Notes under the pieces: model-generated | Databases searched by the model: none | What the model saw: the letters and a program-made list of their open reading frames with translations, nothing else | What the model was told of the DNA's origin: nothing | Origin: an uncultured Sphingomonadales bacterium | Lineage (GTDB): Bacteria > Pseudomonadota > Alphaproteobacteria > Sphingomonadales > Rhodothalassiaceae | Reading direction: 5' to 3' | DNA length: 64,000 bases | NCBI GenBank assembly: GCA_947499155.1 | Contig: CANMND010000003.1 | Location: 62,001-126,000, forward strand | Part shown: positions 1-64,000 of the stretch, one piece after another | How the letters are laid out: each line of letters begins with the position of its first letter | How positions within the stretch are numbered: the first letter of the stretch is position 1 | Translations under genes and position numbers: made by a program

Positions 1-843
1 CGCGTTCCCATGGGGTCTGACGGCGGCGCATGGGCAACCGATCCGGCTGTAGCCATGCCGACATATTTCGTCCCGCAGGGCATATCAGCCGATCTGATCG
101 CCACCAAATACGGCTTCAGTCGCGACGATGTGGACGCCTATGCCGTCGAAAGCCAAAAGCGCGCAAAGGCCGCCTGGGACGACAAACGGTTCGCACGCTC
201 CATCCTGCCGGTGAAAGACGTGATGGGGGAAACCGTCCTTGATCATGACGAACATATGCGTCCGCAGACGGACATGCAGTCCCTGGGTGCGCTCAAACCA
301 TCTTTTGCAGAACTTGGTGCCAATTACGGCTTTAATTCCGTCGCTCTTCAGCGCTACCCGGAAATCGAACGGATCGAACATGTTCACCATGCAGGCAATT
401 CATCAGGAATTGTTGATGGTTCGGCAGGGCTTTTGATCGGTAGCCGGGAAATCGGTGAGAAAACCGGCATGAAGCCCCGCGCCCGTATCCGTGCTTATGC
501 ATCGATTGGATCGGAGCCAACCATCATGTTGACCGGCCCTTCCTATGCAGCAGAAAAAGCGCTGAAACGTGCAGGCATGACCGCTGATGATATCGACCTT
601 TGGGAATTGAACGAAGCCTTTGCCGCCGTTGTCTTGCGCTTCATGCAGGCATTGGATGTGGACCATTCAAAGATGAATGTGAATGGCGGAGCGATTGCCA
701 TGGGCCACCCCCTTGGCGCGACGGGCGCCATGATCTTGGGCACTATGGTGGACGAGCTTGAACGTTCAGGCAAATCCACAGCCCTTGTCACCTTGTGCAT
801 CGGCGCAGGCATGGGAACAGCAACCATTATCGAGCGCGTCTGA
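1..843 (+). CDS. Acetyl-CoA C-acyltransferase (thiolase), 5' truncated
   Basis: This is the C-terminal ~280 residues of a thiolase; the frame is open from base 1, so the N-terminal third with the nucleophilic Cys lies outside the window. Visible family motifs are GSDGGAWA, the [16 protein letters not shown] block with the catalytic His, and the C-terminal [10 protein letters not shown] with the second active-site Cys. Thiolases cleave 3-ketoacyl-CoA with CoA, or run the reverse condensation. It sits 18 nt upstream of a FadB/FadJ-like gene, so it is most likely the thiolase (FadA-like) subunit of a beta-oxidation complex. The family call is firm; chain-length preference cannot be told. Confidence 0.93.
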
Positions 844-861
844 GCAGGAAGGGATCAACTA

Positions 862-3066
862 ATGAAAACGATCAAATTTCAGGTCGAAGACGGCGTTGCC
901 CTAATCGGTATCGATGTCCCTGGCCAATCCATGAACGTGATCACCGAACAGTTCACAACCGAGCTTGAAGAGGCTGTCGACAAGGTATTGTCCGACGATG
1001 CCATTATCGGCGCAGTGATCCATTCGGAAAAAGACGCCTTCATGGCAGGTGCGGACCTGCGCATGCTGATGGGTCTTGCCGCCATGGCAAAAACTGCATC
1101 ACCGGGCGAAATCTTTAAGAATGCCGTGCGGCTCAACCGTATTTTACGCAAAATGGAAACCGGCGGTAAAGACGCAAAAGAGCTGATGCGCTCCAAGACA
1201 AAACCCTTTGCCGCTGCCATCAATGGCACAGCACTGGGTGGCGGCTTTGAACTGCCTTTGGCCTGTCACTTGCGTATTGCCGCTGATGATGGCTCGGTGA
1301 AAATGGGGCTGCCGGAAGTCATGGTCGGCCTGATACCCGGCGCAGGCGGCACGCAGCGCCTGCCCCGGCTTATCGGCATACAGGCGTCCTTGCAGCTTTT
1401 GTCCACGGGCAAGAATATCTCAGGCAAGGAAGGTGTGGGCTTTGGCATATTGAAAGCACTGGCCCCCCGTGACCAACTGGTGGAAAAAGCAAAAGAGCTT
1501 GTTAAAGCCAATCCGAAAGTGATCCAGCCATGGGACCAGAAAGGCTTTAAATATCCCGGCGGCGGTGGTGCCATGCATCCCGGTTCAGTCCAGACCTTTA
1601 TGGCGGCCAATGCCATGGCTCGCGACAAGACCTACGGCAATTATCCGGCTGTCCAATATATCCTGTCATCGGTCTATGAAGGCTCCATCGTTCCCATGGA
1701 CAAGGCGGTCGAGATCGAGAGCAAATATTTCTCGCGCCTGATCATGGAGGGCCAGGCGGGCAACATGATCCGCACCCTGTTCGTCAATAAAACCGCAGCC
1801 GAAAAAGGCGCACGCCGCCCCAAAAACATTGACAAGCTGCCAACGAAAAAGATGGGCATGCTTGGGGCCGGTCTCATGGGTGCAGGCATTGCCTTTGTCT
1901 CTGCAAAAGCCGGCATTGACGTGGTGCTGCTAGACCGCGATCAGGCGTCTGCCGACAAGGGCCGCGCCTATTCGGAAAAACTGGTAGAAAAGGCGGTCAA
2001 GCGCCGCAAAATGTCGAAAGAGGATGGCGAGGCCTTGTTGGCACGCATCACAGCCACTGACGACTATGATAAACTTAAGGGTACCGACCTGATTATCGAG
2101 GCAGTGTTTGAAGACCGCGGCCTAAAAGCCGATGTGACGAAAAAAGCGCTGGCTGTAACAGGTGACGACATTATTTTCGCCTCCAACACCTCGACCCTGC
2201 CGATCACGGGTCTGGCGGAAGCATCAAGCCGCCCGGACAATTTCATCGGTATTCATTTCTTCTCACCGGTTGAGAAAATGCCGCTGGTGGAAATTATCAC
2301 CGGCGAGAAAACCGATGATCGGGCGATAGCAAAAGCCCTCGACTATGTGCAGCAGATCAGGAAAACGCCGATTGTCGTCAATGACAGCCGGGGCTTTTAC
2401 ACATCCCGGTCCTTTGGCACCTATGTCATGGAAGGCTATGCCATGGTGGCAGAAGGCATTAACCCGGCTCTGATTGAAAACGCCGGCAAAATGCTGGGCA
2501 TGCCTGTCGGTCCCCTGGCCGTGGGTGATGAAGTGGCCATTGATCTTTCATACAAGATCATGAACCAGACCAAAAAGGATCTGGGAGACGCTTATCAAGC
2601 ATCCCCCGGTGATGTGGTCGTTGATACCTTCGTTGAAAAGCTTGAGCGCTTTGGCCGTAAGAACGGCAAGGGCATGTATGTCTATCCCGAAGACGGTTCA
2701 AAAAAGCATCTGTGGGAAGGCATTGCAGAACATTTCCCCCGCGCTGACACGCAGCCCACTGTCGATGAAGTGAAAACCCGGCTGCTTTACCGCCAGATCG
2801 TCGAATGCGCCCGCTGCTTTGCAGAAGGTGTGCTGACAACTCCGGAAGACGGCGATTTGGGAGCGATTTTCGGCTGGGGTTTTGCGCCCTGGACCGGTGG
2901 CCCATTCAGCCATATGGACTTTATCGGTCTTGATACTTTTATTAAGGAAGCCGACCGGCTGGCTGAAACATATGGCGAGCGGTTCTCAGTCCCTGATCAG
3001 GTCCGGGACATGGCAAAGTCGGGCAAGACCTATTATCCCGCTCTTCATGCCGCAGCCGCCGAATAG
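862..3066 (+). CDS. FadB/FadJ-like enoyl-CoA hydratase / 3-hydroxyacyl-CoA dehydrogenase
   Basis: A 734-residue bifunctional beta-oxidation enzyme. The N-terminal crotonase domain (about 1-200) shows FMAGADLRML, NGTALGGGFEL and GLIPGAGGTQ. The NAD-binding 3-hydroxyacyl-CoA dehydrogenase domain starts near residue 330 with GMLGAGLMGAGIA and has the HFFSPVEKMPLVEI block, followed by C-terminal dehydrogenase domains. It hydrates trans-2-enoyl-CoA and oxidises the 3-hydroxyacyl-CoA; the thiolase encoded 18 nt upstream completes the cycle. AGGAAGG lies just before the ATG. The gene ends at a strong terminator, making a thiolase-fadB operon. The trifunctional family assignment is secure; fadB versus fadJ is not decided here. 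Confidence 0.95.
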   Translation: MKTIKFQVEDGVALIGIDVPGQSMNVITEQFTTELEEAVDKVLSDDAIIGAVIHSEKDAFMAGADLRMLMGLAAMAKTASPGEIFKNAVRLNRILRKMETGGKDAKELMRSKTKPFAAAINGTALGGGFELPLACHLRIAADDGSVKMGLPEVMVGLIPGAGGTQRLPRLIGIQASLQLLSTGKNISGKEGVGFGILKALAPRDQLVEKAKELVKANPKVIQPWDQKGFKYPGGGGAMHPGSVQTFMAANAMARDKTYGNYPAVQYILSSVYEGSIVPMDKAVEIESKYFSRLIMEGQAGNMIRTLFVNKTAAEKGARRPKNIDKLPTKKMGMLGAGLMGAGIAFVSAKAGIDVVLLDRDQASADKGRAYSEKLVEKAVKRRKMSKEDGEALLARITATDDYDKLKGTDLIIEAVFEDRGLKADVTKKALAVTGDDIIFASNTSTLPITGLAEASSRPDNFIGIHFFSPVEKMPLVEIITGEKTDDRAIAKALDYVQQIRKTPIVVNDSRGFYTSRSFGTYVMEGYAMVAEGINPALIENAGKMLGMPVGPLAVGDEVAIDLSYKIMNQTKKDLGDAYQASPGDVVVDTFVEKLERFGRKNGKGMYVYPEDGSKKHLWEGIAEHFPRADTQPTVDEVKTRLLYRQIVECARCFAEGVLTTPEDGDLGAIFGWGFAPWTGGPFSHMDFIGLDTFIKEADRLAETYGERFSVPDQVRDMAKSGKTYYPALHAAAAE

Positions 3067-3090
3067 GCTGCGCATTACCACAAAAGCCCA

Positions 3091-3122
3091 AGCCGGCGGA
3101 GCCATGCTCCCCGGCTTTTTTT
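3091..3122 (+). terminator. Rho-independent terminator of the thiolase-fadB operon
   Basis: AGCCGG and CCGGCT arms enclose an inner GGAGC-CAT-GCTCC hairpin, followed directly by a run of seven T residues, 25 bases after the fadB stop. Confidence 0.9.
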
Positions 3123-3246
3123 AATCGGTAAAGATTTCCAGGCATTTGAACGGTCTTTTAGAGGCGCTGAATTTGGCGTGCCAATTTGACCATAATATTA
3201 ATGTAATTTTAGTCCAAATTTTTCATATGCACATCAGGACATACCT

Positions 3247-5037
3247 ATGGCCCGATATCTCATGCTGTTTACGGCCACCGCTTTGGCGGGGGGCGCTTTT
3301 ATTGCTGTGTCGTCACTGCCAGCACCATCAGAGCAAAACAATGATCGATTGGCAGAATTACTTGATCCTGTGCAAAATGCCCGGCTTGCCTGTCGTGGTG
3401 TAAAGGGTTCTGCGCTGGCAGCAGCCTTTAGGGTCTCGAAGGCCCAGGCAGCAGCGTCCACATCGCCTGAAAGCGCTGACAGACCCTCTCTTTATAAGGG
3501 TCTTGGAGAAGAACATGTCGAGATAAGTACAGAGAGTTCAAAGGCACAGGCCTATTTCGATCAAGGGCTTAAATTTGCATTCGGCTTCAATCACAATGAG
3601 GCAGCCCGCGCCTTTCGCGAAGCACAGCGCCATGATCCCCAATGCGCCATGTGTTACTGGGGTGAGGCTCTGGTGCTTGGTCCCAACATCAATGCGCCGA
3701 TGGATGTGTCAGCCCACAGTCCTGCCCTTGAAGCGTTGGCCACGGCCATAAAACTGGCGCCTCACGCGACCAATATGGAACAGGCGCTGATAAATGCACT
3801 TGATACCCGTTATTCTATTGAGTTCACGGAAGACCGTAACGATCTCGATGACGCCTATGCCAATGCGATGATGGCGGTTGCACAGCAATTCGAAGAACAA
3901 AACCATATCCAAATACTGGCGGCAGAAGCGATCATGGATGCACAGCCGTGGATTTATTGGGAACCGGATGGACAAACACCTACCGGTCGAGCCGGTCATG
4001 CTATCACCATGATTGAGAATATCCTTGCCCGGGATCCCAACAATGCCGCCGCTATCCACCTCTATATTCATCTGGTGGAAGCCTCTGCCGCGCCGGAGCG
4101 TGCTGAACCCTATGCAGACAGGCTCGCCGCCCTTATGCCGTCAGCCGGTCACATCGTTCACATGCCGTCCCATCTGTATTACAGGATTGGGCGCTATCGT
4201 GATGCCATCAAGACCAACGTAAAAGCCATAGCCGCCGATGAGGCTTATTTCGATGTGGCAGGCCGTAACGGTATCTATGGGTATGGCTATTATCCTCACA
4301 ATGTCCACTTTGCGCTGGGCTCGTCGCAGATGGCAGGGGACGAGAAAAGATCACATGCCATGGCTTCAAAGCTTGGCGATCTGATCCCGGTAGATGCCGC
4401 CCTTGCGGTTCCCGCCTTTATGCAGCCGATCGTCGCCGCTCCCTACTTTTCATATGCCCAATTCCCGGATCAGAGTCTGCGGGACAGGATGCCCATGCCC
4501 GACGCACGCATGCCTTATGTTCTGGCTATGTGGCACTATATGAAAGGTTCTGATTACATCAGGTTGAACAAAAAGAATGATGTGAATCGCGAAATAGCGG
4601 CCATAAATGCCATTAAGGATAATGCGGACTTCTCAGCCATGGAGGACGGAGGAGCTCCTGCAACTGTGATCCTGGATATAGCCATTCATGTCTTGCAAGG
4701 TCGCGCGGCCATGATGGAAAACAACTACCGGGCCGCCATACCCTTTTTCAAGAGGGCAACAGAGCTTCAAGGCAGCCTGCCCTATATGGAACCACCTTAT
4801 TGGTATTACCCTGTCGGCCAGTCGCTTGGCGCTGCCCAATTACTGGCGGGATCGGCAGACGAGGCCGTGCAAACCCTGCGTCAAAGTCTTTATCGCTCGC
4901 CCAACAATGCCTATGCACTTTATGCGTTGGCGCAAGCCGAAAAAGCGCGTGGCCAGACTGAGGCATCAAAAGCCGCCAAAAAAGCCTATAAAGCCGCCTG
5001 GATGGGGAAAGATACGCCAGATTTAGAGCGAATGTGA
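3247..5037 (+). CDS. Exported TPR-repeat protein of unknown function
   Basis: A 596-residue protein with an N-terminal hydrophobic segment (about residues 4-25), probably a signal peptide or anchor. From about residue 100 it holds helical repeat units of TPR type, for example AYFDQGLKFAFGFNHNEAAR followed by CAMCYWGEALVLGPNINAP, and C-terminal units around residues 510-580. This matches a conserved but uncharacterised bacterial family with the CxMCxWGxA signature. The CAMC pair could bind a metal or form a disulfide, but nothing shows this. It is a single gene between the fadB terminator and the convergent xerC, only 15 nt apart. Function unknown. Confidence 0.8.
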   Translation: MARYLMLFTATALAGGAFIAVSSLPAPSEQNNDRLAELLDPVQNARLACRGVKGSALAAAFRVSKAQAAASTSPESADRPSLYKGLGEEHVEISTESSKAQAYFDQGLKFAFGFNHNEAARAFREAQRHDPQCAMCYWGEALVLGPNINAPMDVSAHSPALEALATAIKLAPHATNMEQALINALDTRYSIEFTEDRNDLDDAYANAMMAVAQQFEEQNHIQILAAEAIMDAQPWIYWEPDGQTPTGRAGHAITMIENILARDPNNAAAIHLYIHLVEASAAPERAEPYADRLAALMPSAGHIVHMPSHLYYRIGRYRDAIKTNVKAIAADEAYFDVAGRNGIYGYGYYPHNVHFALGSSQMAGDEKRSHAMASKLGDLIPVDAALAVPAFMQPIVAAPYFSYAQFPDQSLRDRMPMPDARMPYVLAMWHYMKGSDYIRLNKKNDVNREIAAINAIKDNADFSAMEDGGAPATVILDIAIHVLQGRAAMMENNYRAAIPFFKRATELQGSLPYMEPPYWYYPVGQSLGAAQLLAGSADEAVQTLRQSLYRSPNNAYALYALAQAEKARGQTEASKAAKKAYKAAWMGKDTPDLERM

Positions 5038-5052
5038 TAACCAGGCCAGATT

Positions 5053-6018
5053 TCAGGCGCGCGGGTGCGCTTTATTATAAACCGCCATCAATCGAGCGTT
5101 ATCCACCTCGGTATAGCCTTGCGTCGTTGAAAGCGATGAATGCCCCAGAAGTTCCTGGATGGTGCGTAAATCGCCGTCTGCGACAAGCAGGTGAGTGGCA
5201 AAGCTGTGTCTTAGCGCATGGGGCGTCGCGCTGTCTGGCAGGCCCATGGCAATACGTGCTTTTTCCATGGATTTTTGTACGGCGCGCGCCCCCAGTCTTT
5301 TTCCACGTACGCCATAGAACAATGGTGCATCATCTGTTTTTGGATGAGGTGAAAGGTCGAGATAACGGTCAACTGCTGCACGCACCACGGGAAGAACCGG
5401 AACCAGCCTTTCTCTCTCCCGCTTGCCCCGGATCAACAGCATGTCCCCTCTCTGACGCCATGTGGCAAGGTCAAGGCCTAGGGCTTCCGATATCCGAAGT
5501 CCACAACCATAAAGCATGGTGAGGACGGCCACATCCCGCGCTGCTATCCACTGGTAGCGCGCCTGTTCACCGGCGGATTTCAAAACTTCACGTGCTCCGT
5601 CTTCACTCAAGGGACGGGGAATACGCGCGGGCTGTTTTGGCGTACGAACTGCCGATAAGGAATCGTTACGAATTCCGTGAACATGGTCGAGATAACGGAA
5701 AAATGACCGTAAAGCAGACAGATTTCGTGCAACAGACTGTGCCCCGGCGCCTTCTTTACGGCGAGATGCAAGGAATGCGCGAAAGGTAGAAATATTAACA
5801 CCCACTAAATCTTCTGGGGATATAATTTTCCCAAAGTATCGTGTAAGAAAGCGAAAAAAAGAAAGAAGATCATGAGTATAGGCTGATACCGTATGTTGTG
5901 AAAAGCGCTTCTCTGAATTGAGAACTCGCAACCAGCCCTCCGTCATTACTACTATAACGGGTGACGTATTTGGTAAGTTGATTGAGGTATAAGCAAAAGC
6001 TTCTTGTTTCTTTTCCAT
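5053..6018 (-). CDS. xerC: Tyrosine recombinase XerC
   Basis: Site-specific tyrosine recombinase of about 321 residues, the usual Xer length. It has an N-terminal SAM-like core-binding domain and a C-terminal catalytic domain with YGCGLRISEALGL (first catalytic Arg), LRHSFATHLL (His and Arg) and LGHSSLSTTQGYTEV with the nucleophilic Tyr near the end. XerC acts with XerD to resolve chromosome dimers at dif. The open frame extends upstream to 6123, but that would overlap the divergent PAS gene, so the ATG at 6018 is preferred. Proximity to priA fits the chromosomal xerC of alphaproteobacteria rather than a phage integrase. A XerD-like gene lies at 37050. Confidence 0.87.
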   Translation of the reverse strand: MEKKQEAFAYTSINLPNTSPVIVVMTEGWLRVLNSEKRFSQHTVSAYTHDLLSFFRFLTRYFGKIISPEDLVGVNISTFRAFLASRRKEGAGAQSVARNLSALRSFFRYLDHVHGIRNDSLSAVRTPKQPARIPRPLSEDGAREVLKSAGEQARYQWIAARDVAVLTMLYGCGLRISEALGLDLATWRQRGDMLLIRGKRERERLVPVLPVVRAAVDRYLDLSPHPKTDDAPLFYGVRGKRLGARAVQKSMEKARIAMGLPDSATPHALRHSFATHLLVADGDLRTIQELLGHSSLSTTQGYTEVDNARLMAVYNKAHPRA

Positions 6019-6061
6019 TTGCCTGCAATGCTTAATATAGGTTTTCAAAGGGTTTGAATCT

Positions 6062-6604
6062 GTGTTTAAGCGTATCAAATCTTCCGTCATCAATGTGGTC
6101 GCAGGACCCTCCTTCTGCGGCACAGAGCCCGCGCCTGAAGAACTTGAGGCATTTTGCAGAAACTTTCATAGCCCGTCGACCATTCAATTGTTCGACTACT
6201 GGCGCTCGAAATGCCATGGCAATGATATCCCATTGCGCGTTGACATGCAGCCATTGGAGATGAAATCCATCCTGTCGCGTCTGGTGATATGGGATTATAT
6301 CCCGGAAATAGAGGCAAATCGTGTTCGGCTGGCAGGCACTGGGCTTGAAGAAGCCCTCCCATATGATCCTTCCGGCCAGTTGAACACAGAGGTGCTGCCG
6401 GAAGAATGGAATCAGGCCATGCGTGAGACGGGTGCCAATTTTTATAGTGAAAAGCGGCCCTTGTACTTTCTTTTATCCCTTGCCCCTTTTGAACGCGATC
6501 ATGTGATTTTCGAGTTTTTGTCTGTACCCCTCCGCCGTGATGGTGACGAAGCCAATATGGGGATCGGTCTGTTCGACAGGGTGGAAAATCAGGAAGCTGC
6601 CTGA
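6062..6604 (+). CDS. PAS_5-type PAS domain protein
   Basis: A 180-residue protein starting with GTG. From about residue 35 it matches the PAS fold family common in alphaproteobacteria (PAS_5): a stretch around IQLFDYWRSK, LSRLVIWDYIPEI and VRLAGTGLEEALPYD, with a C-terminal strand FEFLSVPLRRDGD. No effector domain (kinase, GGDEF, HTH) is attached, so it is a stand-alone sensor or binding domain with unknown ligand and partner. It is divergent from xerC with 43 nt between the start codons. The start is uncertain because no ATG is available close by. Confidence 0.7.
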   Translation: MFKRIKSSVINVVAGPSFCGTEPAPEELEAFCRNFHSPSTIQLFDYWRSKCHGNDIPLRVDMQPLEMKSILSRLVIWDYIPEIEANRVRLAGTGLEEALPYDPSGQLNTEVLPEEWNQAMRETGANFYSEKRPLYFLLSLAPFERDHVIFEFLSVPLRRDGDEANMGIGLFDRVENQEAA

Positions 6605-6633
6605 ACCGCGAGGATGAGAATGCGGACGCGCCA

Positions 6634-6667
6634 TTAAAAAGGGGTATGGCTTCAGGCCACACCCCTT
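6634..6667 (-). terminator. Terminator of the transaldolase gene
   Basis: The arms AAGGGGTATGGC and GCCACACCCCTT (one mismatch) flank a short loop. Read on the minus strand the hairpin is followed by CTTTTTAAT, so it terminates the leftward transaldolase transcript; on the plus strand there is no T run. Confidence 0.8.
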
Positions 6668-6693
6668 CACTCAAAATCACAATCTGATAAAGA

Positions 6694-7347
6694 TCAGAGA
6701 ATTTTCTGGCCCGTTGCAGCCCAATCCTTCAAAAAGCCCTCAAGGCCCTTGTCTGTCAGCGGGTGATTGGCAAGCTTGCGGATAACGTCTGCCGGAATTG
6801 TCGCCACATCAGCTCCGATCAGCGCAGCTTCCAGCACATGAACCGGGTGACGCACGGACGCGACAAGAATTTCCGTATCAAAGGCGTAATTATCATAGAT
6901 CGTGCGGATATCTTCGATCAGCGCCATCCCATCGAAGCCCACATCATCATGCCTGCCAACAAAGGGGGAAATGAAGGCCGCGCCTGCCTTTGCTGCCAGC
7001 AGGGCCTGATTGGCGGAAAAGCACAAGGTCACATTGACCATGACGCCATCACTTGCCAGTGCCTTGCAGGTTTTAAGGCCATCAATGGTCAGCGGTACCT
7101 TCACGGCGATATTGTCGGCAATTGCTGCCAGCTTGCGCCCTTCCTTCAGCATGGTTACATGATCAAGGGCGACAGTTTCGGCCGAAACGGGGCCATCAAC
7201 TATGCCCGCGATTTCTTCTACCACTTCAAGGAAATCACGACCGGACTTCTTGATCAGCGACGGATTTGTTGTCACACCGTCCAAAAGGCCGGTATCATTC
7301 AATTCGCGGATATCATTGACATCAGCGGTATCGACAAAGAATTTCAT
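6694..7347 (-). CDS. tal: Transaldolase / fructose-6-phosphate aldolase family
   Basis: A 217-residue single-domain TIM-barrel enzyme of the short transaldolase class. It shows [14 protein letters not shown], the [10 protein letters not shown] motif and NIAVKVPLT with the Schiff-base Lys, plus [12 protein letters not shown]. Short transaldolases transfer a dihydroxyacetone unit between sugar phosphates in the pentose phosphate pathway; some close relatives are fructose-6-phosphate aldolases, and the two cannot be separated by eye. The length and position near priA and xerC are typical of alphaproteobacteria. Transcribed leftward and ended by the hairpin at 6634-6667. Confidence 0.92.
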
Positions 7348-7448
7348 GGTCTGGGTGCCTTGTGTTTGAAGAGCGTTGCCACAGGTCTCAACATTGCCCC
7401 GGTGCTATCGCGTCAGGGCCAGAATTGCAAGCCGAAGACAAGTGACCA

Positions 7449-9710
7449 TTGGCCCGAAGCATAGATGAGGCTAGTGTTTCGCCCGTGACCAGAAAAGAAC
7501 ATCACTCCCTGCCCGGCTTATTAAGGGAACAGCGCATCAAGGTGCTGTTGCCGCTCGCGGTCGAGTCTGCCTTTGATTATATCGCCGAGCCGCCGCTGCC
7601 ACTTCCGGGACGTGTCGTCCTTGTCCCACTGGGCAAGAAGCAGCGGGTTGGTGTGGTCTGGGATGACGATAGTCCGGACAACAAATCAGGTGGCGACCAG
7701 GATACTGTGGATGCATCACGCCTGAAGCCCATAGCAGATGTGTTGTCCGTGCCCTCCATGACTCCATCGATGCGGCGCTTTGTTGAATGGGTGGCGCGCT
7801 ATACCATGGCGCCCCTTGGCTCGGTTCTCAAAATGGCCCTGTCTCCACAGTTGGTCACCGCCAAAGCACCCACACAAATGCACTATTACCCGACCAACAA
7901 CGTGCCCGACCGCATGACGGACATGCGCAAGGCGGTTCTGGCGTGTGCCACTGAGACGCCCGGCACCGTCCGTGATCTTGCTGTCCGCTCAGGCGCAAGT
8001 GAAGGGGTTATACGCGGGCTGGTCAAGGCCGGAGCTTTGGCGGCACAAGCCATTGAAACGGACAGGCCCTTTCCCGAACCTGATCCATCCACCCCCGGCC
8101 CCATTCTCAACGACGATCAGGCCAACGCCGCCGCTACACTTACAAGCGCTGTTACTGCCCGGGCCTTTTCCCCGATCCTGCTGGAAGGCGTGACTGGATC
8201 TGGCAAGACTGAAGTTTATTTCGAAGCCATGGCCACAGCGCTCACCCGTCCCCATGCACAAATTCTGGTGCTGCTACCGGAAATTGCCCTCACTAGCCAG
8301 TGGCTGGACCGATTTGAAGCACGCTTTGGCGTCCGGCCCGTGGAATGGCATTCCGACCTCACGCCGGCTGAGAGACGAAGGGCATGGCATGAGGTGGCAA
8401 AAGGCCGGGCGCGGGTGGTGGTTGGCGCCCGGTCCGCCCTGTTCCTGCCCTTTGCAGACCTGTCTCTTGTCATCGTTGATGAAGAGCATGACCCCAGTTT
8501 CAAGCAGGAAGACGGCGTCTTGTACAACGCCCGCGACATGGCGGTCGTGCGGGCACAGATTGAAGGAGTGCCTGTTGTTCTCAGCACCGCCACTCCTGCA
8601 CTTGAAACCCTTTTAAATGCAAAAACCGGGCGCTATAAGCATATTCGCATGACTGCACGCCATGGCGATGCGGAATTGCCTGAAATCAAGGCGATCGACC
8701 TGCGTCTGGACCCGCCGTCCAGCAATGACTGGATTGCGCCACTGCTTGCCGACACCATCACCGAAACGCTGGCTCGGAATGAACAATGCCTGCTGTTCCT
8801 TAACCGCCGGGGCTATGCGCCACTTACCTTGTGCCGGACCTGCGGGACGCGGCTCACCTGCCCCCATTGCACCGCATGGCTTGTCGAACACCGCCAGCAC
8901 GGCCATGTGATCTGTCATCATTGCGGCTTTAACCAGCCCACGCCCCAGCGCTGTCCCGACTGCGACGGTGAAAAGACCCTGGTTGCATGTGGTCCCGGCG
9001 TTGAACGGGTGGCAGAAGAAGTCTCCCGCCGCTGGCCGGGCGCGCGCCTTGCCGTCATGACGTCAGATACCATGACCAGTCCGGCCAAGGCCTATGCCCT
9101 GATTTCCCAAATCGAGAGCGGCGCAATTGACATCATCGTCGGTACCCAGATCATCACCAAAGGCTATCATTTCCCGAAACTGACGCTTGTTGGTGTGGTG
9201 GACGCGGATCTGGGCCTGCGTGGCAGTGATCTGCGGGCAGGTGAACGCACATGGCAGCAGATGATGCAGGTGGCAGGCCGCGCCGGACGGGCGGAACACA
9301 AGGGTCTCGTTTTTCTGCAAACCTACGATCCCGGCCATCCTGTTACCGACAGCCTGATCAGGGGCGATCATGACGCCTTCATGTCGCGCGAAGCGGACGA
9401 GCGCCAGCAGGCAGGTATGCCGCCATTTGGACGACTGGCCGGCCTCATCCTGTCCGGTCCCGATCTTGGGGCGGTGACAAAGGCGGGCAAGATATTGGCG
9501 GCCAATGCACCCATGGCCAAGGGTATCGAGGTTTATGGCCCAGCGCCTGCGCCCCTAGCACGTCTGAGAGACCAGCACCGGCATCGCCTGCTTTTGAAAA
9601 CCGCCCGGAACATGCCGATCCAGACAATTCTGAATGACTGGCTGGCACGTGTGAAACTGCCAAATTCCGTCCGCCTGCGTGTCGATATCGACCCTTACAG
9701 TTTCATGTGA
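7449..9710 (+). CDS. priA: Primosomal replication restart helicase PriA
   Basis: A superfamily 2 DNA helicase that reloads the replisome at stalled forks. About 750 residues; Walker A GVTGSGKTEVYFEA near residue 247, DEEHD near 345, and PriA's cysteine-rich zinc insert between about 461 and 507 (CRTCG, CPHC, CHHCG, CPDC). GTQIITKGYHFP and QVAGRAGRAEHKG are the helicase motifs of the second RecA domain. The open frame begins with TTG at 7449; the in-frame GTG at 7485 is equally possible and would shorten the protein by 12 residues. Divergent from the transaldolase gene. Confidence 0.95.
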   Translation: MARSIDEASVSPVTRKEHHSLPGLLREQRIKVLLPLAVESAFDYIAEPPLPLPGRVVLVPLGKKQRVGVVWDDDSPDNKSGGDQDTVDASRLKPIADVLSVPSMTPSMRRFVEWVARYTMAPLGSVLKMALSPQLVTAKAPTQMHYYPTNNVPDRMTDMRKAVLACATETPGTVRDLAVRSGASEGVIRGLVKAGALAAQAIETDRPFPEPDPSTPGPILNDDQANAAATLTSAVTARAFSPILLEGVTGSGKTEVYFEAMATALTRPHAQILVLLPEIALTSQWLDRFEARFGVRPVEWHSDLTPAERRRAWHEVAKGRARVVVGARSALFLPFADLSLVIVDEEHDPSFKQEDGVLYNARDMAVVRAQIEGVPVVLSTATPALETLLNAKTGRYKHIRMTARHGDAELPEIKAIDLRLDPPSSNDWIAPLLADTITETLARNEQCLLFLNRRGYAPLTLCRTCGTRLTCPHCTAWLVEHRQHGHVICHHCGFNQPTPQRCPDCDGEKTLVACGPGVERVAEEVSRRWPGARLAVMTSDTMTSPAKAYALISQIESGAIDIIVGTQIITKGYHFPKLTLVGVVDADLGLRGSDLRAGERTWQQMMQVAGRAGRAEHKGLVFLQTYDPGHPVTDSLIRGDHDAFMSREADERQQAGMPPFGRLAGLILSGPDLGAVTKAGKILAANAPMAKGIEVYGPAPAPLARLRDQHRHRLLLKTARNMPIQTILNDWLARVKLPNSVRLRVDIDPYSFM

Positions 9711-9734
9711 CTGTCCACAATAAAACTGCACATC

Positions 9735-9764
9735 TTGCAATTTTCAAACAAAGTCGCATATAAT
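9735..9764 (+). promoter_or_regulatory. Sigma70-type promoter of the Xre/RES toxin-antitoxin operon
   Basis: TTGCAA (9735-9740) and a perfect TATAAT (9759-9764) are separated by 18 bases, 40 nt ahead of the antitoxin ATG at 9804. This is one of the closest matches to consensus in the window. Confidence 0.7.
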
Positions 9765-9803
9765 GCAGTACTAATCAGCCCCTACAACACTGGAAGGTGC
9801 GTC

Positions 9804-10217
9804 ATGGCAATTGCACAAAACCGACAGCCCACCGCTGACAGCGCCGTGCCTGACGTCCTTTATGACAAAACCGTACAAGCGGCTGGCTTGCGGGCTTTTT
9901 TCGCGCTGGCGGACAAATGGGAGTTGAAGACAGCGGACGCCATGGCCCTTTTGGGCGACCCGAAAGAGCGCACCTATTATAACTGGAAGCAAGGGAAAAT
10001 CGGCTTCGTGCCGCCCGATACCATGCGCCGGATCGGCTATCTTTTGGGCATTCACAAAGCGTTGCGGATTTTGTATCGCAATCGGGATAATCTTTATGGC
10101 TGGATCCGGCAGCCCAACACCCGTCTTGGCGGCCAAAGTCCTCTGGAGCGCATGGTCAAAGGCGACATGGCCGATATCGCCTTGATCCGACAGATGCTCG
10201 ATGCCGTCAGGGGTTAA
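9804..10217 (+). CDS. Antitoxin of the MbcA/ParS/Xre family (DUF2384)
   Basis: A 137-residue protein. The middle resembles an Xre-like helix-turn-helix (TADAMALLGDPKERTYYNW) and the C-terminus carries the family hallmark GWIRQPNTRLGGQSPLERM. These antitoxins bind and neutralise a RES-domain toxin and usually repress their own operon. The start at 9804 is chosen because GGAAGG lies seven bases upstream; the frame is open further upstream. It overlaps the RES gene by 17 nt, so translation of the two is probably coupled. Confidence 0.88.
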   Translation: MAIAQNRQPTADSAVPDVLYDKTVQAAGLRAFFALADKWELKTADAMALLGDPKERTYYNWKQGKIGFVPPDTMRRIGYLLGIHKALRILYRNRDNLYGWIRQPNTRLGGQSPLERMVKGDMADIALIRQMLDAVRG

Positions 10218-10911
10218 GACACAAGGAGGGGGCGCTCCCCTGGCATGGACCCGGATGCGTCCCGCCTGGCGGACCATCGCATCCTGCTATCCGCCCATCC
10301 ACCTGTTCGAGGATATCGCAGCCCCCGGCGACTGGCCTCATCTCATGGCGCTTGAAATGGCGACAAACCCGCGTATCCGGCAAGAAACCGGCGACATCAC
10401 ACTTGTGCCGCCAGAACGATCTGTCAGCGGTCCCGGATCAAGTGTTGTGATGGCAGCATTCACCCATCCCAATCCCGATGGCGGGCGCTTTACCGATGGC
10501 ACCTATGGCGCCTATTACGCATCCGCCAGCCTTGAGACTTCGCTTACAGAACGTGTCGCCTTGCTGGAAGCCCATCTGGCGGCCTCCCCCCATGAGCGTG
10601 ACCAGATGGACCAGCGGGTCTATCTTGGTGCCGCCTTTGGGGACATGGCCTATATGCTTGACCTTGCCGCCCCCGAACTTGCCCCCGACAGCCATCAGGC
10701 CTCACAGGTCTTTGCCAAAGACGTGCGGGCAACAGGTGGTGACGGCATTGTCTATCCCAGCCTGCGCCATCAAGGCGGCTTCAATGTCGCGGTCTTCTGG
10801 CCGGACAGGGTGACGATTCCAATTATGGAGCGGCATGTGCAGTTCCATTATGACGGCCAGCGGATCAGCCGGTATTTCGACTTTCATCATGACCGCTGGA
10901 TCAGCCTTTAG
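10201..10911 (+). CDS. RES-domain toxin (NAD+ phosphorylase family)
   Basis: A 236-residue RES-family protein. The core shows GGRFTDGTYGAYYASASLETSLTE, covering the conserved Arg, Tyr and Glu of the family, and a later SLRHQGGFNVAVFWPDRV segment. Characterised RES toxins such as MbcT degrade NAD+ and stop growth; whether this one does so is inferred from the family and its antitoxin partner. The ATG overlaps the end of the antitoxin gene. The pair may act as a stress or phage-responsive toxin-antitoxin unit. Confidence 0.88.
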   Translation: MPSGVKTQGGGAPLAWTRMRPAWRTIASCYPPIHLFEDIAAPGDWPHLMALEMATNPRIRQETGDITLVPPERSVSGPGSSVVMAAFTHPNPDGGRFTDGTYGAYYASASLETSLTERVALLEAHLAASPHERDQMDQRVYLGAAFGDMAYMLDLAAPELAPDSHQASQVFAKDVRATGGDGIVYPSLRHQGGFNVAVFWPDRVTIPIMERHVQFHYDGQRISRYFDFHHDRWISL

Positions 10912-10920
10912 GACCTGCCG

Positions 10921-12678
10921 TCAATCTCCCAGAGCCACGCCTTCGCGCCGGGGGTCCGCTCCCCCTTCATAATAAAGCACCGTCCCGTCTTCGTCATAAT
11001 GAACGGTGAGACCATGAAGGCCGGAATTAAGCGTCCGTTCGCGCACCTCATGGCCCAATTTCTGAAGCGCCGACATCAGGGACACAAGAGGCGTGTCGCG
11101 CTCGAGCTCCAATACCCCATCCTTTGCCACCATATTGGGGGCGGAAATCGCCTGCTGAATGTTCATGCCCCAGTCCAGCACGCCAATCACCACCTTCGTG
11201 ACATAGCCGATGATGCGGCTGCCACCGGGCGAGCCTATGGCCAGCGTCAACCGGTCCTGATCGTCAAAGACCATTGTGGGCGTCATGGAACTGCGCGGCC
11301 TTTTACCCGGCTCCACCCGGTTGGCGACCTTCACTCCGTCTGCTTCCGGGACAAAGGAAAAGTCGGTCAGCTGGTTATTGAGGATAAAGCCACCGCTCAT
11401 CAAAAAGCTGCCGAACGCAATCTGGACCGTCGTCGTAAAGGACACGACATTGCCCGCATCATCGACCGCGACCAGATGGCTGGTGGACGGGATATCCGGC
11501 CCCTGATTGGGTGCATAAAGCATACCCTGGTCGCGGGGTGGCGAGCCGGCTTCAGCCTTGCCCATAGCACGCGCCGGATCAATCAGGGCGCGGCGTTTGG
11601 CAAGATAGCCCTTGTCAATCAGGCCCTTGACCGGGACAGACACAAAAGCAGGATCGGCGATATAGACATCCCGGTCCGCATAGGCAAGCTGGCTTGCTTC
11701 AGCGTACATATGGATGGCCTTCGGATTGCTGGCACCCAGATCAGCCATGTCAGCGCCTTCCAAGATACCCAGTATCCCCAGCATGGTGGTCGCACCTGAT
11801 GAGGGCGGCCCCATGGAGCAGACGCGGCTCGTCCGATACTCACCACAGACCGCCTCGCGCTTGACCGGTTTATAATTGGTCATGTCTTCAAGACTGAGAT
11901 GGCCCGGCGACATGGGGTTGTCTGCAACCTCGGCCACGATAGCGCGGGCAATATCGCCTTCGTAAAACGCCTTAACCCCATCGCGGGCAATCATACGCAA
12001 GGATTCTGCATAAGCGGGGTTTTTAAGGAGAAAGCCCACCGGTTTGGCATTCAATTCGCCATCAAAGAAATAAGGTCCGGCGGCCCCCAGATCGGCAAGC
12101 CCAATCCCCTTGTCGCGATAAAGTTTTGCCCGCCCATCCAGCAGATAAAAAAGCCGTGGGGAAATTTCAAAGCCGTTTTCCGCAAGCGCGATGGCGGGGG
12201 CGAAGAGATCAGCCCAGGGCAATTTGCCATATTCCTCGTGCGCCTCAGCCAGCATCGCCATGACACCGGGCACGCCAACCGCGCGACCGCCAAAAGCCGC
12301 ATCCAGAAAACCAAGGGGTTTGCCGTCTTCATCCAGAAACAGATTTTCATCCGCTTTCATCGGGACAGTCTCGCGACCGTCATAGGTGACAAGGTCACCG
12401 CTTTCTTTTTCAAAGTGCAGCAAAAATCCACCACCGCCAATACCGGACGATTGCGGCTCCACAAGGCTGAGGACTGCCTGCATGGCAATGGCGGCATCAA
12501 CCGCGCTGCCACCCTTGCGCAACATTAAAAGTCCGGCGCGACTGGCATGAGGATTTGCGGCAATGGCCATATGCTGATGTGCCCTGACGGCCATGGGTGC
12601 CGTGTCATCGGCCCATGACGGCGACACACTCAGAAAAGACAGGGAAGCCGCCAGAAAAACCACACGCACCAAAGACAT
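10921..12678 (-). CDS. ggt: Gamma-glutamyltransferase
   Basis: A 585-residue N-terminal nucleophile hydrolase with a signal peptide (about 1-23, ending SWA). It shows NPHASRAGLLMLRKGGSAVDA at the start of the large subunit, QSSGIGGGGF, and the autocleavage region STSHLVAVDDAGNVV, where the Thr before SHLVAVD would become the N-terminal nucleophile of the small subunit. It is expected in the periplasm, where it hydrolyses glutathione or transfers its gamma-glutamyl group. Single-gene unit, convergent with the RES toxin gene (9 nt apart). Confidence 0.93.
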   Translation of the reverse strand: MSLVRVVFLAASLSFLSVSPSWADDTAPMAVRAHQHMAIAANPHASRAGLLMLRKGGSAVDAAIAMQAVLSLVEPQSSGIGGGGFLLHFEKESGDLVTYDGRETVPMKADENLFLDEDGKPLGFLDAAFGGRAVGVPGVMAMLAEAHEEYGKLPWADLFAPAIALAENGFEISPRLFYLLDGRAKLYRDKGIGLADLGAAGPYFFDGELNAKPVGFLLKNPAYAESLRMIARDGVKAFYEGDIARAIVAEVADNPMSPGHLSLEDMTNYKPVKREAVCGEYRTSRVCSMGPPSSGATTMLGILGILEGADMADLGASNPKAIHMYAEASQLAYADRDVYIADPAFVSVPVKGLIDKGYLAKRRALIDPARAMGKAEAGSPPRDQGMLYAPNQGPDIPSTSHLVAVDDAGNVVSFTTTVQIAFGSFLMSGGFILNNQLTDFSFVPEADGVKVANRVEPGKRPRSSMTPTMVFDDQDRLTLAIGSPGGSRIIGYVTKVVIGVLDWGMNIQQAISAPNMVAKDGVLELERDTPLVSLMSALQKLGHEVRERTLNSGLHGLTVHYDEDGTVLYYEGGADPRREGVALGD

Positions 12679-12966
12679 ATACGGTCCTTTAAAATCATCG
12701 AAGCTAAAAGCCTACCACAATCCCGATCACTATAGCGTCGATAGCCTATGAGAAAAGCCATCACACACATAAACAGGCGATATAAGTGGCAGCAACGTGA
12801 CCAAAAGGCCATCAACGTATCTTTTACTCAGCTTCAAACCACACCGCATAATAGTTTATTTTATTAAATTTATACTATTGAGCGTTGCAAAGTCTAATGT
12901 GTTCCCATAAAAAGTTACAGCCATACCCTGTAGCAAATTTATATTATTCTATTCTGAGGGCACATT

Positions 12967-14046
12967 ATGAAACTGGCACCGCTTTGGCTGATTGCTCTCC
13001 TGATAACCGCACCGCTTGTGAGCATAAGCCTCGCCCAAGATGAGACTGCCACATCCGAGATAAGCGTCGATGCAGAATTTGAAAAGGCTTTTGCCTTCAT
13101 AGAGGCAGGGCTTGACGACGCCAGCGCGGAACAGGCGGCCAGGCACATAAGAGAGGCTTTTATACTCAACATGCTGTCTGGCGAGCCTGATCAGATCAGC
13201 ACCATGAAGATCGCCGTCGGCCAATTCGCCTTGCGGGAATATATCGTCAAGCAATATGGCGTGCACGATTATGAAGCGGCAAGGGTGTTTTCCGATTATA
13301 ACAGACAGCTCAACCTCTCCGCCAAAGACTCCGTAGCCTTTGCAATCCGCATGGCAAAAACCCTCGACCACTCGGCCATTATCTGGCTGGAAACGGTCTT
13401 TAGCCATAATGTTGAAGGCACCGCCCCCTACATAAAAGACATCTTTGACTATATCGGGGACATGATGGATGAAGGGTTCCCGCGCGCCGTCTATTTTTCC
13501 GGAAAGATACTCCTGAACGGCATTCGCGTCCCCAAAAATGAGGCGAGCGGGATAGAGATGCTGGAATTTGCGGCACAGTACATTGATGAGCCGCTTATGG
13601 AACTGATCACCTATACCTATGAAAATAACGACGAAGAGGCCTTCCAGGGTTACCTTGCCGAAGGCGTCGCCCGTGAAATCCCGCAGGCGATGTATAACCA
13701 TGCGGTCTTGCAGCAACAGGCTGGCAATTACGCCGATGCGTTTACGTATTTCACCAGAACAATCGACGCCGACCCCGGCTATATACAAGCAAAGCTGGAG
13801 CTTGCCCGCATGTATGTGGAAGGCTGGGGCACAGAAAAATCCCCTGCCAACATCAAAAAAGGCGTCACGCTGTTCAAGGATCTGGCCAAAGAGGACAAAC
13901 CCGCCAAAATCAGGGCCCTTGCCCTCCTCAATCTCAGCATCCTGTCGAAAAAGGGCATCGGCATGAAACAATCAGACCTGCAATCCAAGCGCTATATGAA
14001 CAAGGCCCAAAAACTGGGCATCGACATCAACGCCCTCGCCAAATAG
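12967..14046 (+). CDS. Secreted Sel1/TPR-like repeat protein
   Basis: A 359-residue protein with a clear signal peptide (MKLAPLWLIALLITAPLVS, cleavage expected after SLA near residue 23). The mature part is helical; repeat-like units include ASGIEMLEFAAQYI, QAMYNHAVLQQQAGNYADAF and AKLELARMYVEGWGT, which fit Sel1/TPR repeats. Such proteins usually serve as periplasmic scaffolds. No catalytic motif is visible. It lies alone just before the AT-rich RecQ/DprA island. The 288 bases upstream hold no gene I can support. Confidence 0.72.
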   Translation: MKLAPLWLIALLITAPLVSISLAQDETATSEISVDAEFEKAFAFIEAGLDDASAEQAARHIREAFILNMLSGEPDQISTMKIAVGQFALREYIVKQYGVHDYEAARVFSDYNRQLNLSAKDSVAFAIRMAKTLDHSAIIWLETVFSHNVEGTAPYIKDIFDYIGDMMDEGFPRAVYFSGKILLNGIRVPKNEASGIEMLEFAAQYIDEPLMELITYTYENNDEEAFQGYLAEGVAREIPQAMYNHAVLQQQAGNYADAFTYFTRTIDADPGYIQAKLELARMYVEGWGTEKSPANIKKGVTLFKDLAKEDKPAKIRALALLNLSILSKKGIGMKQSDLQSKRYMNKAQKLGIDINALAK

Positions 14047-14217
14047 CGGGTGTGGGGTGGGTGATCTTAAGTGGATTGTGCATGGTGATACCGGGCGCAC
14101 GGCTTTGTAACATCCACCCCAGCGGCTCTCTGAGTTGTTTATTTTTGAAAAATTCTATAAAATACACCCACACTATACATATTTTTATATATCCATTTCC
14201 ACTCGCATGAGGACTGT

Positions 14218-16314
14218 ATGTCGTTAAACAAAGAGTGCGCATTAAAATATCTTCGTGACGCTATTGGCCGGGATGACGCACAATTCAAGGCTGGACAGTG
14301 GAAATCCATAAGTACTTTGGTAAATGACCGAAAAAGATCATTAGTTATTCAAAGTACTGGCTGGGGAAAAAGTATGGTGTATTTTACATCAACCAAGCTC
14401 TTAAGAGAACAAGGATGCGGCCCAACAATTGTGATATCGCCTCTTTTAGCGCTAATGCGAAATCAGGTGGAATCTGCCCAAAAACTTAATTTAAACGCAG
14501 TGACTCTGAATTCAACTAATACGAACCACCATGAGACAATTAAAAATAAGATACGTAAAAATGAAATTGACATACTATTACTATCACCAGAAAAATTGAA
14601 CAGTACTACATTCACTGAAGAATACTTAAGCCTTATCGCAAACAAGGTCGGACTGGTTGTCATTGATGAAGCGCACTGTATTTCTGATTGGGGGCATGAT
14701 TTTCGTCCCGATTATAAAAGAATCTCTCGAGTATTAAGCAGGCTTCCAAAAGGCATCCCCGTGCTCGCCACAACAGCGACTGCAAATAAAAGAGTCGAAA
14801 CAGATATTTTGGAGCAACTTGGGGAATGCACACAGATATCTCGGGGGCCATTGGCACGCCCCTCCCTTTCTCTGGACACAGTAAGAATCGATGATCCAGC
14901 AGCGCGGCTGGCTTGGCTTACCAAGAAAATTCGTAGTCTCAACTGTAGTGGGATAGTTTATGTTTTGACTCAGAGGGATGCTGAACGTGTTGCTGATTGG
15001 CTGGTACAGGAGGGCGTACAGGCCAAGCCTTACCATGGTGGTTTAAAGCAGGAACGAGAAGAGCTTGAAACGGCCCTAATTAACAACGAAATAAAGTGCT
15101 TAGTAGCCACAAGTGCCCTGGGTATGGGCTTTGATAAACCCGATCTTGGATTCGTCATTCACTATCAGGCACCTAATTCTGTAGTCCACTACTATCAGCA
15201 GGTTGGGCGCGCGGGACGTGGAATAAGCAAAGCCTATGGAATATTATTATATGGTGAGGAAGACGACCAGATACATCATTTCTTCCGCACGTCTGCCTTT
15301 CCACCAAAATGCCAAATACTGACGATTTTAAAGTACATAGAAGAATCTAAAAATGGCTTATCAGACAACGAGCTGAAATTAAGTCTCAATGTCCAAGACA
15401 GACACCTTAAAAGAATATTGGAATACTTGTCTGTTCAAGATCCTGCTCCAATTATTAAAAGAAATTCCAGATGGCTGCGCACACCGCATGAATTCGCTTT
15501 CAACAAAGAGTTAATCGAACACTTGACGAGAATTCGTGAATCTGAGTGGGAGGATATTCTTGAATACGGAAAAAAACAAAAGTGCTTGATGCAATTTTTG
15601 GGCGAAAAGCTTGATGACCCCCATGCCAAGACCTGTGGGAAGTGTTCCGTTTGTCTTAATAAGCCCTCTACTGAAAACGATTATGATAAGGAAACCTATA
15701 AAGCCGCCCTAATCTATCTGGGCTGTTCTGAAAATAAAATAGAACCACGTAAACAGTTTTCTAACCCAATGCTTGGCAAAGAATTTGGCGCTCTAAATTC
15801 CAAAATTCCTAAAAATCAACAAGCTGGAACCGGATATTGTCTATCCCGCTATGGCGAACCAGTTATTGGAAAACTTGTGAAGGAAGGCAAAATCGGAGGT
15901 CGGTTTAACCAAGAACTTGTGACCGCATCCGCCAGAATGATTCAAAGTCGCTGGACAGATGCGAAAAGCATAGAATGGGTTACGTGCATTCCCTCTAAGC
16001 GACACCCTAAACTTGTGGCTGATTTTGCGGAACGCCTTGCAATAGCGCTGAAGCTGCCTTTTCACCCTGCACTGGAAAAGGTCCAGGATAGACGCCCGCA
16101 AAAAAAGATGGAAAATAGCCATTTTCAATGCAGCAATCTATTGGGTGCTTTTGAGGCTAATATTCCTGATGATTTTAAGGGTAAGGATGTGTTGCTCATA
16201 GATGATATAGTAGACTCACGCTGGACCCTCACAATTGCCGCTTACCTCTTGAGGAAACAAGGCGCAGGTTTGGTATTCCCGTTCGCGCTTGCTTCCTCCG
16301 CACCCGGTGATTAG
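14218..16314 (+). CDS. RecQ-family helicase fused to a phosphoribosyltransferase-like domain
   Basis: A 698-residue fusion. Residues 1-480 form a RecQ helicase: Walker A QSTGWGKS near 45, DEAHCISDWGHDFRPDY near 149, QQVGRAGRG near 330, and RecQ zinc-binding cysteines around 455-480 (KCLMQF then CGKCSVC). Instead of HRDC domains, residues ~585-690 look like a type I phosphoribosyltransferase of ComF/Apt type: WVTCIPSKRHPKLV and VLLIDDIVDSRWTLT, the PRPP-loop equivalent with the acidic pair at 662-663. The gene is AT-rich (e.g. 16 G/C in 14521-14580) against GC-rich neighbours, so it was probably acquired. The DprA-like gene follows 10 nt downstream, recalling the PRTase/DprA pairing of ShosTA defence systems. 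Confidence 0.85.
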   Translation: MSLNKECALKYLRDAIGRDDAQFKAGQWKSISTLVNDRKRSLVIQSTGWGKSMVYFTSTKLLREQGCGPTIVISPLLALMRNQVESAQKLNLNAVTLNSTNTNHHETIKNKIRKNEIDILLLSPEKLNSTTFTEEYLSLIANKVGLVVIDEAHCISDWGHDFRPDYKRISRVLSRLPKGIPVLATTATANKRVETDILEQLGECTQISRGPLARPSLSLDTVRIDDPAARLAWLTKKIRSLNCSGIVYVLTQRDAERVADWLVQEGVQAKPYHGGLKQEREELETALINNEIKCLVATSALGMGFDKPDLGFVIHYQAPNSVVHYYQQVGRAGRGISKAYGILLYGEEDDQIHHFFRTSAFPPKCQILTILKYIEESKNGLSDNELKLSLNVQDRHLKRILEYLSVQDPAPIIKRNSRWLRTPHEFAFNKELIEHLTRIRESEWEDILEYGKKQKCLMQFLGEKLDDPHAKTCGKCSVCLNKPSTENDYDKETYKAALIYLGCSENKIEPRKQFSNPMLGKEFGALNSKIPKNQQAGTGYCLSRYGEPVIGKLVKEGKIGGRFNQELVTASARMIQSRWTDAKSIEWVTCIPSKRHPKLVADFAERLAIALKLPFHPALEKVQDRRPQKKMENSHFQCSNLLGAFEANIPDDFKGKDVLLIDDIVDSRWTLTIAAYLLRKQGAGLVFPFALASSAPGD

Positions 16315-16324
16315 ATCATTTGCC

Positions 16325-17302
16325 ATGAACAAGCTGTCCGAAGATACTGAAGTGATTCTTTTACTATGCTGCAGGTTGCCGGCAAACGTCGCTGCGTCCG
16401 AGTTGGCAAAGCCGCTATCCCATCAAGAATATGTTACACTTGCCAAATGGCTGTTACGCAGAGGACTAAGCCCCAAAGACCTATTAGGTCAGCGATTTAG
16501 TCAACATTCCGAAGCTCTCGAACAGGCTGATTTTGATATAAAAAGATTGCGCAACCTTTTGGGGAGGGGAGTTTTATTATCTTTTGCACTGGAGCGTTGG
16601 GACAGGTCCGGCATTTGGATTCTATCACGAGCTGACGCAACATACCCAAAGCGGTTTAAAAGAATACTGGGCCAAAAAGCCCCTGCAATTTTATATGGCG
16701 CTGGAAATGCCGATGCTCTTGACACTGGCGGCCTTGGGGTAGTCGGTTCAAGGGATATTTCTCCTGATGTGGAGGAATTCGTCTCACGCCTCGCCAGAGA
16801 TTCTGCCATGCAAGGCGTGAATATCGTATCTGGCGGCGCAAGAGGGGTCGATACTATTGCTATGCGCTCTGCTGCCCGGGCTGGTGGAAGCGTCATTGGA
16901 ATTCTTGCAGATGGTCTGGCTAGATCCATCACGACCAAAAGCTCCAGAGAAGCAATAACCGCAGGCAAGCTAACGTTAATATCGCCATACACACCAGAAG
17001 CAGGCTTTAATGCTGGCAATGCCATGTCGCGAAATAAATTAATTTATGCGGCCTCCGATGCTGTGCTGGTGGCACAAGCAGAGAAAGATAGGGGCGGAAC
17101 ATGGAGTGGTGCCATAGAATCCCTGTGCAATGCATGGTCTCCCGTCTTGGTTCAAACAGAATATCCCTCTGATGGACTTGATGCCCTTTGTGAGCGCGGT
17201 GCCCAGCCATTTGCATATGAAAACAAAAACAGCATTGTCGATTATCTCCATTCTTTGCGAATTTCTGAAAATCAAGCCGCCGTGCAAGTTCAACTTTTAT
17301 AG
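16325..17302 (+). CDS. DprA/Smf-like Rossmann-fold protein
   Basis: About 325 residues with a DprA-type Rossmann domain: YPKRFKRILGQKAPAILYG precedes GVVGSRDIS near residue 138 and GGARGVDTIAMRSA near 170, with AMSRNKLIYAASDAVLVAQA later. DprA proteins bind single-stranded DNA and load RecA during transformation; truncated or divergent DprA relatives also act as antitoxins in ShosTA modules. Here it follows the RecQ-PRTase gene by 10 nt and shares its low GC, so I read it as that gene's partner rather than the housekeeping dprA. The frame is open upstream to 16289, which would overlap the helicase gene; the ATG at 16325 is preferred. Confidence 0.82.
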   Translation: MNKLSEDTEVILLLCCRLPANVAASELAKPLSHQEYVTLAKWLLRRGLSPKDLLGQRFSQHSEALEQADFDIKRLRNLLGRGVLLSFALERWDRSGIWILSRADATYPKRFKRILGQKAPAILYGAGNADALDTGGLGVVGSRDISPDVEEFVSRLARDSAMQGVNIVSGGARGVDTIAMRSAARAGGSVIGILADGLARSITTKSSREAITAGKLTLISPYTPEAGFNAGNAMSRNKLIYAASDAVLVAQAEKDRGGTWSGAIESLCNAWSPVLVQTEYPSDGLDALCERGAQPFAYENKNSIVDYLHSLRISENQAAVQVQLL

Positions 17303-17452
17303 CCCACTTTCAACCATTGAGAATAAATGCAAAGACAGCAAGGGCTTTCCTGAATACAGGGCAGCTACAAATCGCACAGCTTATGGAGAAATCTTGACTT
17401 TGGGGCTGGGGGCGGGCAAGTCGGGCGGGTGTTGAATTTGGATGGAAGTGTT

Positions 17453-18469
17453 ATGGCAACGGCTTTGGAACAGACCTCTCCCCCGCAAGATAAACTCACC
17501 GGAACAGGCGATATCCGCCATGACTGGACAAGGGACGAGATTGCCGATCTGTTCAGCCTGCCGTTCATGGATCTGGTCCATCGTGCCGCCACCATCCATC
17601 GCCAGTTTCACGATCCCAACAAGGTGCAGTTAAGCCAGCTTTTGTCGATCAAGACCGGCGGCTGCGCCGAGGATTGCGCCTATTGTCCGCAATCGGCGAA
17701 ATACGCCGATGAAACTGGCATCAAGGCCGACAAACTGATGGCGCTGCAAGCCGTTATTGAAGACGCAAAAGCCGCAAAAGCTGGCGGGGCCGAGCGTTAT
17801 TGCATGGGGGCCGCCTGGACGCGCCTTAAAGACCGCGACCTGCCCGCCATTGAAGATATCGTGCGCGAGGTGAAGGCCCTTGGCCTTGAAACCTGCATGA
17901 CTCTGGGGATGCTGGAGCCGCATCAGGCCAGCCGTCTGAAAGACGCAGGGCTTGATTATTACAACCACAATATTGATACCTCGCCCGACTATTATGGCGA
18001 GATCATCACCACCCGCACCTTTGCCGAGCGGCTGGATACCCTTCAACATGTGCGGGATGCCGGAATACATGTCTGCACCGGCGGCATTATCGGCATGGGC
18101 GAGGGCCTGACCGATCGCGCCGGGATGCTGGAAGTACTGGCGACCATGACGCCGCACCCTGAATCCGTCCCCATCAATATGCTGGTTCAGGTGGAAGGCA
18201 CGCCGCTCGCCAAGGCCGGGACAGACAAACTTGATCCCCTTGAATTTGTGCGCACCATCGCCGTTGCACGCATCACCATGCCGCAAACGGTGGTGCGACT
18301 GTCCGCAGGCCGCGAAAGCATGAGTGACGAATGTCAGGCCCTGTGCTTTCTCGCCGGTGCCAATTCCATCTTTTATGGTGAAAAGCTGCTGACTACCGGC
18401 AACCCGGATTACAGCCACGATCAGGCCCTGTTTAAAAAGCTTGGCGTGACCCCTGCCGGGGCCGCTTAA
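17453..18469 (+). CDS. bioB: Biotin synthase
   Basis: Radical SAM enzyme that inserts sulfur into dethiobiotin, the last step of biotin synthesis. The CxxxCxxC cluster motif is CAEDCAYC at residues 71-78; further family blocks are [21 protein letters not shown] and [10 protein letters not shown], and the C-terminal [12 protein letters not shown]. The preferred ATG at 17453 gives 338 residues; an in-frame GTG lies at 17429. No other bio gene is in the window. Its GC-rich codon use marks the right edge of the AT-rich island. Confidence 0.96.
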
Positions 18470-19953
18470 ACTGTTTTCACCCGCGACACCGCGTCTTTCC
18501 AGCCCGCCAGCAATGTTGTGCGGGCCGGGGCCGTCATCTTTGGGGTGAAGATCGCGTCCAGCTCCCAGTTCTTCTCGATATCAGCAAACGAGCCATAAAT
18601 ACCCGCCTGCAAACCGGCAAGATAAGCGGCACCAAGGGCGGTTGTTTCCTGTACCTTTGGCCGCGTCACCTCCATATCCAGCACATCGGCAAGGAATTGC
18701 ATCAGCCAGTCATTGGCAACCATGCCGCCATCCACCTTGATGCTTTTAAGATCATGGCCATCGGCTGCCATGGCATGAAGCAGGTCAACGGTCTGATAAC
18801 AGACAGACTCCAGTGCGGCGCGGGCGAGATGCGCGGGACCAGTCCCCCGCGTCAGACCAAACAGGCCACCACGGGCATCCGCATCCCAATGGGGCGCGCC
18901 TAAACCTGTAAAAGCGGGCACCAGATAAACGCCGCCATTATCATCCAAAGACTCCGCCAGCTTTTGTGTCTCTTGCGCTGTAGCGATAACACCGAGGCCA
19001 TCCCGCAGCCACTGTACCGCCGCGCCTGCTATGAAGATCGAGCCTTCAAGGGCATAGGCCAGATGCTCATCCGTCTTATAAGCAACAGTGGATAGAAGAC
19101 GATTTGAAGAGACGAGCGGGCGATCCCCTGTGTTCATCAAGACGAAGCAACCAGTGCCATAGGTGCTTTTTATTGTTCCAGGGGCGAAACAGCATTGACC
19201 GATACTTGCAGACTGCTGATCACCCGCCATGCCTTTAACGGGAATAGCCCGTCCAATCAGGACCTTGTCCGTGGTGCCGAAATCCGCAGTATTGGCGCAT
19301 ATCTCAGGCAAAAGTGCTTTTGGTATTCCAAACAGGCGCAACAAGTCATCGTCCCAGCACAATTGATGCAGGTCCATCAGGCTGGTACGGGCGGCGTTGG
19401 TAACATCTGTCTTGTGTTCTCGTCCGCCAGTCAGACGCCACAGCAAAAAGCATTCAATGGTGCCAAAGGCCAGATCACCACGTTCTGCCGCCTCCCGCGC
19501 GCCCGGCACATGGTCAAGAATCCATGCAATTTTGGTCGCTGAGAAATAAGGGTCAAGCAACAGGCCTGCGCGCTCACGCACCAGATCTTCTGCACCATCC
19601 GCTTTCAGGTCGCGGCAGTGCTGCGCCGTTCGCCGATCCTGCCAGACGATTGCCTTGTGAATGGGCTTGCCGCTGCTGCGCTCCCAAATGACAGTGGTTT
19701 CACGCTGGTTGGTGATGCCGATTGCAGCGATAGTGACACCGCCTGCCTCTACATCCTTTATGACATTTTGTGCGGTTTTAAGGGTGGTACGCCAGATGTC
19801 TTCTGCATCATGCTCCACATGGCCATCAGCCGGATAGTGCTGGGGGAACTCCATCTGATCCACCGCCAGCACTTGCCCGCCTGGATCAAACGCCAAAGCC
19901 CTGCTTGATGTGGTGCCCTGATCGATAGCCAGAAGACCGATATTCTTGCCCAT
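18466..19953 (-). CDS. glpK: Glycerol kinase
   Basis: A 495-residue FGGY carbohydrate kinase that phosphorylates glycerol to glycerol 3-phosphate. The N-terminus has the phosphate-binding [12 protein letters not shown]; further glycerol kinase blocks are [26 protein letters not shown]-like (here [14 protein letters not shown]) and [15 protein letters not shown]. Length is that of the family. It is convergent with bioB, the two stop regions overlapping by 4 nt. No glpD, glpF or glpR is nearby. Confidence 0.95.
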
Positions 19954-20026
19954 AATTCCCCCTGACCGTTGCTATGGTGATCAGGATACCTCAAACAGTC
20001 CGGCATAATAAGGGCGCAAAAACCAA

Positions 20027-20419
20027 TCAGTTATCCTGACCGGCTGCGGCTGCTTCTGCCTGCGCTGCTTCGGCGGCGGCTTCTCTCTCATGGCGTTCAC
20101 GCATGTCTTCGCGATCATAGCGGTGGCGCCTGTCCAGCCTTGCAATCTCTTCTTCAGATTCACCGGCCATCGCTGCCCGTTCCTGCTGATAACGCGCCTC
20201 CAACATGGCCCGCTCGATCCGGCGCTTTTGCAGACCTTCCTGCCCGCCGATCAGGTGAGACATGTCAATGTTTTCGTCTTTTCCTGCCTGATCAACCGGC
20301 TGTACAGCCTCTGCCACAGGCGGGCTATTAGCCGGCTCGTCTTTAAGCAGATATGCAACCGCACTAACCAGAATCGCGGCTCCCAGAAAATAAACAATGA
20401 CAGTCAAAATCCGCCCCAT
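20027..20419 (-). CDS. Small membrane-anchored charged coiled-coil protein
   Basis: A 130-residue protein with one N-terminal membrane segment (ILTVIVYFLGAAILVSAVAYL, about 3-23) and a long, highly charged helical tail rich in Arg, Glu and Ala from about residue 65 (e.g. RRHRYDREDMRERHEREAA), likely a coiled coil. No known domain recognised. The ATG at 20419 is chosen because GGAGG lies seven bases upstream; the frame continues upstream to 20473. Function unknown; the layout suggests an inner-membrane protein with the tail on one face. Confidence 0.65.
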   Translation of the reverse strand: MGRILTVIVYFLGAAILVSAVAYLLKDEPANSPPVAEAVQPVDQAGKDENIDMSHLIGGQEGLQKRRIERAMLEARYQQERAAMAGESEEEIARLDRRHRYDREDMRERHEREAAAEAAQAEAAAAGQDN

Positions 20420-20540
20420 AGAATCCTCCCGATACAATAACCTGCCACCCACAAGCTGCGCCCCATATAACAATGTCCGAAATTGTAAATGTCAAGAGTT
20501 GCACAACCATCAAAATCCGAGCCCTTTCCGCCGTATCTGT

Positions 20541-22589
20541 TCAGCCAGTGGAATCAGCGGAAAGGCAGGCAGAAGAATCCGCTACCCAGTCAATCTCATA
20601 TGTGGCGGGTACCCGTATTCCGTCGTCAATCAGGGGCCGTTCAAACATTTCGCTATAAAAGATGAGGGCCATGCCGTTATCAAAGTCGGCGATTCTGTCG
20701 TTGTCTGCCTCGGCAACAGCCGCATCAATCTCTTTTTGCTCGGTACGTACGCTGCGCACCATGCGGATGGTACCGTCGCGCTTTTCGAATGATCGAAAAT
20801 ATCTGGACCCGAAAATGAGCGTGTTATATCCCGAACTGCTCCACCAGAATGTGTCCTCAGTCAGATCAGGCAAACGGACAGTCGTTGCGTAACAGCTAAA
20901 ACCGGGTTTAGTATAATATGGCGCTTCCTGGTCCTGATCAGCAGGGCGGGCGCGTTTTCGGGGTGGATAGGCGCCGCCGCCCGGCAGCACAAGTTTCACA
21001 CGCCCCGTCCGGTTTGTTTCCCAGTCGGCCTCGCTGGTTCCTGAAATGACAAAGACACTCGCCTGCGCTTCCTCGTCATAGTGCCATTGAACATCATCCA
21101 CGGTCTCCCAGCCATTTTCACCCACCTGCTGGCGCATGGAGAACAGCATTTGCTCGAAGGTGATCTGGGACAAGTACATATGTCTTTGCAGGCCGGCGAC
21201 ACCACGAACAATAGATGTGCTTATCATGGGTATGACCGGGTCAAAACCGCCCCGTGCGTCTATCTCGTTCAGATTGGTTTCGTCGGGCACTTGTGGCGGT
21301 GTCCATGCAACCTGCTCAAGCGTGCTTCCTTGCGCGGTAAGAGGCAGCACCCAAATGTGGGGCACCACCGGGAACAGGCTGGGAGCGGCAACAGGCGGCA
21401 ATGTGCCATCCATCCAATACGTTTTGCCGTCAATTTGTGCCCGCACCAGAACATGGTCGAAAAACTGGGTATTTGGCAAACGCTGATCCAGACCATCATC
21501 CGTACCCATACTGTTGACCAGAACCGGCTCTGCCTCGATACCCAGCTCTTCCAGCAGGGCCAGCAGCAAGGTCGTCTTGCCCTTGCAATCGCCATAGCGC
21601 CGTTCCCAGGTTTCTTCGGCAGTCGCAGGGGTCAAGTTCCCGCCATTAAGGCCGATATAGATATAGCGCACATCCTTTTGCACCAGCGTTAGCGCAGCGC
21701 TCGCCCGGTCGAGGGGACTTTTGTGGGCTTTCATGATACGGGCCGCCTCTTTTTTGAGAGGAGACCCTTTTGCCAGTTTCGAGGCTTCGAGATAAAGCGG
21801 CGCAAAGGTCTGCGACACATCTTCCCAGTCGCGGAATGTGCTGAATTCCGCAAGGCGTTGCCAATGATAACGGACAGGCGCGTCCTTGGGCGGCGACACC
21901 ATGGCCGGATTGTCGAACAGGAAATCGACAGCGGTTTCACTCTCGCGTTTGTGCGCGTCCATGTCCGGTGTCGATTGCACTGTTGGCCTGAACTTTTCAT
22001 CCCAGCTCAGCCCATTGCGAAACCGGCCAGACGTCACACTGGGCGCCATTGTAATCATGTTCGCGTGCCTGCCGTCCAATGTCGGATCATTGACGCCGAT
22101 GGTCAGGGCCACTTCCAGTTCATCGCCCACGCGCAAATCGGAAATGCGGTGAACGGCGGTCAGCACACCATCCAGCATCTGCTCTTCCAGCCGGTCTTCG
22201 CGGCGCAAGATATCAAATGACGCATTTGCCAGAATATCAATCACCTGGCCGTCGCGATGAATGGCAAGCGTGTGAACAGTTGGCGCCCCGTCCGCAGGAT
22301 TCCAGCTCATGGTAATATTGCCCAGTTGCAGGGCATTGGCGTGAAGTATTTTGACGCGATAGCCCTGATACTGCTCCTGACCGTTTTCGCCTATATGAAT
22401 AAGGGTATCATGCATGCGCATGAACCACAGCCCACTTACATTGTCAGGAACAGCCACGGGATCAGACGGCACAACCCAATCCGGCACAGGACCCGTCAGC
22501 ACCTGATTGTTTTGGGCAGTCGCTACCCCACAAACGAACACGGACGCCAAATATACCAAAATCAAAGCACGCAAATTAACCCCCATCAC
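20541..22589 (-). CDS. Exported DUF3857 / transglutaminase-like protein
   Basis: A 682-residue protein with a signal peptide (about 1-25, ending ATAQ). The N-terminal half corresponds to DUF3857, and a transglutaminase-like core follows: the Cys in RRYGDCKGKTTLLLALLEEL, the His in FFDHVLVRAQIDG and the Asp in YWMDGT form the expected papain-like triad. Such DUF3857-transglutaminase proteins are widespread in the bacterial envelope; substrates are unknown. Transcribed leftward on its own. Confidence 0.82.
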   Translation of the reverse strand: MMGVNLRALILVYLASVFVCGVATAQNNQVLTGPVPDWVVPSDPVAVPDNVSGLWFMRMHDTLIHIGENGQEQYQGYRVKILHANALQLGNITMSWNPADGAPTVHTLAIHRDGQVIDILANASFDILRREDRLEEQMLDGVLTAVHRISDLRVGDELEVALTIGVNDPTLDGRHANMITMAPSVTSGRFRNGLSWDEKFRPTVQSTPDMDAHKRESETAVDFLFDNPAMVSPPKDAPVRYHWQRLAEFSTFRDWEDVSQTFAPLYLEASKLAKGSPLKKEAARIMKAHKSPLDRASAALTLVQKDVRYIYIGLNGGNLTPATAEETWERRYGDCKGKTTLLLALLEELGIEAEPVLVNSMGTDDGLDQRLPNTQFFDHVLVRAQIDGKTYWMDGTLPPVAAPSLFPVVPHIWVLPLTAQGSTLEQVAWTPPQVPDETNLNEIDARGGFDPVIPMISTSIVRGVAGLQRHMYLSQITFEQMLFSMRQQVGENGWETVDDVQWHYDEEAQASVFVISGTSEADWETNRTGRVKLVLPGGGAYPPRKRARPADQDQEAPYYTKPGFSCYATTVRLPDLTEDTFWWSSSGYNTLIFGSRYFRSFEKRDGTIRMVRSVRTEQKEIDAAVAEADNDRIADFDNGMALIFYSEMFERPLIDDGIRVPATYEIDWVADSSACLSADSTG

Positions 22590-22864
22590 TTTACGTCACC
22601 ATGTCCGCAACTGTGGGGGATACAACGAGAGGGGTAAAGTAGAATTTTTTTCTACTACTGCGCATCAAGGGACGTTGATGCGGTTTGGTGCCATGTGCGC
22701 TCGCCAATTACACCATATTCGAAAACAGAAACTGGTCATGTGAATGCGAACAAGGCGGATGGAATGCATACTGCCATCAGGTTGCCGAAGGCAAAGCGAT
22801 CATCCTTCTCAAAAACTTGAAAACACCTGCAGGAAAATATGGACATTGCGTTGCTTGAGCGACA

Positions 22865-22941
22865 TGGCCTCCCCGACTGGATTCGAACCAGTGGCCTCAG
22901 GATTAGGAATCCTGCGCTCTATCCTGCTGAGCTACGGGGAG
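22865..22941 (-). tRNA. tRNA-Arg (anticodon CCT)
   Basis: On the minus strand a full cloverleaf can be folded: acceptor CTCCCCG pairs with CGGGGAG; D arm GCTC/GAGC; anticodon stem CAGGA/TCCTG with the loop TTCCTAA, anticodon CCT; T arm ACTGG-TTCGAAT-CCAGT. CCA is encoded after the discriminator G. Confidence 0.97.
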
Positions 22942-23104
22942 ACACCGGGAATTCATACCTATTCGTGTCGAAGAATGGAAGATTAAACTGGTGGGTTTTG
23001 CTCTCACTGCGATGGAAAAATACGGAAAAACTGCCGGTAAAATTAGGCCACCAGCAGTTTTTCCGTCTGCATTTAGGAAGCGCTGTTCATTCGTTTTGCG
23101 AAGG

Positions 23105-23857
23105 TTATTCGTTCGTCTTTCCGGGAAGGCTCAGATCCCCAGATGCCACATCGAAGACATCCACGACACACAACAAGGGGGCGTGAACGCTTTCATTCAC
23201 CCGCAGTCCCGCTGTCACGCCATCAAATGATGCGGCTTCAACGACGCCTATATCGTCAAACGGAACGCGCACTTCCACCAGATCATCGGTCAGCACGGGC
23301 GACCAGCCGGGGCTGTCGATAAGGATTGGCAGGCCCGGCCATGTTTTGGGCAGGCGGGGCTTTGCCCCATTCGGGATATCCTTGACCTTGAGACTGCCAA
23401 CTCCGCACGCATCATCCGGTGTCAGCACGACCCAATGGCTGTGCCAAAGGTCGCCGTCATTGTCGAGCTTGCCGTCGCCATTCTCGTCATAAAGGGGCGT
23501 GTCGTCAAAATCCGGATGCGCGGTAACCGCCAGTGCCAGAATTCCCGCTCCTTTTTCAAAACCGACTTCATAAGAGTCTATAGTGGTCGGCCAGACATAA
23601 GAGAAAACCTGCGACCCCGCGAGCTTGCCCGAGGGTGCGGGTTTCGATGCACCGGCCTTGCCGGACACACCCATGTGGAAAGTCGCAACATTGCCCTCCG
23701 TCGATATTTTGGCATGAATGATGTCGAAAGGCGCCGATACGCCGTTGCCGTCCTCAGCAACGATCCCGCCGTTCCCTGGGCCATGTGCCAATGCAGGGGC
23801 AAGGCCCGTGCCCAACGCAAGCGTACCCGTAAGGGCGATACCCAATATGCTTTTCAT
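23105..23857 (-). CDS. Secreted protein of unknown function with EF-hand-like loop
   Basis: A 250-residue protein with a signal peptide (cleavage expected after APALA near residue 24). The mature N-terminus is Gly/His-rich (HGPGNGGIV). A calcium-loop-like DENGDGKLDNDGD lies near residue 125, next to WHSHWVVL. I do not recognise the family. It overlaps the upstream redoxin gene by 4 nt (ATGA), so the two form one operon under the TTAGGA-type palindrome at 24093-24103. Its partner suggests a role tied to redox or metal chemistry, but that is inference only. Confidence 0.7.
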   Translation of the reverse strand: MKSILGIALTGTLALGTGLAPALAHGPGNGGIVAEDGNGVSAPFDIIHAKISTEGNVATFHMGVSGKAGASKPAPSGKLAGSQVFSYVWPTTIDSYEVGFEKGAGILALAVTAHPDFDDTPLYDENGDGKLDNDGDLWHSHWVVLTPDDACGVGSLKVKDIPNGAKPRLPKTWPGLPILIDSPGWSPVLTDDLVEVRVPFDDIGVVEAASFDGVTAGLRVNESVHAPLLCVVDVFDVASGDLSLPGKTNE

Positions 23858-24090
23858 TTCAAGTCCTCCAGTGAAGCGCCAAAGTTGATGTGGAAGGGCG
23901 CGCCTTCCAGAACGAATGCCGGGACAGACTTGACGCCCTCTGCCTCAGCCTCGGACAAGCGGTCTTTCTCCTCGCCAAGATGGATGAATTCCACGTCAAA
24001 ACGCCATGGATCAAGAGCTTCGGCCAGATGTTGTTCGGCTTCGATACAAACGGGACATCCCGCATGGTAGTATTTGGCTTTTGTCTTCAT
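23854..24090 (-). CDS. Small glutaredoxin/thioredoxin-like protein
   Basis: A 78-residue thioredoxin-fold protein. It starts with a short strand and the redox motif CPVC at residues 12-15, and has the cis-Pro region KSVPAFVLEG near residue 55. No signal peptide, so it is cytoplasmic. The small size fits the glutaredoxin-like group that reduces or transfers thiols; its partner is unknown. It is the first gene of a two-gene operon with the secreted protein at 23105. A palindrome shared with the neighbouring MarR gene overlaps its ribosome binding site. Confidence 0.78.
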   Translation of the reverse strand: MKTKAKYYHAGCPVCIEAEQHLAEALDPWRFDVEFIHLGEEKDRLSEAEAEGVKSVPAFVLEGAPFHINFGASLEDLK

Positions 24091-24092
24091 AG

Positions 24093-24103
24093 TAGGACTC
24101 CTA
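24093..24103 (-). promoter_or_regulatory. Palindrome TAGGA-n-TCCTA before the redoxin operon
   Basis: TAGGA-C-TCCTA sits two bases before the redoxin start codon and overlaps the AGGAG ribosome binding site. The same element in the same position precedes the MarR gene (24766-24778), making it a candidate operator for that regulator. Confidence 0.55.
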
Positions 24104-24163
24104 AGTATTTAAGATAAGCCTTAACCTCTCCGGGCCACCATGGCCCAAAGTCCGGATCCGCCG

Positions 24164-24763
24164 TCAGGCAGAATTCAGTTCATGTTCGAGACAGTCGATA
24201 CGCAGGTGGCGCTCGGCCATGGGGGCTTTCACCAATGCACAATAATGCGGTTCGTCACTGCCGGGAGCGATATTTTCCCGGAAATATCGGCAGGAAATGC
24301 AGGCCCGTTGTGGCGCAATCAGATTCGCTTTTTGCAGGGTGCGGATCATTTTGATGACCAGCCCCAACAATGCCTCCTGTTCAACAGCATCAAGGCCATC
24401 AATAACGCTGTGGTAGCTTTGAGGCCAGCGCTGGGCAAGCTCTTTACCATCAACTGTGCACTTGAGAAGGACCGCCCGTCCATCGTCGGGATCGGGATGT
24501 TTTCCAATTAGTCCCTTGCGTTCAAGAGCGGTCACAGCGTCACTCGCCGTAGCGTTGCGGATACCGGCATGGGCGGCGGCTGCTGACAATCGAACACCCA
24601 AAGGACGGCTGACGATGAAATGCAGGATATCGGCTTGCGTCGGCGACAGCCCTTCAGTCTCGGCTGTCTGCCAATCCAGTTGCCGTGCAACCGCACCAAG
24701 GCGCGCAAGTCCATCCGCAAGGCGCTGGCTTAATGGTTCGGACATGGTGTCGAATATACTCAT
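24164..24763 (-). CDS. MarR-family regulator with C-terminal cysteine motif
   Basis: A 199-residue winged-helix regulator. The DNA-binding core (about 40-110) shows LSPTQADILHFIV, IRNATASDAVTALERKGLI and the wing HPDPDDGRAVLLKCT. Beyond the usual MarR length it has a C-terminal tail with CISC at 155-158 and further Cys at 175 and 191; four cysteines in this spacing could bind a metal or iron-sulfur cluster or sense redox state (inference). The adjacent redoxin/secreted-protein operon and the shared TTAGGA palindromes make autoregulation and control of that operon likely. Confidence 0.85.
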   Translation of the reverse strand: MSIFDTMSEPLSQRLADGLARLGAVARQLDWQTAETEGLSPTQADILHFIVSRPLGVRLSAAAAHAGIRNATASDAVTALERKGLIGKHPDPDDGRAVLLKCTVDGKELAQRWPQSYHSVIDGLDAVEQEALLGLVIKMIRTLQKANLIAPQRACISCRYFRENIAPGSDEPHYCALVKAPMAERHLRIDCLEHELNSA

Positions 24764-24765
24764 AG

Positions 24766-24778
24766 TTAGGAATCCTAA
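24766..24778 (-). promoter_or_regulatory. Palindrome TTAGGA-n-TCCTAA before the MarR gene
   Basis: TTAGGAATCCTAA (arms of six bases around one centre base) lies two bases before the MarR start codon. It overlaps the AGGA ribosome binding site. Its near-identical partner is at 24093-24103. Confidence 0.6.
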
Positions 24779-24787
24779 TTATTCCTC

Positions 24788-25135
24788 ATGAACCTGTCAA
24801 GACTTTACGGTGTCCACAGAGCGAGTGCACATGGTTGTACATTGTCCACCTGGACAGTGCTAATGCGATATTGTTGTAAGGAAAATATACACATTCGCGC
24901 CCACCTCAAACGGCTGTTTGATGTGACCAGGCTCTTGAATCCTTTCGCCGATAAAAACGCCCCTCTAAAGCTTGAACAGCAGGACAATCTCTTATTCTTT
25001 AATCCAACACTGGATAATATCAGCCGCCTGGTCGAAGTTCCCGAACTACTGACAATTTTACTCTTTGGGCTTGGCCATCTTGGTTTTTCCAGACTGGCCC
25101 GGCGCAGACGTCACGCCCTGCGTGCGCTTGCCTGA
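24788..25135 (+). pseudogene. ORF with degenerate PEP-CTERM-like C-terminus
   Basis: A 115-codon ORF whose final 33 residues look like a PEP-CTERM sorting tail: VPEL (in place of VPEP), a hydrophobic LLTILLFGLGHLGF and an Arg cluster ARRRR. The N-terminal part has no signal peptide and no recognisable domain, so this may be the remnant of a longer exosortase substrate or a chance ORF. The Pro-to-Leu change would need one base (CCA to CTA). No exosortase gene is in the window. Confidence 0.35.
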
Positions 25136-25259
25136 TCAACATCGCCGGACACCTGTCAAAATATGCAGTTGCCTGCATAGCAATTAACGGGTGTTACTCT
25201 AAAATACAGAGCAGAGGGGACATGCTTTCCCTGTGGTCCGGTCATTACGCGGGAATGCG

Positions 25260-26087
25260 ATGATAACTGGCGGCGAGGCTATTCATGCCTGGATTACCAA
25301 CTGGATGACATTGGGACTGGTGGCGATCATTTTCATGTCGTCAGATGCGCTGGCTTTCAAACCCCATGGCCCCCAGCTTGACGGCGAAGTATCGCGGCTG
25401 GAGCCGGGACTGACACTGGTTTTAAAGGATGGGCGCAGCCTTGCACTCGCAGGAGTTTGGCCTTTGCGGCGACTGCATGAAGGTGGTGATGCTGTTGAAG
25501 ACGCGCTCGCCATCATGGCGGAAAACAGGCTGGGCGCGCTTTCTTCCATCAGCTTTTCCATGAGTGCCACTGAGGCTGATCGCTATGACCGCCTCAAGGC
25601 ACATATTCAGGATGAGGAAGGACGCTGGCTTTCTCTCACCCTTCTGGAAGAAGGACTTGCTTATGCCTTTCCTGTGGGTGAAAGCCCGGAGAATGCGATC
25701 ACTCTTCACGCGGCTGAAGACAAGGCACGCGCTCTTAACAAAGGTCTGTGGGCGCATCCGCCTTTGACGGTCCAGACTGCACAGGCCGTCATAGCCTCCG
25801 CCGGGACATTTGCTGTTATTAAAGGCCCTGTAGCCAATGCAACCAAGGTGGCTGGAACGGTTTATCTTAATTTTGATGATGACTGGCGGCAGGACTTCAC
25901 CACTCGCCTTCTATGGCCCTTGCGTCGGCAATATCCAAAAGATGAGCGGACGGCGGAATGGTGGCAGGGTCGTGTAATTGAGGTGCGCGGCGTGCTTGAA
26001 AGCTTTAACGGGCCGATGATCACGCCCCTGCACCCGGCACAAATCAGGCTGATATCAAATCCACAAGGCTCAACGCCCAGCCCATAA
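25260..26087 (+). CDS. Exported staphylococcal-nuclease-like protein, active site probably lost
   Basis: About 275 residues from the ATG at 25260 (an in-frame GTG lies at 25233). A hydrophobic segment near residues 18-32 suggests export. Residues ~50-165 resemble the SNase OB-fold: LVLKDGRSLALAGVWPL, then DRYDRLKAHI, LLEEGLAYAFP and AAEDKARALNKGLWA. In active SNases the strand VRLxGIDxPE supplies an Arg, Asp and Glu; here the matching stretch is LALAGVWPLRR, so these residues appear missing and nuclease activity is doubtful. Followed by a bidirectional terminator shared with carD. Confidence 0.72.
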   Translation: MITGGEAIHAWITNWMTLGLVAIIFMSSDALAFKPHGPQLDGEVSRLEPGLTLVLKDGRSLALAGVWPLRRLHEGGDAVEDALAIMAENRLGALSSISFSMSATEADRYDRLKAHIQDEEGRWLSLTLLEEGLAYAFPVGESPENAITLHAAEDKARALNKGLWAHPPLTVQTAQAVIASAGTFAVIKGPVANATKVAGTVYLNFDDDWRQDFTTRLLWPLRRQYPKDERTAEWWQGRVIEVRGVLESFNGPMITPLHPAQIRLISNPQGSTPSP

Positions 26088-26090
26088 AAA

Positions 26091-26122
26091 AACATCCGGC
26101 AGACGGATCTGCCGGATGTTTT
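26091..26122. terminator. Bidirectional terminator between the SNase-like gene and carD
   Basis: Perfect 12-bp arms AACATCCGGCAG / CTGCCGGATGTT around a six-base loop. T runs follow on both strands (TTTT on plus, TTTTTT on minus), so it can end both convergent transcripts. Confidence 0.9.
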
Positions 26123-26141
26123 CAGATGACATAATCGTCAT

Positions 26142-26648
26142 TCAGGCCGCGATCAGCACCTTCTCCAGGCGCGTCATTGCTGACTGCTCGTCAATGTCTT
26201 CCACAACGGCCAGTTCTCGTGCCAGCCTGCCAATGGCGGCTTCATAGATTTGGCGCTCGGAATAAGACTGTTCCGGCTGGTCAGCATTGCGGTGCAAATC
26301 ACGCACCACCTCGGCGATTGAAACGATATCGCCTGAGTTGATCTTGGCTTCATATTCCTGAGCGCGACGGCTCCACATGGTCCGTTTGATACGGGCCTTC
26401 CCCTTCAGGGTCGTAAAGGCTTCCTGTATGGTCACCTTGTTGGAAAGCTTGCGCATCCCAACTGTCTCCGCCTTGTTAAGCGGCACACGAAGTGTCATGC
26501 GTTCTTTTTCAAATGTAACGACATAAAGCTCCAATGTCGTTCCCATGACCTCTTGTGTTTCAATTTCCGTTATTTGTCCGACACCGTGCTTTGGATAGAC
26601 AACATAGTCACCGATTGCGAAATCAAGCGTACTCTTCTTTTTTGCCAT
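26142..26648 (-). CDS. carD: CarD family transcriptional regulator
   Basis: A 168-residue CarD/CdnL protein. The N-terminal RNA-polymerase-interaction domain shows FAIGDYVVYPKHGVGQI and LRVPLNKAETVGMRKL; the C-terminal helical domain has the DNA-contact region with RRAQEYEAKINSGD and YSERQIYEAAIGRLARE. CarD binds RNA polymerase and stabilises open promoter complexes, notably at rRNA and stress promoters. It lies in the usual alphaproteobacterial neighbourhood next to fdxA. Confidence 0.94.
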   Translation of the reverse strand: MAKKKSTLDFAIGDYVVYPKHGVGQITEIETQEVMGTTLELYVVTFEKERMTLRVPLNKAETVGMRKLSNKVTIQEAFTTLKGKARIKRTMWSRRAQEYEAKINSGDIVSIAEVVRDLHRNADQPEQSYSERQIYEAAIGRLARELAVVEDIDEQSAMTRLEKVLIAA

Positions 26649-26998
26649 GACTGGTCTGTGGCCTCTTCATGTTGTGCGACACGGAACAATTTCGGTAATA
26701 CCCACCGTCCGACCGGGATCCGGTGGGCGTGGGCGATTGCCGATATTTGTGCAGGACGTGTGGTAAGATCTGCCTCGCTGTTGTCCGGGTCTGCTGGCTG
26801 ACGACACACAATATAATAAGTCAACGAATAGACAGTACCATAAATGCCTCATAAAGGACAGGCATTTCATGCACGCACAACATGAGCGTCAATCCGTAGC
26901 AACTTCAGATTCCAAACTACAGGCACATCTGCGACGCTATGTCACGCCCCGAATTCAGAAGGCGTCGCGGCCTGCCAACATTAAGCTAGGACCCAAAA
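26649..26998. other. Intergenic region between carD and fdxA
   Basis: About 350 bases with no gene I can support. It contains an inverted repeat CCCACCG (26701-26707) / CGGTGGG (26721-26727) that would fold in the carD leader RNA. An AT-rich patch near 26808-26825 probably belongs to the carD promoter region; no clear -35/-10 pair was fixed. Confidence 0.4.
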
Positions 26999-27337
26999 TT
27001 AATCGCCTGCACCGGGCGCATCTGAAAAGTACTTGTCAAACTTTCCTTCTTCATCCTGCATGGCATCGGCATCTGCTGGCGGATCTTTTTTCGCCGTAAT
27101 ATTTGGCCACTTTTCGGAATATTCCGCGTTCAGCACCAGCCACTTTTCAAGCCCGCCTTCAGTATCAGGCAGGATCGCTTCTGCAGGACACTCAGGCTCG
27201 CACACGCCGCAATCAATGCACTCATCGGGATTGATGACGAGCATGTTCTCGCCCTCATAAAAACAATCCACCGGGCAGACCTCGACACAGTCGGTGTACT
27301 TGCATTTGATACAGGCTTCTGTGACGACGTACGTCAT
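26999..27337 (-). CDS. fdxA: Ferredoxin FdxA, 7Fe-type
   Basis: A 112-residue ferredoxin. The N-terminal cluster region is [18 protein letters not shown] and the second set is [12 protein letters not shown], the pattern of FdxA ferredoxins carrying a 3Fe-4S and a 4Fe-4S cluster. The C-terminal extension ([13 protein letters not shown]) is typical of the alphaproteobacterial form. Serves as a low-potential cytoplasmic electron carrier; its partner is not known. The ATG at 27337 follows GGAG at nine bases, so the extra five upstream codons are not used. Confidence 0.95.
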
Positions 27338-27483
27338 GGAACTTTTCTCCACACATGCGGCATTTTAACCGCGTTAAATCGGCAGGCTTTATACCGAACA
27401 CTCATCATCGGGCCAGCTTCGCAAACGGGCACTTCAGCATTATCCACGTAGACAGACTGAGGCATTGCCACATCCGGCCCCTG

Positions 27484-27942
27484 TCATTCAAGGCCCAGCC
27501 GTAATTTGACACGCTTTTTTGCCGCCCCACGGTCCTTGTCGCTTACATATACGAGACCACCAATGCGGCGCAAGAGATTCGCCTCATAAGGATCAACAGT
27601 CCCGTCTGCGTAGGCCACTTCCCACAAAAGCTCCAGAATTTCAACACGCTGGTCATAATCATAAGCTTCCTTGATCGCTCGTGTGAAGCCAACAATCTGA
27701 TTGGCTTTTTCTGTGCGCCTTTTTCCTTCCAATATCAATGCGTCAAGTTCGTCATCGCCAAATTCAAACCGTCGCGCCAGGACCTTGCGGATTGCAGCTT
27801 CCTCCACGTCGTCCATAGCCCCATCGGCGTTGGCTGCCTCAACAAGCAAAGCGGCGGCAGCCACGTGCTTTTGTTTAAAGACCTCCCCGCGCGGTTCGTC
27901 CTCATCGAGTTGGCTGAAAAATGCTTTGATTCGATTTATCAC
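27484..27942 (-). CDS. TerB-like (tellurite resistance TerB family) protein
   Basis: About 152 residues, all-helical, with two acidic repeats: AALLVEAANADGAMDDVEEAAI and LLWEVAYADGTVDPYEANLL, the DG-containing helices that define the TerB/DjlA metal-binding fold. No TerACDE genes are nearby, so it is not part of a tellurite operon; single TerB proteins are common in alphaproteobacteria with unknown roles. GTG at 27942 with GAGAG upstream is preferred over the TTG at 27969, which would overlap the S4 gene. Confidence 0.82.
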   Translation of the reverse strand: MINRIKAFFSQLDEDEPRGEVFKQKHVAAAALLVEAANADGAMDDVEEAAIRKVLARRFEFGDDELDALILEGKRRTEKANQIVGFTRAIKEAYDYDQRVEILELLWEVAYADGTVDPYEANLLRRIGGLVYVSDKDRGAAKKRVKLRLGLE

Positions 27943-27965
27943 AATGAGTCTCTCAAGCTGTTTCT

Positions 27966-28370
27966 TCAATCTTCATTTCGCAAACGATCCAGTGCCCGAC
28001 GCTCGGCCTTGGTCGGGCGTCCGCTTCCCGGCGCACGCACAGCCTGTTCGACCTGCATCTTTTTTTCTCTGGGAACAACAGGGGGTGACATATCTTCATA
28101 AAGCAGTCGCGCCGTCTCTGCAGGCCCGCGCCTGTCCGACAAACCAATGACACGGACAACAAAGATGCGCTGTGCCTTGGGAAAAGTCAGAACATCGTCT
28201 GGCCCTACCATGACCGCTGCTTTCTTTACATGCACGCCATTAAGACGCATGCGGCCACGGCGAACCTCATGACTTGCCAGAGTTCTTGTCTTGTAGAATC
28301 GTGCCGCCCACAGCCATTTGTCGAGCCGCATTCGGCCCGATGGCTGTGGGTCGGACAGCACTTTGGTCAT
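27966..28370 (-). CDS. S4-domain RNA-binding protein (Hsp15/HslR-like)
   Basis: A 134-residue protein with an N-terminal S4 RNA-binding domain: MRLDKWLWAARFYKTRTLA and GRMRLNGVHVKKA. The tail is basic (RAPGSGRPTKAERRALDRLR). Hsp15 rescues stalled 50S subunits carrying nascent chains in E. coli; the alphaproteobacterial homologue sits beside the Suv3-like helicase as here. It overlaps the helicase stop by 4 nt, so both are translated from one mRNA. Confidence 0.9.
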   Translation of the reverse strand: MTKVLSDPQPSGRMRLDKWLWAARFYKTRTLASHEVRRGRMRLNGVHVKKAAVMVGPDDVLTFPKAQRIFVVRVIGLSDRRGPAETARLLYEDMSPPVVPREKKMQVEQAVRAPGSGRPTKAERRALDRLRNED

Positions 28371-31300
28371 GCTTTTTTCTCAAGCGCGTCCTTTAGCGCT
28401 TTCAATTGGGCAAAGGGACTGTCTTCGTTATAGCGCGGACTCTGGCTGTCAGATCGCGCCTTTTCCCGGCGTTTCTGAGGACGACCATCCTGAGCAGTGC
28501 GGCCATGGCCCTGGCGGCCTTTTGGGCCTTTGTTACTTTTTGGGCGTGCATCAGCAGCCTCGTGCCTCTCGCCAGTTGAAGCATCAGTCTTTGTCCGACG
28601 TGCACTCCGTGTGCGTGGGCTACCTGCTGTCCGTCCCTGACGCGGTGCCCATTTAAACCGCACCTCATCCACCAGTTCCGGCTCGGCCAGTGTGGCAGCC
28701 TCATCAGTATCAGCGTTGACCGTTTCAGGCACAGAATCAGCAGCTGCTTCCGTCTTCGGACCCGCCTCTTCCTGCTTACTGGTAGTACCGGCTGTATCTG
28801 AGGCAACATCAATGCTTCTGCCTTCTGCCGATGCATCAACAGCCGCAATCTCGCTGGCGTCTAAAGCCTTTGCAGAAGCCGTTTCTGAAGTACTGTCAGC
28901 ATCAGGTTTTTCATCAGTCTGAGAGGTCTCTTCGGATTCCGCCTTGTCTTTCACTGGTGCCGGGACCTTGTGCACTTCATGGGCGTAGCCAACGGCCCGC
29001 ATGGCCCTTGTGAAGCTTTCACCGGAACAGCCTACCAAGCCCATGATTTCCGGTGTCACAGTAAACTGCGAGCCGCCCTGCCCCAGCGGACGTACAGCAT
29101 CAGCCAGCCGCTCCAGCATGTCGAGACGGATTGCCTCATGGCCACCTATCAGGCGGAATCCGGCAATCTCATAAAATTCCCGCGGAGCGGACGGCTCGGT
29201 TGTGATCCACACAAGGCCAGGAGTCGGCATTGCCGGCAAATCAGCAATTTCATTCCACAAGGCCCATAAAATCAGCCTTAGCTCCACGGCGTGGGGCTTA
29301 AGGATCAGAGGAATGTATAGTGCAGTCGAACCGATTCGGATCTGAAAACGCCGCAAACCCTTGCGGGCGTCCTGATCAATCTGCCGCAATTCGTCCGCCA
29401 CCTGGGCCCTGGCTAGAACGCCCCAATGTTCGAAAAGCCGAAATGCAACACCACGGGCCAGACCCTGCAAGGGAGCCTCTGCCTCATCAGGTGCAGTTTG
29501 GGTCTCCAGTTCCGCTTGCAGCTTGAGCAAAGGCTCAAGCTTGTCCGCGATACGCTCTTTCAGCCACTCAGCGCATTTTTCCTGCACGCTGTCGGCATTC
29601 TTCCCGTTAAGCTTACTGTCCGGCACCAGGGCTATCCGGGGATCAAGAGGACCATTGCCCTTCTCGATCGTCGCAATTACCGAATTTTGCCAGATCAGGC
29701 GTGGCCGATGCATGCCCTGTTGCGTATCCAGCGACAGCGTCTTATAGCCGATATTACAGAATATCTTGGCACGCCGGGTGATTTCCGCCTTAAGCGCCAC
29801 ATCTGCTGCCTGCTCCAGAGTCTTGAACTCTTCGCCGACTGCAGACGGATCTGCGCGGAAAGTAAAACCGTCAAGCACGCCAATAGCATGCCCTTCGACA
29901 ATGATTTCATTAGTCTCGTCTATGCTCACTGACAACTCGCCTCGCTGCCGCAACTCGCGCATCAGGACGGAGGTCCGTCTATCGACAAATCGCTGCGTCA
30001 ATCTTTCATGGAGTGCATCGGACAATTTATCCTCAATGCCTCGTGTTACATGTGCCCAGTGCGCAGCATCTTTTAACCAGTTTCGCCGGTTGGCGACATA
30101 GGTCCAGGTTCGGATACTGGCGATCCGGGCGGCCAACGTATCGATATCCCCTTGCACATTGTCAAGACGGCTTACCTGACTTGCCATCCAATCATGTGGC
30201 ACAACACCATGCCGGCCCATGAGATCACGATAAATACGACGCAATAATGACAGATGCGAGCTTTGGGATAAACGACGGAAATCGGGAATCTGACAAACAT
30301 CCCATAATCTTTGGACAGCCGCGGGGTTGGAAGCGATGGAAATGATCGATTCGTCTTTTGCCAGAGCCTTCAAAACACCAAGATCAGGCGCTTCCTGCGC
30401 CCGCACCAGATCAGGCCGGGTTGTTGAAACTTCCAAAGATGCGACCAGCTTGGAAACAGACCCATAATCGAGCCGGGCATTGCGCCAGAACAGTGTCTTT
30501 AGTGCTCTGAATTCATGAGATTCGACCTGCTCGATCACCTGGGGATCAAGTTTGCACCCATCCGATCCTGCCAGAGTGGAAAACGTACCATCACTCATAT
30601 GGCGACCGGCGCGACCAGCGATCTGCGCCACTTCAGGGGCGATCAGGCTGCGAACGGTCTGGCCGTCAAACTTGTGGGTCGCAGCAAAGGCCACATGATC
30701 AATATCCATGTTGAGGCCCATGCCGATGGCATCGGTAGCCACCAGATAATCAACGTCTCCATTTTGATAAAGGGCCACCTGGGCATTGCGGGTGCGCGGA
30801 CTTAAAGCACCCATAACCACAGCCGTCCCGCCCTGATTGCGGCGCATCAATTCTGCGAGTCCGTAGACGCTTTCTGCTGAAAACGCCACGATTGCTGAAC
30901 GCCTTGGCAAGCGGGTCAGTTTGTGCGGCTTTACATAATGAAGCCGGGAAAACCGCGTCCGGGACATGATTGTTGCATCAGGCAACAGCCGCCTGATCAG
31001 CGGCCCGATTGTGTCCGCCCCCATGAACAGTGTCTCAAAAATGCCGCGCGCATGAAGCAATCGATCGGTGAAGACATGACCGCGCTGCCAGTCTGCCGCA
31101 AGCTGAATTTCATCCACCGCCAAAAAGTCCGTGCGCTGACTCATTGGCATCGATTCGACAGTACAGATCCAATAGGCAGGCTTGCTGGGGACGATCTTCT
31201 CCTCACCGGTCAAAAGAGCAACCCGTCCCTGACCTTTTACCGCCACCACCCGGTCATAAATCTCACGCGCTAACAGGCGCAACGGGAAGCCGATCATCCC

Positions 31301-31408
31301 GGTTGCATGGCCCAGCATGCGGTCCACCGCATAGTGGGTCTTGCCTGTATTGGTGGGACCCAGGACCGCTGTCACGCGTCCGGGTCCGGTTTGTGATGTC
31401 ATTGTCAT
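28367..31408 (-). CDS. Suv3-like DEAD/DEAH-type RNA helicase
   Basis: A 1013-residue superfamily 2 helicase related to mitochondrial Suv3. Walker A GPTNTGKTHYAVDRM is near residue 17, the DEIQ box LAVDEIQLAADWQRGH near 118, and the second RecA domain has ATDAIGMGLNMDID and VAQIAGRAGRH. The C-terminal quarter (from ~800) is low-complexity, rich in Ala, Ser, Glu and Asp, and ends in basic KSNKGPKGRQGHGR, likely disordered and nucleic-acid binding. Suv3 partners with RNA-degrading nucleases in mitochondria; the bacterial role is probably RNA turnover or ribosome handling (inference from the S4 neighbour). Confidence 0.9.
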   Translation of the reverse strand: MTMTSQTGPGRVTAVLGPTNTGKTHYAVDRMLGHATGMIGFPLRLLAREIYDRVVAVKGQGRVALLTGEEKIVPSKPAYWICTVESMPMSQRTDFLAVDEIQLAADWQRGHVFTDRLLHARGIFETLFMGADTIGPLIRRLLPDATIMSRTRFSRLHYVKPHKLTRLPRRSAIVAFSAESVYGLAELMRRNQGGTAVVMGALSPRTRNAQVALYQNGDVDYLVATDAIGMGLNMDIDHVAFAATHKFDGQTVRSLIAPEVAQIAGRAGRHMSDGTFSTLAGSDGCKLDPQVIEQVESHEFRALKTLFWRNARLDYGSVSKLVASLEVSTTRPDLVRAQEAPDLGVLKALAKDESIISIASNPAAVQRLWDVCQIPDFRRLSQSSHLSLLRRIYRDLMGRHGVVPHDWMASQVSRLDNVQGDIDTLAARIASIRTWTYVANRRNWLKDAAHWAHVTRGIEDKLSDALHERLTQRFVDRRTSVLMRELRQRGELSVSIDETNEIIVEGHAIGVLDGFTFRADPSAVGEEFKTLEQAADVALKAEITRRAKIFCNIGYKTLSLDTQQGMHRPRLIWQNSVIATIEKGNGPLDPRIALVPDSKLNGKNADSVQEKCAEWLKERIADKLEPLLKLQAELETQTAPDEAEAPLQGLARGVAFRLFEHWGVLARAQVADELRQIDQDARKGLRRFQIRIGSTALYIPLILKPHAVELRLILWALWNEIADLPAMPTPGLVWITTEPSAPREFYEIAGFRLIGGHEAIRLDMLERLADAVRPLGQGGSQFTVTPEIMGLVGCSGESFTRAMRAVGYAHEVHKVPAPVKDKAESEETSQTDEKPDADSTSETASAKALDASEIAAVDASAEGRSIDVASDTAGTTSKQEEAGPKTEAAADSVPETVNADTDEAATLAEPELVDEVRFKWAPRQGRTAGSPRTRSARRTKTDASTGERHEAADARPKSNKGPKGRQGHGRTAQDGRPQKRREKARSDSQSPRYNEDSPFAQLKALKDALEKKA

Positions 31409-31456
31409 TGCTTTTTTGAATGGTCCCGCTTCAGGCCATTTTGACCATCTTACTCA

Positions 31457-32728
31457 TCAGGCCTGTGCGCCTTCGGGACGCAATTTCAATTGTGTGATCT
31501 GGTTGCGGCGGCGGCCGACAATTTCGATCTCGAAGCCATAAAAATGAAAACGCTGGCCAACAATCGGGATAATTTCCGCAGCAAAAACAACGAGACCCGC
31601 GATGGTTGACGCATCATCATCAGGCAATGACCAGTCAAAGCGCCGGTTCAGATCGCGGATTGTCGTTGTGCCATCCACCTGAACCCACCCATTGGCCATT
31701 TTTTTTATACCCAGACTGGCGTTATCGAATTCATCTGTGATGTCACCAACGATTTCCTCCAGAATATCTTCCAGCGTCACCAGCCCCTGAATGGCACCAT
31801 ATTCATCAACGACCAATGCAAAATGTGCCCGTCGCGATAAAAAAGCATTCAATTGCTCGCGGAGGGTAGTGGTCTCAGGCACAAACCATGCATCGGTCAT
31901 TATACTTCGAAAATCAATGGATTCAGGATTGCCTACGGCCCGCAGCGCCCGCAACACGTCTTTGGCATGCAGAGTGCCAATGATGTTCTCATTGTCCTTC
32001 TCATAGACCGGCAGGCGTGTGTTGGCGCTATTGATCACTGCGTCGAGAATATCCCCAACAGGTTCGGCGATATCCACCATCGTCATGTTTTTGCGGTGGA
32101 TCATCACATCTTCCACCGAAATTTCATCAAGGTCGAGAATTGACCCCAGCATGTCGCGATGGGCTTTACGGATGCGGCCTTCGCTTGCACCCAGATCAAT
32201 CACACCGCGGATCTCGTCACGGGCCGACAACACCGCGTCACGCCCTTCCAGATCGACACCAAACATAGTGAGCGTTCCGCGCACAATGTAACGCACCAGA
32301 TTAACCACTGGCGCAAACAGAAACACCAGCAAGGCAATCGGACGTCCGGTAGTCAGGGCGAACCCGTCCGGATTGGAGATGGCATAGGATTTGGGCAGGA
32401 CCTCGGCAAAGATCAGCACCAGAGCCGTCATCACCAGAGTCGCATAAACAACACCACTGTCACCAAACATGGAAATAAGAACACTGGTGGCAATGGCACT
32501 GGCGAGAATATTCACCAGATTGTTTCCAAGCAGTATGGCCCCGATCAACCGTTCCTTATCCTCAATCAGACCCTCAACCCGTCGCGCCCTGATGTCACCT
32601 GACCGCGCCAGACGATAAATCCGTGCCCGTGACGAGGCAGTCAGAGCCGTTTCAGACCCGGAGAAAAAGGCGGAAAGGCCCAGCAGAACGAATATCAGAA
32701 CAATATGGGGAAGATAAGTTATCAACAT
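31457..32728 (-). CDS. HlyC/CorC-type membrane protein (DUF21-CBS-CorC)
   Basis: A 423-residue protein. N-terminal DUF21/CNNM membrane domain (about 1-180) with LSAFFSGSETALTASSRARI and several hydrophobic helices; a CBS pair (about 210-335) with VEDVMIHRKNMTMVD and FALVVDEYGAIQGLVTLED; and a C-terminal CorC_HlyC domain (DGTTTIRDLNRRFDWSLP). The family is linked to Mg2+ or Co2+ transport. It lies downstream of aroK-aroB in the usual alphaproteobacterial order, with a 68-nt gap. Confidence 0.9.
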   Translation of the reverse strand: MLITYLPHIVLIFVLLGLSAFFSGSETALTASSRARIYRLARSGDIRARRVEGLIEDKERLIGAILLGNNLVNILASAIATSVLISMFGDSGVVYATLVMTALVLIFAEVLPKSYAISNPDGFALTTGRPIALLVFLFAPVVNLVRYIVRGTLTMFGVDLEGRDAVLSARDEIRGVIDLGASEGRIRKAHRDMLGSILDLDEISVEDVMIHRKNMTMVDIAEPVGDILDAVINSANTRLPVYEKDNENIIGTLHAKDVLRALRAVGNPESIDFRSIMTDAWFVPETTTLREQLNAFLSRRAHFALVVDEYGAIQGLVTLEDILEEIVGDITDEFDNASLGIKKMANGWVQVDGTTTIRDLNRRFDWSLPDDDASTIAGLVVFAAEIIPIVGQRFHFYGFEIEIVGRRRNQITQLKLRPEGAQA

Positions 32729-32796
32729 GATGGTGATCCAATGGCAATACGGCAGAACTACAGGCGTTCAACAACTGTCAGAGCTGGTATTCAGCG

Positions 32797-33939
32797 TTAG
32801 GCAAAACAACCGTCCAGATAGGCCTTCACCTCGGGCAAGGGAGCATCACGACTGACAAATGCCTGCCCGATACCGCGTAACAGGATAAAAACCAAACGTC
32901 CGCTTTCCACCTTTTTGTCCTGCGCAATCAAAGCCATCATGGCATCACCATCAAGACCAAGGTCCAGGACCCGCGCATCTGTTGGCAGGTCAAGAGACTT
33001 CAGATGATGCCTGACCCTTTCTGCGTCATGTGCAGGTGCAAGACCAAGCCTGACCGACAGGTCCAATGCCATAACCATCCCGATCGCCACTGCCTCGCCA
33101 TGAAGCAGCCGGCCATCATAGCCCGCCGCTGCCTCAAGTGCATGCCCGAAGCTGTGTCCAAGATTGAGAAGAGCCCGAGCGCCGCTTTCTTTTTCATCAG
33201 CCGCGACCACAGCCGCTTTCGCGCGACAGCTTATGGCGACAGCATGACTTTGTGCCGCACGATCACCTTCAAGCACGTCACGTCCATTTTTTTCAAGCCA
33301 GTCAAAGAAGTCCGGCTGGTCAATCAGGCCATATTTCACCACTTCCGCATAACCTGCACGCCGCTGGCGCATATCAAGGCTTTGGAGCGTATCAAGATCA
33401 ATCAGCACCAGACGCGGCTGGTGGAAAGCCCCAATTAAATTTTTCCCTTGCACCACATTGATACCGGTCTTGCCACCAACTGAACTGTCCACCTGTGACA
33501 ACAAAGTGGTTGGAATTTGGATAACATTGACACCACGGCGCAGGATTGAAGCCGCAAAACCCACAAGATCTCCAACAACACCGCCACCCAGGGCGACGAT
33601 AGCGTCCCGGCGCTCCACCCCCAGATCAAGCAACCCGGAACAAAGCTTCTCCAGATGGGCAAAGTTTTTTGTCGCCTCTCCAGGTGGAAGCAGTATTGCG
33701 TGGCCCTCAATCCCTGCAGCACTTAATGCCCGCTTTAAAGGCTCAAGGTAAAGGTCAGCCACCGTCTCGTCAGCGACCACCACAAGCCGCGGCCTCACTA
33801 AAACATCGTTCAGATAAGATGCGGGGTTATTTAAAAGCCCCGATCCGATCACAATGTCGTAGCTGCGTTCACCAAGAGTAACCGGCACTTTGGCAATCGG
33901 GTCCATAATCACGCCTTTGCCTGTCAGCTGTCCGCTCAT
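32797..33939 (-). CDS. aroB: 3-dehydroquinate synthase
   Basis: A 380-residue NAD-dependent enzyme that makes 3-dehydroquinate from DAHP, the second shikimate step. Motifs: ALGGGVVGDLVGFAASILRRG, QIPTTLLSQVDSSVGGKTGIN and NLGHSFGHALEA with metal-binding His residues. The start is uncertain: the first ATG overlaps the aroK stop by 4 nt (coupled translation), while an internal ATG at 33906 begins closer to the conserved region. Operon with aroK. Confidence 0.95.
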   Translation of the reverse strand: MSGQLTGKGVIMDPIAKVPVTLGERSYDIVIGSGLLNNPASYLNDVLVRPRLVVVADETVADLYLEPLKRALSAAGIEGHAILLPPGEATKNFAHLEKLCSGLLDLGVERRDAIVALGGGVVGDLVGFAASILRRGVNVIQIPTTLLSQVDSSVGGKTGINVVQGKNLIGAFHQPRLVLIDLDTLQSLDMRQRRAGYAEVVKYGLIDQPDFFDWLEKNGRDVLEGDRAAQSHAVAISCRAKAAVVAADEKESGARALLNLGHSFGHALEAAAGYDGRLLHGEAVAIGMVMALDLSVRLGLAPAHDAERVRHHLKSLDLPTDARVLDLGLDGDAMMALIAQDKKVESGRLVFILLRGIGQAFVSRDAPLPEVKAYLDGCFA

Positions 33940-34520
33940 GGTCGGACACCTTGTCGGATATCATGTTCAAGGGCCTTTAGAATTGCGTCCACAACCCGAT
34001 CATGGGGTCCATTATCACTGGCAATATGAATGTCAGCCATGGCGTAGATTTCCGCACGTTCTTCCATAAGCCGCTCCAGAGTGGCGCGCGGATCACCCCG
34101 CTGCAAAAGCGGTCGGGTATCGCGCCGTGACGTACGTTCAACCAAGGTTTCTATATCAGCGTCAAGCCAGATAGACACTGCTTCTTGTAAAACAAGTTTA
34201 CGGGTGCTTTCATCCACAAAGGCACCACCGCCCGTAGCGATCACCCGCGGACAGCCATTTAGAAGCCGGGCGAGCACGCGTCGCTCTCCATCACGAAAAG
34301 CCGCCTCACCGAATTCATCAAAAATTTCTGATATTGTGCGACCGGCGGCCTGCTCTATCTCAACGTCGGCGTCGATGAAGGGTAGATCCAGCCGCGCCGC
34401 CAAACGACGTCCAACGGTCGACTTCCCCACACCCATCAGCCCCACCAGAACAATCGGCCATTGGGGATCGTCAAGATCCATGCGCTTGTAGATATGAGTC
34501 TTTTCAGTTTTGTCATTCAT
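33936..34520 (-). CDS. aroK: Shikimate kinase
   Basis: A 194-residue P-loop kinase phosphorylating shikimate. Walker A GLMGVGKSTVGRRLA near residue 28, then DLPFIDADVEIEQAAG and the shikimate-binding RVIATGGGAFVD; the lid region holds ERTSRRDTRPLL. First gene of the aroK-aroB operon. The upstream 190 bases have no other gene on this strand. Confidence 0.95.
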   Translation of the reverse strand: MNDKTEKTHIYKRMDLDDPQWPIVLVGLMGVGKSTVGRRLAARLDLPFIDADVEIEQAAGRTISEIFDEFGEAAFRDGERRVLARLLNGCPRVIATGGGAFVDESTRKLVLQEAVSIWLDADIETLVERTSRRDTRPLLQRGDPRATLERLMEERAEIYAMADIHIASDNGPHDRVVDAILKALEHDIRQGVRP

Positions 34521-34714
34521 AAATCTGACCTTACATCATATTATGTACCAGTCATAAAGTGTCCTGATCCGTCTCACCGCCTTGCCACGGTCACTTTTGG
34601 ATCATAGGGCCATATGATGGTCAGGAAAATACCAGCGATATAGCCCTCACTTTGTCAAATCTGGACAGACCAAGGCTCGCAGGCTTATAAGCGACGCAGG
34701 ATTAAAAAGGTTTT

Positions 34715-34861
34715 ATGCCCATGAATCGTACCTGGATGATTGCTCTTGTCGCTGCCCTTATAGCCCTTCTGGTGGGGGCTGTGTGGCTTTATAACTGGGA
34801 TATCCCTGCCCCACAGGATCAGGTGAGCCAGGAGCTGTCGGATGACGTTATCAACAAGTGA
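34715..34861 (+). CDS. Small single-span membrane protein (46-48 residues)
   Basis: A short ORF starting at ATG 34715 (or ATG 34721): after MNRTW comes a hydrophobic stretch MIALVAALIALLVGAVWLY, then a polar tail DIPAPQDQVSQELSDDVINK. AAGG precedes the start. Its last 20 bases overlap the start of the 733-residue exported protein gene in another frame, so the two are probably translationally coupled. Codon use is like the neighbours. Not recognised as a known family. Confidence 0.55.
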   Translation: MPMNRTWMIALVAALIALLVGAVWLYNWDIPAPQDQVSQELSDDVINK

Positions 34862-37043
34862 TATCTTGCGCCCTGCCCTGATCGCAGGCCTCATCACAGG
34901 CTTGGCCGTGATTCTGTGCACTTCTCCCAACACTGTTTTTGCCCAGTCTTCAGACCAAAGCACTCCGCCTGCAGAAGAAAAACTGGAAAATCCCCCTACT
35001 ACCAGTCCGCCAGAATCAAAGAGTGGGACCGTAGACCCCCAGAGACGATTCTATCTGGGCCCGGGCGGGGCAAACAGTCCGCAAAAAACAGGGCCTGAAT
35101 CCAGAAATGCTGCTGACCATGCTCCCACATCCATTCTGATCGGGCCCTATTTGCCGCCGGATTCCATCGCTCTTCCAGGGACCGGACCACTGTTGAGCAC
35201 AGAAGATCAACTCACGCCTGATGAAATAACCGATGACGGCACAAGTGGATCAGGTCCCTTCGGCCAAAGCGAACAGGAACTGGCTGACGCTATTGCCATA
35301 GACCGGCTGGAAAGACTTGACCCTGCTGACATTGGCATCTGGACGGACAACACTATAGCAGCCTTTCCAGTCACCATGTGGGATGGCAGCAGGCGGGCGG
35401 TTCTTGAAGCCCTTCTGCCTGTCTTATCCGCACATCCTGCTTCACCAACTATAAAAAGCCTGCTTCGCCGCCTTCTGCTCTCGCCGGCAATCGTACCCCC
35501 GATGCAATCCCGGGATCAGGAAAACGGCACCAGTGGCATTATGGATCGGCCTGACGATGAAAGGACGACGCAGGCAAGTCACCCCTTGTTGCTTGCCCGC
35601 CTCGACCGGCTTTACGCCGCTGGACTGGTTGATGATTTTCTTATGCTGGCTGATCAACTCCAACCGGAGGTGACTGACGAAGGGATCGCCCGCCTGCACG
35701 CCAACGCCTTGCTGGCTATAGGCGAACATGATCAGGCTTGTGCTCTTGCCCGATCCGCCATCGGGCAATCCGGTGCGGCTTTCTGGTTGCAGATCGTCGC
35801 CATGTGCGAAGCTCTTGATGGCAAACGGGCCGCGACGCATCTCCAATTGGCGCTTCTTGATGATGCGGGTGAAAGCAATGCCTTGTTCAACACTCTTGTC
35901 GAGCACCTGCTTGCAGAGAATGAGGGGCGCGGAACAGAATTGCCCCAGGCGCCAGCGCTGAGCGCAGCAGGCCCCCTTTCGCCAACGCTTTATGCGCTTT
36001 TTCGTCTGTCGGGAATACCCATACCCGATGATCTTGCCCTCACCGCACCGGCAGTCCTCTTGCACTCACTGGCCGGCAACCCGGACCTTAGTGCCGACAC
36101 CCGGCTGGCATTAGCCGAAAAAGGGGCAAAATCTGGCCTGGTTACAGGGGAAAACCTGGCAGCGATTTATTCAAGCCTATCATTCACAGAGGCAGACAGG
36201 CAGGCGATTTTCGCCTCACTTGAAGAGGCAAATAATCCAGATCCTGCTGCCTTTGATGAAGACTTGGACGACGCATCTCAGTCATTTACATCCAGACTTG
36301 TCACAGGGCCTCGCCTAAACGCTCTACTCTGGCAACAGGTGGCGCAAGCCGGAAGCAACGCAGAACGCATGCGCTGGATTGAAATCGCATTCGAGCACAG
36401 CAGAAAAAATGACATGGCTTTTGCGATGGCGGGAGCACTTGCAGAGCCACTGACCTCAGTTGATGCCAGCATGAGTCTTGGCGGTTATGCAGACAGTGCC
36501 GGTGCCATTCATCTCATCAACGGCAATCACTCAGCCGCTATCGCCTGGTATGAGGCCGCGCGCCTTGCATCTGAATCCGGCAATGACGATGCAAAGCGCG
36601 CGCATTCAGCTTTATGGCCACTTCTTGTCATTAGCGATAATACGGGGGCCGTCACTTATAATGCCGCTCGTCTCACCCAATGGTGGAACCATAACGACGT
36701 CATGGACCCCTCGATGCGGCTTATTCGGGGAGACAGGTTTTTCACCCGTCTTGGCGATCTGGGAATGGATGTCCCGCAAGACCTTTTGAATGCGGTTCTT
36801 GCGGCTCCCTCTGTCACCACAACAACACCGCCCGCCAATTTGTGGCGTCAGTTGCTTGACGCAATCCGTCATGATCGACTGGGAGAGACCGTCCTTGCCA
36901 GCCTTGCTGCAATAGATGACGATGGGCTTGCGCATACAAGCCCTGCGCTCCTTTCAGCGACCATCACTGGCTTGCGCCTGCTTCATCTTGAAGCCGATGC
37001 GCGCAGCCTGGCGTTCGATACCATGATCATTGATGGCTTTTGA
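34842..37043 (+). CDS. Large exported protein of unknown function, helical-repeat type
   Basis: A 733-residue protein. A hydrophobic segment at about 13-33 followed by FAQSS looks like a signal peptide. Residues 35-145 are Pro/Ser/Thr/Gly-rich and probably disordered; from about 150 onward the chain is Ala/Leu-rich helical (e.g. LLARLDRLYAAGLVDDF, LALAEKGAKSGLVTGENLA), suggesting an alpha-solenoid. No known domain recognised. Its start overlaps the small membrane ORF, and xerD follows 6 nt downstream, so the three may form one transcript. Confidence 0.72.
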   Translation: MTLSTSDILRPALIAGLITGLAVILCTSPNTVFAQSSDQSTPPAEEKLENPPTTSPPESKSGTVDPQRRFYLGPGGANSPQKTGPESRNAADHAPTSILIGPYLPPDSIALPGTGPLLSTEDQLTPDEITDDGTSGSGPFGQSEQELADAIAIDRLERLDPADIGIWTDNTIAAFPVTMWDGSRRAVLEALLPVLSAHPASPTIKSLLRRLLLSPAIVPPMQSRDQENGTSGIMDRPDDERTTQASHPLLLARLDRLYAAGLVDDFLMLADQLQPEVTDEGIARLHANALLAIGEHDQACALARSAIGQSGAAFWLQIVAMCEALDGKRAATHLQLALLDDAGESNALFNTLVEHLLAENEGRGTELPQAPALSAAGPLSPTLYALFRLSGIPIPDDLALTAPAVLLHSLAGNPDLSADTRLALAEKGAKSGLVTGENLAAIYSSLSFTEADRQAIFASLEEANNPDPAAFDEDLDDASQSFTSRLVTGPRLNALLWQQVAQAGSNAERMRWIEIAFEHSRKNDMAFAMAGALAEPLTSVDASMSLGGYADSAGAIHLINGNHSAAIAWYEAARLASESGNDDAKRAHSALWPLLVISDNTGAVTYNAARLTQWWNHNDVMDPSMRLIRGDRFFTRLGDLGMDVPQDLLNAVLAAPSVTTTTPPANLWRQLLDAIRHDRLGETVLASLAAIDDDGLAHTSPALLSATITGLRLLHLEADARSLAFDTMIIDGF

Positions 37044-37049
37044 TCTGTC

Positions 37050-38024
37050 ATGACCATTACCGGACAGGACCGTTTTCTGGTTGAGCGCTTTTTGGAGGCG
37101 GTCTCGTCTGAGCGGGATGCCGCGGCCAACACGCTTCTTGCCTATGAACGGGATCTGGCGGATTTTTTCATGCGGAGCGGCACGGACACCATGGCGGCCA
37201 CGCCTGAGGATATCCGTCTCTATCTTGAAGGCCTCAAACAAAACGGTTTTGCAGCAACGACAGCCTCCCGACGATTGTCCACCTTGCGGCAGTATTTTCT
37301 GTTTCTGTTCGGTGAAGGCTTGCGGACCGACAATCCGGCAATTCATCTTGATAGTCCCCGGATCCCGAGATCATTGCCTGATGTCTTGCGCGAGGAGGAC
37401 GTAAACGCCCTTCTCAACACGGCAAAGGACAAGGCTGACAGCCAGCCAACCATGGCAAATCTCAGATTATTGGCCTTGGTGGAAACCCTTTATGCTACTG
37501 GTCTTCGGGTGTCAGAGCTGGTCACTTTGAAAAGGCATGCGATACGGCCACAACAGCCTGTTCTCACCATACGCGGAAAGGGCGGCCATGAACGACTTGT
37601 ACCGCTTGGTACAATGGCAAAAGACGCCTTGCTCCTGTATCTGGCGACTTTTGCCAAGGAAAAGCCCCAATTCAAAGACAGCCCGTGGCTCTTTCCCTCG
37701 CATGGGGCAGCAGGGCACCTCACCCGGATGCGAGTACAGCAAGTGCTGAAAGATCTCGCTCGTGAGGCCGGGGTTAATCCTGCGCGCCTGTCTGCTCACA
37801 AGCTCCGGCACGCCTTTGCCACCCATCTGCTGGCCCATGGGGCAGACCTGCGGGCTGTTCAAAAAATGCTGGGGCATGCCGATATTTCGACGACCCAGAT
37901 CTATACCCACGTTCTGGAAGAGCGCCTGCGCCAGCTTGTGGAACAAAAACATCCATTGGCGCAAAACGATGTTGAGGCGAATAAAGACAATGAGGCGAGA
38001 AAGGGTCCAGCGTCAGTGAACTGA
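37050..38024 (+). CDS. xerD: Tyrosine recombinase XerD
   Basis: A 324-residue Xer recombinase with core-binding domain (VERFLEAVSSERDAAANT) and catalytic domain: YATGLRVSELVTL (Arg), HKLRHAFATHLLAHGADLR (His, Arg) and LGHADISTTQIYTHV with the nucleophilic Tyr. XerD works with XerC (5053) at dif to resolve chromosome dimers. The DISTTQIYTHV ending is characteristic of XerD. Lies 6 nt after the large exported protein gene. Confidence 0.92.
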   Translation: MTITGQDRFLVERFLEAVSSERDAAANTLLAYERDLADFFMRSGTDTMAATPEDIRLYLEGLKQNGFAATTASRRLSTLRQYFLFLFGEGLRTDNPAIHLDSPRIPRSLPDVLREEDVNALLNTAKDKADSQPTMANLRLLALVETLYATGLRVSELVTLKRHAIRPQQPVLTIRGKGGHERLVPLGTMAKDALLLYLATFAKEKPQFKDSPWLFPSHGAAGHLTRMRVQQVLKDLAREAGVNPARLSAHKLRHAFATHLLAHGADLRAVQKMLGHADISTTQIYTHVLEERLRQLVEQKHPLAQNDVEANKDNEARKGPASVN

Positions 38025-38040
38025 TTACCGGGACTTAAGA

Positions 38041-38829
38041 TCAGTCTACTTCGCCCAGCCAGCCACGCCGGACCGCTTTTGCCACCGCATGGCTGCGAGA
38101 GCTGGCATTCAGCTTGGCAATGGCATTGCGGACATGAAAGCGGGCGGTCTCCGGTGAGCGGTCAATAATAATACCGATTTCACTGTCGGTTTTCCCCCGG
38201 GCCACCCATGTCAGGCACTCCCGCTCCCGAACTGTCAGGGGACAGGCATCGGCACCATCAAGCGCCAGCTTTCTGAGCATGGTGTCAAGATGCTCAAGGA
38301 ATGCGTGTGCGACAAGAAAAAGGTTGCTGGCATTGGCGTCGGCCCAGCTATGGCTGGTGCGGAGCGGCTCTTCAGTTACCCAAGTTACAAAACCTGTGCG
38401 GCCACCTGGCTGATGCACCGGAACTGTAATTCCAGAAACTGCCCCGGCCTGACGTAAAAGGCTAAGAGTCTGTTGCCCCAGTGCCGTAAAAGGCCGTGGC
38501 AGATTTATCGCCTTAACGCCCAGATTATCTTCATCAAGACCCCAGGAAAAAGGCCGACGCATCCGGCGGCATGGTTCGGCAAGTGGGCAGGCCAGCATCA
38601 GGCCGCTATCCACCCATTGCCGGATGAAGTCAGACGGCCAGCCCAATTCAACTCCTATATGCTCGCCAGCATCACCAAGGGGAAGCATGGGGTTAGAGAG
38701 GTCATTGTCAAAAGCAGCGCGCGGGAAAGGCAAGCCCTGACTGTAATGGCCCAGCATCATGGATGCCTCATGCACGCTTTGTGCGCCGGGCAGGTCGTTC
38801 AAAAATTGGTATGTCGGATCTGCTAACAT
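38041..38829 (-). CDS. LuxR-family regulator with N-terminal autoinducer-binding-like domain
   Basis: A 262-residue regulator. The N-terminal ~185 residues resemble an autoinducer-binding domain (e.g. GLMLACPLAEPCRRMRRPFSW, GAVSGITVPVHQPGGR), and the C-terminus is a LuxR helix-turn-helix: LTVRERECLTWVARGKTDSE and SPETARFHVRNAIAKLNA. No LuxI-type synthase is in the window, so it appears to be a LuxR solo. Ligand and targets unknown. Convergent with xerD. Confidence 0.88.
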   Translation of the reverse strand: MLADPTYQFLNDLPGAQSVHEASMMLGHYSQGLPFPRAAFDNDLSNPMLPLGDAGEHIGVELGWPSDFIRQWVDSGLMLACPLAEPCRRMRRPFSWGLDEDNLGVKAINLPRPFTALGQQTLSLLRQAGAVSGITVPVHQPGGRTGFVTWVTEEPLRTSHSWADANASNLFLVAHAFLEHLDTMLRKLALDGADACPLTVRERECLTWVARGKTDSEIGIIIDRSPETARFHVRNAIAKLNASSRSHAVAKAVRRGWLGEVD

Positions 38830-38983
38830 GACTACCCCAAAAAAACCGGATCAAAAGTCCCGATCCCTATGTCTTCATTCTGACAATGTCCGCTTATGAC
38901 AAGTTCTCACAATAGGCGAATTCGGGTCAGCCGCCAATAGTAGATAGAGTCTAGAGTTCGTCTGTACCTCAGGTGACGCCCAC

Positions 38984-39014
38984 AAAAAAAGTGGCCACCC
39001 GAAAGCAGCCACTT
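38984..39014 (-). terminator. Terminator of the small surface protein gene
   Basis: Arms AAGTGGC and GCCACTT around a 12-base loop. On the minus strand they are followed by seven T residues, 40 bases after the stop of the gene at 39054. Confidence 0.82.
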
Positions 39015-39053
39015 GTCTAGTCATTTACCCCAGGACTGGCGGAAACTATCCGC

Positions 39054-39626
39054 TCAGTTGAATTCCGGAACCAACTGGGCCTCACCCATCATCCATGATC
39101 CATCCGGTTGCAGACAGGCAGTGCCATAGGCGTCCTTGGCCTCGCCACCGATGGTAATGGTGGTTTGATATTCGCGGGTTTGCAGGCAGTTGGGAGCCGC
39201 ATCAGACTCATAGCTGCTGCGCGTGGGAACCGGCCCAGGACGCGGCGCATAACGCGGTGGTTCTGCAATCGCATAGGTGCTTTGCTGCGGGTAATTGTTA
39301 TAGGGCTGGACGTTATTATAAACTGGAGCACGGCGGTTATTGGCGGAATCGATGATGCTGTAAAGCAAGACGCCCGCACCCACACCAAGAAGGACATCGC
39401 CGCCAGAGATACGGTTGCGCCTGTGATGATAGCGTTTGCCACGATAATGGCGCGGCCCGTGATAATAGCGAGGGGCACGATAATGGCGGCCACCGCTATA
39501 ATAAGCACTGCCATGGACATTATAACCCCGGCCCCCATTGCCTGCTTGTGCCGCACTGGCCATGGCCATGTAAAGACCACTTATCGCCATTGCTCCAATG
39601 AGAACCGCACTAATCCAACGGATCAT
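39054..39626 (-). CDS. Secreted glycine/tyrosine/histidine-rich surface protein
   Basis: About 190 residues with a signal peptide (ending ASAAQA). The first half is rich in Tyr, His, Arg and Gly (SAYYSGGRHYRAPRYYHG), followed by a short hydrophobic stretch GGDVLLGVGAGVLLYSII, and a C-terminal globular region CLQTREYQTTITIGGEAKDA with a conserved Cys pair (CLQT ... TACLQPDGSW) resembling RT0821/Lpp0805-type surface proteins. The ATG at 39626 is preferred because GGAG lies seven bases upstream. Function unknown. Confidence 0.72.
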   Translation of the reverse strand: MIRWISAVLIGAMAISGLYMAMASAAQAGNGGRGYNVHGSAYYSGGRHYRAPRYYHGPRHYRGKRYHHRRNRISGGDVLLGVGAGVLLYSIIDSANNRRAPVYNNVQPYNNYPQQSTYAIAEPPRYAPRPGPVPTRSSYESDAAPNCLQTREYQTTITIGGEAKDAYGTACLQPDGSWMMGEAQLVPEFN

Positions 39627-39710
39627 AGCCAATCTCCAACTCCATCCACTCGTCATATATACATGGATGCCATATGGCGCGTGAATGGTGGCTGAACAGA
39701 TTTTAGGCAC

Positions 39711-39826
39711 AAAAAAGCACGACGGGCTTGTGACCCGCCGTGCCTCCCCAATTAAGGGATTTTGTGCACTTTAAAGTGCTTGTTAACGGGTGGCTCTCAA
39801 TTCCTGAGCGGCTAAACTCTGATTAC
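39711..39826 (-). ncRNA. tracrRNA of the type II-C CRISPR system
   Basis: The minus strand at 39782-39818 is complementary to the CRISPR repeat: 25 of 27 bases match over the CTCAATTCCTGAGCGG core side, with a bulged upper part, as expected of an anti-repeat. Downstream lie a perfect hairpin GCACTTTAAAGTGC (39766-39779) and a terminator hairpin 39717-39743 followed by TTTTTT (39711-39716). A consensus TTGACA is found on the minus strand at 39859-39864 but with a poor -10, so the 5' end is approximate. It is divergent from cas9. Confidence 0.85.
39717..39743 (-). terminator. tracrRNA terminator
   Basis: A ten-base-pair stem with one mismatch and a seven-base loop; the minus strand continues with six T residues. 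Confidence 0.85.
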
Positions 39827-39895
39827 CACGAGGCGAGGTTGCGAGATAAAATCGCCATTGTCAAGTCATTGCACAGCGTCAAATACCCCTCTGCG

Positions 39896-39925
39896 TTGCT
39901 TTCTGAGAATTTATCAACCTAATAT
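39896..39925 (+). promoter_or_regulatory. Candidate cas9 promoter
   Basis: TTGCTT (39896-39901) and TAATAT (39920-39925) are 18 bases apart, 39 nt ahead of the preferred cas9 ATG. The match is reasonable but unproven. Confidence 0.45.
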
Positions 39926-39964
39926 ATTTCCAGATTAACAACATTTATGAAGTGGGGGGCTATC

Positions 39965-42900
39965 ATGACCTATCGTCTCGGATTTGACATGGGATCCAAT
40001 TCCCTTGGCTGGTGCGCCGTCCGTTTGGACAGTGACGGGGAACCGATCGACGTGCTTGATGCGGGCGTCCGAATACTGACGCCCAATGACGAAGCGGGCA
40101 AAGACCCACAATCGAAAGCATCCCTTGCCGCCAACAGGCGCGAGAAGCGTTCAGCCAGAAAACGCCGCGACCGTTTTCTTCGCCGCCAACAGCGCCTGAT
40201 GGAGCTTTTGATCAAGCACGGCCTGATGCCACAGGACAAGACTGCACGGAAAGAGCTGGAAAAGCTCGACCCCTATGTCTTGCGGGCCGAGGGCGTGACC
40301 AAGCCCTTGCCACCCCATGAATTCGGGCGGGCGCTGTTTCACATCAACCAGCGGCGCGGTTTTAAATCAAACCGCATTACCGATGCGGACGACACCGAAA
40401 AGGGAGCCGTCGCCGCCGGGAATAAAGCGCTGCAAGAGGCCCTTGAAAGCGAGGAAACCAGGCCCAAAAAAACCCTTGGTCAATTTCTTGCTGAACGCCA
40501 CAACCGCGACAGATACGGCAAGCGCACAAAGGATACGGTTATCCAGCCTGTACGCTTTCGACCCCGGACTGTGGGATCGAAAAATCTTTATGACCTTTAT
40601 CCGACACGCCAGATGACCGAGGAGGAAATTGACCGCTTGTGGGAAAAGCAATCACAAACAAACCCTGCCCTCACCGATGACCTGTTGACAAAAATCAAGC
40701 GCGTCATCGTTGATCAAAGACCATTGGAAAAGCCACTGGTGGGCAAGTGCACCTTCAATCCCAAAGAAGACCGTGCGCCAAGGGCCCTGCCCTTGTTCCA
40801 GCGCTACCGGATTTTGACAGAGACCGCCAATCTGATAGTGGAACTGCCCGGTGTTTCCAGACGCCCAATCAGCAAATCAGAGCAGAAATTGCTGGTGGGA
40901 TTATTGTGCCAGCGCGCCAGTACGGTGGATTTTACAACCCTGCGAAAGGCGCTGAAACTGCCTGATGAGGCAACGTTCAATCTTGAGCATGGCAAGCGCA
41001 AGGGCCTTGATCCCGACCTGACAGCCGCAAGGCTTGCCAACAAAAATATTCTGGGCAAGGCGTGGCGCGAAATCCCCATTAAGCGTCAAAATGAAATCGT
41101 CAAAAGTCTGCTGAATGAGGAGGACGAGGCAAAGCTGATCAGCTGGCTGACCGATGAGATGGGCTTTGATGAAGAGACCGCCACCAAAATGAGCGGCGCG
41201 CGTCTGCCACAGGGCCACGGCCATCTGGGAGAGACGATTCTTGGCCAGCTTGTGGAGGTGCTGGAGACTGACTCGACTGACTGTCCAGACCCCCAGACCG
41301 GTGAGATTTATGCACGGCCCCTTACCTATGACGAAGCGGTCAAAAGCATTGGCCACCACCATTCCGACATGAGCCCCAATGGGTTGCTGGCAGAACTGCC
41401 CTATTATGGCGATATCCTGCCGCGCCATGTCATTCAAAATCCCGACGCCCCGGAAACCAGCCAGGATTATCGCGGGCGGGTGCCCAATCCCACGGTTCAT
41501 ATTGCGCTTAATCAATTGCGGCAGGTGCTGAACTGCCTGATTCGCACCTATGGGCCACCTGCGGCCATCAACATTGAACTGGCCCGCGGATTAAAGCAGA
41601 GCCAAAAACAAAAAGACGAACAGACAAAAGCCAACCGTCAGAACGAAAAGGCCCGTGACGAATACCGGAAAATTCTGGATGAACTCGGCATGCCGGATAC
41701 CCATGGCAACATGCTGCTTTTGCGGCTTTTTCACGAGCTTCCGCCCGACGGACGTATCTGCGTTTATAGTGGCACGTCCCTGTCTATGGCCATGCTGACC
41801 ACGGGTGAGGTTGAAATTGACCATATCCTGCCCCGTTCACGGACGCTGGACGACAGTTTCATGAACAAGGTGCTGTGTACCCGCGCTGCCAACCGGGAAA
41901 AAGGCAACCGCGCCCCGGCAGAGGCGTGGTCCGGACAGAAACTGGCGGAAATTCACGCCCGCGCCAAACTGCTGTTGCCCAAAAAAGCCTGGCGCTTTGC
42001 CCCTGACGCCATGGAGCGGTTCGAGCGTGAAGGCGGCTTTTTGGAAAAGCAGTTGAAAGATACCCAGCACATGTCACGGCTGGCAAAAACTTATCTGGAG
42101 CATGTTTGCAAGGATGTCTTTGCTACACCGGGCAGGCTGACAGCCATGCTGCGCGGCAAATGGGGCCTTAATCGCCTGTTGCATGATCATAATCTGCACG
42201 GGGATGAGGCCCCCAAGCAGCGCAATGACCATCGCCATCATGCCATTGATGCCTTTGTCATTGCCTGCACTACCCGATCCCTATTGAACAGATTGTCTGC
42301 TGCGTCTGCACGCGCCGAATCGCTGCAACTGGACCGCTTTGCCCCCAGTGGCGAATTCCCCGACCCCTTCGATGGCTTTCGGGAACAGTTGAAAGCCCGT
42401 CTCGACACCATGATCATCAGCCACAAGCCTGATCATGGCATTGAAGGCCAGTTGCACGAGGAAACCGCCTATGGCGTGGTGGATGAAGAGATTGACGGCA
42501 AGCGGTTCAATCTGGTTGTACGCAAAAATATCGACAGCCTGACGGAAAAAATGGTCTGGCAGGTGCGGGACCAGACACTGCGCGAGGATCTGATCGCAGT
42601 GGTGGAAGAAGCAAAATACGCCACCACACAGGAGTACCGCGATACCGGCCAGAAGATCTCGGCCAATGACGTCAAAAAGGCCATAGCCACTGCCTTGGCC
42701 GACTATGGCCAGCGACACAATATCCGCCGCGTGCGCGTCCTGATGACGAAACAAGGGGTGCGCGTGATTGAACACGGCCCGGATGATCTGCCCGCCTACA
42801 AAAAATACAACAAAGCCTATGTGCCCGGCGGCAATTATAAGATAGAATTTTATGAGCATCCAAGTGGCAAGCTATTGAGCAAAAACTATACATATTTTGA

Positions 42901-43216
42901 CGCCAATAGGATGAAACTAGGCCAGAAAAATGGAAATATAATTACAGAAAGCAAACAAGAATCAGAGGCGAGATTACTTGTAACTCTTCATAAAGGAGAT
43001 ACAATAGAGGCTTGCATACAAGGAAGAAAAGGGCTTTTTATAGTTAGAAAGCTTGATCCAACTAATAATCGTATATACTGCGTCCCACAATATTACGCGG
43101 GCAAAGTAGATGATAAAATTTACATACAGGTTAGCTTTTCCAAATTCCGCGAATATAATCTAAAGCGAGTCAATGTAGATCCCATCGGACGGTTCAAGTA
43201 CCGGGAAGGATCCTGA
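39965..43216 (+). CDS. cas9: CRISPR-associated endonuclease Cas9, type II-C
   Basis: A 1083-residue Cas9 (ATG 39965 after a G-rich site). RuvC-I GFDMGSNSLGW with Asp8; Arg-rich bridge helix about 57-78; RuvC-II NIELARG with Glu538; HNH IDHILPRS with His620 and the NKVL...N motif; RuvC-III HHAIDAF with His759 and Asp762. All catalytic residues are present, so it should cut both strands. Length and absence of csn2 and cas4 fit subtype II-C. The C-terminal coding part about 42840-43180 (residues ~960-1070, much of the PAM-interacting domain) is AT-rich, unlike the GC-rich rest, suggesting replacement. cas1 begins 2 nt after the stop. Confidence 0.97.
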   Translation: MTYRLGFDMGSNSLGWCAVRLDSDGEPIDVLDAGVRILTPNDEAGKDPQSKASLAANRREKRSARKRRDRFLRRQQRLMELLIKHGLMPQDKTARKELEKLDPYVLRAEGVTKPLPPHEFGRALFHINQRRGFKSNRITDADDTEKGAVAAGNKALQEALESEETRPKKTLGQFLAERHNRDRYGKRTKDTVIQPVRFRPRTVGSKNLYDLYPTRQMTEEEIDRLWEKQSQTNPALTDDLLTKIKRVIVDQRPLEKPLVGKCTFNPKEDRAPRALPLFQRYRILTETANLIVELPGVSRRPISKSEQKLLVGLLCQRASTVDFTTLRKALKLPDEATFNLEHGKRKGLDPDLTAARLANKNILGKAWREIPIKRQNEIVKSLLNEEDEAKLISWLTDEMGFDEETATKMSGARLPQGHGHLGETILGQLVEVLETDSTDCPDPQTGEIYARPLTYDEAVKSIGHHHSDMSPNGLLAELPYYGDILPRHVIQNPDAPETSQDYRGRVPNPTVHIALNQLRQVLNCLIRTYGPPAAINIELARGLKQSQKQKDEQTKANRQNEKARDEYRKILDELGMPDTHGNMLLLRLFHELPPDGRICVYSGTSLSMAMLTTGEVEIDHILPRSRTLDDSFMNKVLCTRAANREKGNRAPAEAWSGQKLAEIHARAKLLLPKKAWRFAPDAMERFEREGGFLEKQLKDTQHMSRLAKTYLEHVCKDVFATPGRLTAMLRGKWGLNRLLHDHNLHGDEAPKQRNDHRHHAIDAFVIACTTRSLLNRLSAASARAESLQLDRFAPSGEFPDPFDGFREQLKARLDTMIISHKPDHGIEGQLHEETAYGVVDEEIDGKRFNLVVRKNIDSLTEKMVWQVRDQTLREDLIAVVEEAKYATTQEYRDTGQKISANDVKKAIATALADYGQRHNIRRVRVLMTKQGVRVIEHGPDDLPAYKKYNKAYVPGGNYKIEFYEHPSGKLLSKNYTYFDANRMKLGQKNGNIITESKQESEARLLVTLHKGDTIEACIQGRKGLFIVRKLDPTNNRIYCVPQYYAGKVDDKIYIQVSFSKFREYNLKRVNVDPIGRFKYREGS

Positions 43217-43217
43217 C

Positions 43218-44141
43218 ATGTACCCGCGCATTGTGGAAATCGCACAGGACAACCGGCATCTGTCGAAATACCGGGGCTTTCTGCTGGTCCATGAAGACAA
43301 GACAGAGCTGGCGCGGGTACCTTTGGATGATGTGGCGGCCCTGATTACCAGCGGCCATGGCATCACCGTATCCGCCAATCTGATAAGTGCCCTGGCCGAA
43401 CGGGGTGCGGCCTTTGTCTGTTGTGGATCCAATCACATGCCCACAGCGTTTTTATGGCCTGCAGACAGCCATTATCAGCAATCGGGCCGCATCCGGGATC
43501 AGGTGGCGGCCAGCAAGCCTCTAAAGAAACGCCTGTGGAGCCAGATTGTCTCGGCGAAAATCCGCCATCAGGGCGAAATCCTCGTCTCTCTTGGCCGCCC
43601 GGACCAGAATATCCTGCTGATGGCGCGGGGTGTGCGCTCTGGTGACCCCGATAATATGGAAGCGCAAGCCGCCCGCCGTTATTGGCCAGCCCTGTTCGGC
43701 GATGATTTCCGCCGTGACCGCACCGAGGCCGGCATCAACGCCATGCTGAACTATGCCTATGCGGTGCTGCGCGCCGGCACCTCCCGCGCCATCATGGGGG
43801 CGGGGCTTCATCCATCTCTCGGCCTGAACCACAGCAATCGCAACAACAGTTTTTTACTGGTGGATGATCTGATGGAGCCCTTCCGTCCCATTGCCGACCG
43901 GCTGGTGAAACAGCTTGTGGATGAGGGTGCAGATGGGGTGGAGCCACAAACCAAGCGGGCCATGGCGGCGCTCCTTGCAACAGACCTCAGCACTGACGAA
44001 GGGGTAAGCCCGCTTTTTCTGTGTCTCGAACGGTTGGCGTGGTCACTGGCCTGGTGTTTCAGTGGTGAAGCCCAAAAGCTTGAGATCGCGCGTCCGGCCC
44101 TGCCCTTGGAGTCGGGGCCACTGGACAGGGGGCCATCATGA
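43218..44141 (+). CDS. cas1: CRISPR adaptation endonuclease Cas1 (type II)
   Basis: A 307-residue Cas1 integrase. The catalytic triad is Glu148 (DNMEAQAARRYW), His205 (LHPSLGLNH) and Asp217 (LLVDDLMEPFRP). With Cas2 it inserts new spacers into the array. Starts one base after the cas9 stop and overlaps cas2 by 4 nt, so cas9-cas1-cas2 is one operon. Intact, so adaptation is plausible. Confidence 0.97.
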   Translation: MYPRIVEIAQDNRHLSKYRGFLLVHEDKTELARVPLDDVAALITSGHGITVSANLISALAERGAAFVCCGSNHMPTAFLWPADSHYQQSGRIRDQVAASKPLKKRLWSQIVSAKIRHQGEILVSLGRPDQNILLMARGVRSGDPDNMEAQAARRYWPALFGDDFRRDRTEAGINAMLNYAYAVLRAGTSRAIMGAGLHPSLGLNHSNRNNSFLLVDDLMEPFRPIADRLVKQLVDEGADGVEPQTKRAMAALLATDLSTDEGVSPLFLCLERLAWSLAWCFSGEAQKLEIARPALPLESGPLDRGPS

Positions 44142-44515
44142 AAAGGCAATCGAAAAAAGACAAGTCGGCCAAATGGCCACGTGCAACCTCAATGAGTGGA
44201 TTCAGGATGATGTGGTTATATGTGATGTTCGATCTGCCAACCGTGACCAAAAAAGAACGCAAGAGTGCTGCGCGCTTTCGCAAGGATTTGCTCGACCTTG
44301 GTTTTCAAATGGCGCAATATTCCGTTTACATGCGCTTTTGTGATGGCAAGGTCACGGCTGAAACTTATATCGGAAAGATCGAGCAGGCCCTGCCAAATCA
44401 GGGACGCGTCCATATCCTGACTGTCACCGACAAGCAGATAGAAAACGCCCGCATATTCATAGGAACAAGGCAAGAACGGTCGCCAAAAAACCCGGACCAA
44501 CTGGTACTTTTATGA
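44138..44515 (+). CDS. cas2: CRISPR adaptation protein Cas2
   Basis: A 125-residue Cas2 with ferredoxin-like fold. The first strand is WLYVMFDLPTVTKKERK with the conserved Asp32, followed by FRKDLLDLGFQMAQYSVYMR. It has an N-terminal basic extension of ~20 residues if the overlapping ATG at 44138 is used; a later ATG at 44192 would remove it. Partner of Cas1 in spacer capture. Confidence 0.95.
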   Translation: MKRQSKKDKSAKWPRATSMSGFRMMWLYVMFDLPTVTKKERKSAARFRKDLLDLGFQMAQYSVYMRFCDGKVTAETYIGKIEQALPNQGRVHILTVTDKQIENARIFIGTRQERSPKNPDQLVLL

Positions 44516-44550
44516 CGCAAAAACCCCATTTTTTTCCGAGTCAGAACAAG

Positions 44551-44576
44551 AAAAAAGCCCTGCAGTGCAGGGCTTT
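44551..44576 (-). terminator. Terminator at the end of the CRISPR array transcript
   Basis: Eleven-base arms AAAGCCCTGCA / TGCAGGGCTTT. On the minus strand a run of six T residues ends the hairpin; on the plus strand only three. It therefore stops leftward transcription from the array, 12 bases beyond the outermost repeat. Confidence 0.82.
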
Positions 44577-44588
44577 AAGTGGGTATCT

Positions 44589-45612
44589 AGTATAGCCGCT
44601 CAGGAATTGAGAACCAACCGCAACAACAACATATGTTAAATTACTGATTCGTGTAGTATAGCCGCTCAGGAATTGAGAACCAACCGCAACCCGGGCGGCA
44701 AGACAGCGCTGCGATATCAAAGTATAGCCGCTCAGGAATTGAGAACCAACCGCAACGTGCTCAGCAATAGCGTCCACATGGGCTTGAGTATAGCCGCTCA
44801 GGAATTGAGAACCAACCGCAACATGACCTCGCGGCTGGTCTCTCTGCTCTCTAGTATAGCCGCTCAGGAATTGAGAACCAACCGCAACGAATGACGTGAG
44901 ATCATACGCTCAATCACAAGTATAGCCGCTCAGGAATTGAGAACCAACCGCAACGGGCAGCGCTCGCTCTCCCCGGATTTTAGTAGTATAGCCGCTCAGG
45001 AATTGAGAACCAACCGCAACCTGTCCACAGCAATCATGGAAGACGATGCAGTATAGCCGCTCAGGAATTGAGAACCAACCGCAACTTGACCACCATCAGT
45101 AGGGGTCGGGGGGGAAGTATAGCCGCTCAGGAATTGAGAACCAACCGCAACTGGCAGCGGTGGGCGGATATCTGGCGTTCAAGTATAGCCGCTCAGGAAT
45201 TGAGAACCAACCGCAACCGAGCTATACCACCAGCGACGCAAGACACGAGTGTAGCCGCTCAGGAATTGAGAACCAACCGCAACTGTAGTACTCATCCAAC
45301 TCGGCTTTAGTGAGTATAGCCGCTCAGGAATTGAGAACCAACCGCAACAAGTGGCTCCCGGCGATCATGAGAGACGATAGTATAGCCGCTCAGGAATTGA
45401 GAACCAACCGCAACTGGTGGACGCTCTGGGCGGGCTGGCGCAGCAGTATAGCCGCTCAGGAATTGAGAACCAACCGCAACCAGGCCGTGTGGCGAACTGC
45501 GACCAGGCGCAGTATAGCCGCTCAGGAATTGAGAACCAACCGCAACCTCCTCCTCAACCAGTTCCAACTCCTCCTCAGTATAGCCGCTCAGGAATTGAGA
45601 ACCAACCGCAAC
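44589..45612 (-). CRISPR. CRISPR array, 16 repeats and 15 spacers (type II-C)
   Basis: Repeats of 36 nt begin on the plus strand with AGTATAGCCGCTCAGG and end with ACCAACCGCAAC. Starts: 44589, 44655, 44721, 44787, 44853, 44919, 44985, 45050, 45116, 45182, 45248, 45313, 45379, 45445, 45511, 45577. Spacers are 30 nt, except those at 45021 and 45284, which are 29. Only the repeat at 45248 differs by eye (AGTGTA in place of AGTATA). Transcription on the minus strand is supported by complementarity to the tracrRNA, by promoter-like elements inside the repeat, and by the leftward terminator at 44551. Confidence 0.99.
45577..45605 (-). promoter_or_regulatory. Intra-repeat promoter (shown for the rightmost repeat, present in each)
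   Basis: Read on the minus strand the repeat contains TTGGTT, 17 bases, then TATACT at its very 3' end, so transcription would start in the adjacent spacer. The same arrangement is known from Neisseria meningitidis II-C repeats. In the variant repeat at 45248 the -10 becomes TACACT. Confidence 0.65.
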
Positions 45613-45695
45613 GAAGCGTGCGGGGCTGGCGATGCTGGACGGCGCAGGGAATCCAAAAATAGACTTGATCCAGTTTAGAATATATAGCTGGCCTG

Positions 45696-46022
45696 ATGAA
45701 GACGGTTTTGGTGTACTTCGCTGCTGCACTGAGTGAAATTGCCGGGTGTTTTGCCTTTTGGGCATGGTTCCGGCTGGACAAGAGCGTGTTCTGGCTGGCA
45801 CCAGGGACATTGGCTCTTGTGGTTTTCGCATGGTTGCTGGCCCTCAGCCCCGCCGATCAGGCAGGCCGCGCTTTTGCCGTTTATGGCGGTATTTATATCG
45901 TCGCGTCGTTACTTTGGCTTTGGGGCGTTGAAGGCCATCGCCCGGATCAGTGGGATATGCTGGGGGCAAGTATCTGCCTTGTTGGTGCTGGCATTATCCT
46001 CTGGGCACCGCGAAGTATTTAA
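45696..46022 (+). CDS. YnfA/UPF0060 family small membrane protein
   Basis: A 108-residue protein with four hydrophobic helices: [59 protein letters not shown] and [18 protein letters not shown]. The AEIxGCxxxWxWxR-like signature ([16 protein letters not shown]) marks the YnfA family, an SMR-like fold whose substrates are not well defined. It lies 83 nt right of the CRISPR array. Confidence 0.92.
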
Positions 46023-46112
46023 AACAGCGCTTCTGCCATCGCTGCCGGATTTCCTATAATGCACGCAAATGTTCGGTGCGAGAGAGCAGGCAAATTTGTC
46101 GGCCTTTTGTTT

Positions 46113-46640
46113 TCAGTGCGCGTGCGGGGCGGATGCGTCTTCATGGTCGTGGTCCCCGGCTTCGTCGTGGTGGTCGTGGCCTTCGCCAGTTACTTCAGGC
46201 AGTTGTTTGACGCCAATGCCGTAGCCATAGACAAGATGTGCGCCCCACCATGCTGTAGTGGTCATAAGCACAGCCGTAACCAGCATTGCGGCAATGAACC
46301 CGGCCGACGGCTCCGCACTGCGCTTTACCCATCGCCACAGGGCCACAATAATCAAAAACAGTGCAGTCCCTATGGCCCAGTTGCGATGCACGGCCATCAC
46401 GGTATGAGAGGGACCGTCATGTGTAACTGTGAAATAGGCCTGGAATCCCGCCGCAACGGTCAACAGGACTGAAAAAGCAGCAAGACCCAGAACCAGGTCC
46501 GCACTTTGCCTGATCACAGGCAGGCGCTTTGCAGCTAAAGGCGTCTTTGCAAGGACATGGAGAGCGGCTGCGGTGATGCTGAGCGCATAGGCAAAGTGAA
46601 CCAGTATCGGATGAATGTTTGGCTCAAGCAGCGACGACAT
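46113..46640 (-). CDS. DUF2231 membrane protein with His-rich tail
   Basis: A 175-residue protein with about four membrane helices and the DUF2231 signature IHPILVHFAYALSITAA near the N-terminus. The last 25 residues are packed with His, Asp and Glu (HDHHDEAGDHDHEDASAPH), a likely metal-binding tail. It is divergent from the copper operon, with the palindromic operator in the shared promoter region, so a role in copper or another metal is plausible. Confidence 0.82.
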   Translation of the reverse strand: MSSLLEPNIHPILVHFAYALSITAAALHVLAKTPLAAKRLPVIRQSADLVLGLAAFSVLLTVAAGFQAYFTVTHDGPSHTVMAVHRNWAIGTALFLIIVALWRWVKRSAEPSAGFIAAMLVTAVLMTTTAWWGAHLVYGYGIGVKQLPEVTGEGHDHHDEAGDHDHEDASAPHAH

Positions 46641-46732
46641 TTGACACCTCCCCCTAATTATCAGATCCGCCTGCTGGCCAGTGCGCCATATGCTCCATGT
46701 GCGCCACCACCCCCTGCGATCTCAATCATTTA

Positions 46733-46762
46733 TTGACACTATATACCCCTCATGGGTATAAG
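46733..46762 (+). promoter_or_regulatory. Copper operon promoter with CsoR-like operator
   Basis: TTGACA (46733-46738) and TATAAG (46757-46762) are 18 bases apart. Between them lies the palindrome TATACCC-ctcat-GGGTATA (46742-46760), which resembles CsoR-type operators and covers the spacer and -10, the position expected of a repressor site. Confidence 0.6.
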
Positions 46763-46802
46763 TTTCCACAGAAAAAGTGATCCGCTCTCTCAACAGGTTG
46801 TC

Positions 46803-47177
46803 ATGCGTACCGTTCTTGCTGTCATTTTGTCCTTTGTGATGCTGGCCGTTAACGGGTCGTTCTGTAGCCCCGGTGACAGCCATCATCCTCATGTGGGCAA
46901 TACCACCGCGACCCATATGGCGGACATGGCACCATATGGCTCCTGTGACCACTTGTCCGGCTTATGTGACATGGCCGGGCAGGCAGCGTCCCTCGATCCG
47001 ATAGCAGTCACGGCCAGCGGCCCCACAACAGTGCCTTTCGTACCCCGCGACCCGGCAAGCGCGCATTGGACCGATCTGCACCAACAGGCGGACGTGCCCG
47101 CCCATTCGCTGCCTGTCCGGACCGCAGCCGGCCCCTTATCCACACCTGTGACACGCCACACCGTCCTGCGGATTTGA
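46803..47177 (+). CDS. Small exported His/Met/Cys-containing protein of the copper operon
   Basis: About 124 residues from ATG 46803 (the frame is open to 46752, but that includes the promoter -10). N-terminal hydrophobic segment VLAVILSFVMLAVNG acts as signal peptide. The mature start has potential copper ligands: SFCSPGDSHHPHVG, THMADMAPYGSCDHLSGLCDM. No family recognised. First gene behind the CsoR-like operator and upstream of copA, so probably a periplasmic copper-binding accessory protein (inference). Confidence 0.65.
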   Translation: MRTVLAVILSFVMLAVNGSFCSPGDSHHPHVGNTTATHMADMAPYGSCDHLSGLCDMAGQAASLDPIAVTASGPTTVPFVPRDPASAHWTDLHQQADVPAHSLPVRTAAGPLSTPVTRHTVLRI

Positions 47178-47335
47178 TTGTCTTCATCGCCGGATTTTGT
47201 CCCGTGACCTTATAGGCCCGTACGTCTTTTATATGTTCGGCCCATAAGAACAAGATTATCATTCCGTATTCGTAATTATCATTGAAAGCCGGGAAGTGTC
47301 GCCAGTTTTATAGCGATCCGGCAGGATGGTTTCAC

Positions 47336-49117
47336 ATGGTTTCCCGACGCGATTTTCTCCTAACCACGTCCGCAGCCGGCCTGTGGCTGGGCCTTGATGC
47401 CCTGCTGCCGGTCTGGGCGCGGCAAGCAAGCGGCCTTTCCCCATCGGCAATGTCCGAAAAGGGGCGGACTTTCGATCTTGATATCGGCAAGACGCCTCTG
47501 CGCATTGGTGGCAAAAAGGCCCGAGCAATCACCATAAACGGGTCAATTCCCGGCCCCTTGCTGCGCTTTCAGGAAGGGGAGACTGTGACGATCAACGTCC
47601 ATAACAGTCTTGATGAAGACACGTCCCTTCACTGGCATGGCATATTGCTGCCGCCTGAAATGGATGGCGTTCCTCATGTGAGCTTTCCCGGAATAAGGCC
47701 GGGCGAGACATTCACCTATCGCTACAAGCTGAAACAGTCCGGCACCTATTGGTATCACAGCCATTCCGGGCTTCAGGAACAGTCCGGTGTTTATGGCCCG
47801 ATGATCATAGACCCAAAAGACCCCGATCCTGTCACCAGCGACCGGGAGCATGTGATTTTCCTGTCCGACTGGACCTTTGAAAATCCTGACAAGCTGTTTT
47901 CCCGGTTAAAGAAGCAGCCTGATTATTACAACTATCAGCAACGCACCGTGGGTGACTTCTTCCGCGATGTGTCGGAAAAAGGATTGAAAGCCACATTGGC
48001 TGACCGGGCGTCATGGGGACATATGCGAATGGACCCGACCGACATATCCGACGTGACGGCGGCGGCTTACCGCTATCTGATGAACGGCATGGTGACAGAT
48101 GCCAACTGGACCGGCCTGTTCAGTCCGGGTGAAAAGGTAAAGTTGCGGATTATCAACGGCTCCGCCATGACCTATTTCAATCTGCGCATCCCCGGCCTTG
48201 CCATGACGGTTGTTGCAGCAGACGGACAGGCAGTCGAGCCTGTGACCGTCGATGAATTCCAGATCGGCGTTGCTGAAACCTATGATGTGATTGTCGAACC
48301 GAAAGACGACCGGGCCTATACGATCTTTGCGGAAAACACCGACCGCAGCGGCTATGCCAGGGGAACCCTTGCCCCGCGTATGGGCATGACAGCGGCGGTG
48401 CCAGCCATGCGAGAGCGTCCGACACTGACCATGAAGGACATGGCCATGGACCACGGGGACCATGGTGCACTGAACCATGAGATGGACCCTGCAATGGATC
48501 ACGGCGAACATGGCGACATGTCTGCTGCGCCTGCCCACTCCGGGCCACATCTGCCAAAAAGCTATGCCAGCACAGGCAAGACACCGCCAAAACTCAATAG
48601 AGTCGGCGTTGACGGAATTGCCGCCATGCCGAAAAGCCGACTGCATGAACCGGGAACAGGGCTGGAGCATGTGGATCACAAGGCCCTCACCTATGACGAT
48701 CTGCGCAGCCTCCATGGTCCGTTTGATGAAAGAGCGCCCGGACGGGAGATTGTCCTCCACCTCACCGGCAATATGGAGCGCTATATGTGGTCGTTTGACG
48801 GGCTGGAGTTTAGGGAAGTCAAATCCCCGATCCGGTTTCGGCATGGCGAACGTTTGCGCCTTACCATGATCAACAACACCATGATGAACCACCCCATTCA
48901 TCTTCATGGCATGTGGATGGAACTGGATAACGGGCAAGGAGAGCATAATCCGCGCAAACACACAGTGAATGTGAAACCCGGAGAAAAGCTGTCGGTCAAT
49001 ATCACGGCCGATGCGGCTGGCGACTGGGCCTTTCACTGCCACCTGCTTTATCACATGAAGGCGGGCATGTTCCGCGTTGTTTCTGTATCTGACGACCATG
49101 AGGAGACCGGAGCATGA
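47336..49117 (+). CDS. copA: Copper-resistance multicopper oxidase CopA
   Basis: A 593-residue periplasmic multicopper oxidase with a Tat signal (SRRDFLLTTSAAG). Copper-site motifs: HWHGILLP, YWYHSHSG, HPIHLHGMW and HCHLLYHM. A Met/His-rich insert near residues 360-405 (MKDMAMDHGDHG, MDPAMDHGEHGDM) is typical of PcoA/CopA copper-resistance proteins and binds copper. It oxidises Cu(I) in the periplasm. ATG 47336 places the twin Arg correctly; AGGATG is upstream. copB follows with a 4-nt overlap. Confidence 0.95.
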   Translation: MVSRRDFLLTTSAAGLWLGLDALLPVWARQASGLSPSAMSEKGRTFDLDIGKTPLRIGGKKARAITINGSIPGPLLRFQEGETVTINVHNSLDEDTSLHWHGILLPPEMDGVPHVSFPGIRPGETFTYRYKLKQSGTYWYHSHSGLQEQSGVYGPMIIDPKDPDPVTSDREHVIFLSDWTFENPDKLFSRLKKQPDYYNYQQRTVGDFFRDVSEKGLKATLADRASWGHMRMDPTDISDVTAAAYRYLMNGMVTDANWTGLFSPGEKVKLRIINGSAMTYFNLRIPGLAMTVVAADGQAVEPVTVDEFQIGVAETYDVIVEPKDDRAYTIFAENTDRSGYARGTLAPRMGMTAAVPAMRERPTLTMKDMAMDHGDHGALNHEMDPAMDHGEHGDMSAAPAHSGPHLPKSYASTGKTPPKLNRVGVDGIAAMPKSRLHEPGTGLEHVDHKALTYDDLRSLHGPFDERAPGREIVLHLTGNMERYMWSFDGLEFREVKSPIRFRHGERLRLTMINNTMMNHPIHLHGMWMELDNGQGEHNPRKHTVNVKPGEKLSVNITADAAGDWAFHCHLLYHMKAGMFRVVSVSDDHEETGA

Positions 49118-49863
49118 CCAACCCGTTATACGCACTCTCCCTCCCGCCCCTGATCGTGGCCGTCTCCATCACAGGGATCACCTGGACTGCTGACGCATCA
49201 CCGCTGGAACAAGACCACAGCAGCGGTATTCAAAGCCTCGTCCTTGCCGACCGGCTGGAATATCAAAGCAATAAAGGCGACCCGCTTTTGCTGTGGGACG
49301 CGGATATGTGGCTTGGCACCGATATCAACAAATTCCGTGTCAAAACCGAAGGTGTTTTTGATATCGACCGAGGCTCATTTGAGGATGCTGAAATACAGGG
49401 TCTGTGGAGCCGCGCCGTGTCGCGCTTTTGGGACCTGCAACTCGGTGTCCGCCATGATTTCAAAACCGGCGCCAATACCGGGCGAACCTTTGCCGTGGTC
49501 GGCGTACAGGGACTTGCCCCATACTGGTTTGAAGTGGACAGCGCCCTCTTCATCAGTGAAGACGGTGACGTGGAAACGCGGATCGAGCTGGAATATGAGC
49601 TTTTGGTCACCCAAAGACTTATCCTTCAACCACGCGCCGAACTTGCTGCCGCATTCCAGACGATCAGAGACCAGGGCATTGGCTCAGGGTTGAATGAAAT
49701 CGATCTGGGCATGCGCATGCGTTATGAAATACGCCGCGAATTCGCGCCCTATATAGGGATTTCATGGACACGCCGCCTTGGCAAAACGGCTGATTTTGCA
49801 CGTGAGGCAGATGAGCCGGTTGGCGGTGTCTCATTCGTTGCCGGGGTCCGATTCTGGTTTTGA
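49114..49863 (+). CDS. copB: Copper resistance protein CopB (outer membrane)
   Basis: A 249-residue CopB/PcoB outer-membrane protein with signal peptide. Conserved core: LADRLEYQSNKGDPLLLWDADMWLG, followed by amphipathic strands to a C-terminal aromatic (VRFWF), as for a beta-barrel. It lacks the long Met-rich N-terminal region of some CopB proteins, so it is the short form. Overlaps copA by 4 nt, so both are co-translated. Confidence 0.92.
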   Translation: MTNPLYALSLPPLIVAVSITGITWTADASPLEQDHSSGIQSLVLADRLEYQSNKGDPLLLWDADMWLGTDINKFRVKTEGVFDIDRGSFEDAEIQGLWSRAVSRFWDLQLGVRHDFKTGANTGRTFAVVGVQGLAPYWFEVDSALFISEDGDVETRIELEYELLVTQRLILQPRAELAAAFQTIRDQGIGSGLNEIDLGMRMRYEIRREFAPYIGISWTRRLGKTADFAREADEPVGGVSFVAGVRFWF

Positions 49864-49978
49864 TTCACAAAAAAGGCTGTATCTGCACCATGGTGGACGA
49901 CAATCCCTTGTTTGCCTGTATTGAAGCCCACACGTCCTATTGATAGGCTGATGATCGATATAACCAAGGACAAAACCC

Positions 49979-51157
49979 ATGACCGATGCCGTTATAGTTT
50001 CCACTGCTCGCACGCCGATCGGACGCGCCTATCGCGGGGCGTTCAATAACACACCCTCGCCGACACTGGCCGGGCATGCCATCGCACAGGCGGTATCCCG
50101 CGCTGGGGTTGACTCTTCCGAGATTGAGGATGTGGTACTGGGTGCTGCCCTGCAACAGGGTGTGCAGGCCCCAAATATTGCACGTTTGGCGGCCCTTCGC
50201 GCCGGGCTCCCCACCACGGTTCCCGGCATGTCCATCGATCGCCAATGCGGGTCGGGGCTGATGGCGATTGCAACCGCGGCAAAACAGGTGTTGTTCGATC
50301 ACCAGACCATCGTCGTCGCTGGCGGCATTGAGTCCATCTCCATGGTGCAAAATGACAAATTCCGGATTGAACCGGATATGTCGCTGGTTGAGATGCAGCC
50401 TGACGCCTATATATCGATGATTGATACGGCTGAGATCGTGGCCAAACGCTATAATATCAGCCGCGAGGCGCAGGACGCCTATGCGCTCACATCCCAGCAA
50501 AGAACAGCCGCAGCCCAAGAGGCCGGGCGCTTTGACGATGAAATTGTGGCCATGGACTCTGTCATGCTGGTCAAGGACAAGGAAACGGGCGAGATATCCA
50601 AAAAGTCCGTACGCCTTGAAAAAGACGAGGGCAACAGGCCCGGCACTACGCTTGAGGGGTTGGCAGGGCTTGCCCCGGTTCGCGGCCCCGGCAAAGTGAT
50701 CACAGCAGGGAACGCAAGTCAGCTGTCCGACGGCGCATCCGCTTGCATCATCATGACCGACAAGGAAGCAGCAAGGCGCAATCTTGAGCCCCTGGGTATT
50801 TATCGCGGCATGGCAGTTGCGGGGACTAATCCGGATGAAATGGGAATTGGCCCTGTCTTTGCTGTGCCGAAACTTTTGAAGGCCCATGGCCTGAAGGTCG
50901 ATGATATCGGTCTGTGGGAGTTGAATGAGGCCTTTGCGGTGCAGACGCTTTATTGTCGCGATACCCTTGGCATTGATCCGGATATCTTCAATGTGAACGG
51001 CGGCGCCATTTCCATCGGTCATCCCTATGGCATGTCAGGGGCGCGCATGACCGGTCATGCCCTGATCGAGGGCAAGAGACGCGGTGCGAAATTCGTCGTC
51101 GTCACCATGTGTATCGGCGGCGGTCAAGGGGCTGCTGGCCTGTTTGAGGTGGTGTAA
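49979..51157 (+). CDS. Acetyl-CoA acetyltransferase (thiolase)
   Basis: A complete 392-residue thiolase. Nucleophilic Cys in [12 protein letters not shown] near residue 88, His in [18 protein letters not shown] and second Cys in [13 protein letters not shown]. It condenses or cleaves short-chain acyl-CoAs; a degradative or biosynthetic role cannot be told. It is a second thiolase besides the truncated one at base 1. Starts after AACCAAGGAC. Confidence 0.95.
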
Positions 51158-51172
51158 CGCGGAGTTATATTA

Positions 51173-51574
51173 TCAGCCGGGATTATGGGGCCTGCGGCTC
51201 TTGCGGTCATGGCCCCTATCCTTCATCTTCCTGTCGCCGCGATCTCGCCTGTCAATGATCAACGGCCACTGTGCGGGATCAAGATACTCCCCACCATCGG
51301 CTGGAGGCTGCTCGCATTGCGGACGGGTGATTGAACAATCCCAGAGCCAGCGATCGGGCAATCCCCGCGCTGGCACTGCCTGTTCATAATCACAGACGCA
51401 CACTCGGTTCGCCTGACAGCTCAGTCGCCCTTCATGGTCGGGGCTGCATATCGGAGTGACCTCAGAAAGTGCAGGCTGGGCCGGTCCTGAATTCTTCGGT
51501 CCGGTGTCCTGCGCGGCCAAATCCGGCATAAGCGACAAGGCGTAAAGCATAACTGTCATTAACATCAGTCTCAT
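51173..51574 (-). CDS. Small secreted Cys-rich protein of unknown function
   Basis: About 133 residues. Signal peptide MRLMLMTVMLYALSLMP, cleavage near DLAAQ. The mature part has six cysteines (ICSPDHEGRLSC, RVCVCDYEQ, WDCSITRPQC) likely to form disulfides, then a basic, disordered tail. No family recognised. Convergent with the thiolase gene, 15 nt apart. A GTG-type upstream extension to 51589 is possible. Confidence 0.6.
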   Translation of the reverse strand: MRLMLMTVMLYALSLMPDLAAQDTGPKNSGPAQPALSEVTPICSPDHEGRLSCQANRVCVCDYEQAVPARGLPDRWLWDCSITRPQCEQPPADGGEYLDPAQWPLIIDRRDRGDRKMKDRGHDRKSRRPHNPG

Positions 51575-51686
51575 GACGGGTCCTATCACATTTTAGTCGT
51601 TCAGGCTCATAAGTGCTTAACGAAGGCCGATGGTTATGGCATAGAAAAACAACCTTGATTTTAACCCAGCGTGACGGAGCATCTGC

Positions 51687-52277
51687 ATGTCCTGGATTTC
51701 GATCATCAAGCCAGAAGAGGCAGAAGAACAGCTGAAACGCACGTACGAGCAGATGGACCAACCAGACGACAAGGTCGCAAATATACTGAAAGCCCAGTCT
51801 TTAAGGCCCCATACCATGGTGGCACATATGGCGCTTTTTAATGCTGCACTACACCACACAGAAAATACGGTGGACCGCAAAATCCTTGAGATATTAAGCA
51901 TTTATACCAGCATACTCAATGGCTGCCAATATTGTACCGAACTCCACTATCACGCCCTGCGTGAGATCGTGGGTGACGACCACCACGCAGCCGAAATCCG
52001 TGCAGCACTGGAAGCTGGCACACCTGAAGCCGCACTTGAAGGCCCAGCACTGGCAGCGGCCCTTTATTCCGAAAAACTCACTCGCAGCCCAAGGATAATT
52101 TCAAAAGCCGACATCACCTCATTGCGTGATGCAGGCTTTAGTGATGGTGAAATTCTGGAAATAAATCAGGCAATCGCTTATTTCGCCTACGCCAATCGCA
52201 CGGCACTCGGGCTTGGTGTCGATCTGAAAGGGGAGGCACTTGAAAAGGCTGCCGGAACGGATCTGTCTCAAACCTGA
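51687..52277 (+). CDS. AhpD-like / carboxymuconolactone decarboxylase family protein
   Basis: A 196-residue helical protein with the redox motif CQYCTELHYHAL near residue 78, the CxxCxxxH active site of AhpD-type peroxidase-related enzymes. Further parts (LEILSIYTSILNG, IAYFAYANRTALGLGVDL) match the peroxidase-related branch. It likely reduces peroxides with a thiol partner. Followed within 27 nt by the phosphotransferase gene. Confidence 0.85.
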   Translation: MSWISIIKPEEAEEQLKRTYEQMDQPDDKVANILKAQSLRPHTMVAHMALFNAALHHTENTVDRKILEILSIYTSILNGCQYCTELHYHALREIVGDDHHAAEIRAALEAGTPEAALEGPALAAALYSEKLTRSPRIISKADITSLRDAGFSDGEILEINQAIAYFAYANRTALGLGVDLKGEALEKAAGTDLSQT

Positions 52278-52304
52278 AGTGGGTCAAACCATAAGGATCA
52301 AAAC

Positions 52305-53378
52305 GTGACCGGGCGTCAGGAGCAGTTTTCAGGCACCATGGATGTGCGCGAGCGCCACCAGTTCGATGTCACCGCTCTTGAGCACTGGCTCATAAAACAT
52401 GTGCAAGGCGTGACACCCCCACTTGGCGTGCGCCAGTTTCGTGGCGGCCAGTCCAACCCCACATACATGCTGACTGACGGCCGTGGCAGGCGTCTGGTCC
52501 TGCGTCGCAAGCCGCCGGGCACCCTCCTGAAATCCGCCCATGCGGTCGATCGCGAATACCGGGTCATTACAGCGCTTGGCGCCCATACGGATGTGCCGGT
52601 CGCCCGCCCGCACGCACTTTGTACCGATCAGTCCATACTTGGGACATGGTTTTATATTATGGATCATGTGGACGGGCGGATTTTCTGGGATGCCACCATT
52701 CCCGATGTGCCGAACGATGAACGGGCCGTGCTGTTTGACGCCATGAACCGAACGCTTGCCCAGCTTCATCTAGTGGACCCTGTTGCCATCGGGCTCGGCG
52801 ATTATGGCAAGCCGGGCAATTATTTCGCCCGCCAGATAGCCCGCTGGTCGCGGCAGTATCTAGATGATGGGGAGGCCGGACGCTTTCCATCTATGGACCG
52901 ATTGGTACAATGGTTGCCGGACAATATCCCGCCCGGAGACGAAACGCGGATTGTCCATGGCGATTATCGGATCGATAATCTTATTTTCCACCCCACTGAA
53001 CCACGGATTCTCGCCATTCTGGACTGGGAGCTGTCCACATTGGGACACCCCATGGCTGACTTTGCCTATCACCTGATGATGTACCGCATGCCGCCACAGG
53101 GCTTTACCGGTCTTTTGGGGGCTGACCTTCAGGCCCTCAATATTCCCGGCGAACATAAATATATGCAGCGCTATTGCGAGCGGACAGGGCGCCCGCCCAT
53201 ATCCAAGCAGAATCTCGCATTTTATATCGCTTTCAATATGTTCCGGCTTGCCGCCATATTGCATGGAATAAGAGGCCGGGTAAAGCGCGGCACGGCCGCC
53301 AGCCGACATGCGGAAGCACAAGGAGAGATGTGCGGCCCGCTGGCGGATCTGGCCTGGGCGCAAGTCAGCGGGCAATAA
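52305..53378 (+). CDS. Phosphotransferase family protein (APH/ACAD10-like)
   Basis: A 357-residue aminoglycoside-phosphotransferase-fold kinase: RQFRGGQSNPTYMLTDG, VLRRKPPG, the catalytic loop IVHGDYRIDNLIFHP with Asp, and ILAILDWELSTLGHPMADF with the metal-binding Asp. This subgroup resembles the kinase domain of ACAD10/11, which acts on 4-hydroxyacyl-CoA; it is probably linked to acyl-CoA metabolism. In a run with AhpD-like and hydrolase genes. Confidence 0.9.
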   Translation: MTGRQEQFSGTMDVRERHQFDVTALEHWLIKHVQGVTPPLGVRQFRGGQSNPTYMLTDGRGRRLVLRRKPPGTLLKSAHAVDREYRVITALGAHTDVPVARPHALCTDQSILGTWFYIMDHVDGRIFWDATIPDVPNDERAVLFDAMNRTLAQLHLVDPVAIGLGDYGKPGNYFARQIARWSRQYLDDGEAGRFPSMDRLVQWLPDNIPPGDETRIVHGDYRIDNLIFHPTEPRILAILDWELSTLGHPMADFAYHLMMYRMPPQGFTGLLGADLQALNIPGEHKYMQRYCERTGRPPISKQNLAFYIAFNMFRLAAILHGIRGRVKRGTAASRHAEAQGEMCGPLADLAWAQVSGQ

Positions 53379-53392
53379 AGGAACAATCGACC

Positions 53393-54181
53393 ATGACCAG
53401 TATAACCGTTGACGGGGACAGGATTGTTTATGACTGTGTGGGAGACCCGTCTGCGCCGCCTCTTTTATTCATTCATGGCTGGACATCGGACCGCCATACA
53501 TTTCGCCACCAGCTCGCCTGTTTTTCCAAAGACTATCGCTGTTATACCATTGATCTGCCGGGTCACGGCGACAGTGCGCCGGTGCCCGGTGCGTCTTATT
53601 CAATCCCGTTTTACCGCGACCGGCTCCAGACAGTCATAGCCCATCTTGATATCGGCCACGCCCATCTGATCGGGCACAGCCTTGGCGGCCTTCTGGCGCT
53701 CGAGCTGCTGGCGGCTGACAACAGCCTTCACCCCTCAGCCGCCCTGGTTGATCCTGCCCCCATCGTCAAGACGCCAGCGCTTGTCGCGTCCCTCACCCGC
53801 ACCAGCAAAATGCTTGAAAGCATGGGGCGCGAAGAAGCACAGGCCATCCTCGCCCACAAGGTATTCTTCAAAAAAACCGACCCGGAAGATCTGCATCTGA
53901 CTGTCAAGGAAACGGCACGCCGGGCCGATGACGAAGCGGCACTCAAGACCTGGGCCGGCATCATTTCCCATGACAGCGAAGCCACACTTCGCCGCCTGCA
54001 AAAACCCTTGCTGTTCGTTAATTCCGAGCGCCCGCAAAATCGTGAAGTCGATATCCGCGCCCTCGCACCACGTATCCTGTGGGGCCGGACAATTGGCACG
54101 GGCCACTTCAACCACATGGTTATCCCACGGCAGGTAAATGCCATGATTATGGATTTTTTGGACCTGCAAAAACGCATGTGA
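53393..54181 (+). CDS. Alpha/beta hydrolase
   Basis: A 262-residue alpha/beta hydrolase. The oxyanion region is LLFIHGWTSDRHTF, the nucleophile elbow GHSLGG near residue 91, and the C-terminal GTGHFNHMV supplies the catalytic His. Substrate unknown. The ATG at 53393 is chosen over an upstream open frame that would overlap the phosphotransferase gene. Starts 14 nt after that gene, so likely in one operon. Confidence 0.88.
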   Translation: MTSITVDGDRIVYDCVGDPSAPPLLFIHGWTSDRHTFRHQLACFSKDYRCYTIDLPGHGDSAPVPGASYSIPFYRDRLQTVIAHLDIGHAHLIGHSLGGLLALELLAADNSLHPSAALVDPAPIVKTPALVASLTRTSKMLESMGREEAQAILAHKVFFKKTDPEDLHLTVKETARRADDEAALKTWAGIISHDSEATLRRLQKPLLFVNSERPQNREVDIRALAPRILWGRTIGTGHFNHMVIPRQVNAMIMDFLDLQKRM

Positions 54182-54355
54182 CTGGCACGCACGGTCACAC
54201 CGTGGCTTGCACCTTACCTCTTCAAACAAGTCGTCATTTTCAACTAAAAGCGACCAGCACAGCACCACAGGCAACTGCAAAACTTTAATCAGCAGAACTA
54301 TCGCCCACATACTTGGTACCTGATTTCTAATGGACGCATATTTGAGGAGGCTAAG

Positions 54356-55222
54356 ATGAAGGAAGTTTTATCTGTTATCGCCGCACCCTCTCCTCATTGG
54401 GTCGGAGATGGATTCCCTGTCCGCACCCTGTTTTCCTATAACAGCCATGCAAGAGAGCTCAGCCCATTTCTGATGCTGGACTACGCTGGCCCATACCATT
54501 TTGATCCAACCAGTACGCCGCGAGGTGTTGGCACTCATCCGCATCGGGGGTTTGAGACCGTCACCATCGTCTATGAAGGCGAAGTTGCACATCGCGATTC
54601 ACACGGCCATGGCGGCGTGATCGGGCCGGGCGACGTCCAGTGGATGACCGCCGCCTCAGGCATACTTCATGAGGAATTTCATTCGCCGGCCTTCACAAGG
54701 ACCGGGGGCATGCTGGAAATGGTGCAGCTCTGGGTCAATCTGCCCGCCCGCCACAAGATGGATGAGCCTCGCTATCAGGCCATTCTTGACGGCGATATCC
54801 CGGCTGTCGATCTTCCCGGCAATAAAGGCGCCATCCGCATTATTGCCGGGCATTATAAAGGCCATGACGGCCCTGCCCTCACATTTTCACCGATGAATGT
54901 CTGGGACATGCGCCTAAATGCCGGGGCAGATATCCGGATTCCGCTACCCAATGGTTGGACTGTCGGCCTGCTTGTTGTCCGCGGCTCAATCACTCTCAAT
55001 GAGGCATACAAGGCTGATCACGCACAAATGGCAGTACTTGGCCGTGATGGCCAAGGGCTGTCGATCAAGGCCGAAGCTGACGCCATCGTGCTTTTGCTTA
55101 GTGGTGACCCCATTAATGAACCGGTTGTTGGCCATGGCCCGTTTGTCATGAACACCCAACAGGAAATCATGGACACTATGGAGGATTACAAAAGCGGCAA
55201 ATTCGGCCAGATTGCGAGCTGA
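54356..55222 (+). CDS. Pirin family protein
   Basis: A 288-residue double cupin. The metal-binding N-terminal pirin domain has GVGTHPHRGFETVTIVYEGE and GDVQWMTAASGILHEEFH, supplying the His and Glu ligands; a C-terminal pirin domain follows (GWTVGLLVVRGSITLNE). Pirins include quercetinases and regulators; the function here is open. ATG preceded by GAGG. Confidence 0.92.
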   Translation: MKEVLSVIAAPSPHWVGDGFPVRTLFSYNSHARELSPFLMLDYAGPYHFDPTSTPRGVGTHPHRGFETVTIVYEGEVAHRDSHGHGGVIGPGDVQWMTAASGILHEEFHSPAFTRTGGMLEMVQLWVNLPARHKMDEPRYQAILDGDIPAVDLPGNKGAIRIIAGHYKGHDGPALTFSPMNVWDMRLNAGADIRIPLPNGWTVGLLVVRGSITLNEAYKADHAQMAVLGRDGQGLSIKAEADAIVLLLSGDPINEPVVGHGPFVMNTQQEIMDTMEDYKSGKFGQIAS

Positions 55223-55246
55223 TCAGTGGATTTCTGGCGCCAGTTG

Positions 55247-56596
55247 CTAATCCTTTTGTTCCAAGGGCGTGCTGCCCTGATTAACAGGGCCTTCACCAGA
55301 ATTGGCCGGCGAGTTGGTTGACGAATTGGCAAAATGCACGACACGCTGGGGAAACGGAAACTCAATTCCGGCTTCGTGAAATCTGTCCCAAATCGCCAAC
55401 ATCACCTCGCTTGCCACATTGGCAACACCTGATTGCGGATCTTCGATCCAGATGCGCAATTCCAGGTCCACAGCACTGTCCCCAAAACCCAGAAGACGGG
55501 CTGCGGGTTCGGGATCGGGGAGAACACGGTCCACTGTGAGCGCCGCCTCCTCCATCAGGGCCATGGCCTTGTGGATATCCGAGTTATAGGAAACACCCAC
55601 CTTGACCCGTCGCCTGACCTTACGGTCGGAAAAGGACCAGTTCACCACCGGCTGGGTGATCATATCCTCGTTCGGGATCAGAAATTCCGTACCATCACGG
55701 GTAATGATCGAGGTGTAGCGCGCCCCCAGATGATTGATCCAGCCATAAGTATCCTGAGTTTCAATCACATCTCCCGGCTTTATGGACCTGTCCATCAGCA
55801 AGATGATACCGGACACAAAATTCGCCACCACCTTCTGCAAACCAAAGCCGAGGCCAACACCAAGAGCGCCGGAAAAGACCGCCAAAGCCGTAAGATCAAT
55901 CCCCGTCATGTTGAAAGCGACCAGAATCGCTATCAATACCAGGGCAATGCGGGCGAGCTTTTTAACCAGTTCACGTGCGGACGGGCTGACATCACCCAAT
56001 GCATCAATCCGGGATTCGACGATACGCGCCACAACAAGGGCGAGCCAGACAAGCAGGAAAAAGGCCATAAGGCCGCTTATGACCGCCAGAGCCGATATGG
56101 TCACGCCGCCCAATGTCAGCCGCGCCGCATCCAGTGTCTTTGTAATCACATCAAGAAGGCCAAGGATGTTCAGCGCCGCGATGAACCACGCAAGGGCCGC
56201 CACAAGCTGCCTGACCGCTTTGGAGCGTATGAAGTTCACCGCCAGCCGGATCACCAGCCACGCCGTCAGGAGACTGGCCGCAACCCTAAGAAGATAAAGC
56301 GGCACCTCAAACCCACGTCCAACGACCGAGGCAACACCAATCAAGAGGAGAGCAAACAGGGGCGCATAGAGGGGTTCGACATATGGAGCCAGCCGCGTGA
56401 TCAGGGGAAATTCGCCTTGCAGCCTTTTGGTCCGGCTTATCAGCAGGCGCGCCAATAGCCATGAAATGACCAGAGCCAGCAGAATAAAGGCGATTTGTGC
56501 GAGACTGGCATAGGCGAACAGGTCGCTCCCAAGCCAGGCGCTGACTTCCTCATAAAGGCTCAGCAAATGTTCTAATGGTTTGTCGGCCTGTTCCAT
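55247..56596 (-). CDS. MscS-family mechanosensitive channel
   Basis: A 449-residue membrane protein with about five N-terminal helices and a C-terminal MscS channel core: the pore-lining segment LAVFSGALGVGLGFGLQKVVANFVSG (abbreviated LGVGLGFGLQ), GDVIETQDTYGWINHLGARYT and the beta domain GTEFLIPNEDMITQPVVNW. Probably a turgor-responsive ion channel in the inner membrane. Single-gene unit, convergent with pirin. Confidence 0.92.
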   Translation of the reverse strand: MEQADKPLEHLLSLYEEVSAWLGSDLFAYASLAQIAFILLALVISWLLARLLISRTKRLQGEFPLITRLAPYVEPLYAPLFALLLIGVASVVGRGFEVPLYLLRVAASLLTAWLVIRLAVNFIRSKAVRQLVAALAWFIAALNILGLLDVITKTLDAARLTLGGVTISALAVISGLMAFFLLVWLALVVARIVESRIDALGDVSPSARELVKKLARIALVLIAILVAFNMTGIDLTALAVFSGALGVGLGFGLQKVVANFVSGIILLMDRSIKPGDVIETQDTYGWINHLGARYTSIITRDGTEFLIPNEDMITQPVVNWSFSDRKVRRRVKVGVSYNSDIHKAMALMEEAALTVDRVLPDPEPAARLLGFGDSAVDLELRIWIEDPQSGVANVASEVMLAIWDRFHEAGIEFPFPQRVVHFANSSTNSPANSGEGPVNQGSTPLEQKD

Positions 56597-56605
56597 CGCT
56601 CCATG

Positions 56606-57061
56606 CTAACGCTTTGTGCGAAAAAAGTCTTTCAGAACTTGCGCCGCCGCCCGCTCACCGATACCGCCATAAATCTCGGGCCGATGGTGACATGTGGGCT
56701 GGCTGAAAAGGCGCACGCCATGGGCAACTGCACCACCCTTTGGATCATCCGCCCCATAATAAAGTCGGCGCAGACGGGCGAAAGCGATCGCCTGGGCACA
56801 CATGGCGCAAGGCTCAAGCGTCACATAAAGGTCGCACCCGATTAGTCGTTCCGATGACAGCAATTGCGCGGCTTCCCGAATGGCCAAAAGCTCGGCATGG
56901 GCCGTGGGGTCTTTCAGCTCCAGCACCCTGTTTCCAGCCCGCGCCAGAACCCTGCCTGACGAATCGACAATGACAGCGCCCACGGGCACTTCATTGCGCT
57001 TTTTGGCGGCCTCAGCCTCTTCAAGGGCGATCATCATCGGTGTACGAGTGTCATCTGTCAT
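56606..57061 (-). CDS. tadA: tRNA-specific adenosine deaminase TadA
   Basis: A 151-residue zinc deaminase that makes inosine at the wobble position of tRNA-Arg(ACG). Active-site motifs: HAELLAIREAAQ (His and proton-shuttle Glu) and PCAMCAQAIAFARL (zinc Cys pair). The ATG at 57061 is chosen because the upstream 13 codons overlap the promoter side of rluB. Divergent from rluB. Confidence 0.93.
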   Translation of the reverse strand: MTDDTRTPMMIALEEAEAAKKRNEVPVGAVIVDSSGRVLARAGNRVLELKDPTAHAELLAIREAAQLLSSERLIGCDLYVTLEPCAMCAQAIAFARLRRLYYGADDPKGGAVAHGVRLFSQPTCHHRPEIYGGIGERAAAQVLKDFFRTKR

Positions 57062-57145
57062 GATTGCACCATGAAAAGGCCGCACGTGCGCGTCAAGCAC
57101 AGATCATAGATTGCAGAAACCAGCGCACCGACTTATGGTCCCGCC

Positions 57146-58039
57146 ATGAACAGCTCAGGCCCAAAAAACAGTATGGATAAAGGTGAACGAATCGCCAAGG
57201 CACTCGCCCGTGCCGGGATCGGTTCCCGGCGCGAAGTGGAGCGCATGATCCTTGCCGGTCGTGTTTCTGTCCATGGCAAGGTTCTTAAAACACCCGCCCA
57301 CCTCATTACCAGTCTTGACGGCATAAAGGTGGATGGCAAACAGGTTGAACTGGCGGAACCCCCGCGTCTTTGGCGCTATCACAAGCCCCGCGGCCTCGTC
57401 ACGACAAATAATGACCCTGAAGGGCGGGGCACCGTCTTTGACCATATCCCACACCATCTGCCGCGGGTTATCTCGGTTGGCAGGCTTGACCTGAATTCCG
57501 AAGGCCTGCTGCTTTTAACCAATGACGGCATGCTGGCCCGCTGGATGGAATTGCCAACCACTGCCTGGGTCAGGCGCTACCATGTCCGCGCCCATGGTCA
57601 GGTGGATGAAAAGAAGCTGCGTGATCTCGCCCTTGGCACCAGTGTTGATGGCGTGGTCTATGAGCCGATTGAGGCACGCCTTGAGAGGACATCAGGCCAT
57701 AACGCCTGGCTGACTGTCGCCCTTCGTGAAGGCAAAAACCGGGAAGTTCGTCGTGTTCTTGCCTCTGTCGGACTTGAAGTCAACCGGCTGATTCGTACTG
57801 CTTATGGCCCCTTTTCTCTTGGCACCATGCCACGGGGAATGGTCGTGGAAGTACCTTCAAAGGATTTATATCAACATTGCGGCGAGGTTTTGGGGGATCC
57901 GGCATCAGGCTCGGTGGCAGCACAAACCCGCAAGGCACCAAATCCCGGCAAATGGGCCAAAGCCAAGCCAAAACCCACCCGTCCAGGTGCAAGACGATCA
58001 ACCGCTAAAACACCGCCAAAGCCGCAGCGCGGTACCTGA
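57146..58039 (+). CDS. rluB: Pseudouridine synthase RluB-like
   Basis: A 297-residue protein with an N-terminal S4 domain (RIAKALARAGIGSRREVERMI) and the RsuA/RluB/E/F synthase core: GRLDLNSEGLLLLTNDG with the catalytic Asp, VRRYHVRAHG and REGKNREVRRVL. It modifies 23S rRNA (RluB type likely). A basic tail rich in Lys, Pro and Arg follows. Its stop overlaps the rsmD start (TGATG). Confidence 0.9.
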   Translation: MNSSGPKNSMDKGERIAKALARAGIGSRREVERMILAGRVSVHGKVLKTPAHLITSLDGIKVDGKQVELAEPPRLWRYHKPRGLVTTNNDPEGRGTVFDHIPHHLPRVISVGRLDLNSEGLLLLTNDGMLARWMELPTTAWVRRYHVRAHGQVDEKKLRDLALGTSVDGVVYEPIEARLERTSGHNAWLTVALREGKNREVRRVLASVGLEVNRLIRTAYGPFSLGTMPRGMVVEVPSKDLYQHCGEVLGDPASGSVAAQTRKAPNPGKWAKAKPKPTRPGARRSTAKTPPKPQRGT

Positions 58040-58599
58040 TGCGGATTATTTCGGGGCGTCACCGCGGTCGAAAACTTCATGAGCCACAAGGCCAGGGCAT
58101 CCGGCCTACTTCTGACCGGGCGCGTGAGAGTCTGTTCAACATACTCATGCATGCCAGCTTCTGCCCACCGCTTCACGGTGCAAAAGTCATGGATGTTTTT
58201 GCCGGAACCGGCGCTGTGGGATTTGAGGCTTTGTCACGAGGAGCAGCTCACGTCACATTCGTTGAAAAATCACAGAAGAGTCTTGATCTGCTGAGACGTA
58301 ATATCAGTCTGCTTAAGGCCGAGGATGAAACCGTTATCCTTGCCACCAGTGCACACACCCTGCCCAAGGCCACACAGCCCATGGATCTTGTTTTTATGGA
58401 TCCACCTTATCAGCGTGACCTTGCAGTGCCTGCACTATTGTCCTTGATAAATCAGGGTTGGCTTAAAGCCGGGACAGTGCTGGTCCTTGAAACCGCTGCC
58501 GATGAATCACCGGACATTCCATCTACCCTGAAACTGGAAACCATCCGCAAATCCGGCGAAACAGCCATGCACTTTATGACATATGTACCTGCACCCTGA
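58039..58599 (+). CDS. rsmD: 16S rRNA (guanine966-N2)-methyltransferase RsmD
   Basis: A 186-residue SAM-dependent methyltransferase. MRIISGRHRGRKL at the N-terminus, the SAM site MDVFAGTGAVGFEALSRGA and the catalytic MDPPYQRD are diagnostic. Translationally coupled to rluB by a one-base overlap. Convergent with mutL, with only 4 nt between the stops. Confidence 0.95.
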   Translation: MRIISGRHRGRKLHEPQGQGIRPTSDRARESLFNILMHASFCPPLHGAKVMDVFAGTGAVGFEALSRGAAHVTFVEKSQKSLDLLRRNISLLKAEDETVILATSAHTLPKATQPMDLVFMDPPYQRDLAVPALLSLINQGWLKAGTVLVLETAADESPDIPSTLKLETIRKSGETAMHFMTYVPAP

Positions 58600-58603
58600 A
58601 TAA

Positions 58604-60490
58604 TCAGCGGCGACCAAACAGACGTTCGACATCGGAAAGCTTTAGTTCCACATAGGTCGGGCGGCCATGATTGCATTGGCCGGAATGAGGCGTTCTTTCC
58701 ATATCCCGCAATAGCGCATTCATTTCATCCACAGTCAGGCGTCTTCCGGCGCGAACACTGCCGTGGCACGCCATGGTGCCACAGACATCCTGCAAGCGCT
58801 CCTTAAGGCTGAGACCCTGATCCAATTCCATCAGATCGTCCGCCAGATCACGAACCAGTTTGATCACATCCACCTTGCCCAGCAAGGCAGGCACTTCGCG
58901 AACAACAACCGCCCCTTCACCGAATGCTTCAAGAACAAGGCCAAGTTCAGCAAATTCACCGGCACGTTCAACCAGGCGCCGCGCCGCATCCGGCTCCAAC
59001 TCCACCACGTCGGGCAGCAGCAACATCTGCCGGGCAACGCCACTGTCAGCAAGCGATGCCTTCATGCGCTCATAAACCAGCCGTTCATGAGCTGCATGCT
59101 GATCGACGATGATGATCCCATCGGCATTCTGGGCAACAATATAGGTTTCATGCAATTGCCCCCGTGCCGTACCCAAGGGAAAATCGGACTGGGATTGCGG
59201 AGAATCGGGAGATATGCGGGGGTCAGCAGCGTCATCATGGCGAGCGGACATCTGCATTATATCGGGACCGAAACGACCCTGGCCTTCGTCATTCAAAGGT
59301 GCCTGATAATTTCGTGACGCCTCATTGAGGCCTGCAGGCAGTGTGGTGCCGGTATAAGAACCCCGGCCAGAAACCCCTGGGGAAAATGCGGGCCGGGCTG
59401 CACCCAATGCCGCCTGACTTATGGATGTGGATGCCCTGTGCCCCGCATCATTAAGCGCATGGCGCAGGCCCGACACAATCAGCCCCCTGATCTGGGCCTG
59501 ATCCTTAAACCGGACTTCCGCTTTGGCGGGATGCACGTTCACATCCACATGGCGTGGATCAAGCTCAAGAAAAAGCGCCAGTACCGGATGACGGTCCCGT
59601 GCCAGAAAATCCGCATAGGCGCCCCTCACCGCCCCCATCAAAAGCCGGTCCTTTACCGGACGGCCATTGACGAACAGAAACTGGTGCTGGGCATTGCCTC
59701 GGGAAAATGTGGGGAGTCCCGCAAAGCCGGTCAGGTGTACGCCCTCACGCACCGCATCAACTGCAATGGAATTATCGGCAAAGTCCCGCCCCAGAATATC
59801 GCCAAGCCGGTCACGACGGGCGTCCATGCCTTCAACCAGCAACCGTTCGGCCCGAAACATGGTGCGTTTTTCATCAGATACAGTGAACGAGACATGGGGA
59901 TAGGCCATGGCCAGACGCTTCACCACATCCACTATATTAGCGGTTTCCGTGCGGTCGGTTTTAAGGAATTTCAGCCGTGCCGGGGTTGCAAAAAACAGGT
60001 CCCGCACCTCGATCCGGGTACCTGCACCCAGTACGCCGGGCTTTGGGTCTGACTTCTTTCCGGCCGTGACCGAAATGGTCCAGCTGTCTTCTGCATCCCG
60101 TTCCCGGCTGGTTAGGGACAAGCGACTGACAGACGCTATGGATGGCAGCGCTTCGCCGCGAAAGCCCATGGTATTGATGGCTTCAAGATCACTGGAATCG
60201 CGCAGTTTCGATGTGGCGTGACGCTCTACGGCTAGCATCATTTCGTCCACCGACATGCCCCAGCCATCGTCACTGATCGATATCAGGCGGCGACCACCTT
60301 CATGCACGCGGATATCAATATGCCGCGCATCTGCATCCAGTGCGTTTTCCACAAGCTCTTTCACCGCACTGGCCGGGCGCTCTACCACCTCGCCTGCAGC
60401 TATATGGTTGACTGTGCGCTCATCCAAAAGGTGAATGCGCCCGGTCTTCTGGTCCGTGCCAGACCCATCCGCGTCATGTTTCATGATCAT
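58604..60490 (-). CDS. mutL: DNA mismatch repair protein MutL (endonuclease type)
   Basis: A 628-residue GHKL ATPase. N-terminal motifs: [27 protein letters not shown] and [10 protein letters not shown]. The C-terminal domain holds [12 protein letters not shown], which satisfies the DQHA-x2-E-x4-E endonuclease motif, plus ACHGSV and CNHGRPT. It therefore should nick DNA itself, unlike E. coli MutL, which depends on MutH. The linker (about 340-440) is Ser/Gly-rich. Confidence 0.95.
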
Positions 60491-60562
60491 GTCCGCACAT
60501 TAGCAGATCATCCCGCCCCCATGAAGGCAGTACAAAACTCCATGACCATCAAATGACCGCCT

Positions 60563-61018
60563 TCAACGAGAGCGCGGCGTTGTCCGTTCAATACGGGCGC
60601 CATCGCCGGATCGTTCACCCCCTGGGGTGTTCAGCAGTTCCGTCAGCATCTCACCCTTGTCCACGGTCTCGGTATCGTCGCCCACAGTTGAGCGGATATC
60701 CACATCAGGCTGGCTGAAATTTTCAAGGAAGGCCCGCTCCCCTTCAGACCCGGCAGGTGGGACCTTATGATCAGGGAAAAGCGCCTTCACCACCTGTGCG
60801 GCAGGCTGGATATTTTGCGGACTTGGCACACCGGGCCGTGGCGGCCGCAACTGGAAGTCCGGCGGCACAACAAGCGGACGCTTGTCCACCACCACAAATT
60901 CGTCAGGCGGTTGCTTTCCAGTGCCCACCACATTGCCGACCCAAGCGCACCCGGACAGGCCAATGAAGGCCACAGCGGTGACGGTGATCCTGAAGGGTAT
61001 ATATGCCGTTTTCAACAT
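60563..61018 (-). CDS. DUF3035 lipoprotein
   Basis: A 151-residue protein with a lipoprotein signal: hydrophobic ITVTAVAFIG followed by lipobox LSGC near residue 24. The mature part shows the DUF3035 pattern PDEFVVVDKRPLVVPPDFQLRPP. Common in alphaproteobacteria next to lspA, whose product would process it. Function unknown. Confidence 0.87.
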   Translation of the reverse strand: MLKTAYIPFRITVTAVAFIGLSGCAWVGNVVGTGKQPPDEFVVVDKRPLVVPPDFQLRPPRPGVPSPQNIQPAAQVVKALFPDHKVPPAGSEGERAFLENFSQPDVDIRSTVGDDTETVDKGEMLTELLNTPGGERSGDGARIERTTPRSR

Positions 61019-61118
61019 GTGCGCTTGAAATCCTTGCTCTGCGGAAACGTCTTTATAAAAAGTTAGGCAACTTGTTAGGCATTTTTACGACAAATAACAA
61101 GATTTCCCCGACGGCAGA

Positions 61119-61634
61119 TCAATTCTTTTTGGACATGGGGTGCAAAAAGCTGTCCAAAAGCAGAAGAATAACCCCAATGGATATGGCCGCATCTGCCACA
61201 TTGAAAATATAAAATGACCAGGTCCCGATATGGACATGGGCAAAATCAGCTACGGCACCATAAGCGATACGGTCCCACACATTACCGACCGCTCCGCCCA
61301 GTATCAGCCCGATCGCCAAGGCTGGCAGTCGCTCTCTCGTTCTTTGCAGCCAAAAACCCAGAAAAACCGAAATCAAACCGGTGAGACCGATCAGAAGAAA
61401 GCGCCCCATATCAGAATTCTGCCGGAACATGCCAAGACTAATGCCCTCATTCCAGACAAAGGTCAGGCTGAAAAATGGCAGAACCGGGCGCGTGTCGCCT
61501 AACGTCATGCCCAGACCATCAAGAACATACAGCTTGCTGATCCGATCCAGCAGCAGAACCAGTATCGCCACACTCCAGCCAATGCGGCGTGCCGCACGCT
61601 GGGTACGAAGAGATTGGGCAAACAGGGGCTTCAC
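61119..61634 (-). CDS. lspA: Lipoprotein signal peptidase LspA
   Basis: A 171-residue membrane aspartic protease that cleaves lipoprotein signals. Four helices; catalytic Asps lie in GAVGNVWDRI/VADFAHV and FNVADAAISIG. The GTG at 61634 is chosen: it overlaps the ileS stop by 4 nt (GTGA), the usual ileS-lspA coupling, and the 36 upstream codons would lie within ileS. Confidence 0.93.
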   Translation of the reverse strand: MKPLFAQSLRTQRAARRIGWSVAILVLLLDRISKLYVLDGLGMTLGDTRPVLPFFSLTFVWNEGISLGMFRQNSDMGRFLLIGLTGLISVFLGFWLQRTRERLPALAIGLILGGAVGNVWDRIAYGAVADFAHVHIGTWSFYIFNVADAAISIGVILLLLDSFLHPMSKKN

Positions 61635-64000
61635 GATAGCGCCACGTCTGACAAACGCACCGCATCGGCGCACCGCAAGCACACATCGGGGTTCTCTTGA
61701 TCTTGCCCCACCTCGGCACTTACCACCCAGCAGCGTTGACACTTTTCCCCCACAGCTTCCTGCATAATGACGCCGACACCAGACACATCATCGAGCGTCC
61801 ATGCACCTTCAGGCACATCACCCTCAACAAGGGTCGCAGCAGACGTGATGCAGATTTCTGCAAGGTCAAGGCCAGTCAAGGCGGCCACGATCTCAGGCTC
61901 AGATACATGAACAGCTGGGGCAGCCTGCAGTGATGATCCGATGCGCTTTTCGCGCCGCTCCACCTCAATCGCCCCTGTCACCACCCGGCGCAGCGCGCGT
62001 ATGTGCGACCATTTCTTTTGCAGCGCTTCATCGCGCCAGTTGCCGGGTGTCTCGGGGAAGGACTGCAGATGGACACTTCCCGCATTCTCGCCAAAGCGGG
62101 CCTGCCAGACTTCTTCCATGGTGAAAACCAGGATCGGCGCAAACCACGCGGTCAGACGATAAAACAACAGATCAAGCACGGTTCGGGCCGCACGGCGACG
62201 AATGCTTGCCTTTGGATCGCAATAAAGGCTGTCCTTGCGGATATCGAAATAAAAGGCAGACAGGTCCACGATGCAAAACTGATAAAGAGCCTGAAAACAC
62301 GGATTGAAGTCAAACGCAGCCGTTTTTTCACGCATCAGGTGATCAAGGTTGGCCAGCCGGTTCAAAACCCAGCGCTCCAGCTCCGGCATTTCTGATAATG
62401 GCAAACGCTCGCTTTCATCAAAATCAGCCAGATTTCCAAGAATAAAACGCAAGGTGTTGCGGATCTTGCGATAGGCGTCCACCTGCCCTTTGATGATTTC
62501 CTGACCGATACGAACATCTTCGAAATAGTCGGTAGAGACCACCCACAAACGCAGGATATCGGCGCCATATTGATCGACAATATTCTGGGGAGATAACCCG
62601 GTTCCCGCCGATTTCGACATTTTCCGGCCATCAGCATCCAAAGTGAAGCCGTGGGTCAAAACCGCTTCATAAGGGGGACGGCCTCTGGTCCCGCACGCCT
62701 CCAGCAGGCTCGACTGGAACCAGCCGCGATGCTGGTCAGACCCTTCCAGATAAAGAGATGCCGGCCAGGAAAGCTCTGGTCTTTCTTCCAAAACAAACGC
62801 GTGTGTGCAGCCGGAATCAAACCACACGTCCAGAATATCTGTAACAACGTCCCATTCCGCTGGATCATGGTCAGGCCCAAGAAACCGCTTGGGGTCACCT
62901 GTAAACCACGCATCCGCCCCACCTTCACGGACGGCTGCAACAATGCGTGCGTTCACTGCTTCATCTTGTAGAATCTCGCCACTGTCAGGCTTTACAAAGA
63001 CAGTGATGGGTACGCCCCAGGCCCTTTGGCGACTGATCACCCAGTCCGGGCGGTCTGCCACCATGCCCCTTATGCGGTTTTTGCCACGAGCCGGATACCA
63101 CTGGACCTGCTCAATGCCGGCGAGTGCCTTCTCGCGCAGGCCGTTAGTTTCCATTGAAATAAACCATTGCGGCGTATTGCGGAATATCAGCGGGGCCTTT
63201 GACCGCCAGCTATGGGGGTAGCTGTGCACCAAAGTCCCTTTGGCAACAAGCGCGTCCACGTCCATGAGAAGATTGCCAACCTTGTCGGCGACCTTATAGA
63301 CATGCTCGCCTGCGAGCATCGGTACATGATCATAATACCGGCCATCATCATCCACAGTCAGTGGCACTTCGATGCCATGGGCACGTCCGACGATAAAGTC
63401 ATCTTCACCATGGCCCGGTGCAGTGTGGACCAGCCCCGTTCCCGCCTCTGTGGTTACATGATCGCCTGGTAACAATGGCACATCAAAGTCATAGCCCTGA
63501 CCGTGCCATGGGTGATGACAGACGATACCTTCAAGATCACTGCCTTTCAGGCGCTCCACAATCCCGTAAACGGTGATATGGGCGCGGGATGCAACCTCAG
63601 CCAGAAGAGATTCAGCAACCAGAAGCTTTGTGCCGGGCTTTACTGTGGCGCCCTCTCCCAGTTCATCCACCTGCACAACGACATAATCGATATCAGGTCC
63701 ATAGCAAATGGCGCGATTGGCGGGGATGGTCCAGGGCGTGGTGGTCCAGATCACGGCACGGGCGCCCTTCAGGGCTGGCACATTCGTACGGGCGATGGGA
63801 AAGGACACGTCAATCTGGGTGGATGTGTGGTCGTGATATTCCACTTCGGCTTCCGCCAATGCAGTTTTTTCCACTGGCGACCACATAACTGGTTTTGAGC
63901 CACGATAAAGGGCGCCTGCCATGGCAAATTTCAATAGTTCCTCTACAATGCGAGCTTCTGCATCAAAGGCCATGGTTGTGTACGGATTATCCCAGTCGCC
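61631..64000 (-). CDS. ileS: Isoleucyl-tRNA synthetase, 5' truncated by the window
   Basis: The visible part covers about 790 residues. It includes the editing domain (VIWTTTPWTIPANRAI, GTGLVHTAPGHGEDDF), the KMSKS motif (GRKMSKSAGTGLSPQNIV), the anticodon-binding domain and the C-terminal zinc finger (CQRCWVVSAE, CLRCADAV). The frame stays open to base 64000 (WDNPYTT precedes the first Met), so the start and HIGH motif are outside. Upstream of lspA in one operon. Confidence 0.96.
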   Translation of the reverse strand, partial: GDWDNPYTTMAFDAEARIVEELLKFAMAGALYRGSKPVMWSPVEKTALAEAEVEYHDHTSTQIDVSFPIARTNVPALKGARAVIWTTTPWTIPANRAICYGPDIDYVVVQVDELGEGATVKPGTKLLVAESLLAEVASRAHITVYGIVERLKGSDLEGIVCHHPWHGQGYDFDVPLLPGDHVTTEAGTGLVHTAPGHGEDDFIVGRAHGIEVPLTVDDDGRYYDHVPMLAGEHVYKVADKVGNLLMDVDALVAKGTLVHSYPHSWRSKAPLIFRNTPQWFISMETNGLREKALAGIEQVQWYPARGKNRIRGMVADRPDWVISRQRAWGVPITVFVKPDSGEILQDEAVNARIVAAVREGGADAWFTGDPKRFLGPDHDPAEWDVVTDILDVWFDSGCTHAFVLEERPELSWPASLYLEGSDQHRGWFQSSLLEACGTRGRPPYEAVLTHGFTLDADGRKMSKSAGTGLSPQNIVDQYGADILRLWVVSTDYFEDVRIGQEIIKGQVDAYRKIRNTLRFILGNLADFDESERLPLSEMPELERWVLNRLANLDHLMREKTAAFDFNPCFQALYQFCIVDLSAFYFDIRKDSLYCDPKASIRRRAARTVLDLLFYRLTAWFAPILVFTMEEVWQARFGENAGSVHLQSFPETPGNWRDEALQKKWSHIRALRRVVTGAIEVERREKRIGSSLQAAPAVHVSEPEIVAALTGLDLAEICITSAATLVEGDVPEGAWTLDDVSGVGVIMQEAVGEKCQRCWVVSAEVGQDQENPDVCLRCADAVRLSDVALS

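What the first reader, a model, noticed from the sequence alone, without database searches (positions are those of the whole stretch)
14218..17302. RecQ helicase-PRTase fusion paired with DprA in an AT-rich island: candidate ShosTA-like defence module
Seen: a RecQ helicase carries a C-terminal phosphoribosyltransferase-like domain (WVTCIPSKRH and LLIDDIVDSRWT) and is followed 10 nt later by a DprA-like gene. Codon use is AT-rich (16 G/C in 14521-14580, 23 in 14281-14340) against 36 of 60 in bioB at 17641-17700. Known: ShosTA is an anti-phage toxin-antitoxin pair of a PRTase-like ShosT and a DprA-like ShosA. Inference: here the toxin-like PRTase is built into a DNA-unwinding sensor, giving a larger relative whose helicase may detect phage or damaged DNA while DprA restrains or guides it. 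Adjacent PRTase and DprA domains with a helicase are unlikely to be chance.
Basis: partly seen in the sequence, partly recalled or inferred. Interest (0 to 1): 0.82.

Follow-up and report, generated by a model that had tools for sequence, protein, structure and literature searches.

The report
PsyrTA/RqlHI helicase–phosphoribosyltransferase toxin–antitoxin pair
Two adjacent genes form a recently acquired toxin-antitoxin pair of an already described kind (PsyrTA, also called RqlHI), in which a DNA helicase carries a toxic enzyme domain that its DprA-like partner keeps in check; it is a sound find but an ordinary member of a known family.

Summary
Window 14218-16314 (698 aa) is a RecQ-type helicase ending in a phosphoribosyltransferase (PRTase) domain; 16325-17302 (325 aa) is a DprA-like protein starting 10 nt later. 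The pair is AT-rich (45% G+C; GC3 0.40-0.41 against 0.63-0.66 for neighbours).

Both genes match PADLOC's PsyrTA models (PsyrT 912.7 bits, full length; PsyrA 368.3 bits). They are related gene for gene to E. coli RqlH-RqlI, where the PRTase domain is the toxic part and the DprA-like protein binds and neutralises it (PMC4670107). The link between shosTA, syrTA and rqlHI was drawn in 2022 (PMC9122126). ShosTA is a cousin without the helicase.

All 80 retrieved genome loci, from many phyla, have the DprA-like gene directly downstream, while only 5 of 384 other sampled genomes of the class carry the toxin domain. The genome has a separate housekeeping dprA and recQ. The residues tested in E. coli are intact. 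This antitoxin lacks the C-terminal HTH extension, like roughly a fifth of those surveyed. Phage defence by this locus is inferred, not shown. Verdict: new member of a known kind; low interest.

The parts
14218..16314 (+). psyrT/rqlH-like gene: RecQ-type SF2 helicase (about residues 8-480, with Cys4 zinc motif C456/C473/C476/C479) fused to a ComF/ShosT-type PRTase domain (about 490-698); toxin
   Evidence: PADLOC PsyrT 912.7 bits over 1-686/689; Pfam DEAD, Helicase_C, Pribosyltran; AlphaFold plus Foldseek
14359..14373 (+). Walker A motif GWGKS (residues 48-52; K51 corresponds to E. coli RqlH K49)
   Evidence: TGWGKS identical in the 83 of 86 sequences that cover it
14665..14676 (+). DEAH box (residues 150-153; D150 corresponds to E. 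coli RqlH D148)
   Evidence: D150, E151 and H153 identical in 86/86
16201..16227 (+). PRPP loop DDIVDSRWT (residues 662-670); D662, D663, S667, W669 invariant
   Evidence: 85/85 sequences covering it; the matching DIVD663 motif is required for E. coli RqlH toxicity (PMC4670107)
16325..17302 (+). psyrA/rqlI-like gene: DprA-like (SLOG) antitoxin, 325 aa, without the C-terminal HTH extension found in most relatives
   Evidence: PADLOC PsyrA 368.3 bits (1-306 of 398); AlphaFold pLDDT 94.8, Foldseek hits DprA and ShosA; short form in 16 of 80
14203..14217 (+). leader just before the toxin start, with a GAGGA Shine-Dalgarno-like stretch
   Evidence: sequence; inference

Best explanation
The two genes are a PsyrTA (= RqlHI) toxin-antitoxin operon, probably acquired horizontally by this bacterium. 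PsyrT is a RecQ-like helicase whose C-terminal PRTase domain is the toxic part. PsyrA, a DprA-like protein, binds that PRTase domain and, together with an active helicase, keeps it off. When the balance is upset (PsyrA lost or titrated, or aberrant DNA such as phage replication intermediates engaging the helicase or PsyrA), the PRTase acts on the PRPP/nucleotide pool or on DNA, causing DNA damage, SOS induction, filamentation and growth arrest, which would abort a phage infection. Shown here: identity, intact motifs, fold, pairing, sporadic distribution. Shown by others for the E. coli orthologues: PRTase-dependent genotoxicity, neutralisation and binding by the partner, operon. Inferred: trigger, chemical target and anti-phage action in this organism.
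For: PADLOC PsyrT 912.7 bits full length and PsyrA 368.3 bits. An E. coli plasmid copy is 49% identical, 66% positive over the whole toxin, and its best match in this genome is this locus (715 bits against 145 for the housekeeping RecQ); its partner finds PsyrA here (212 bits) over housekeeping DprA (40 bits). E. coli RqlH: PRTase deletion, D663A or DIVD663EVME abolish toxicity, the partner rescues and co-precipitates only when the PRTase region is present, genes form an operon (PMC4670107). All 80 genome loci have the DprA-like gene right after the toxin; toxin and antitoxin distances correlate (Mantel r 0.91, n = 80, best of 2000 shuffles 0.11). The PRTase fold matches ComF and ShosT, the partner's fold matches DprA and ShosA. 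Copies sit inside a type I restriction operon (E. coli plasmid) and a BREX operon (Acinetobacter); type I RM, PglX and DISARM proteins occur among the neighbours of others.
Against: No function was tested for this locus. Anti-phage activity of PsyrTA is thinly supported in the papers read: one E. coli copy gave no detectable protection and slowed growth (PMC12409345). The reaction catalysed by the PRTase is unknown. Relatives without an antitoxin are common in Gram-positives (PMC4670107; L032 and L033 here), so the helicase-PRTase can exist without the toxin-antitoxin logic. The PRPP loop departs from the usual pattern (R for G at 668), as in most relatives.
Confidence: 0.82

Rival explanations
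1. A DNA-repair or replication-fork helicase module: the helicase-PRTase and the DprA-like protein together process or resolve altered DNA, and toxicity on imbalance is a side effect, not the purpose.
For: The model proposed by Russell and Mulvey has the PRTase altering a nucleotide that the partner helps to resolve; helicase-PRTases without an antitoxin are widespread.
Against: Sporadic distribution (5 of 384 other sampled genomes of the class; none of 59 relatives), foreign base composition and placement in restriction/BREX operons fit defence better than housekeeping repair.
Confidence: 0.1
2. A selfish addiction module that mainly maintains itself or a mobile element, without defence benefit.
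For: Toxin-antitoxin behaviour is shown in E. coli (PMC4670107); copies lie on plasmids; one native copy showed no anti-phage effect.
Against: Here it sits in the chromosome-sized contig between a TPR gene and bioB with no recognised mobile-element gene beside it, and several relatives lie within defence operons.
Confidence: 0.06
3. A new, larger ShosTA variant, as first proposed.
For: ShosT structures are the second and fifth best matches for the PRTase domain and ShosA the third best for the partner; PADLOC ShosA scores 95.9 bits on the partner.
Against: PsyrA/PsyrT models score far higher (368 and 913 bits), no ShosT model is among the 25 matches shown, and the helicase fusion is the hallmark of PsyrTA/RqlHI.
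Confidence: 0.02

Closest known systems
RqlH-RqlI of extraintestinal pathogenic E. coli F11 (PMC4670107)
   Same: Same domain order, gene order, close spacing; equivalents of the helicase (K49, D148) and PRTase (DIVD663) residues present
   Different: About 50% identity to an E. coli orthologue; antitoxin here 325 aa, lacking the C-terminal HTH domain of the 400 aa RqlI, a region shown to be dispensable (1-320 rescues)
PsyrTA of Pseudomonas syringae (Sberro et al. 2013, as cited in PMC8790059; PADLOC PDLC03928/PDLC03927)
   Same: Matches to both models, the toxin over its full length
   Different: Partner matches only positions 1-306 of the 398-position PsyrA model
ShosTA
   Same: PRTase toxin plus DprA-like antitoxin; matching folds
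   Different: ShosT has no helicase; sequence similarity of the partner to ShosA is modest (95.9 bits)
ComFA/ComFC and DprA of natural transformation
   Same: PRTase fold closest to H. pylori ComF; DprA-like partner
   Different: Different helicase, separate genes, competence role; the genome has its own canonical dprA
Mycobacterium smegmatis RqlH (Ordonez et al. 2012, as cited in PMC5512222 and PMC4670107)
   Same: Helicase-PRTase fusion
   Different: Stands alone without the DprA-like partner

Membership tests
PsyrTA / RqlHI | RecQ-type helicase fused to a C-terminal PRTase, full length | tested here: met
   PsyrT model 1-686/689, 912.7 bits; fold of the C-terminus
PsyrTA / RqlHI | DprA-like partner immediately downstream, same strand | tested here: met
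   10 nt gap; PsyrA 368.3 bits
PsyrTA / RqlHI | Orthology by the published rule (at least 75% of the RqlH or RqlI protein aligned, at least 50% positives, reciprocal best match) | tested here: inconclusive
   Toxin: 66% positives over the full length, and best match of the E. coli copy here. Antitoxin: 58% positives over 302 residues, which is only about 65% of the longer E. coli protein because the C-terminus is missing here. F11's own proteins and the reverse search of a whole E. coli genome were not run
PsyrTA / RqlHI | PRTase residues needed for toxicity (DIVD motif) and helicase K/D residues | tested here: met
   DDIVD at 662-666, K51, D150 present; D662, D663, K51 and D150 invariant among relatives covering them
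PsyrTA / RqlHI | Toxicity of the helicase-PRTase, neutralised by the partner | not testable with these tools
   needs expression tests
ShosTA | Toxin is a PRTase without a helicase | tested here: not met
   698 aa protein with a full RecQ-type helicase
ShosTA | Antitoxin best matches ShosA | tested here: not met
   PsyrA 368.3 bits against ShosA 95.9 bits
Housekeeping RecQ | Equivalog score and RecQ tree position | tested here: not met
   recQ equivalog 296 bits, below the 640 cut-off; RecQ rows form a separate group with 100% support
Housekeeping DprA | Equivalog score; sole copy | tested here: not met
   TIGR00732 96.8 bits, below 191; canonical copy elsewhere
Dpd system (DpdF) | DpdF equivalog score with other Dpd genes nearby | tested here: not met
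   NF041063 163 bits, below 550; none of 33 other window proteins matched a Dpd model at 1e-40

The most novel reading that the evidence does not exclude
The short antitoxins (16 of 80 here, scattered over the tree, including this one; a few of them are cut by contig ends or frameshifts) are a functional subtype that works without the HTH domain, so that sensing of the trigger must lie in the helicase and the DprA core alone.
Probability: 0.25. Interest if true: 0.35.

Novelty: new member of a known kind. Interest (0 to 1): 0.2.

Why it matters
It adds a divergent (about 50% identical), probably recently acquired PsyrTA to a lineage in which none of 59 sampled relatives has one. The survey supports, on a wide sample, that the helicase-PRTase and DprA-like genes travel as a pair, in some cases inside restriction and BREX operons. 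The open questions about this family (what the PRTase does, what triggers it, whether it stops phages) were open before and are not answered here. The naturally short antitoxin could help separate restraint from DNA sensing.

Tried and rejected
Considered ShosTA membership: rejected on architecture and scores. Considered DpdF: the high PADLOC scores come mainly from the helicase part (residues 8-357 in the best match), and the NCBIfam DpdF cut-off is missed. Considered that the DprA-like gene is the housekeeping copy: rejected. Considered a truncated or frameshifted antitoxin: the ORF ends cleanly and about a fifth of relatives are equally short, so no sign of recent damage, though an old loss is possible. 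Looked for relatives in phage records: none in INPHARED with the C-terminal domain, two in IMG/VR, not followed further. A PsyrT family search of relatives rings in every genome because of shared helicase motifs; only the full-length match counts. The promoter and terminator scan gave nothing above chance of use here: promoter-like sites 5 found, 5.9 expected. Sberro et al. 2013 and Ordonez et al. 2012 are not in the library, and the 2025 ShosTA paper was not found in it; they are cited through other papers.

Full report
Observation. The two ORFs lie where stated: 14218-16314 (698 aa) and, 10 nt after its stop codon, a DprA-like gene with ATG at 16325 and stop at 17302 (325 aa). The automatic ORF list gives a 337 aa version from a TTG at 16289; the ATG at 16325 fits the conserved start of relatives. 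The quoted G/C counts are exact, and the pair's G+C (0.449) is third lowest of 610 equal windows. GC3 is 0.40 and 0.41 against 0.63-0.66 for neighbouring genes. The AT-rich part is only these two genes.

What the proteins are. Pfam finds DEAD and Helicase_C with a sub-threshold phosphoribosyltransferase match at 603-683, and DNA_processg_A in the partner. PADLOC matches the first as PsyrT over 1-686 of 689 positions (912.7 bits) and the second as PsyrA over 1-306 of 398 (368.3 bits); ShosA models score 95.9 and 23.1 bits on the second. RecQ and DprA equivalog models fall well short of their cut-offs. The C-terminal 214 residues were modelled from 71 sequences with mean pLDDT 91.8. Foldseek against the PDB ranks H. 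pylori ComF first, ShosT second and fifth, with PurF and other PRTases around and after them. The partner's model (pLDDT 94.8) matches S. pneumoniae DprA, then ShosA.

Literature. Russell and Mulvey (PMC4670107) describe exactly this kind of pair as RqlH-RqlI. Toxicity of RqlH needs its PRTase (deletion, D663A and DIVD663EVME abolish it). RqlI neutralises it and co-precipitates only if the PRTase region is present. The genes are an operon. Helicase-dead mutants lose viability in a way RqlI does not rescue, so the helicase seems to help hold the PRTase in check. RqlI 1-320, without the HTH, rescues nearly completely. Rousset et al. (PMC9122126) already grouped shosTA, syrTA and rqlHI as systems with DprA homologues as antitoxins. 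For ShosTA, a review of Pu et al. 2025 reports a PRTase/pyrophosphatase toxin disturbing purine metabolism and a DNA-binding antitoxin, triggered by T7 Gp0.7 (PMC12593503). PsyrTA is listed as abortive infection in P. aeruginosa work (PMC10855318), but one E. coli copy showed no detectable protection (PMC12409345).

Orthology. An E. coli plasmid copy (L029) is 49% identical, 66% positive along the whole toxin and 39% identical over 302 residues of the antitoxin. Its toxin finds this locus at 715 bits against 145 for the housekeeping RecQ; its antitoxin finds this gene at 212 bits against 40 for housekeeping DprA. L029 has K49 and D148 at the published numbers, while its DDIVD starts at 673, so it is a different allele from F11. 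It occurs in 53 of 5,426 complete E. coli genomes at 99% identity or more; other alleles were not counted.

Survey. They span Pseudomonadota, Bacteroidota, Acidobacteriota, Chloroflexota, Cyanobacteriota, Planctomycetota, Verrucomicrobiota and others. All 80 have a DprA-like ORF downstream, nearly all directly adjacent or overlapping, many with a 4-nt overlap; a few toxin ORFs are broken or cut by contig ends. This set is ranked by likeness to the query, so it under-represents orphans, which Russell and Mulvey found to be the rule in Gram-positives and which appear here as L032 (haloarchaeon) and L033 (Arthrobacter). Toxin and antitoxin distances correlate strongly (Mantel r 0.91). In 86 toxins TGWGKS, D150, E151, H153 and the PRTase residues D662, D663, S667 and W669 are invariant where covered. 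The zinc cysteines are present in 54, including this one, and missing in the rest, mostly one 29-row clade with full support. The window row pairs with L034, a proteobacterial MAG, on long branches.

Distribution and setting. None of 59 sampled relatives has a full-length PsyrT, and 5 of 384 other genomes of the class have the PRTase part. In the two congeners examined, bioB lies on the other side of the priA block and priA is directly followed by ggt, so this stretch is rearranged and the pair is absent. No integrase or recognised mobile-element gene stands beside it; acquisition is inferred from composition and distribution. Elsewhere the pair is found inside hsdMS-[pair]-hsdR on an E. coli plasmid and between pglX and pglZ of an Acinetobacter BREX operon. 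Among 105 neighbours from about 30 loci, type I restriction proteins, PglX and DrmMI recur, whereas among 33 other window proteins only a Cas9 and a Cas1 matched at the same threshold. The two sets differ in size and distance, so this is suggestive only.

Antitoxin length. The antitoxin here ends about 38 residues past the DprA core; 16 of 80 are short in this way, against 64 with a longer C-terminus. At least two of the short ones are cut by contig ends (L025, L043) and one (L031) is broken by an apparent frameshift, so the true share is a little lower. Because RqlI without its HTH domain works in E. coli, the short form is probably functional.

Mechanism. Most likely a PRTase toxin domain held off by the DprA-like partner and an active helicase; disturbance releases it, harming DNA or the nucleotide pool. 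Restraint and PRTase dependence are shown for the E. coli orthologue; trigger, chemistry and anti-phage action are inference.

Verdict. It is a new, divergent member of PsyrTA/RqlHI, of low interest.

Noticed in passing
window 39947-44141 and 44588-45620: Type II CRISPR-Cas locus: one Cas9-like and one Cas1-like protein among the window proteins scanned (ORFs 39947-43216 and 43218-44141 by size and order) and an array of 16 repeats at 65-66 nt spacing.
   Followed up: partly
window 9735-10911: Xre/MbcA/ParS-type antitoxin and RES-domain toxin pair, lying between priA and ggt, which are adjacent in two congeners.
   Followed up: partly
L031 6076-7430 (Sinorhizobium meliloti pSymB): The antitoxin gene next to an intact helicase-PRTase is unannotated and split into two overlapping ORFs (268 and 183 aa), as by a frameshift; real or a sequencing error.
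   Followed up: no
NZ_CP124405.1 (E. coli AVS0935), hit H25: An IS3-family element lies within the pair, with a separately annotated 'ComF family protein', much like the Shigella sonnei case in PMC4670107.
   Followed up: no
L029 and L030: The pair is nested inside a type I restriction operon on a conjugative E. coli plasmid and inside a BREX operon on an Acinetobacter plasmid.
   Followed up: partly
PsyrT alignment, window protein residues 456-479 (15583-15654): The zinc-binding cysteines are missing from a well-supported 29-row clade spread over many phyla.
   Followed up: partly
L032 (haloarchaeal plasmid): A helicase-PRTase without a DprA-like neighbour in an archaeon.
   Followed up: no

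Follow-up and report, generated by a model that had tools for sequence, protein, structure and literature searches.

A sharply bounded AT-rich segment in a type II-C Cas9 suggests exchange of its PAM-interacting part

Introduction

Near its 3' end, the cas9 gene in the 64,000-nucleotide stretch of DNA analysed here (the window), from an uncultured bacterium of the Rhodothalassiaceae, turns AT-rich for about 350 bases. The PAM is read by the C-terminal domain of Cas9, and a sequence-only reading of this DNA had proposed that the tail was replaced by recombination with a distant Cas9, changing PAM choice while the nuclease, guide and adaptation genes were kept. The locus raises the question of where this segment came from, and whether its composition records an exchange of the part of the enzyme that reads the PAM.

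A plain type II-C locus

The cas9 gene (39965-43216, plus strand) encodes a protein of 1083 amino acids that matches the NCBIfam model TIGR01865 (E 1.4e-181, 606 bits) and carries the Pfam domains HNH_4, RuvC_III and Cas9_a above their cut-offs. RuvC and HNH nuclease domains occur together with an alpha-helical lobe, and the chain is thus a type II CRISPR-Cas9; the folds nearest to its AlphaFold2 model include Nme1Cas9, GeoCas9 and HpaCas9. One base separates the stop of cas9 from the start of cas1 (43218-44141, plus strand; TIGR03639, E 3.9e-72), which is followed by cas2 (44138-44515, plus strand; TIGR01573, E 1.9e-19). These three are the only cas genes at 39965-44515, with neither csn2 nor cas4. 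The CRISPR array (44589-45613, minus strand) has 16 repeats of 36 nt and spacers of 29-30 nt, its minus-strand crRNA sense being suggested by a minus-strand anti-repeat. That anti-repeat (39822-39793) opens a probable tracrRNA, read from sequence at 39712-39822 on the minus strand, and is followed by a hairpin and a T-run terminator. Within 39793-39822 the anti-repeat TCTCAATTCCTGAGCGGCTAAACT (plus-strand reading) pairs with the CRISPR repeat, as judged by eye rather than by a model score, and the probable tracrRNA at 39712-39822 matched no Rfam family. Taken together, the probable tracrRNA, cas9, cas1, cas2 and array form a plain type II-C system.

A cas9 of this kind is present in two of the seven genomes of the bacterial family. 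In a search for an empty site within the same genus, genomes G001 and G002 yielded the left flank, the right flank turned up in pieces on other contigs only, and no empty site was shown. Comparison of the array spacers with phages and plasmids gave chance-level matches only, and two seed scans of viral contigs returned either 8-10 mismatches or nothing; since no protospacers were found, no PAM was inferred. Two pairs of spacers at 44986-45445 resemble each other, spacers 7 and 12 (CAATCATGGAAGACGAT and CGATCATGAGAGACGAT) and spacers 9 and 13 (both of a TGG...TGGCG type), as if each pair had been acquired from homologous sites of related phages. The crRNA-sense repeat of the array (minus strand, 44589-45613) terminates in TATACT, a -10-like box that would suit promoters embedded in the repeats, as in the II-C arrays of Neisseria.

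The AT-rich segment lies within the PAM-interacting part

To set the limits of the segment, we fitted by likelihood a single segment with two breakpoints and a GC3 of its own. The best segment spans residues 957-1072 (42833-43180, plus strand), with GC3 of 0.29 compared to 0.64 outside it (lnL gain 25.4) and 2-lnL support intervals of residues 955-988 and 1037-1076 for the two change-points. The shift near 42840 and return near 43180 that had been read by eye were therefore correct to within a few codons, and the accompanying G/C counts (86 of 240 at 42901-43140, 39 of 60 at 42301-42360) are exact, the latter interval being a GC-rich pick from a cas9 body (39965-42832) that averages 55.6% GC. 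All three codon positions are affected, with GC of 0.46/0.30/0.30 at positions 1/2/3 in the segment compared to 0.62/0.40/0.64. ATA, AGA and AAT codons are enriched as had been noticed, and so is GTA; ATA alone accounts for 7 of the 116 codons in the segment and 3 of the 956 elsewhere in cas9. The encoded protein has a FYMINK fraction of 0.40, against a median of 0.26, and in this resembles Cas9s of AT-rich genomes. The lowest-GC 240 bp of the whole window falls in the cas9 tail, and the last 11 codons of the gene are GC-rich again, also as first read. Alignment and the GC3 fit together place a conserved motif at each end: KAYVPGGN (residues 950-957; 42812-42835, plus strand) at the 5' change-point and VDPIGR (residues 1071-1076; 43175-43192, plus strand) at the 3' change-point.

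To locate the segment in the fold, we used an AlphaFold2 model built from 36 aligned sequences (mean pLDDT 83.5), which follows Nme1Cas9 end to end over residues 1-1083. Its strands at 957-1071 make up a terminal beta-rich sub-domain whose limits match the change-points at 957 and 1072, so that the segment covers most of the PAM-interacting half of the C-terminal domain and is confined to it, in agreement with the location first proposed. Inside this sub-domain, alignments show that GQKNGNII (residues 986-993; 42920-42943, plus strand) contains an insertion of six residues, KNGNII, compared to the nearest subclade members, and the loop at 990-994 is poorly predicted in the model. By profile alignment, this loop region may correspond to the Q981 loop of Nme1Cas9, and KLDPTNNRIY (residues 1029-1038; 43049-43078, plus strand) is the putative counterpart of the Nme1Cas9 H1024-N1029 PAM-contact loop, an approximate match that extends the printed HpaCas9 alignment. 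In Nme1Cas9, Q981 and H1024-N1029 are crucial for PAM recognition, and exchange of PAM-interacting parts between II-C orthologs can yield working enzymes with other PAMs (PMC9433092). The segment probably reads a PAM different from that of the sister enzyme described below.

The segment is divergent as well as AT-rich

We compared the gene with relatives in a set of 119 aligned full-length Cas9s that includes the window's; a scan of genome contigs with an alignment gave 80 Cas9s. The GC3 tail drop of the window cas9 (-0.334) is the most extreme of the 119, lying 3.9 SD from the mean of the other 118 (mean -0.050, SD 0.073, lowest -0.237). Its sister, the Cas9 of Rhodothalassium salexigens (L090), has a GC3 tail difference of about +0.065 and shows no AT shift. 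The two proteins are 65% identical over residues 1-920 and only 32% over residues 959-1070. Among 90 pairs with 60-65% body identity, the segment averages 56% (SD 8), with the window-sister pair at the bottom. Between the sister's segment and those of the more distant L091, L092 and L093, identity is 42-44%, which indicates that the odd segment is the window's. No other segment among the 112 taxa is as orphaned as the window's when all partners are averaged, and the window's end branch is 7.0 times as long in the segment tree as in the body tree (median 1.13, next highest 3.2). Cas1 and Cas2, at 68% and 67% identity to the Rhodothalassium proteins, are in line with the Cas9 body, and the adaptation genes are thus ordinary, as the sequence-only reading had supposed.

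The trees of the two parts of Cas9 are congruent in giving the window the same sister. The body tree (residues 500-940) pairs the window with L090 as sisters at a support of 99, and the segment tree (residues 961-1066) pairs them again (98/80) and then adds L055 (96/86), with the window on the longest branch by far. Segment-only trees keep the window with the Rhodothalassium and G418 Cas9s (98/80). The halves of the segment disagree, however, the first grouping with L055 and the second joining the window and L090 as long branches, and long-branch joining of these two in the segment tree is possible. The proposal of a distant Cas9 as donor is not supported, since the segment tree keeps the body's sister and shows no source outside the subclade; the segment's position beside the Rhodothalassium Cas9 implies that any source would be an AT-rich Cas9 from within that subclade. 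One AT-rich member exists (L094, cas9 GC 0.39). The same AT-rich tail is not shared by the close relative, as the sister is GC-rich.

The tail was also used to look for a donor among 385 genomes from the class, 398 from the phylum, and 40, 17 and 11 from three further orders, as well as in plasmid, phage and IMG/VR collections; with this partial coverage of species, nothing better than the sister was found.

Origin of the segment

The account that we rank best, and consider moderately probable, is that the PAM-interacting segment was exchanged with its counterpart in some AT-rich Cas9 of the same subclade. The gene encodes an intact II-C Cas9; recombination within KAYVPGGN and VDPIGR, the conserved motifs on either side, would have brought in codons ~957-1072 from a subclade member missing from the collections searched, leaving the nuclease lobes, the WED part, cas1, cas2 and the guide RNAs as they were. 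We prefer this account because it explains the composition, the sharp limits at conserved motifs, the divergence and the intact neighbours together. Replacement of the tail by recombination, as originally suggested, is consistent with confinement to the segment, the GC-rich sister, the excess divergence and the breakpoints at conserved motifs; the distant source is not supported. Counted against exchange are the lack of a donor in the collections searched, the same sister in the segment tree, the commonness of AT-shifted tails in the family and the finding, detailed below, that such shifts do not accompany excess divergence across sister pairs.

The unchanged sister would also be expected if the segment were the lineage's own PAM-interacting part, inherited vertically, evolving very fast (for example under anti-CRISPR or PAM-escape pressure) and drifting to AT-rich codons. 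The window and its sister both lack the RH..DDDDP loop, and other pairs show fast C-terminal divergence with no compositional shift. Acceleration alone, however, should not cut GC3 from 0.64 to 0.29 between sharp boundaries and leave the neighbouring codons host-like, and the next highest branch ratio is less than half the window's, which leaves vertical descent unlikely in our view. Joining of two genomes by an assembly or binning error, for which we found no point in favor, is very improbable given a single unbroken frame within a contig of 505 kb, homology in register on both sides of the segment, and a genome that is 100% complete with 0.09% contamination.

The commonness of AT-shifted tails bears on a further alternative, in which AT-rich codons are selected at the 3' end of cas9 genes in general (through mRNA structure, coupling to cas1 or the composition of the PAM-interacting fold) and the window is an extreme case. 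A scan of the 119 cas9 genes for low-GC3 segments (lnL gain >8; shuffles gave 7.7 at 95% and a maximum of 9.4) found 27, of which 22 are centred on the last sixth of the gene (residues 900-1083). On average, the GC3 shift is -0.054 in the cas9 tails of relatives and +0.024 in those of the other genes at these loci (p 5e-9). The average effect is nevertheless much too small for the window, which stands far from the family mean beside a sister with no drop, and recurrent imports would produce this family trend as well, so that it cannot tell the two apart; we hold this alternative to be slightly less likely even than vertical descent. Either repeated import or some constraint acting on the tail may lie behind the trend, which makes composition by itself a weaker basis for inference. 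In 45 independent sister pairs, the difference in shift was uncorrelated with excess divergence (rho 0.03), and the AT shift alone was accordingly not taken as proof of exchange. The window-Rhodothalassium pair is the only one that is extreme in both composition shift and divergence.

The strongest low-GC3 segment of the scan belongs to L093 (residues 825-1053 in window numbering; GC3 0.45 compared to 0.80; lnL gain 54). This Cas9 (L093:5512-8784) comes from an alphaproteobacterial MAG, falls in the same subclade as the window's, and its segment spans the WED and PAM-interacting parts. As a tentative and rather doubtful extension of the exchange account, the PAM-interacting tail of alphaproteobacterial II-C Cas9s could be a cassette that is exchanged again and again and supplied by an AT-rich pool in circulation, with the window gene a recent capture and preferred breakpoints near residues 825, 940-957, 1005-1040 and the VDPIGR end.

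Comparison with known systems and other variable genes

The closest known system, that of Rhodothalassium salexigens DSM 2132 (L090) in the same bacterial family, shares with the window's the type II-C class, the order cas9-cas1-cas2-array, a similar repeat ending (CCAACCGCAAC), a short loop in the PAM-interacting part and the VDPIGR end; it differs in having a GC-rich C-terminus and no KNGNII insertion. The Neisseria meningitidis Nme1Cas9 and Nme2Cas9, which share the whole-chain fold (best Z 27), are II-C orthologs whose divergence is concentrated in the PAM-interacting part and which recognize different PAMs. Their PAMs were measured; in the window Cas9, the segment also carries a compositional mark. 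Literature searches on natural intragenic exchange of PAM-interacting parts returned orthology and engineering papers only, and no characterised Cas9 from this bacterial family was found. Divergence and exchange of the PAM-interacting part are known among Cas9 orthologs and used in engineering, and an exchange here would be one more natural case. If it took place, the window would hold a natural swap with a compositional footprint sharp enough for mapping, would reveal breakpoints tolerated in nature and, paired with the Rhodothalassium Cas9, could be used to measure a natural PAM change with the nuclease fairly constant. More widely, the clustering of low-GC3 segments in the PAM-reading tail of these cas9 genes is a testable sign of frequent exchange there.

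As a comparison within the same genome, a set of 237 genes with 250 codons or more was selected by ORF length in 464 kb of sequence. The internal GC3 dip of cas9 ranks fifth among them, and the four larger dips are all in Rhs proteins with variable C-terminal tips; for long genes in this sample, tail and body GC3 differ by a mean of +0.002 (SD 0.066). Outside the window, G000:C4:312-10402 (L186) holds a tandem series of six C-terminal Rhs fragments, in which the core is conserved and the tips are variable and AT-rich. These resemble cas9 in combining a conserved, host-like body and an AT-rich variable C-terminal end in one gene. The Rhs tips are unrelated domains, however, whereas the Cas9 segment and the sequence that it would have displaced are homologs, and in cas9, unlike the Rhs genes, GC-rich sequence returns before the stop.

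Other foreign-looking genes occur nearby. On the same contig, G000:C3:480-2714 (L182) encodes a membrane protein with pentapeptide-like repeats whose middle has a GC3 of 0.17. At 14218-17299 of the window, an AT-rich RecQ-like helicase with a C-terminal phosphoribosyltransferase-like part is followed by a DprA-like gene (both named by eye from translation); their codon usage is unlike that of the genome, and they may be a mobile or defence pair.

Follow-up and report, generated by a model that had tools for sequence, protein, structure and literature searches.

Repeats of a type II-C CRISPR array that likely double as sigma-70 promoters in an alphaproteobacterium

RNase III is dispensable for crRNA maturation in Neisseria meningitidis, and the II-C array of this species was reportedly described by Zhang et al. 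in 2013 as having 36-nt repeats, as is also the case in the window, the 64,000-nt stretch of DNA analysed here. The accessible parts of two papers place an extended -10 element in the terminal bases of each N. meningitidis repeat (PMC7038990, PMC3656092), and the latter also gives transcription starts within the repeat units of Campylobacter jejuni. In Clostridium cellulolyticum H10, the last nine bases of the repeat resemble an extended -10, according to the available text of PMC7038990. Acquisition of spacers by II-C systems has been located at the last repeat (PMC12080349), and the same polarity is given in the available portions of PMC12638026 and PMC8092290.

The window was found to carry cas9, cas1 and cas2 as three adjacent open reading frames, without Csn2 or Cas4 at the locus (Table 1). 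This gene content, with a tracrRNA encoded upstream of cas9, supports assignment to type II-C. The array reads on the minus strand towards cas2 and is convergent to cas9-cas1-cas2, the terminator lying in between. Its crRNA sense is fixed by the polarity of the tracrRNA, since hairpins and a terminator follow the anti-repeat on the minus strand. The source genome (2.8 Mb, 25 contigs) contains an RNase III gene and has the family code f1 in common with a Rhodothalassium salexigens DSM 2132-type genome. No second array with the window repeat was detected in it at up to 3 mismatches over the last 26 bases of the repeat. The other neighbours of the array are UPF0060 and DUF2231 genes; the former encodes a YnfA/UPF0060 membrane protein (45696-46022) and is divergent from the array, about 84 bp off its oldest end. 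Upstream of cas9, near the CRISPR locus, lie the genes for a protein without a Pfam match and for a LuxR-type regulator with an autoinducer-binding domain (38041-38829).

Table 1. Positions of the features of the CRISPR-Cas locus within the window
Feature	Position	Strand	Description
tracrRNA, remainder	39709..39786	-	terminator hairpin about 39744-39715
tracrRNA, anti-repeat	39787..39818	-	copy of the repeat upstream of cas9
cas9	39947..43216	+	1089 aa; NCBIfam match to Cas9 (cas_Csn1)
cas1	43218..44141	+	NCBIfam match to type II Cas1 (cas1_NMENI)
cas2	44138..44515	+	NCBIfam match to cas2
Putative leader for spacer insertion	44516..44588	-	array 3' end (crRNA sense), beside cas2; flank conserved in relatives
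Intrinsic terminator 3' of last repeat	44554..44576	-	10-bp stem, then T's
CRISPR array	44589..45612	-	16 repeats of 36 nt; 15 spacers (13 of 30 nt, 2 of 29 nt)
Candidate -10 hexamer TATACT	44589..44594 (last copy)	-	3'-terminal six bases of each repeat (TACACT in one)
Weak -35 TTGGTT proposed earlier	44612..44617 (last copy)	-	repeat positions 8-13, 17-bp spacer
Sole variant repeat	45248..45283	-	TATACT to TACACT, still TA...T
5' flank (oldest end)	45613..45695	-	not conserved among relatives; promoter-like sites reach 7/12 at most

A sequence-only reading of this DNA had placed a CRISPR array at 44589-45612, closed by a leftward terminator and of II-C kind, in the crRNA sense given above, and our analysis agrees on each of these points. 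Fifteen of the 16 minus-strand copies of the repeat are identical and the remaining one has a single change; the terminator (44576-44554) has a 10-bp stem with T's behind it and folds with -16.1 kcal/mol (z -3.4). The same reading had proposed a promoter of the form TTGGTT-17-TATACT in every repeat. This arrangement is present in 15 of the 16 and is broken in the copy at 45248-45283 by TACACT, which is the usual hexamer in several relatives. Placement of the -10 in the last six bases is upheld by the comparison of related repeats given below. The named -35 fares worse, as it agrees with TTGACA at only 3/6 positions and is off the register of the family, which lies one base further on at positions 9-14; the window there has TGGTTC (2/6, with a 16-bp spacer).

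To gauge chance, the letters of the repeat were shuffled 20,000 times. The last six bases themselves matched TATAAT at 5/6 in 0.15% of shuffles; any 8/12 two-hexamer site wholly within the repeat arose in 2.0%, and the exact TTGGTT-17-TATACT arrangement, which was chosen after the fact, in 0.02%. Each repeat has a two-hexamer score of 8/12 and the variant repeat one of 7/12, so that the sense strand has a site of at least 7/12 in 16 of 16 repeats, as against 3 scattered sites across the whole array on the antisense strand. A generic promoter scan, for which 9/12 is needed, does not report the repeat site. The window repeat (GGCTATACT) lacks the T that an extended -10 has at -15, and shows GGC instead of TGn. 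Since its -35 is poor in either register, the window promoter probably leans on the -10 and on a G at -14. Each repeat in the window very probably contains a promoter directed into the following spacer unit.

To collect related loci, 396 genomes from the order and 385 from the class were searched for Cas9, which gave 60 wide loci, and named genomes were scanned with a 26-row Cas9 alignment, from which the best 80 loci were kept. Usable repeats were obtained at 95 of these 140 loci (60 wide and the best 80 named), making, with the window, 100 arrays and 83 distinct repeats; at the remaining loci a usable array was out of reach, often by a contig end. A consensus shorter than 30 nt (L110, L116) was left out of one array set and one outside 33-50 nt out of the other, and the duplicates L126, L143, L146 and L152 were left out of the anti-repeat, polarity, first-repeat and tree analyses.

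Among the 83 distinct repeats, 68 end in TANNNT and 81 have TA at positions 31-32. The last base is T in 69 and C in 14, never A or G, and position 36 is solely T or C in all 81 repeats of 36 nt; judged by E. coli standards, the 14 C endings would make a weaker -10. The hexamer shows the sigma-70 pattern, with variable bases at 33-35 and hardly any variation at 31, 32 and 36 (T or C at the last of these). In 33 dissimilar 36-nt repeats representing clusters of 80% identity, the mean match to TATAAT peaks at position 31 with 4.15/6 (next best 2.42, shuffle maximum 2.09) and that to TTGACA at position 9 with 3.55 (shuffle maximum 2.27). These family -35 and -10 peaks are 16 bp apart. The -35 consensus is TGGACC/TTGACC, and several relatives (e.g. 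L080, L096, L117) have TTGACC or TTGACT at positions 9-14, of which the window's TGGTTC is a poor version. Related loci are not independent of one another; when they are grouped into 35 clusters at 80% identity, TANNNT is found in 27. Purines are not favoured at nt 7-9, where transcription would be expected to start, in a set of 1,791 distinct spacers. A CTA...T repeat ending also occurs in II-C arrays of Burkholderiales/Nitrosomonadales (L189, L204) and of a proteobacterium (L205), and the pattern is therefore not confined to alphaproteobacteria.

The 3' crRNA end adjoins cas2 in 88 of the 92 arrays with a cas2 match (median 76 nt); the other 4 are second arrays further from cas2, and 3 more arrays have no cas2 match. 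In cas2-adjacent arrays of at least 4 repeats, the first repeat is a variant in 45/87, the last in 3/87 and an inner one in 44/1726; in the window, the first and the last repeat are both intact. Over 40 nt, 3' flanks are 38.6% alike and 5' flanks 25.8% (28 representatives), and terminator-like hairpins occur in 30/82 3' flanks, 3/75 5' flanks and about 2/82 shuffled 3' flanks. By these comparisons, the oldest, degenerate repeat is at the end away from cas2, where the flank has no conserved leader. Because of the conserved cas2-side flank and the degenerate first repeat of the relatives, new spacers would enter beside cas2, downstream of transcription, at the array's 3' end, which is transcribed last. 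The insertion end was unreadable from the window's own species, since protospacers, sought for polarity and PAM, gave one weak phage match (E 0.3) and none in plasmids, and no strain-level relative with the same array was found among the 21 relatives searched. Spacers 4 and 9 (45349-45378 and 45021-45049) have 15/18 bases in common, as if from related targets.

In 35 variant first repeats, with 1-9 changes each, 137 changes fall in positions 1-18, 6 in 19-30 and 0 in 31-36, and TA...[TC] is kept in 43/43 comparable variant first repeats, those of L097 and L142, cut by a contig end, being left out. This pattern was not taken to prove that the promoter is under selection, because the oldest repeat of any array is expected to erode from its outer side; mutations in extra repeats lie mostly within the first 15 nt (PMC12080349). 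Second arrays far from cas2 (L151:19093-20119, L122:16173-16802, L090:2604-4549) have a 3' flank without a conserved leader and a degenerate last repeat, and could still be expressed with repeat promoters. Instead of the usual terminator, the 3' flank in several sphingomonad-type loci (L071, L075, L086, L173) looks like a single extended inverted repeat (GGATG ... CATCC) that no run of T's follows.

Based on the motif and its family comparison, it is likely that this II-C CRISPR-Cas9 locus has repeats doubling as sigma-70 promoters. RNA polymerase would initiate within each spacer, at about its nt 7, and continue across all later units as far as the terminator (44576-44554). Since nothing ends transcription before this single terminator after the last repeat, the transcripts should be nested, and the earlier proposal that each spacer is an independent unit holds for initiation only. 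The companion proposal, that 5' trimming needs no RNase III, is a conjecture for this array, whose repeat pairs almost entirely with the tracrRNA and whose genome encodes RNase III. The tracrRNA and RNase III would cut the duplex in downstream repeats, so that initiation would set the crRNA 5' ends and processing the 3' ends. Promoters would add up: with new spacers entering next to cas2, where the transcripts end, the newest ones would also be covered by every transcript begun upstream. As a leader at the insertion end could be transcribed only antisense, the promoter would have to travel with the repeat.

The terminator does not discriminate repeat promoters from a single long precursor. Such a precursor would start from a promoter right of 45612, as in II-A, and all crRNAs would arise by tracrRNA/RNase III processing, for which the duplex of the tracrRNA with almost the whole repeat (-58.3 kcal/mol; shuffled-repeat mean -19.0) and the RNase III present would suffice. 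We consider this improbable, because the best site on the array strand in 45613-45900 scores 7/12 against 8/12 per repeat (variant 7/12), relatives show no conservation of the 5' flank (25.8% alike, compared with 38.6% on the 3' side) and the oldest repeat is the one at the 5' end. Equally little weight is given to the reading that GCTANNN[TC] at the repeat end is recognised by Cas1-Cas2 on insertion and that its -10 likeness is a by-product. The repeat 3' end is indeed the insertion end, and an integration-site constraint could explain the restriction of position 36 to T or C (81/81). However, bases 33-35, next to the junction, are among the most variable, a TTGAC-like peak stands at promoter distance, and starts have been mapped in related II-C repeats, as stated in the accessible part of PMC3656092. 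The promoter and recognition roles may both hold together.

Anti-repeats were compared at 67 loci, 24 of 91 having been dropped (weak, wrong orientation or length). Their identity to the repeat is at least 90% at most middle positions, 75% at 31-32, 36% at 35 and 27% at 36, and TANNNT is kept in 14/67 anti-repeats against 57/67 repeats. Conservation of the repeat 3' end solely through tracrRNA pairing is highly improbable: the window anti-repeat does pair to the very end of the repeat, position 33 being mismatched, but across the 67 loci identity drops from mostly 90-100% mid-repeat to those low values at 35 and 36, and pairing does not explain conservation of a last base that the tracrRNA barely matches. 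Read towards cas9, the anti-repeat still ends in TAAACT (39813-39818). It was rejected as a cas9 promoter, as it scores 7/12 and a 9/12 site lies nearer cas9 at 39847-39852.

The last repeat base corresponds to -7, and in Novosphingobium aromaticivorans more than 80% of sigma-70 promoters are without T at -7, according to the accessible part of PMC8407463. C is the last repeat base in 13 of 21 Sphingomonadales-type loci (family code f6 or named) as against 3 of the 70 other loci, a strong raw association with the host (Fisher 4e-8). Eleven further f6 loci yielded 10 with an array, C being the last base in 6 of these (one of them a repetition of L197) and T in the other 4. A Cas1 tree was built with 82 of the 91 loci, after removal of 6 long branches and of 3 loci lacking a usable cas1. 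It offered only 5 independent pairs; the host trait went the same way in about 2 and the opposite way in none, which is not significant. Among the loci listed, those of Rhodobacterales have T in 9/9. Promoters of Rhodobacter sphaeroides also often lack T at -7. T at the last base is replaced by C alone, which integration constraints could explain. That the repeat promoter follows the promoter grammar of its host, the last base having gone from T to C several times in sphingomonads, is a tentative idea that seems to us rather unlikely. If true, it would mean that a CRISPR locus moving between hosts is re-tuned at the base setting promoter strength.

The locus resembles II-C of C. jejuni in having cas9-cas1-cas2 with a tracrRNA. 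Each C. jejuni repeat likewise has a -10 box towards its 3' end, and separate starts have been mapped for the crRNAs of that species, whereas those of the window are predicted from sequence (Dugar et al. 2013, PMC3656092). The window comes from a different class and its repeat sequence differs. Unlike N. meningitidis, it has GGC instead of TGn before TATACT. As in II-C of C. cellulolyticum H10, the array is opposite to the cas genes; the crRNAs of that system were sequenced (in E. coli), whereas those of the window are predicted (PMC7038990). As proposed for the window, Flavobacterium columnare II-C takes up spacers at the array end that transcription runs towards; PMC8092290 describes its repeats as lacking a -10 motif and proposes a TTG motif instead. 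Our literature searches, with some key subscription papers outside their reach, found no paper on repeat promoters in alphaproteobacteria. Repeat promoters and 3'-end acquisition in II-C are already published, and the window is a well-supported further example. By comparison, a scheme mapped by transcript sequencing in few bacteria is extended to a large alphaproteobacterial set and is linked to the reversed polarity of the array, in which the promoter would be copied with each new repeat.
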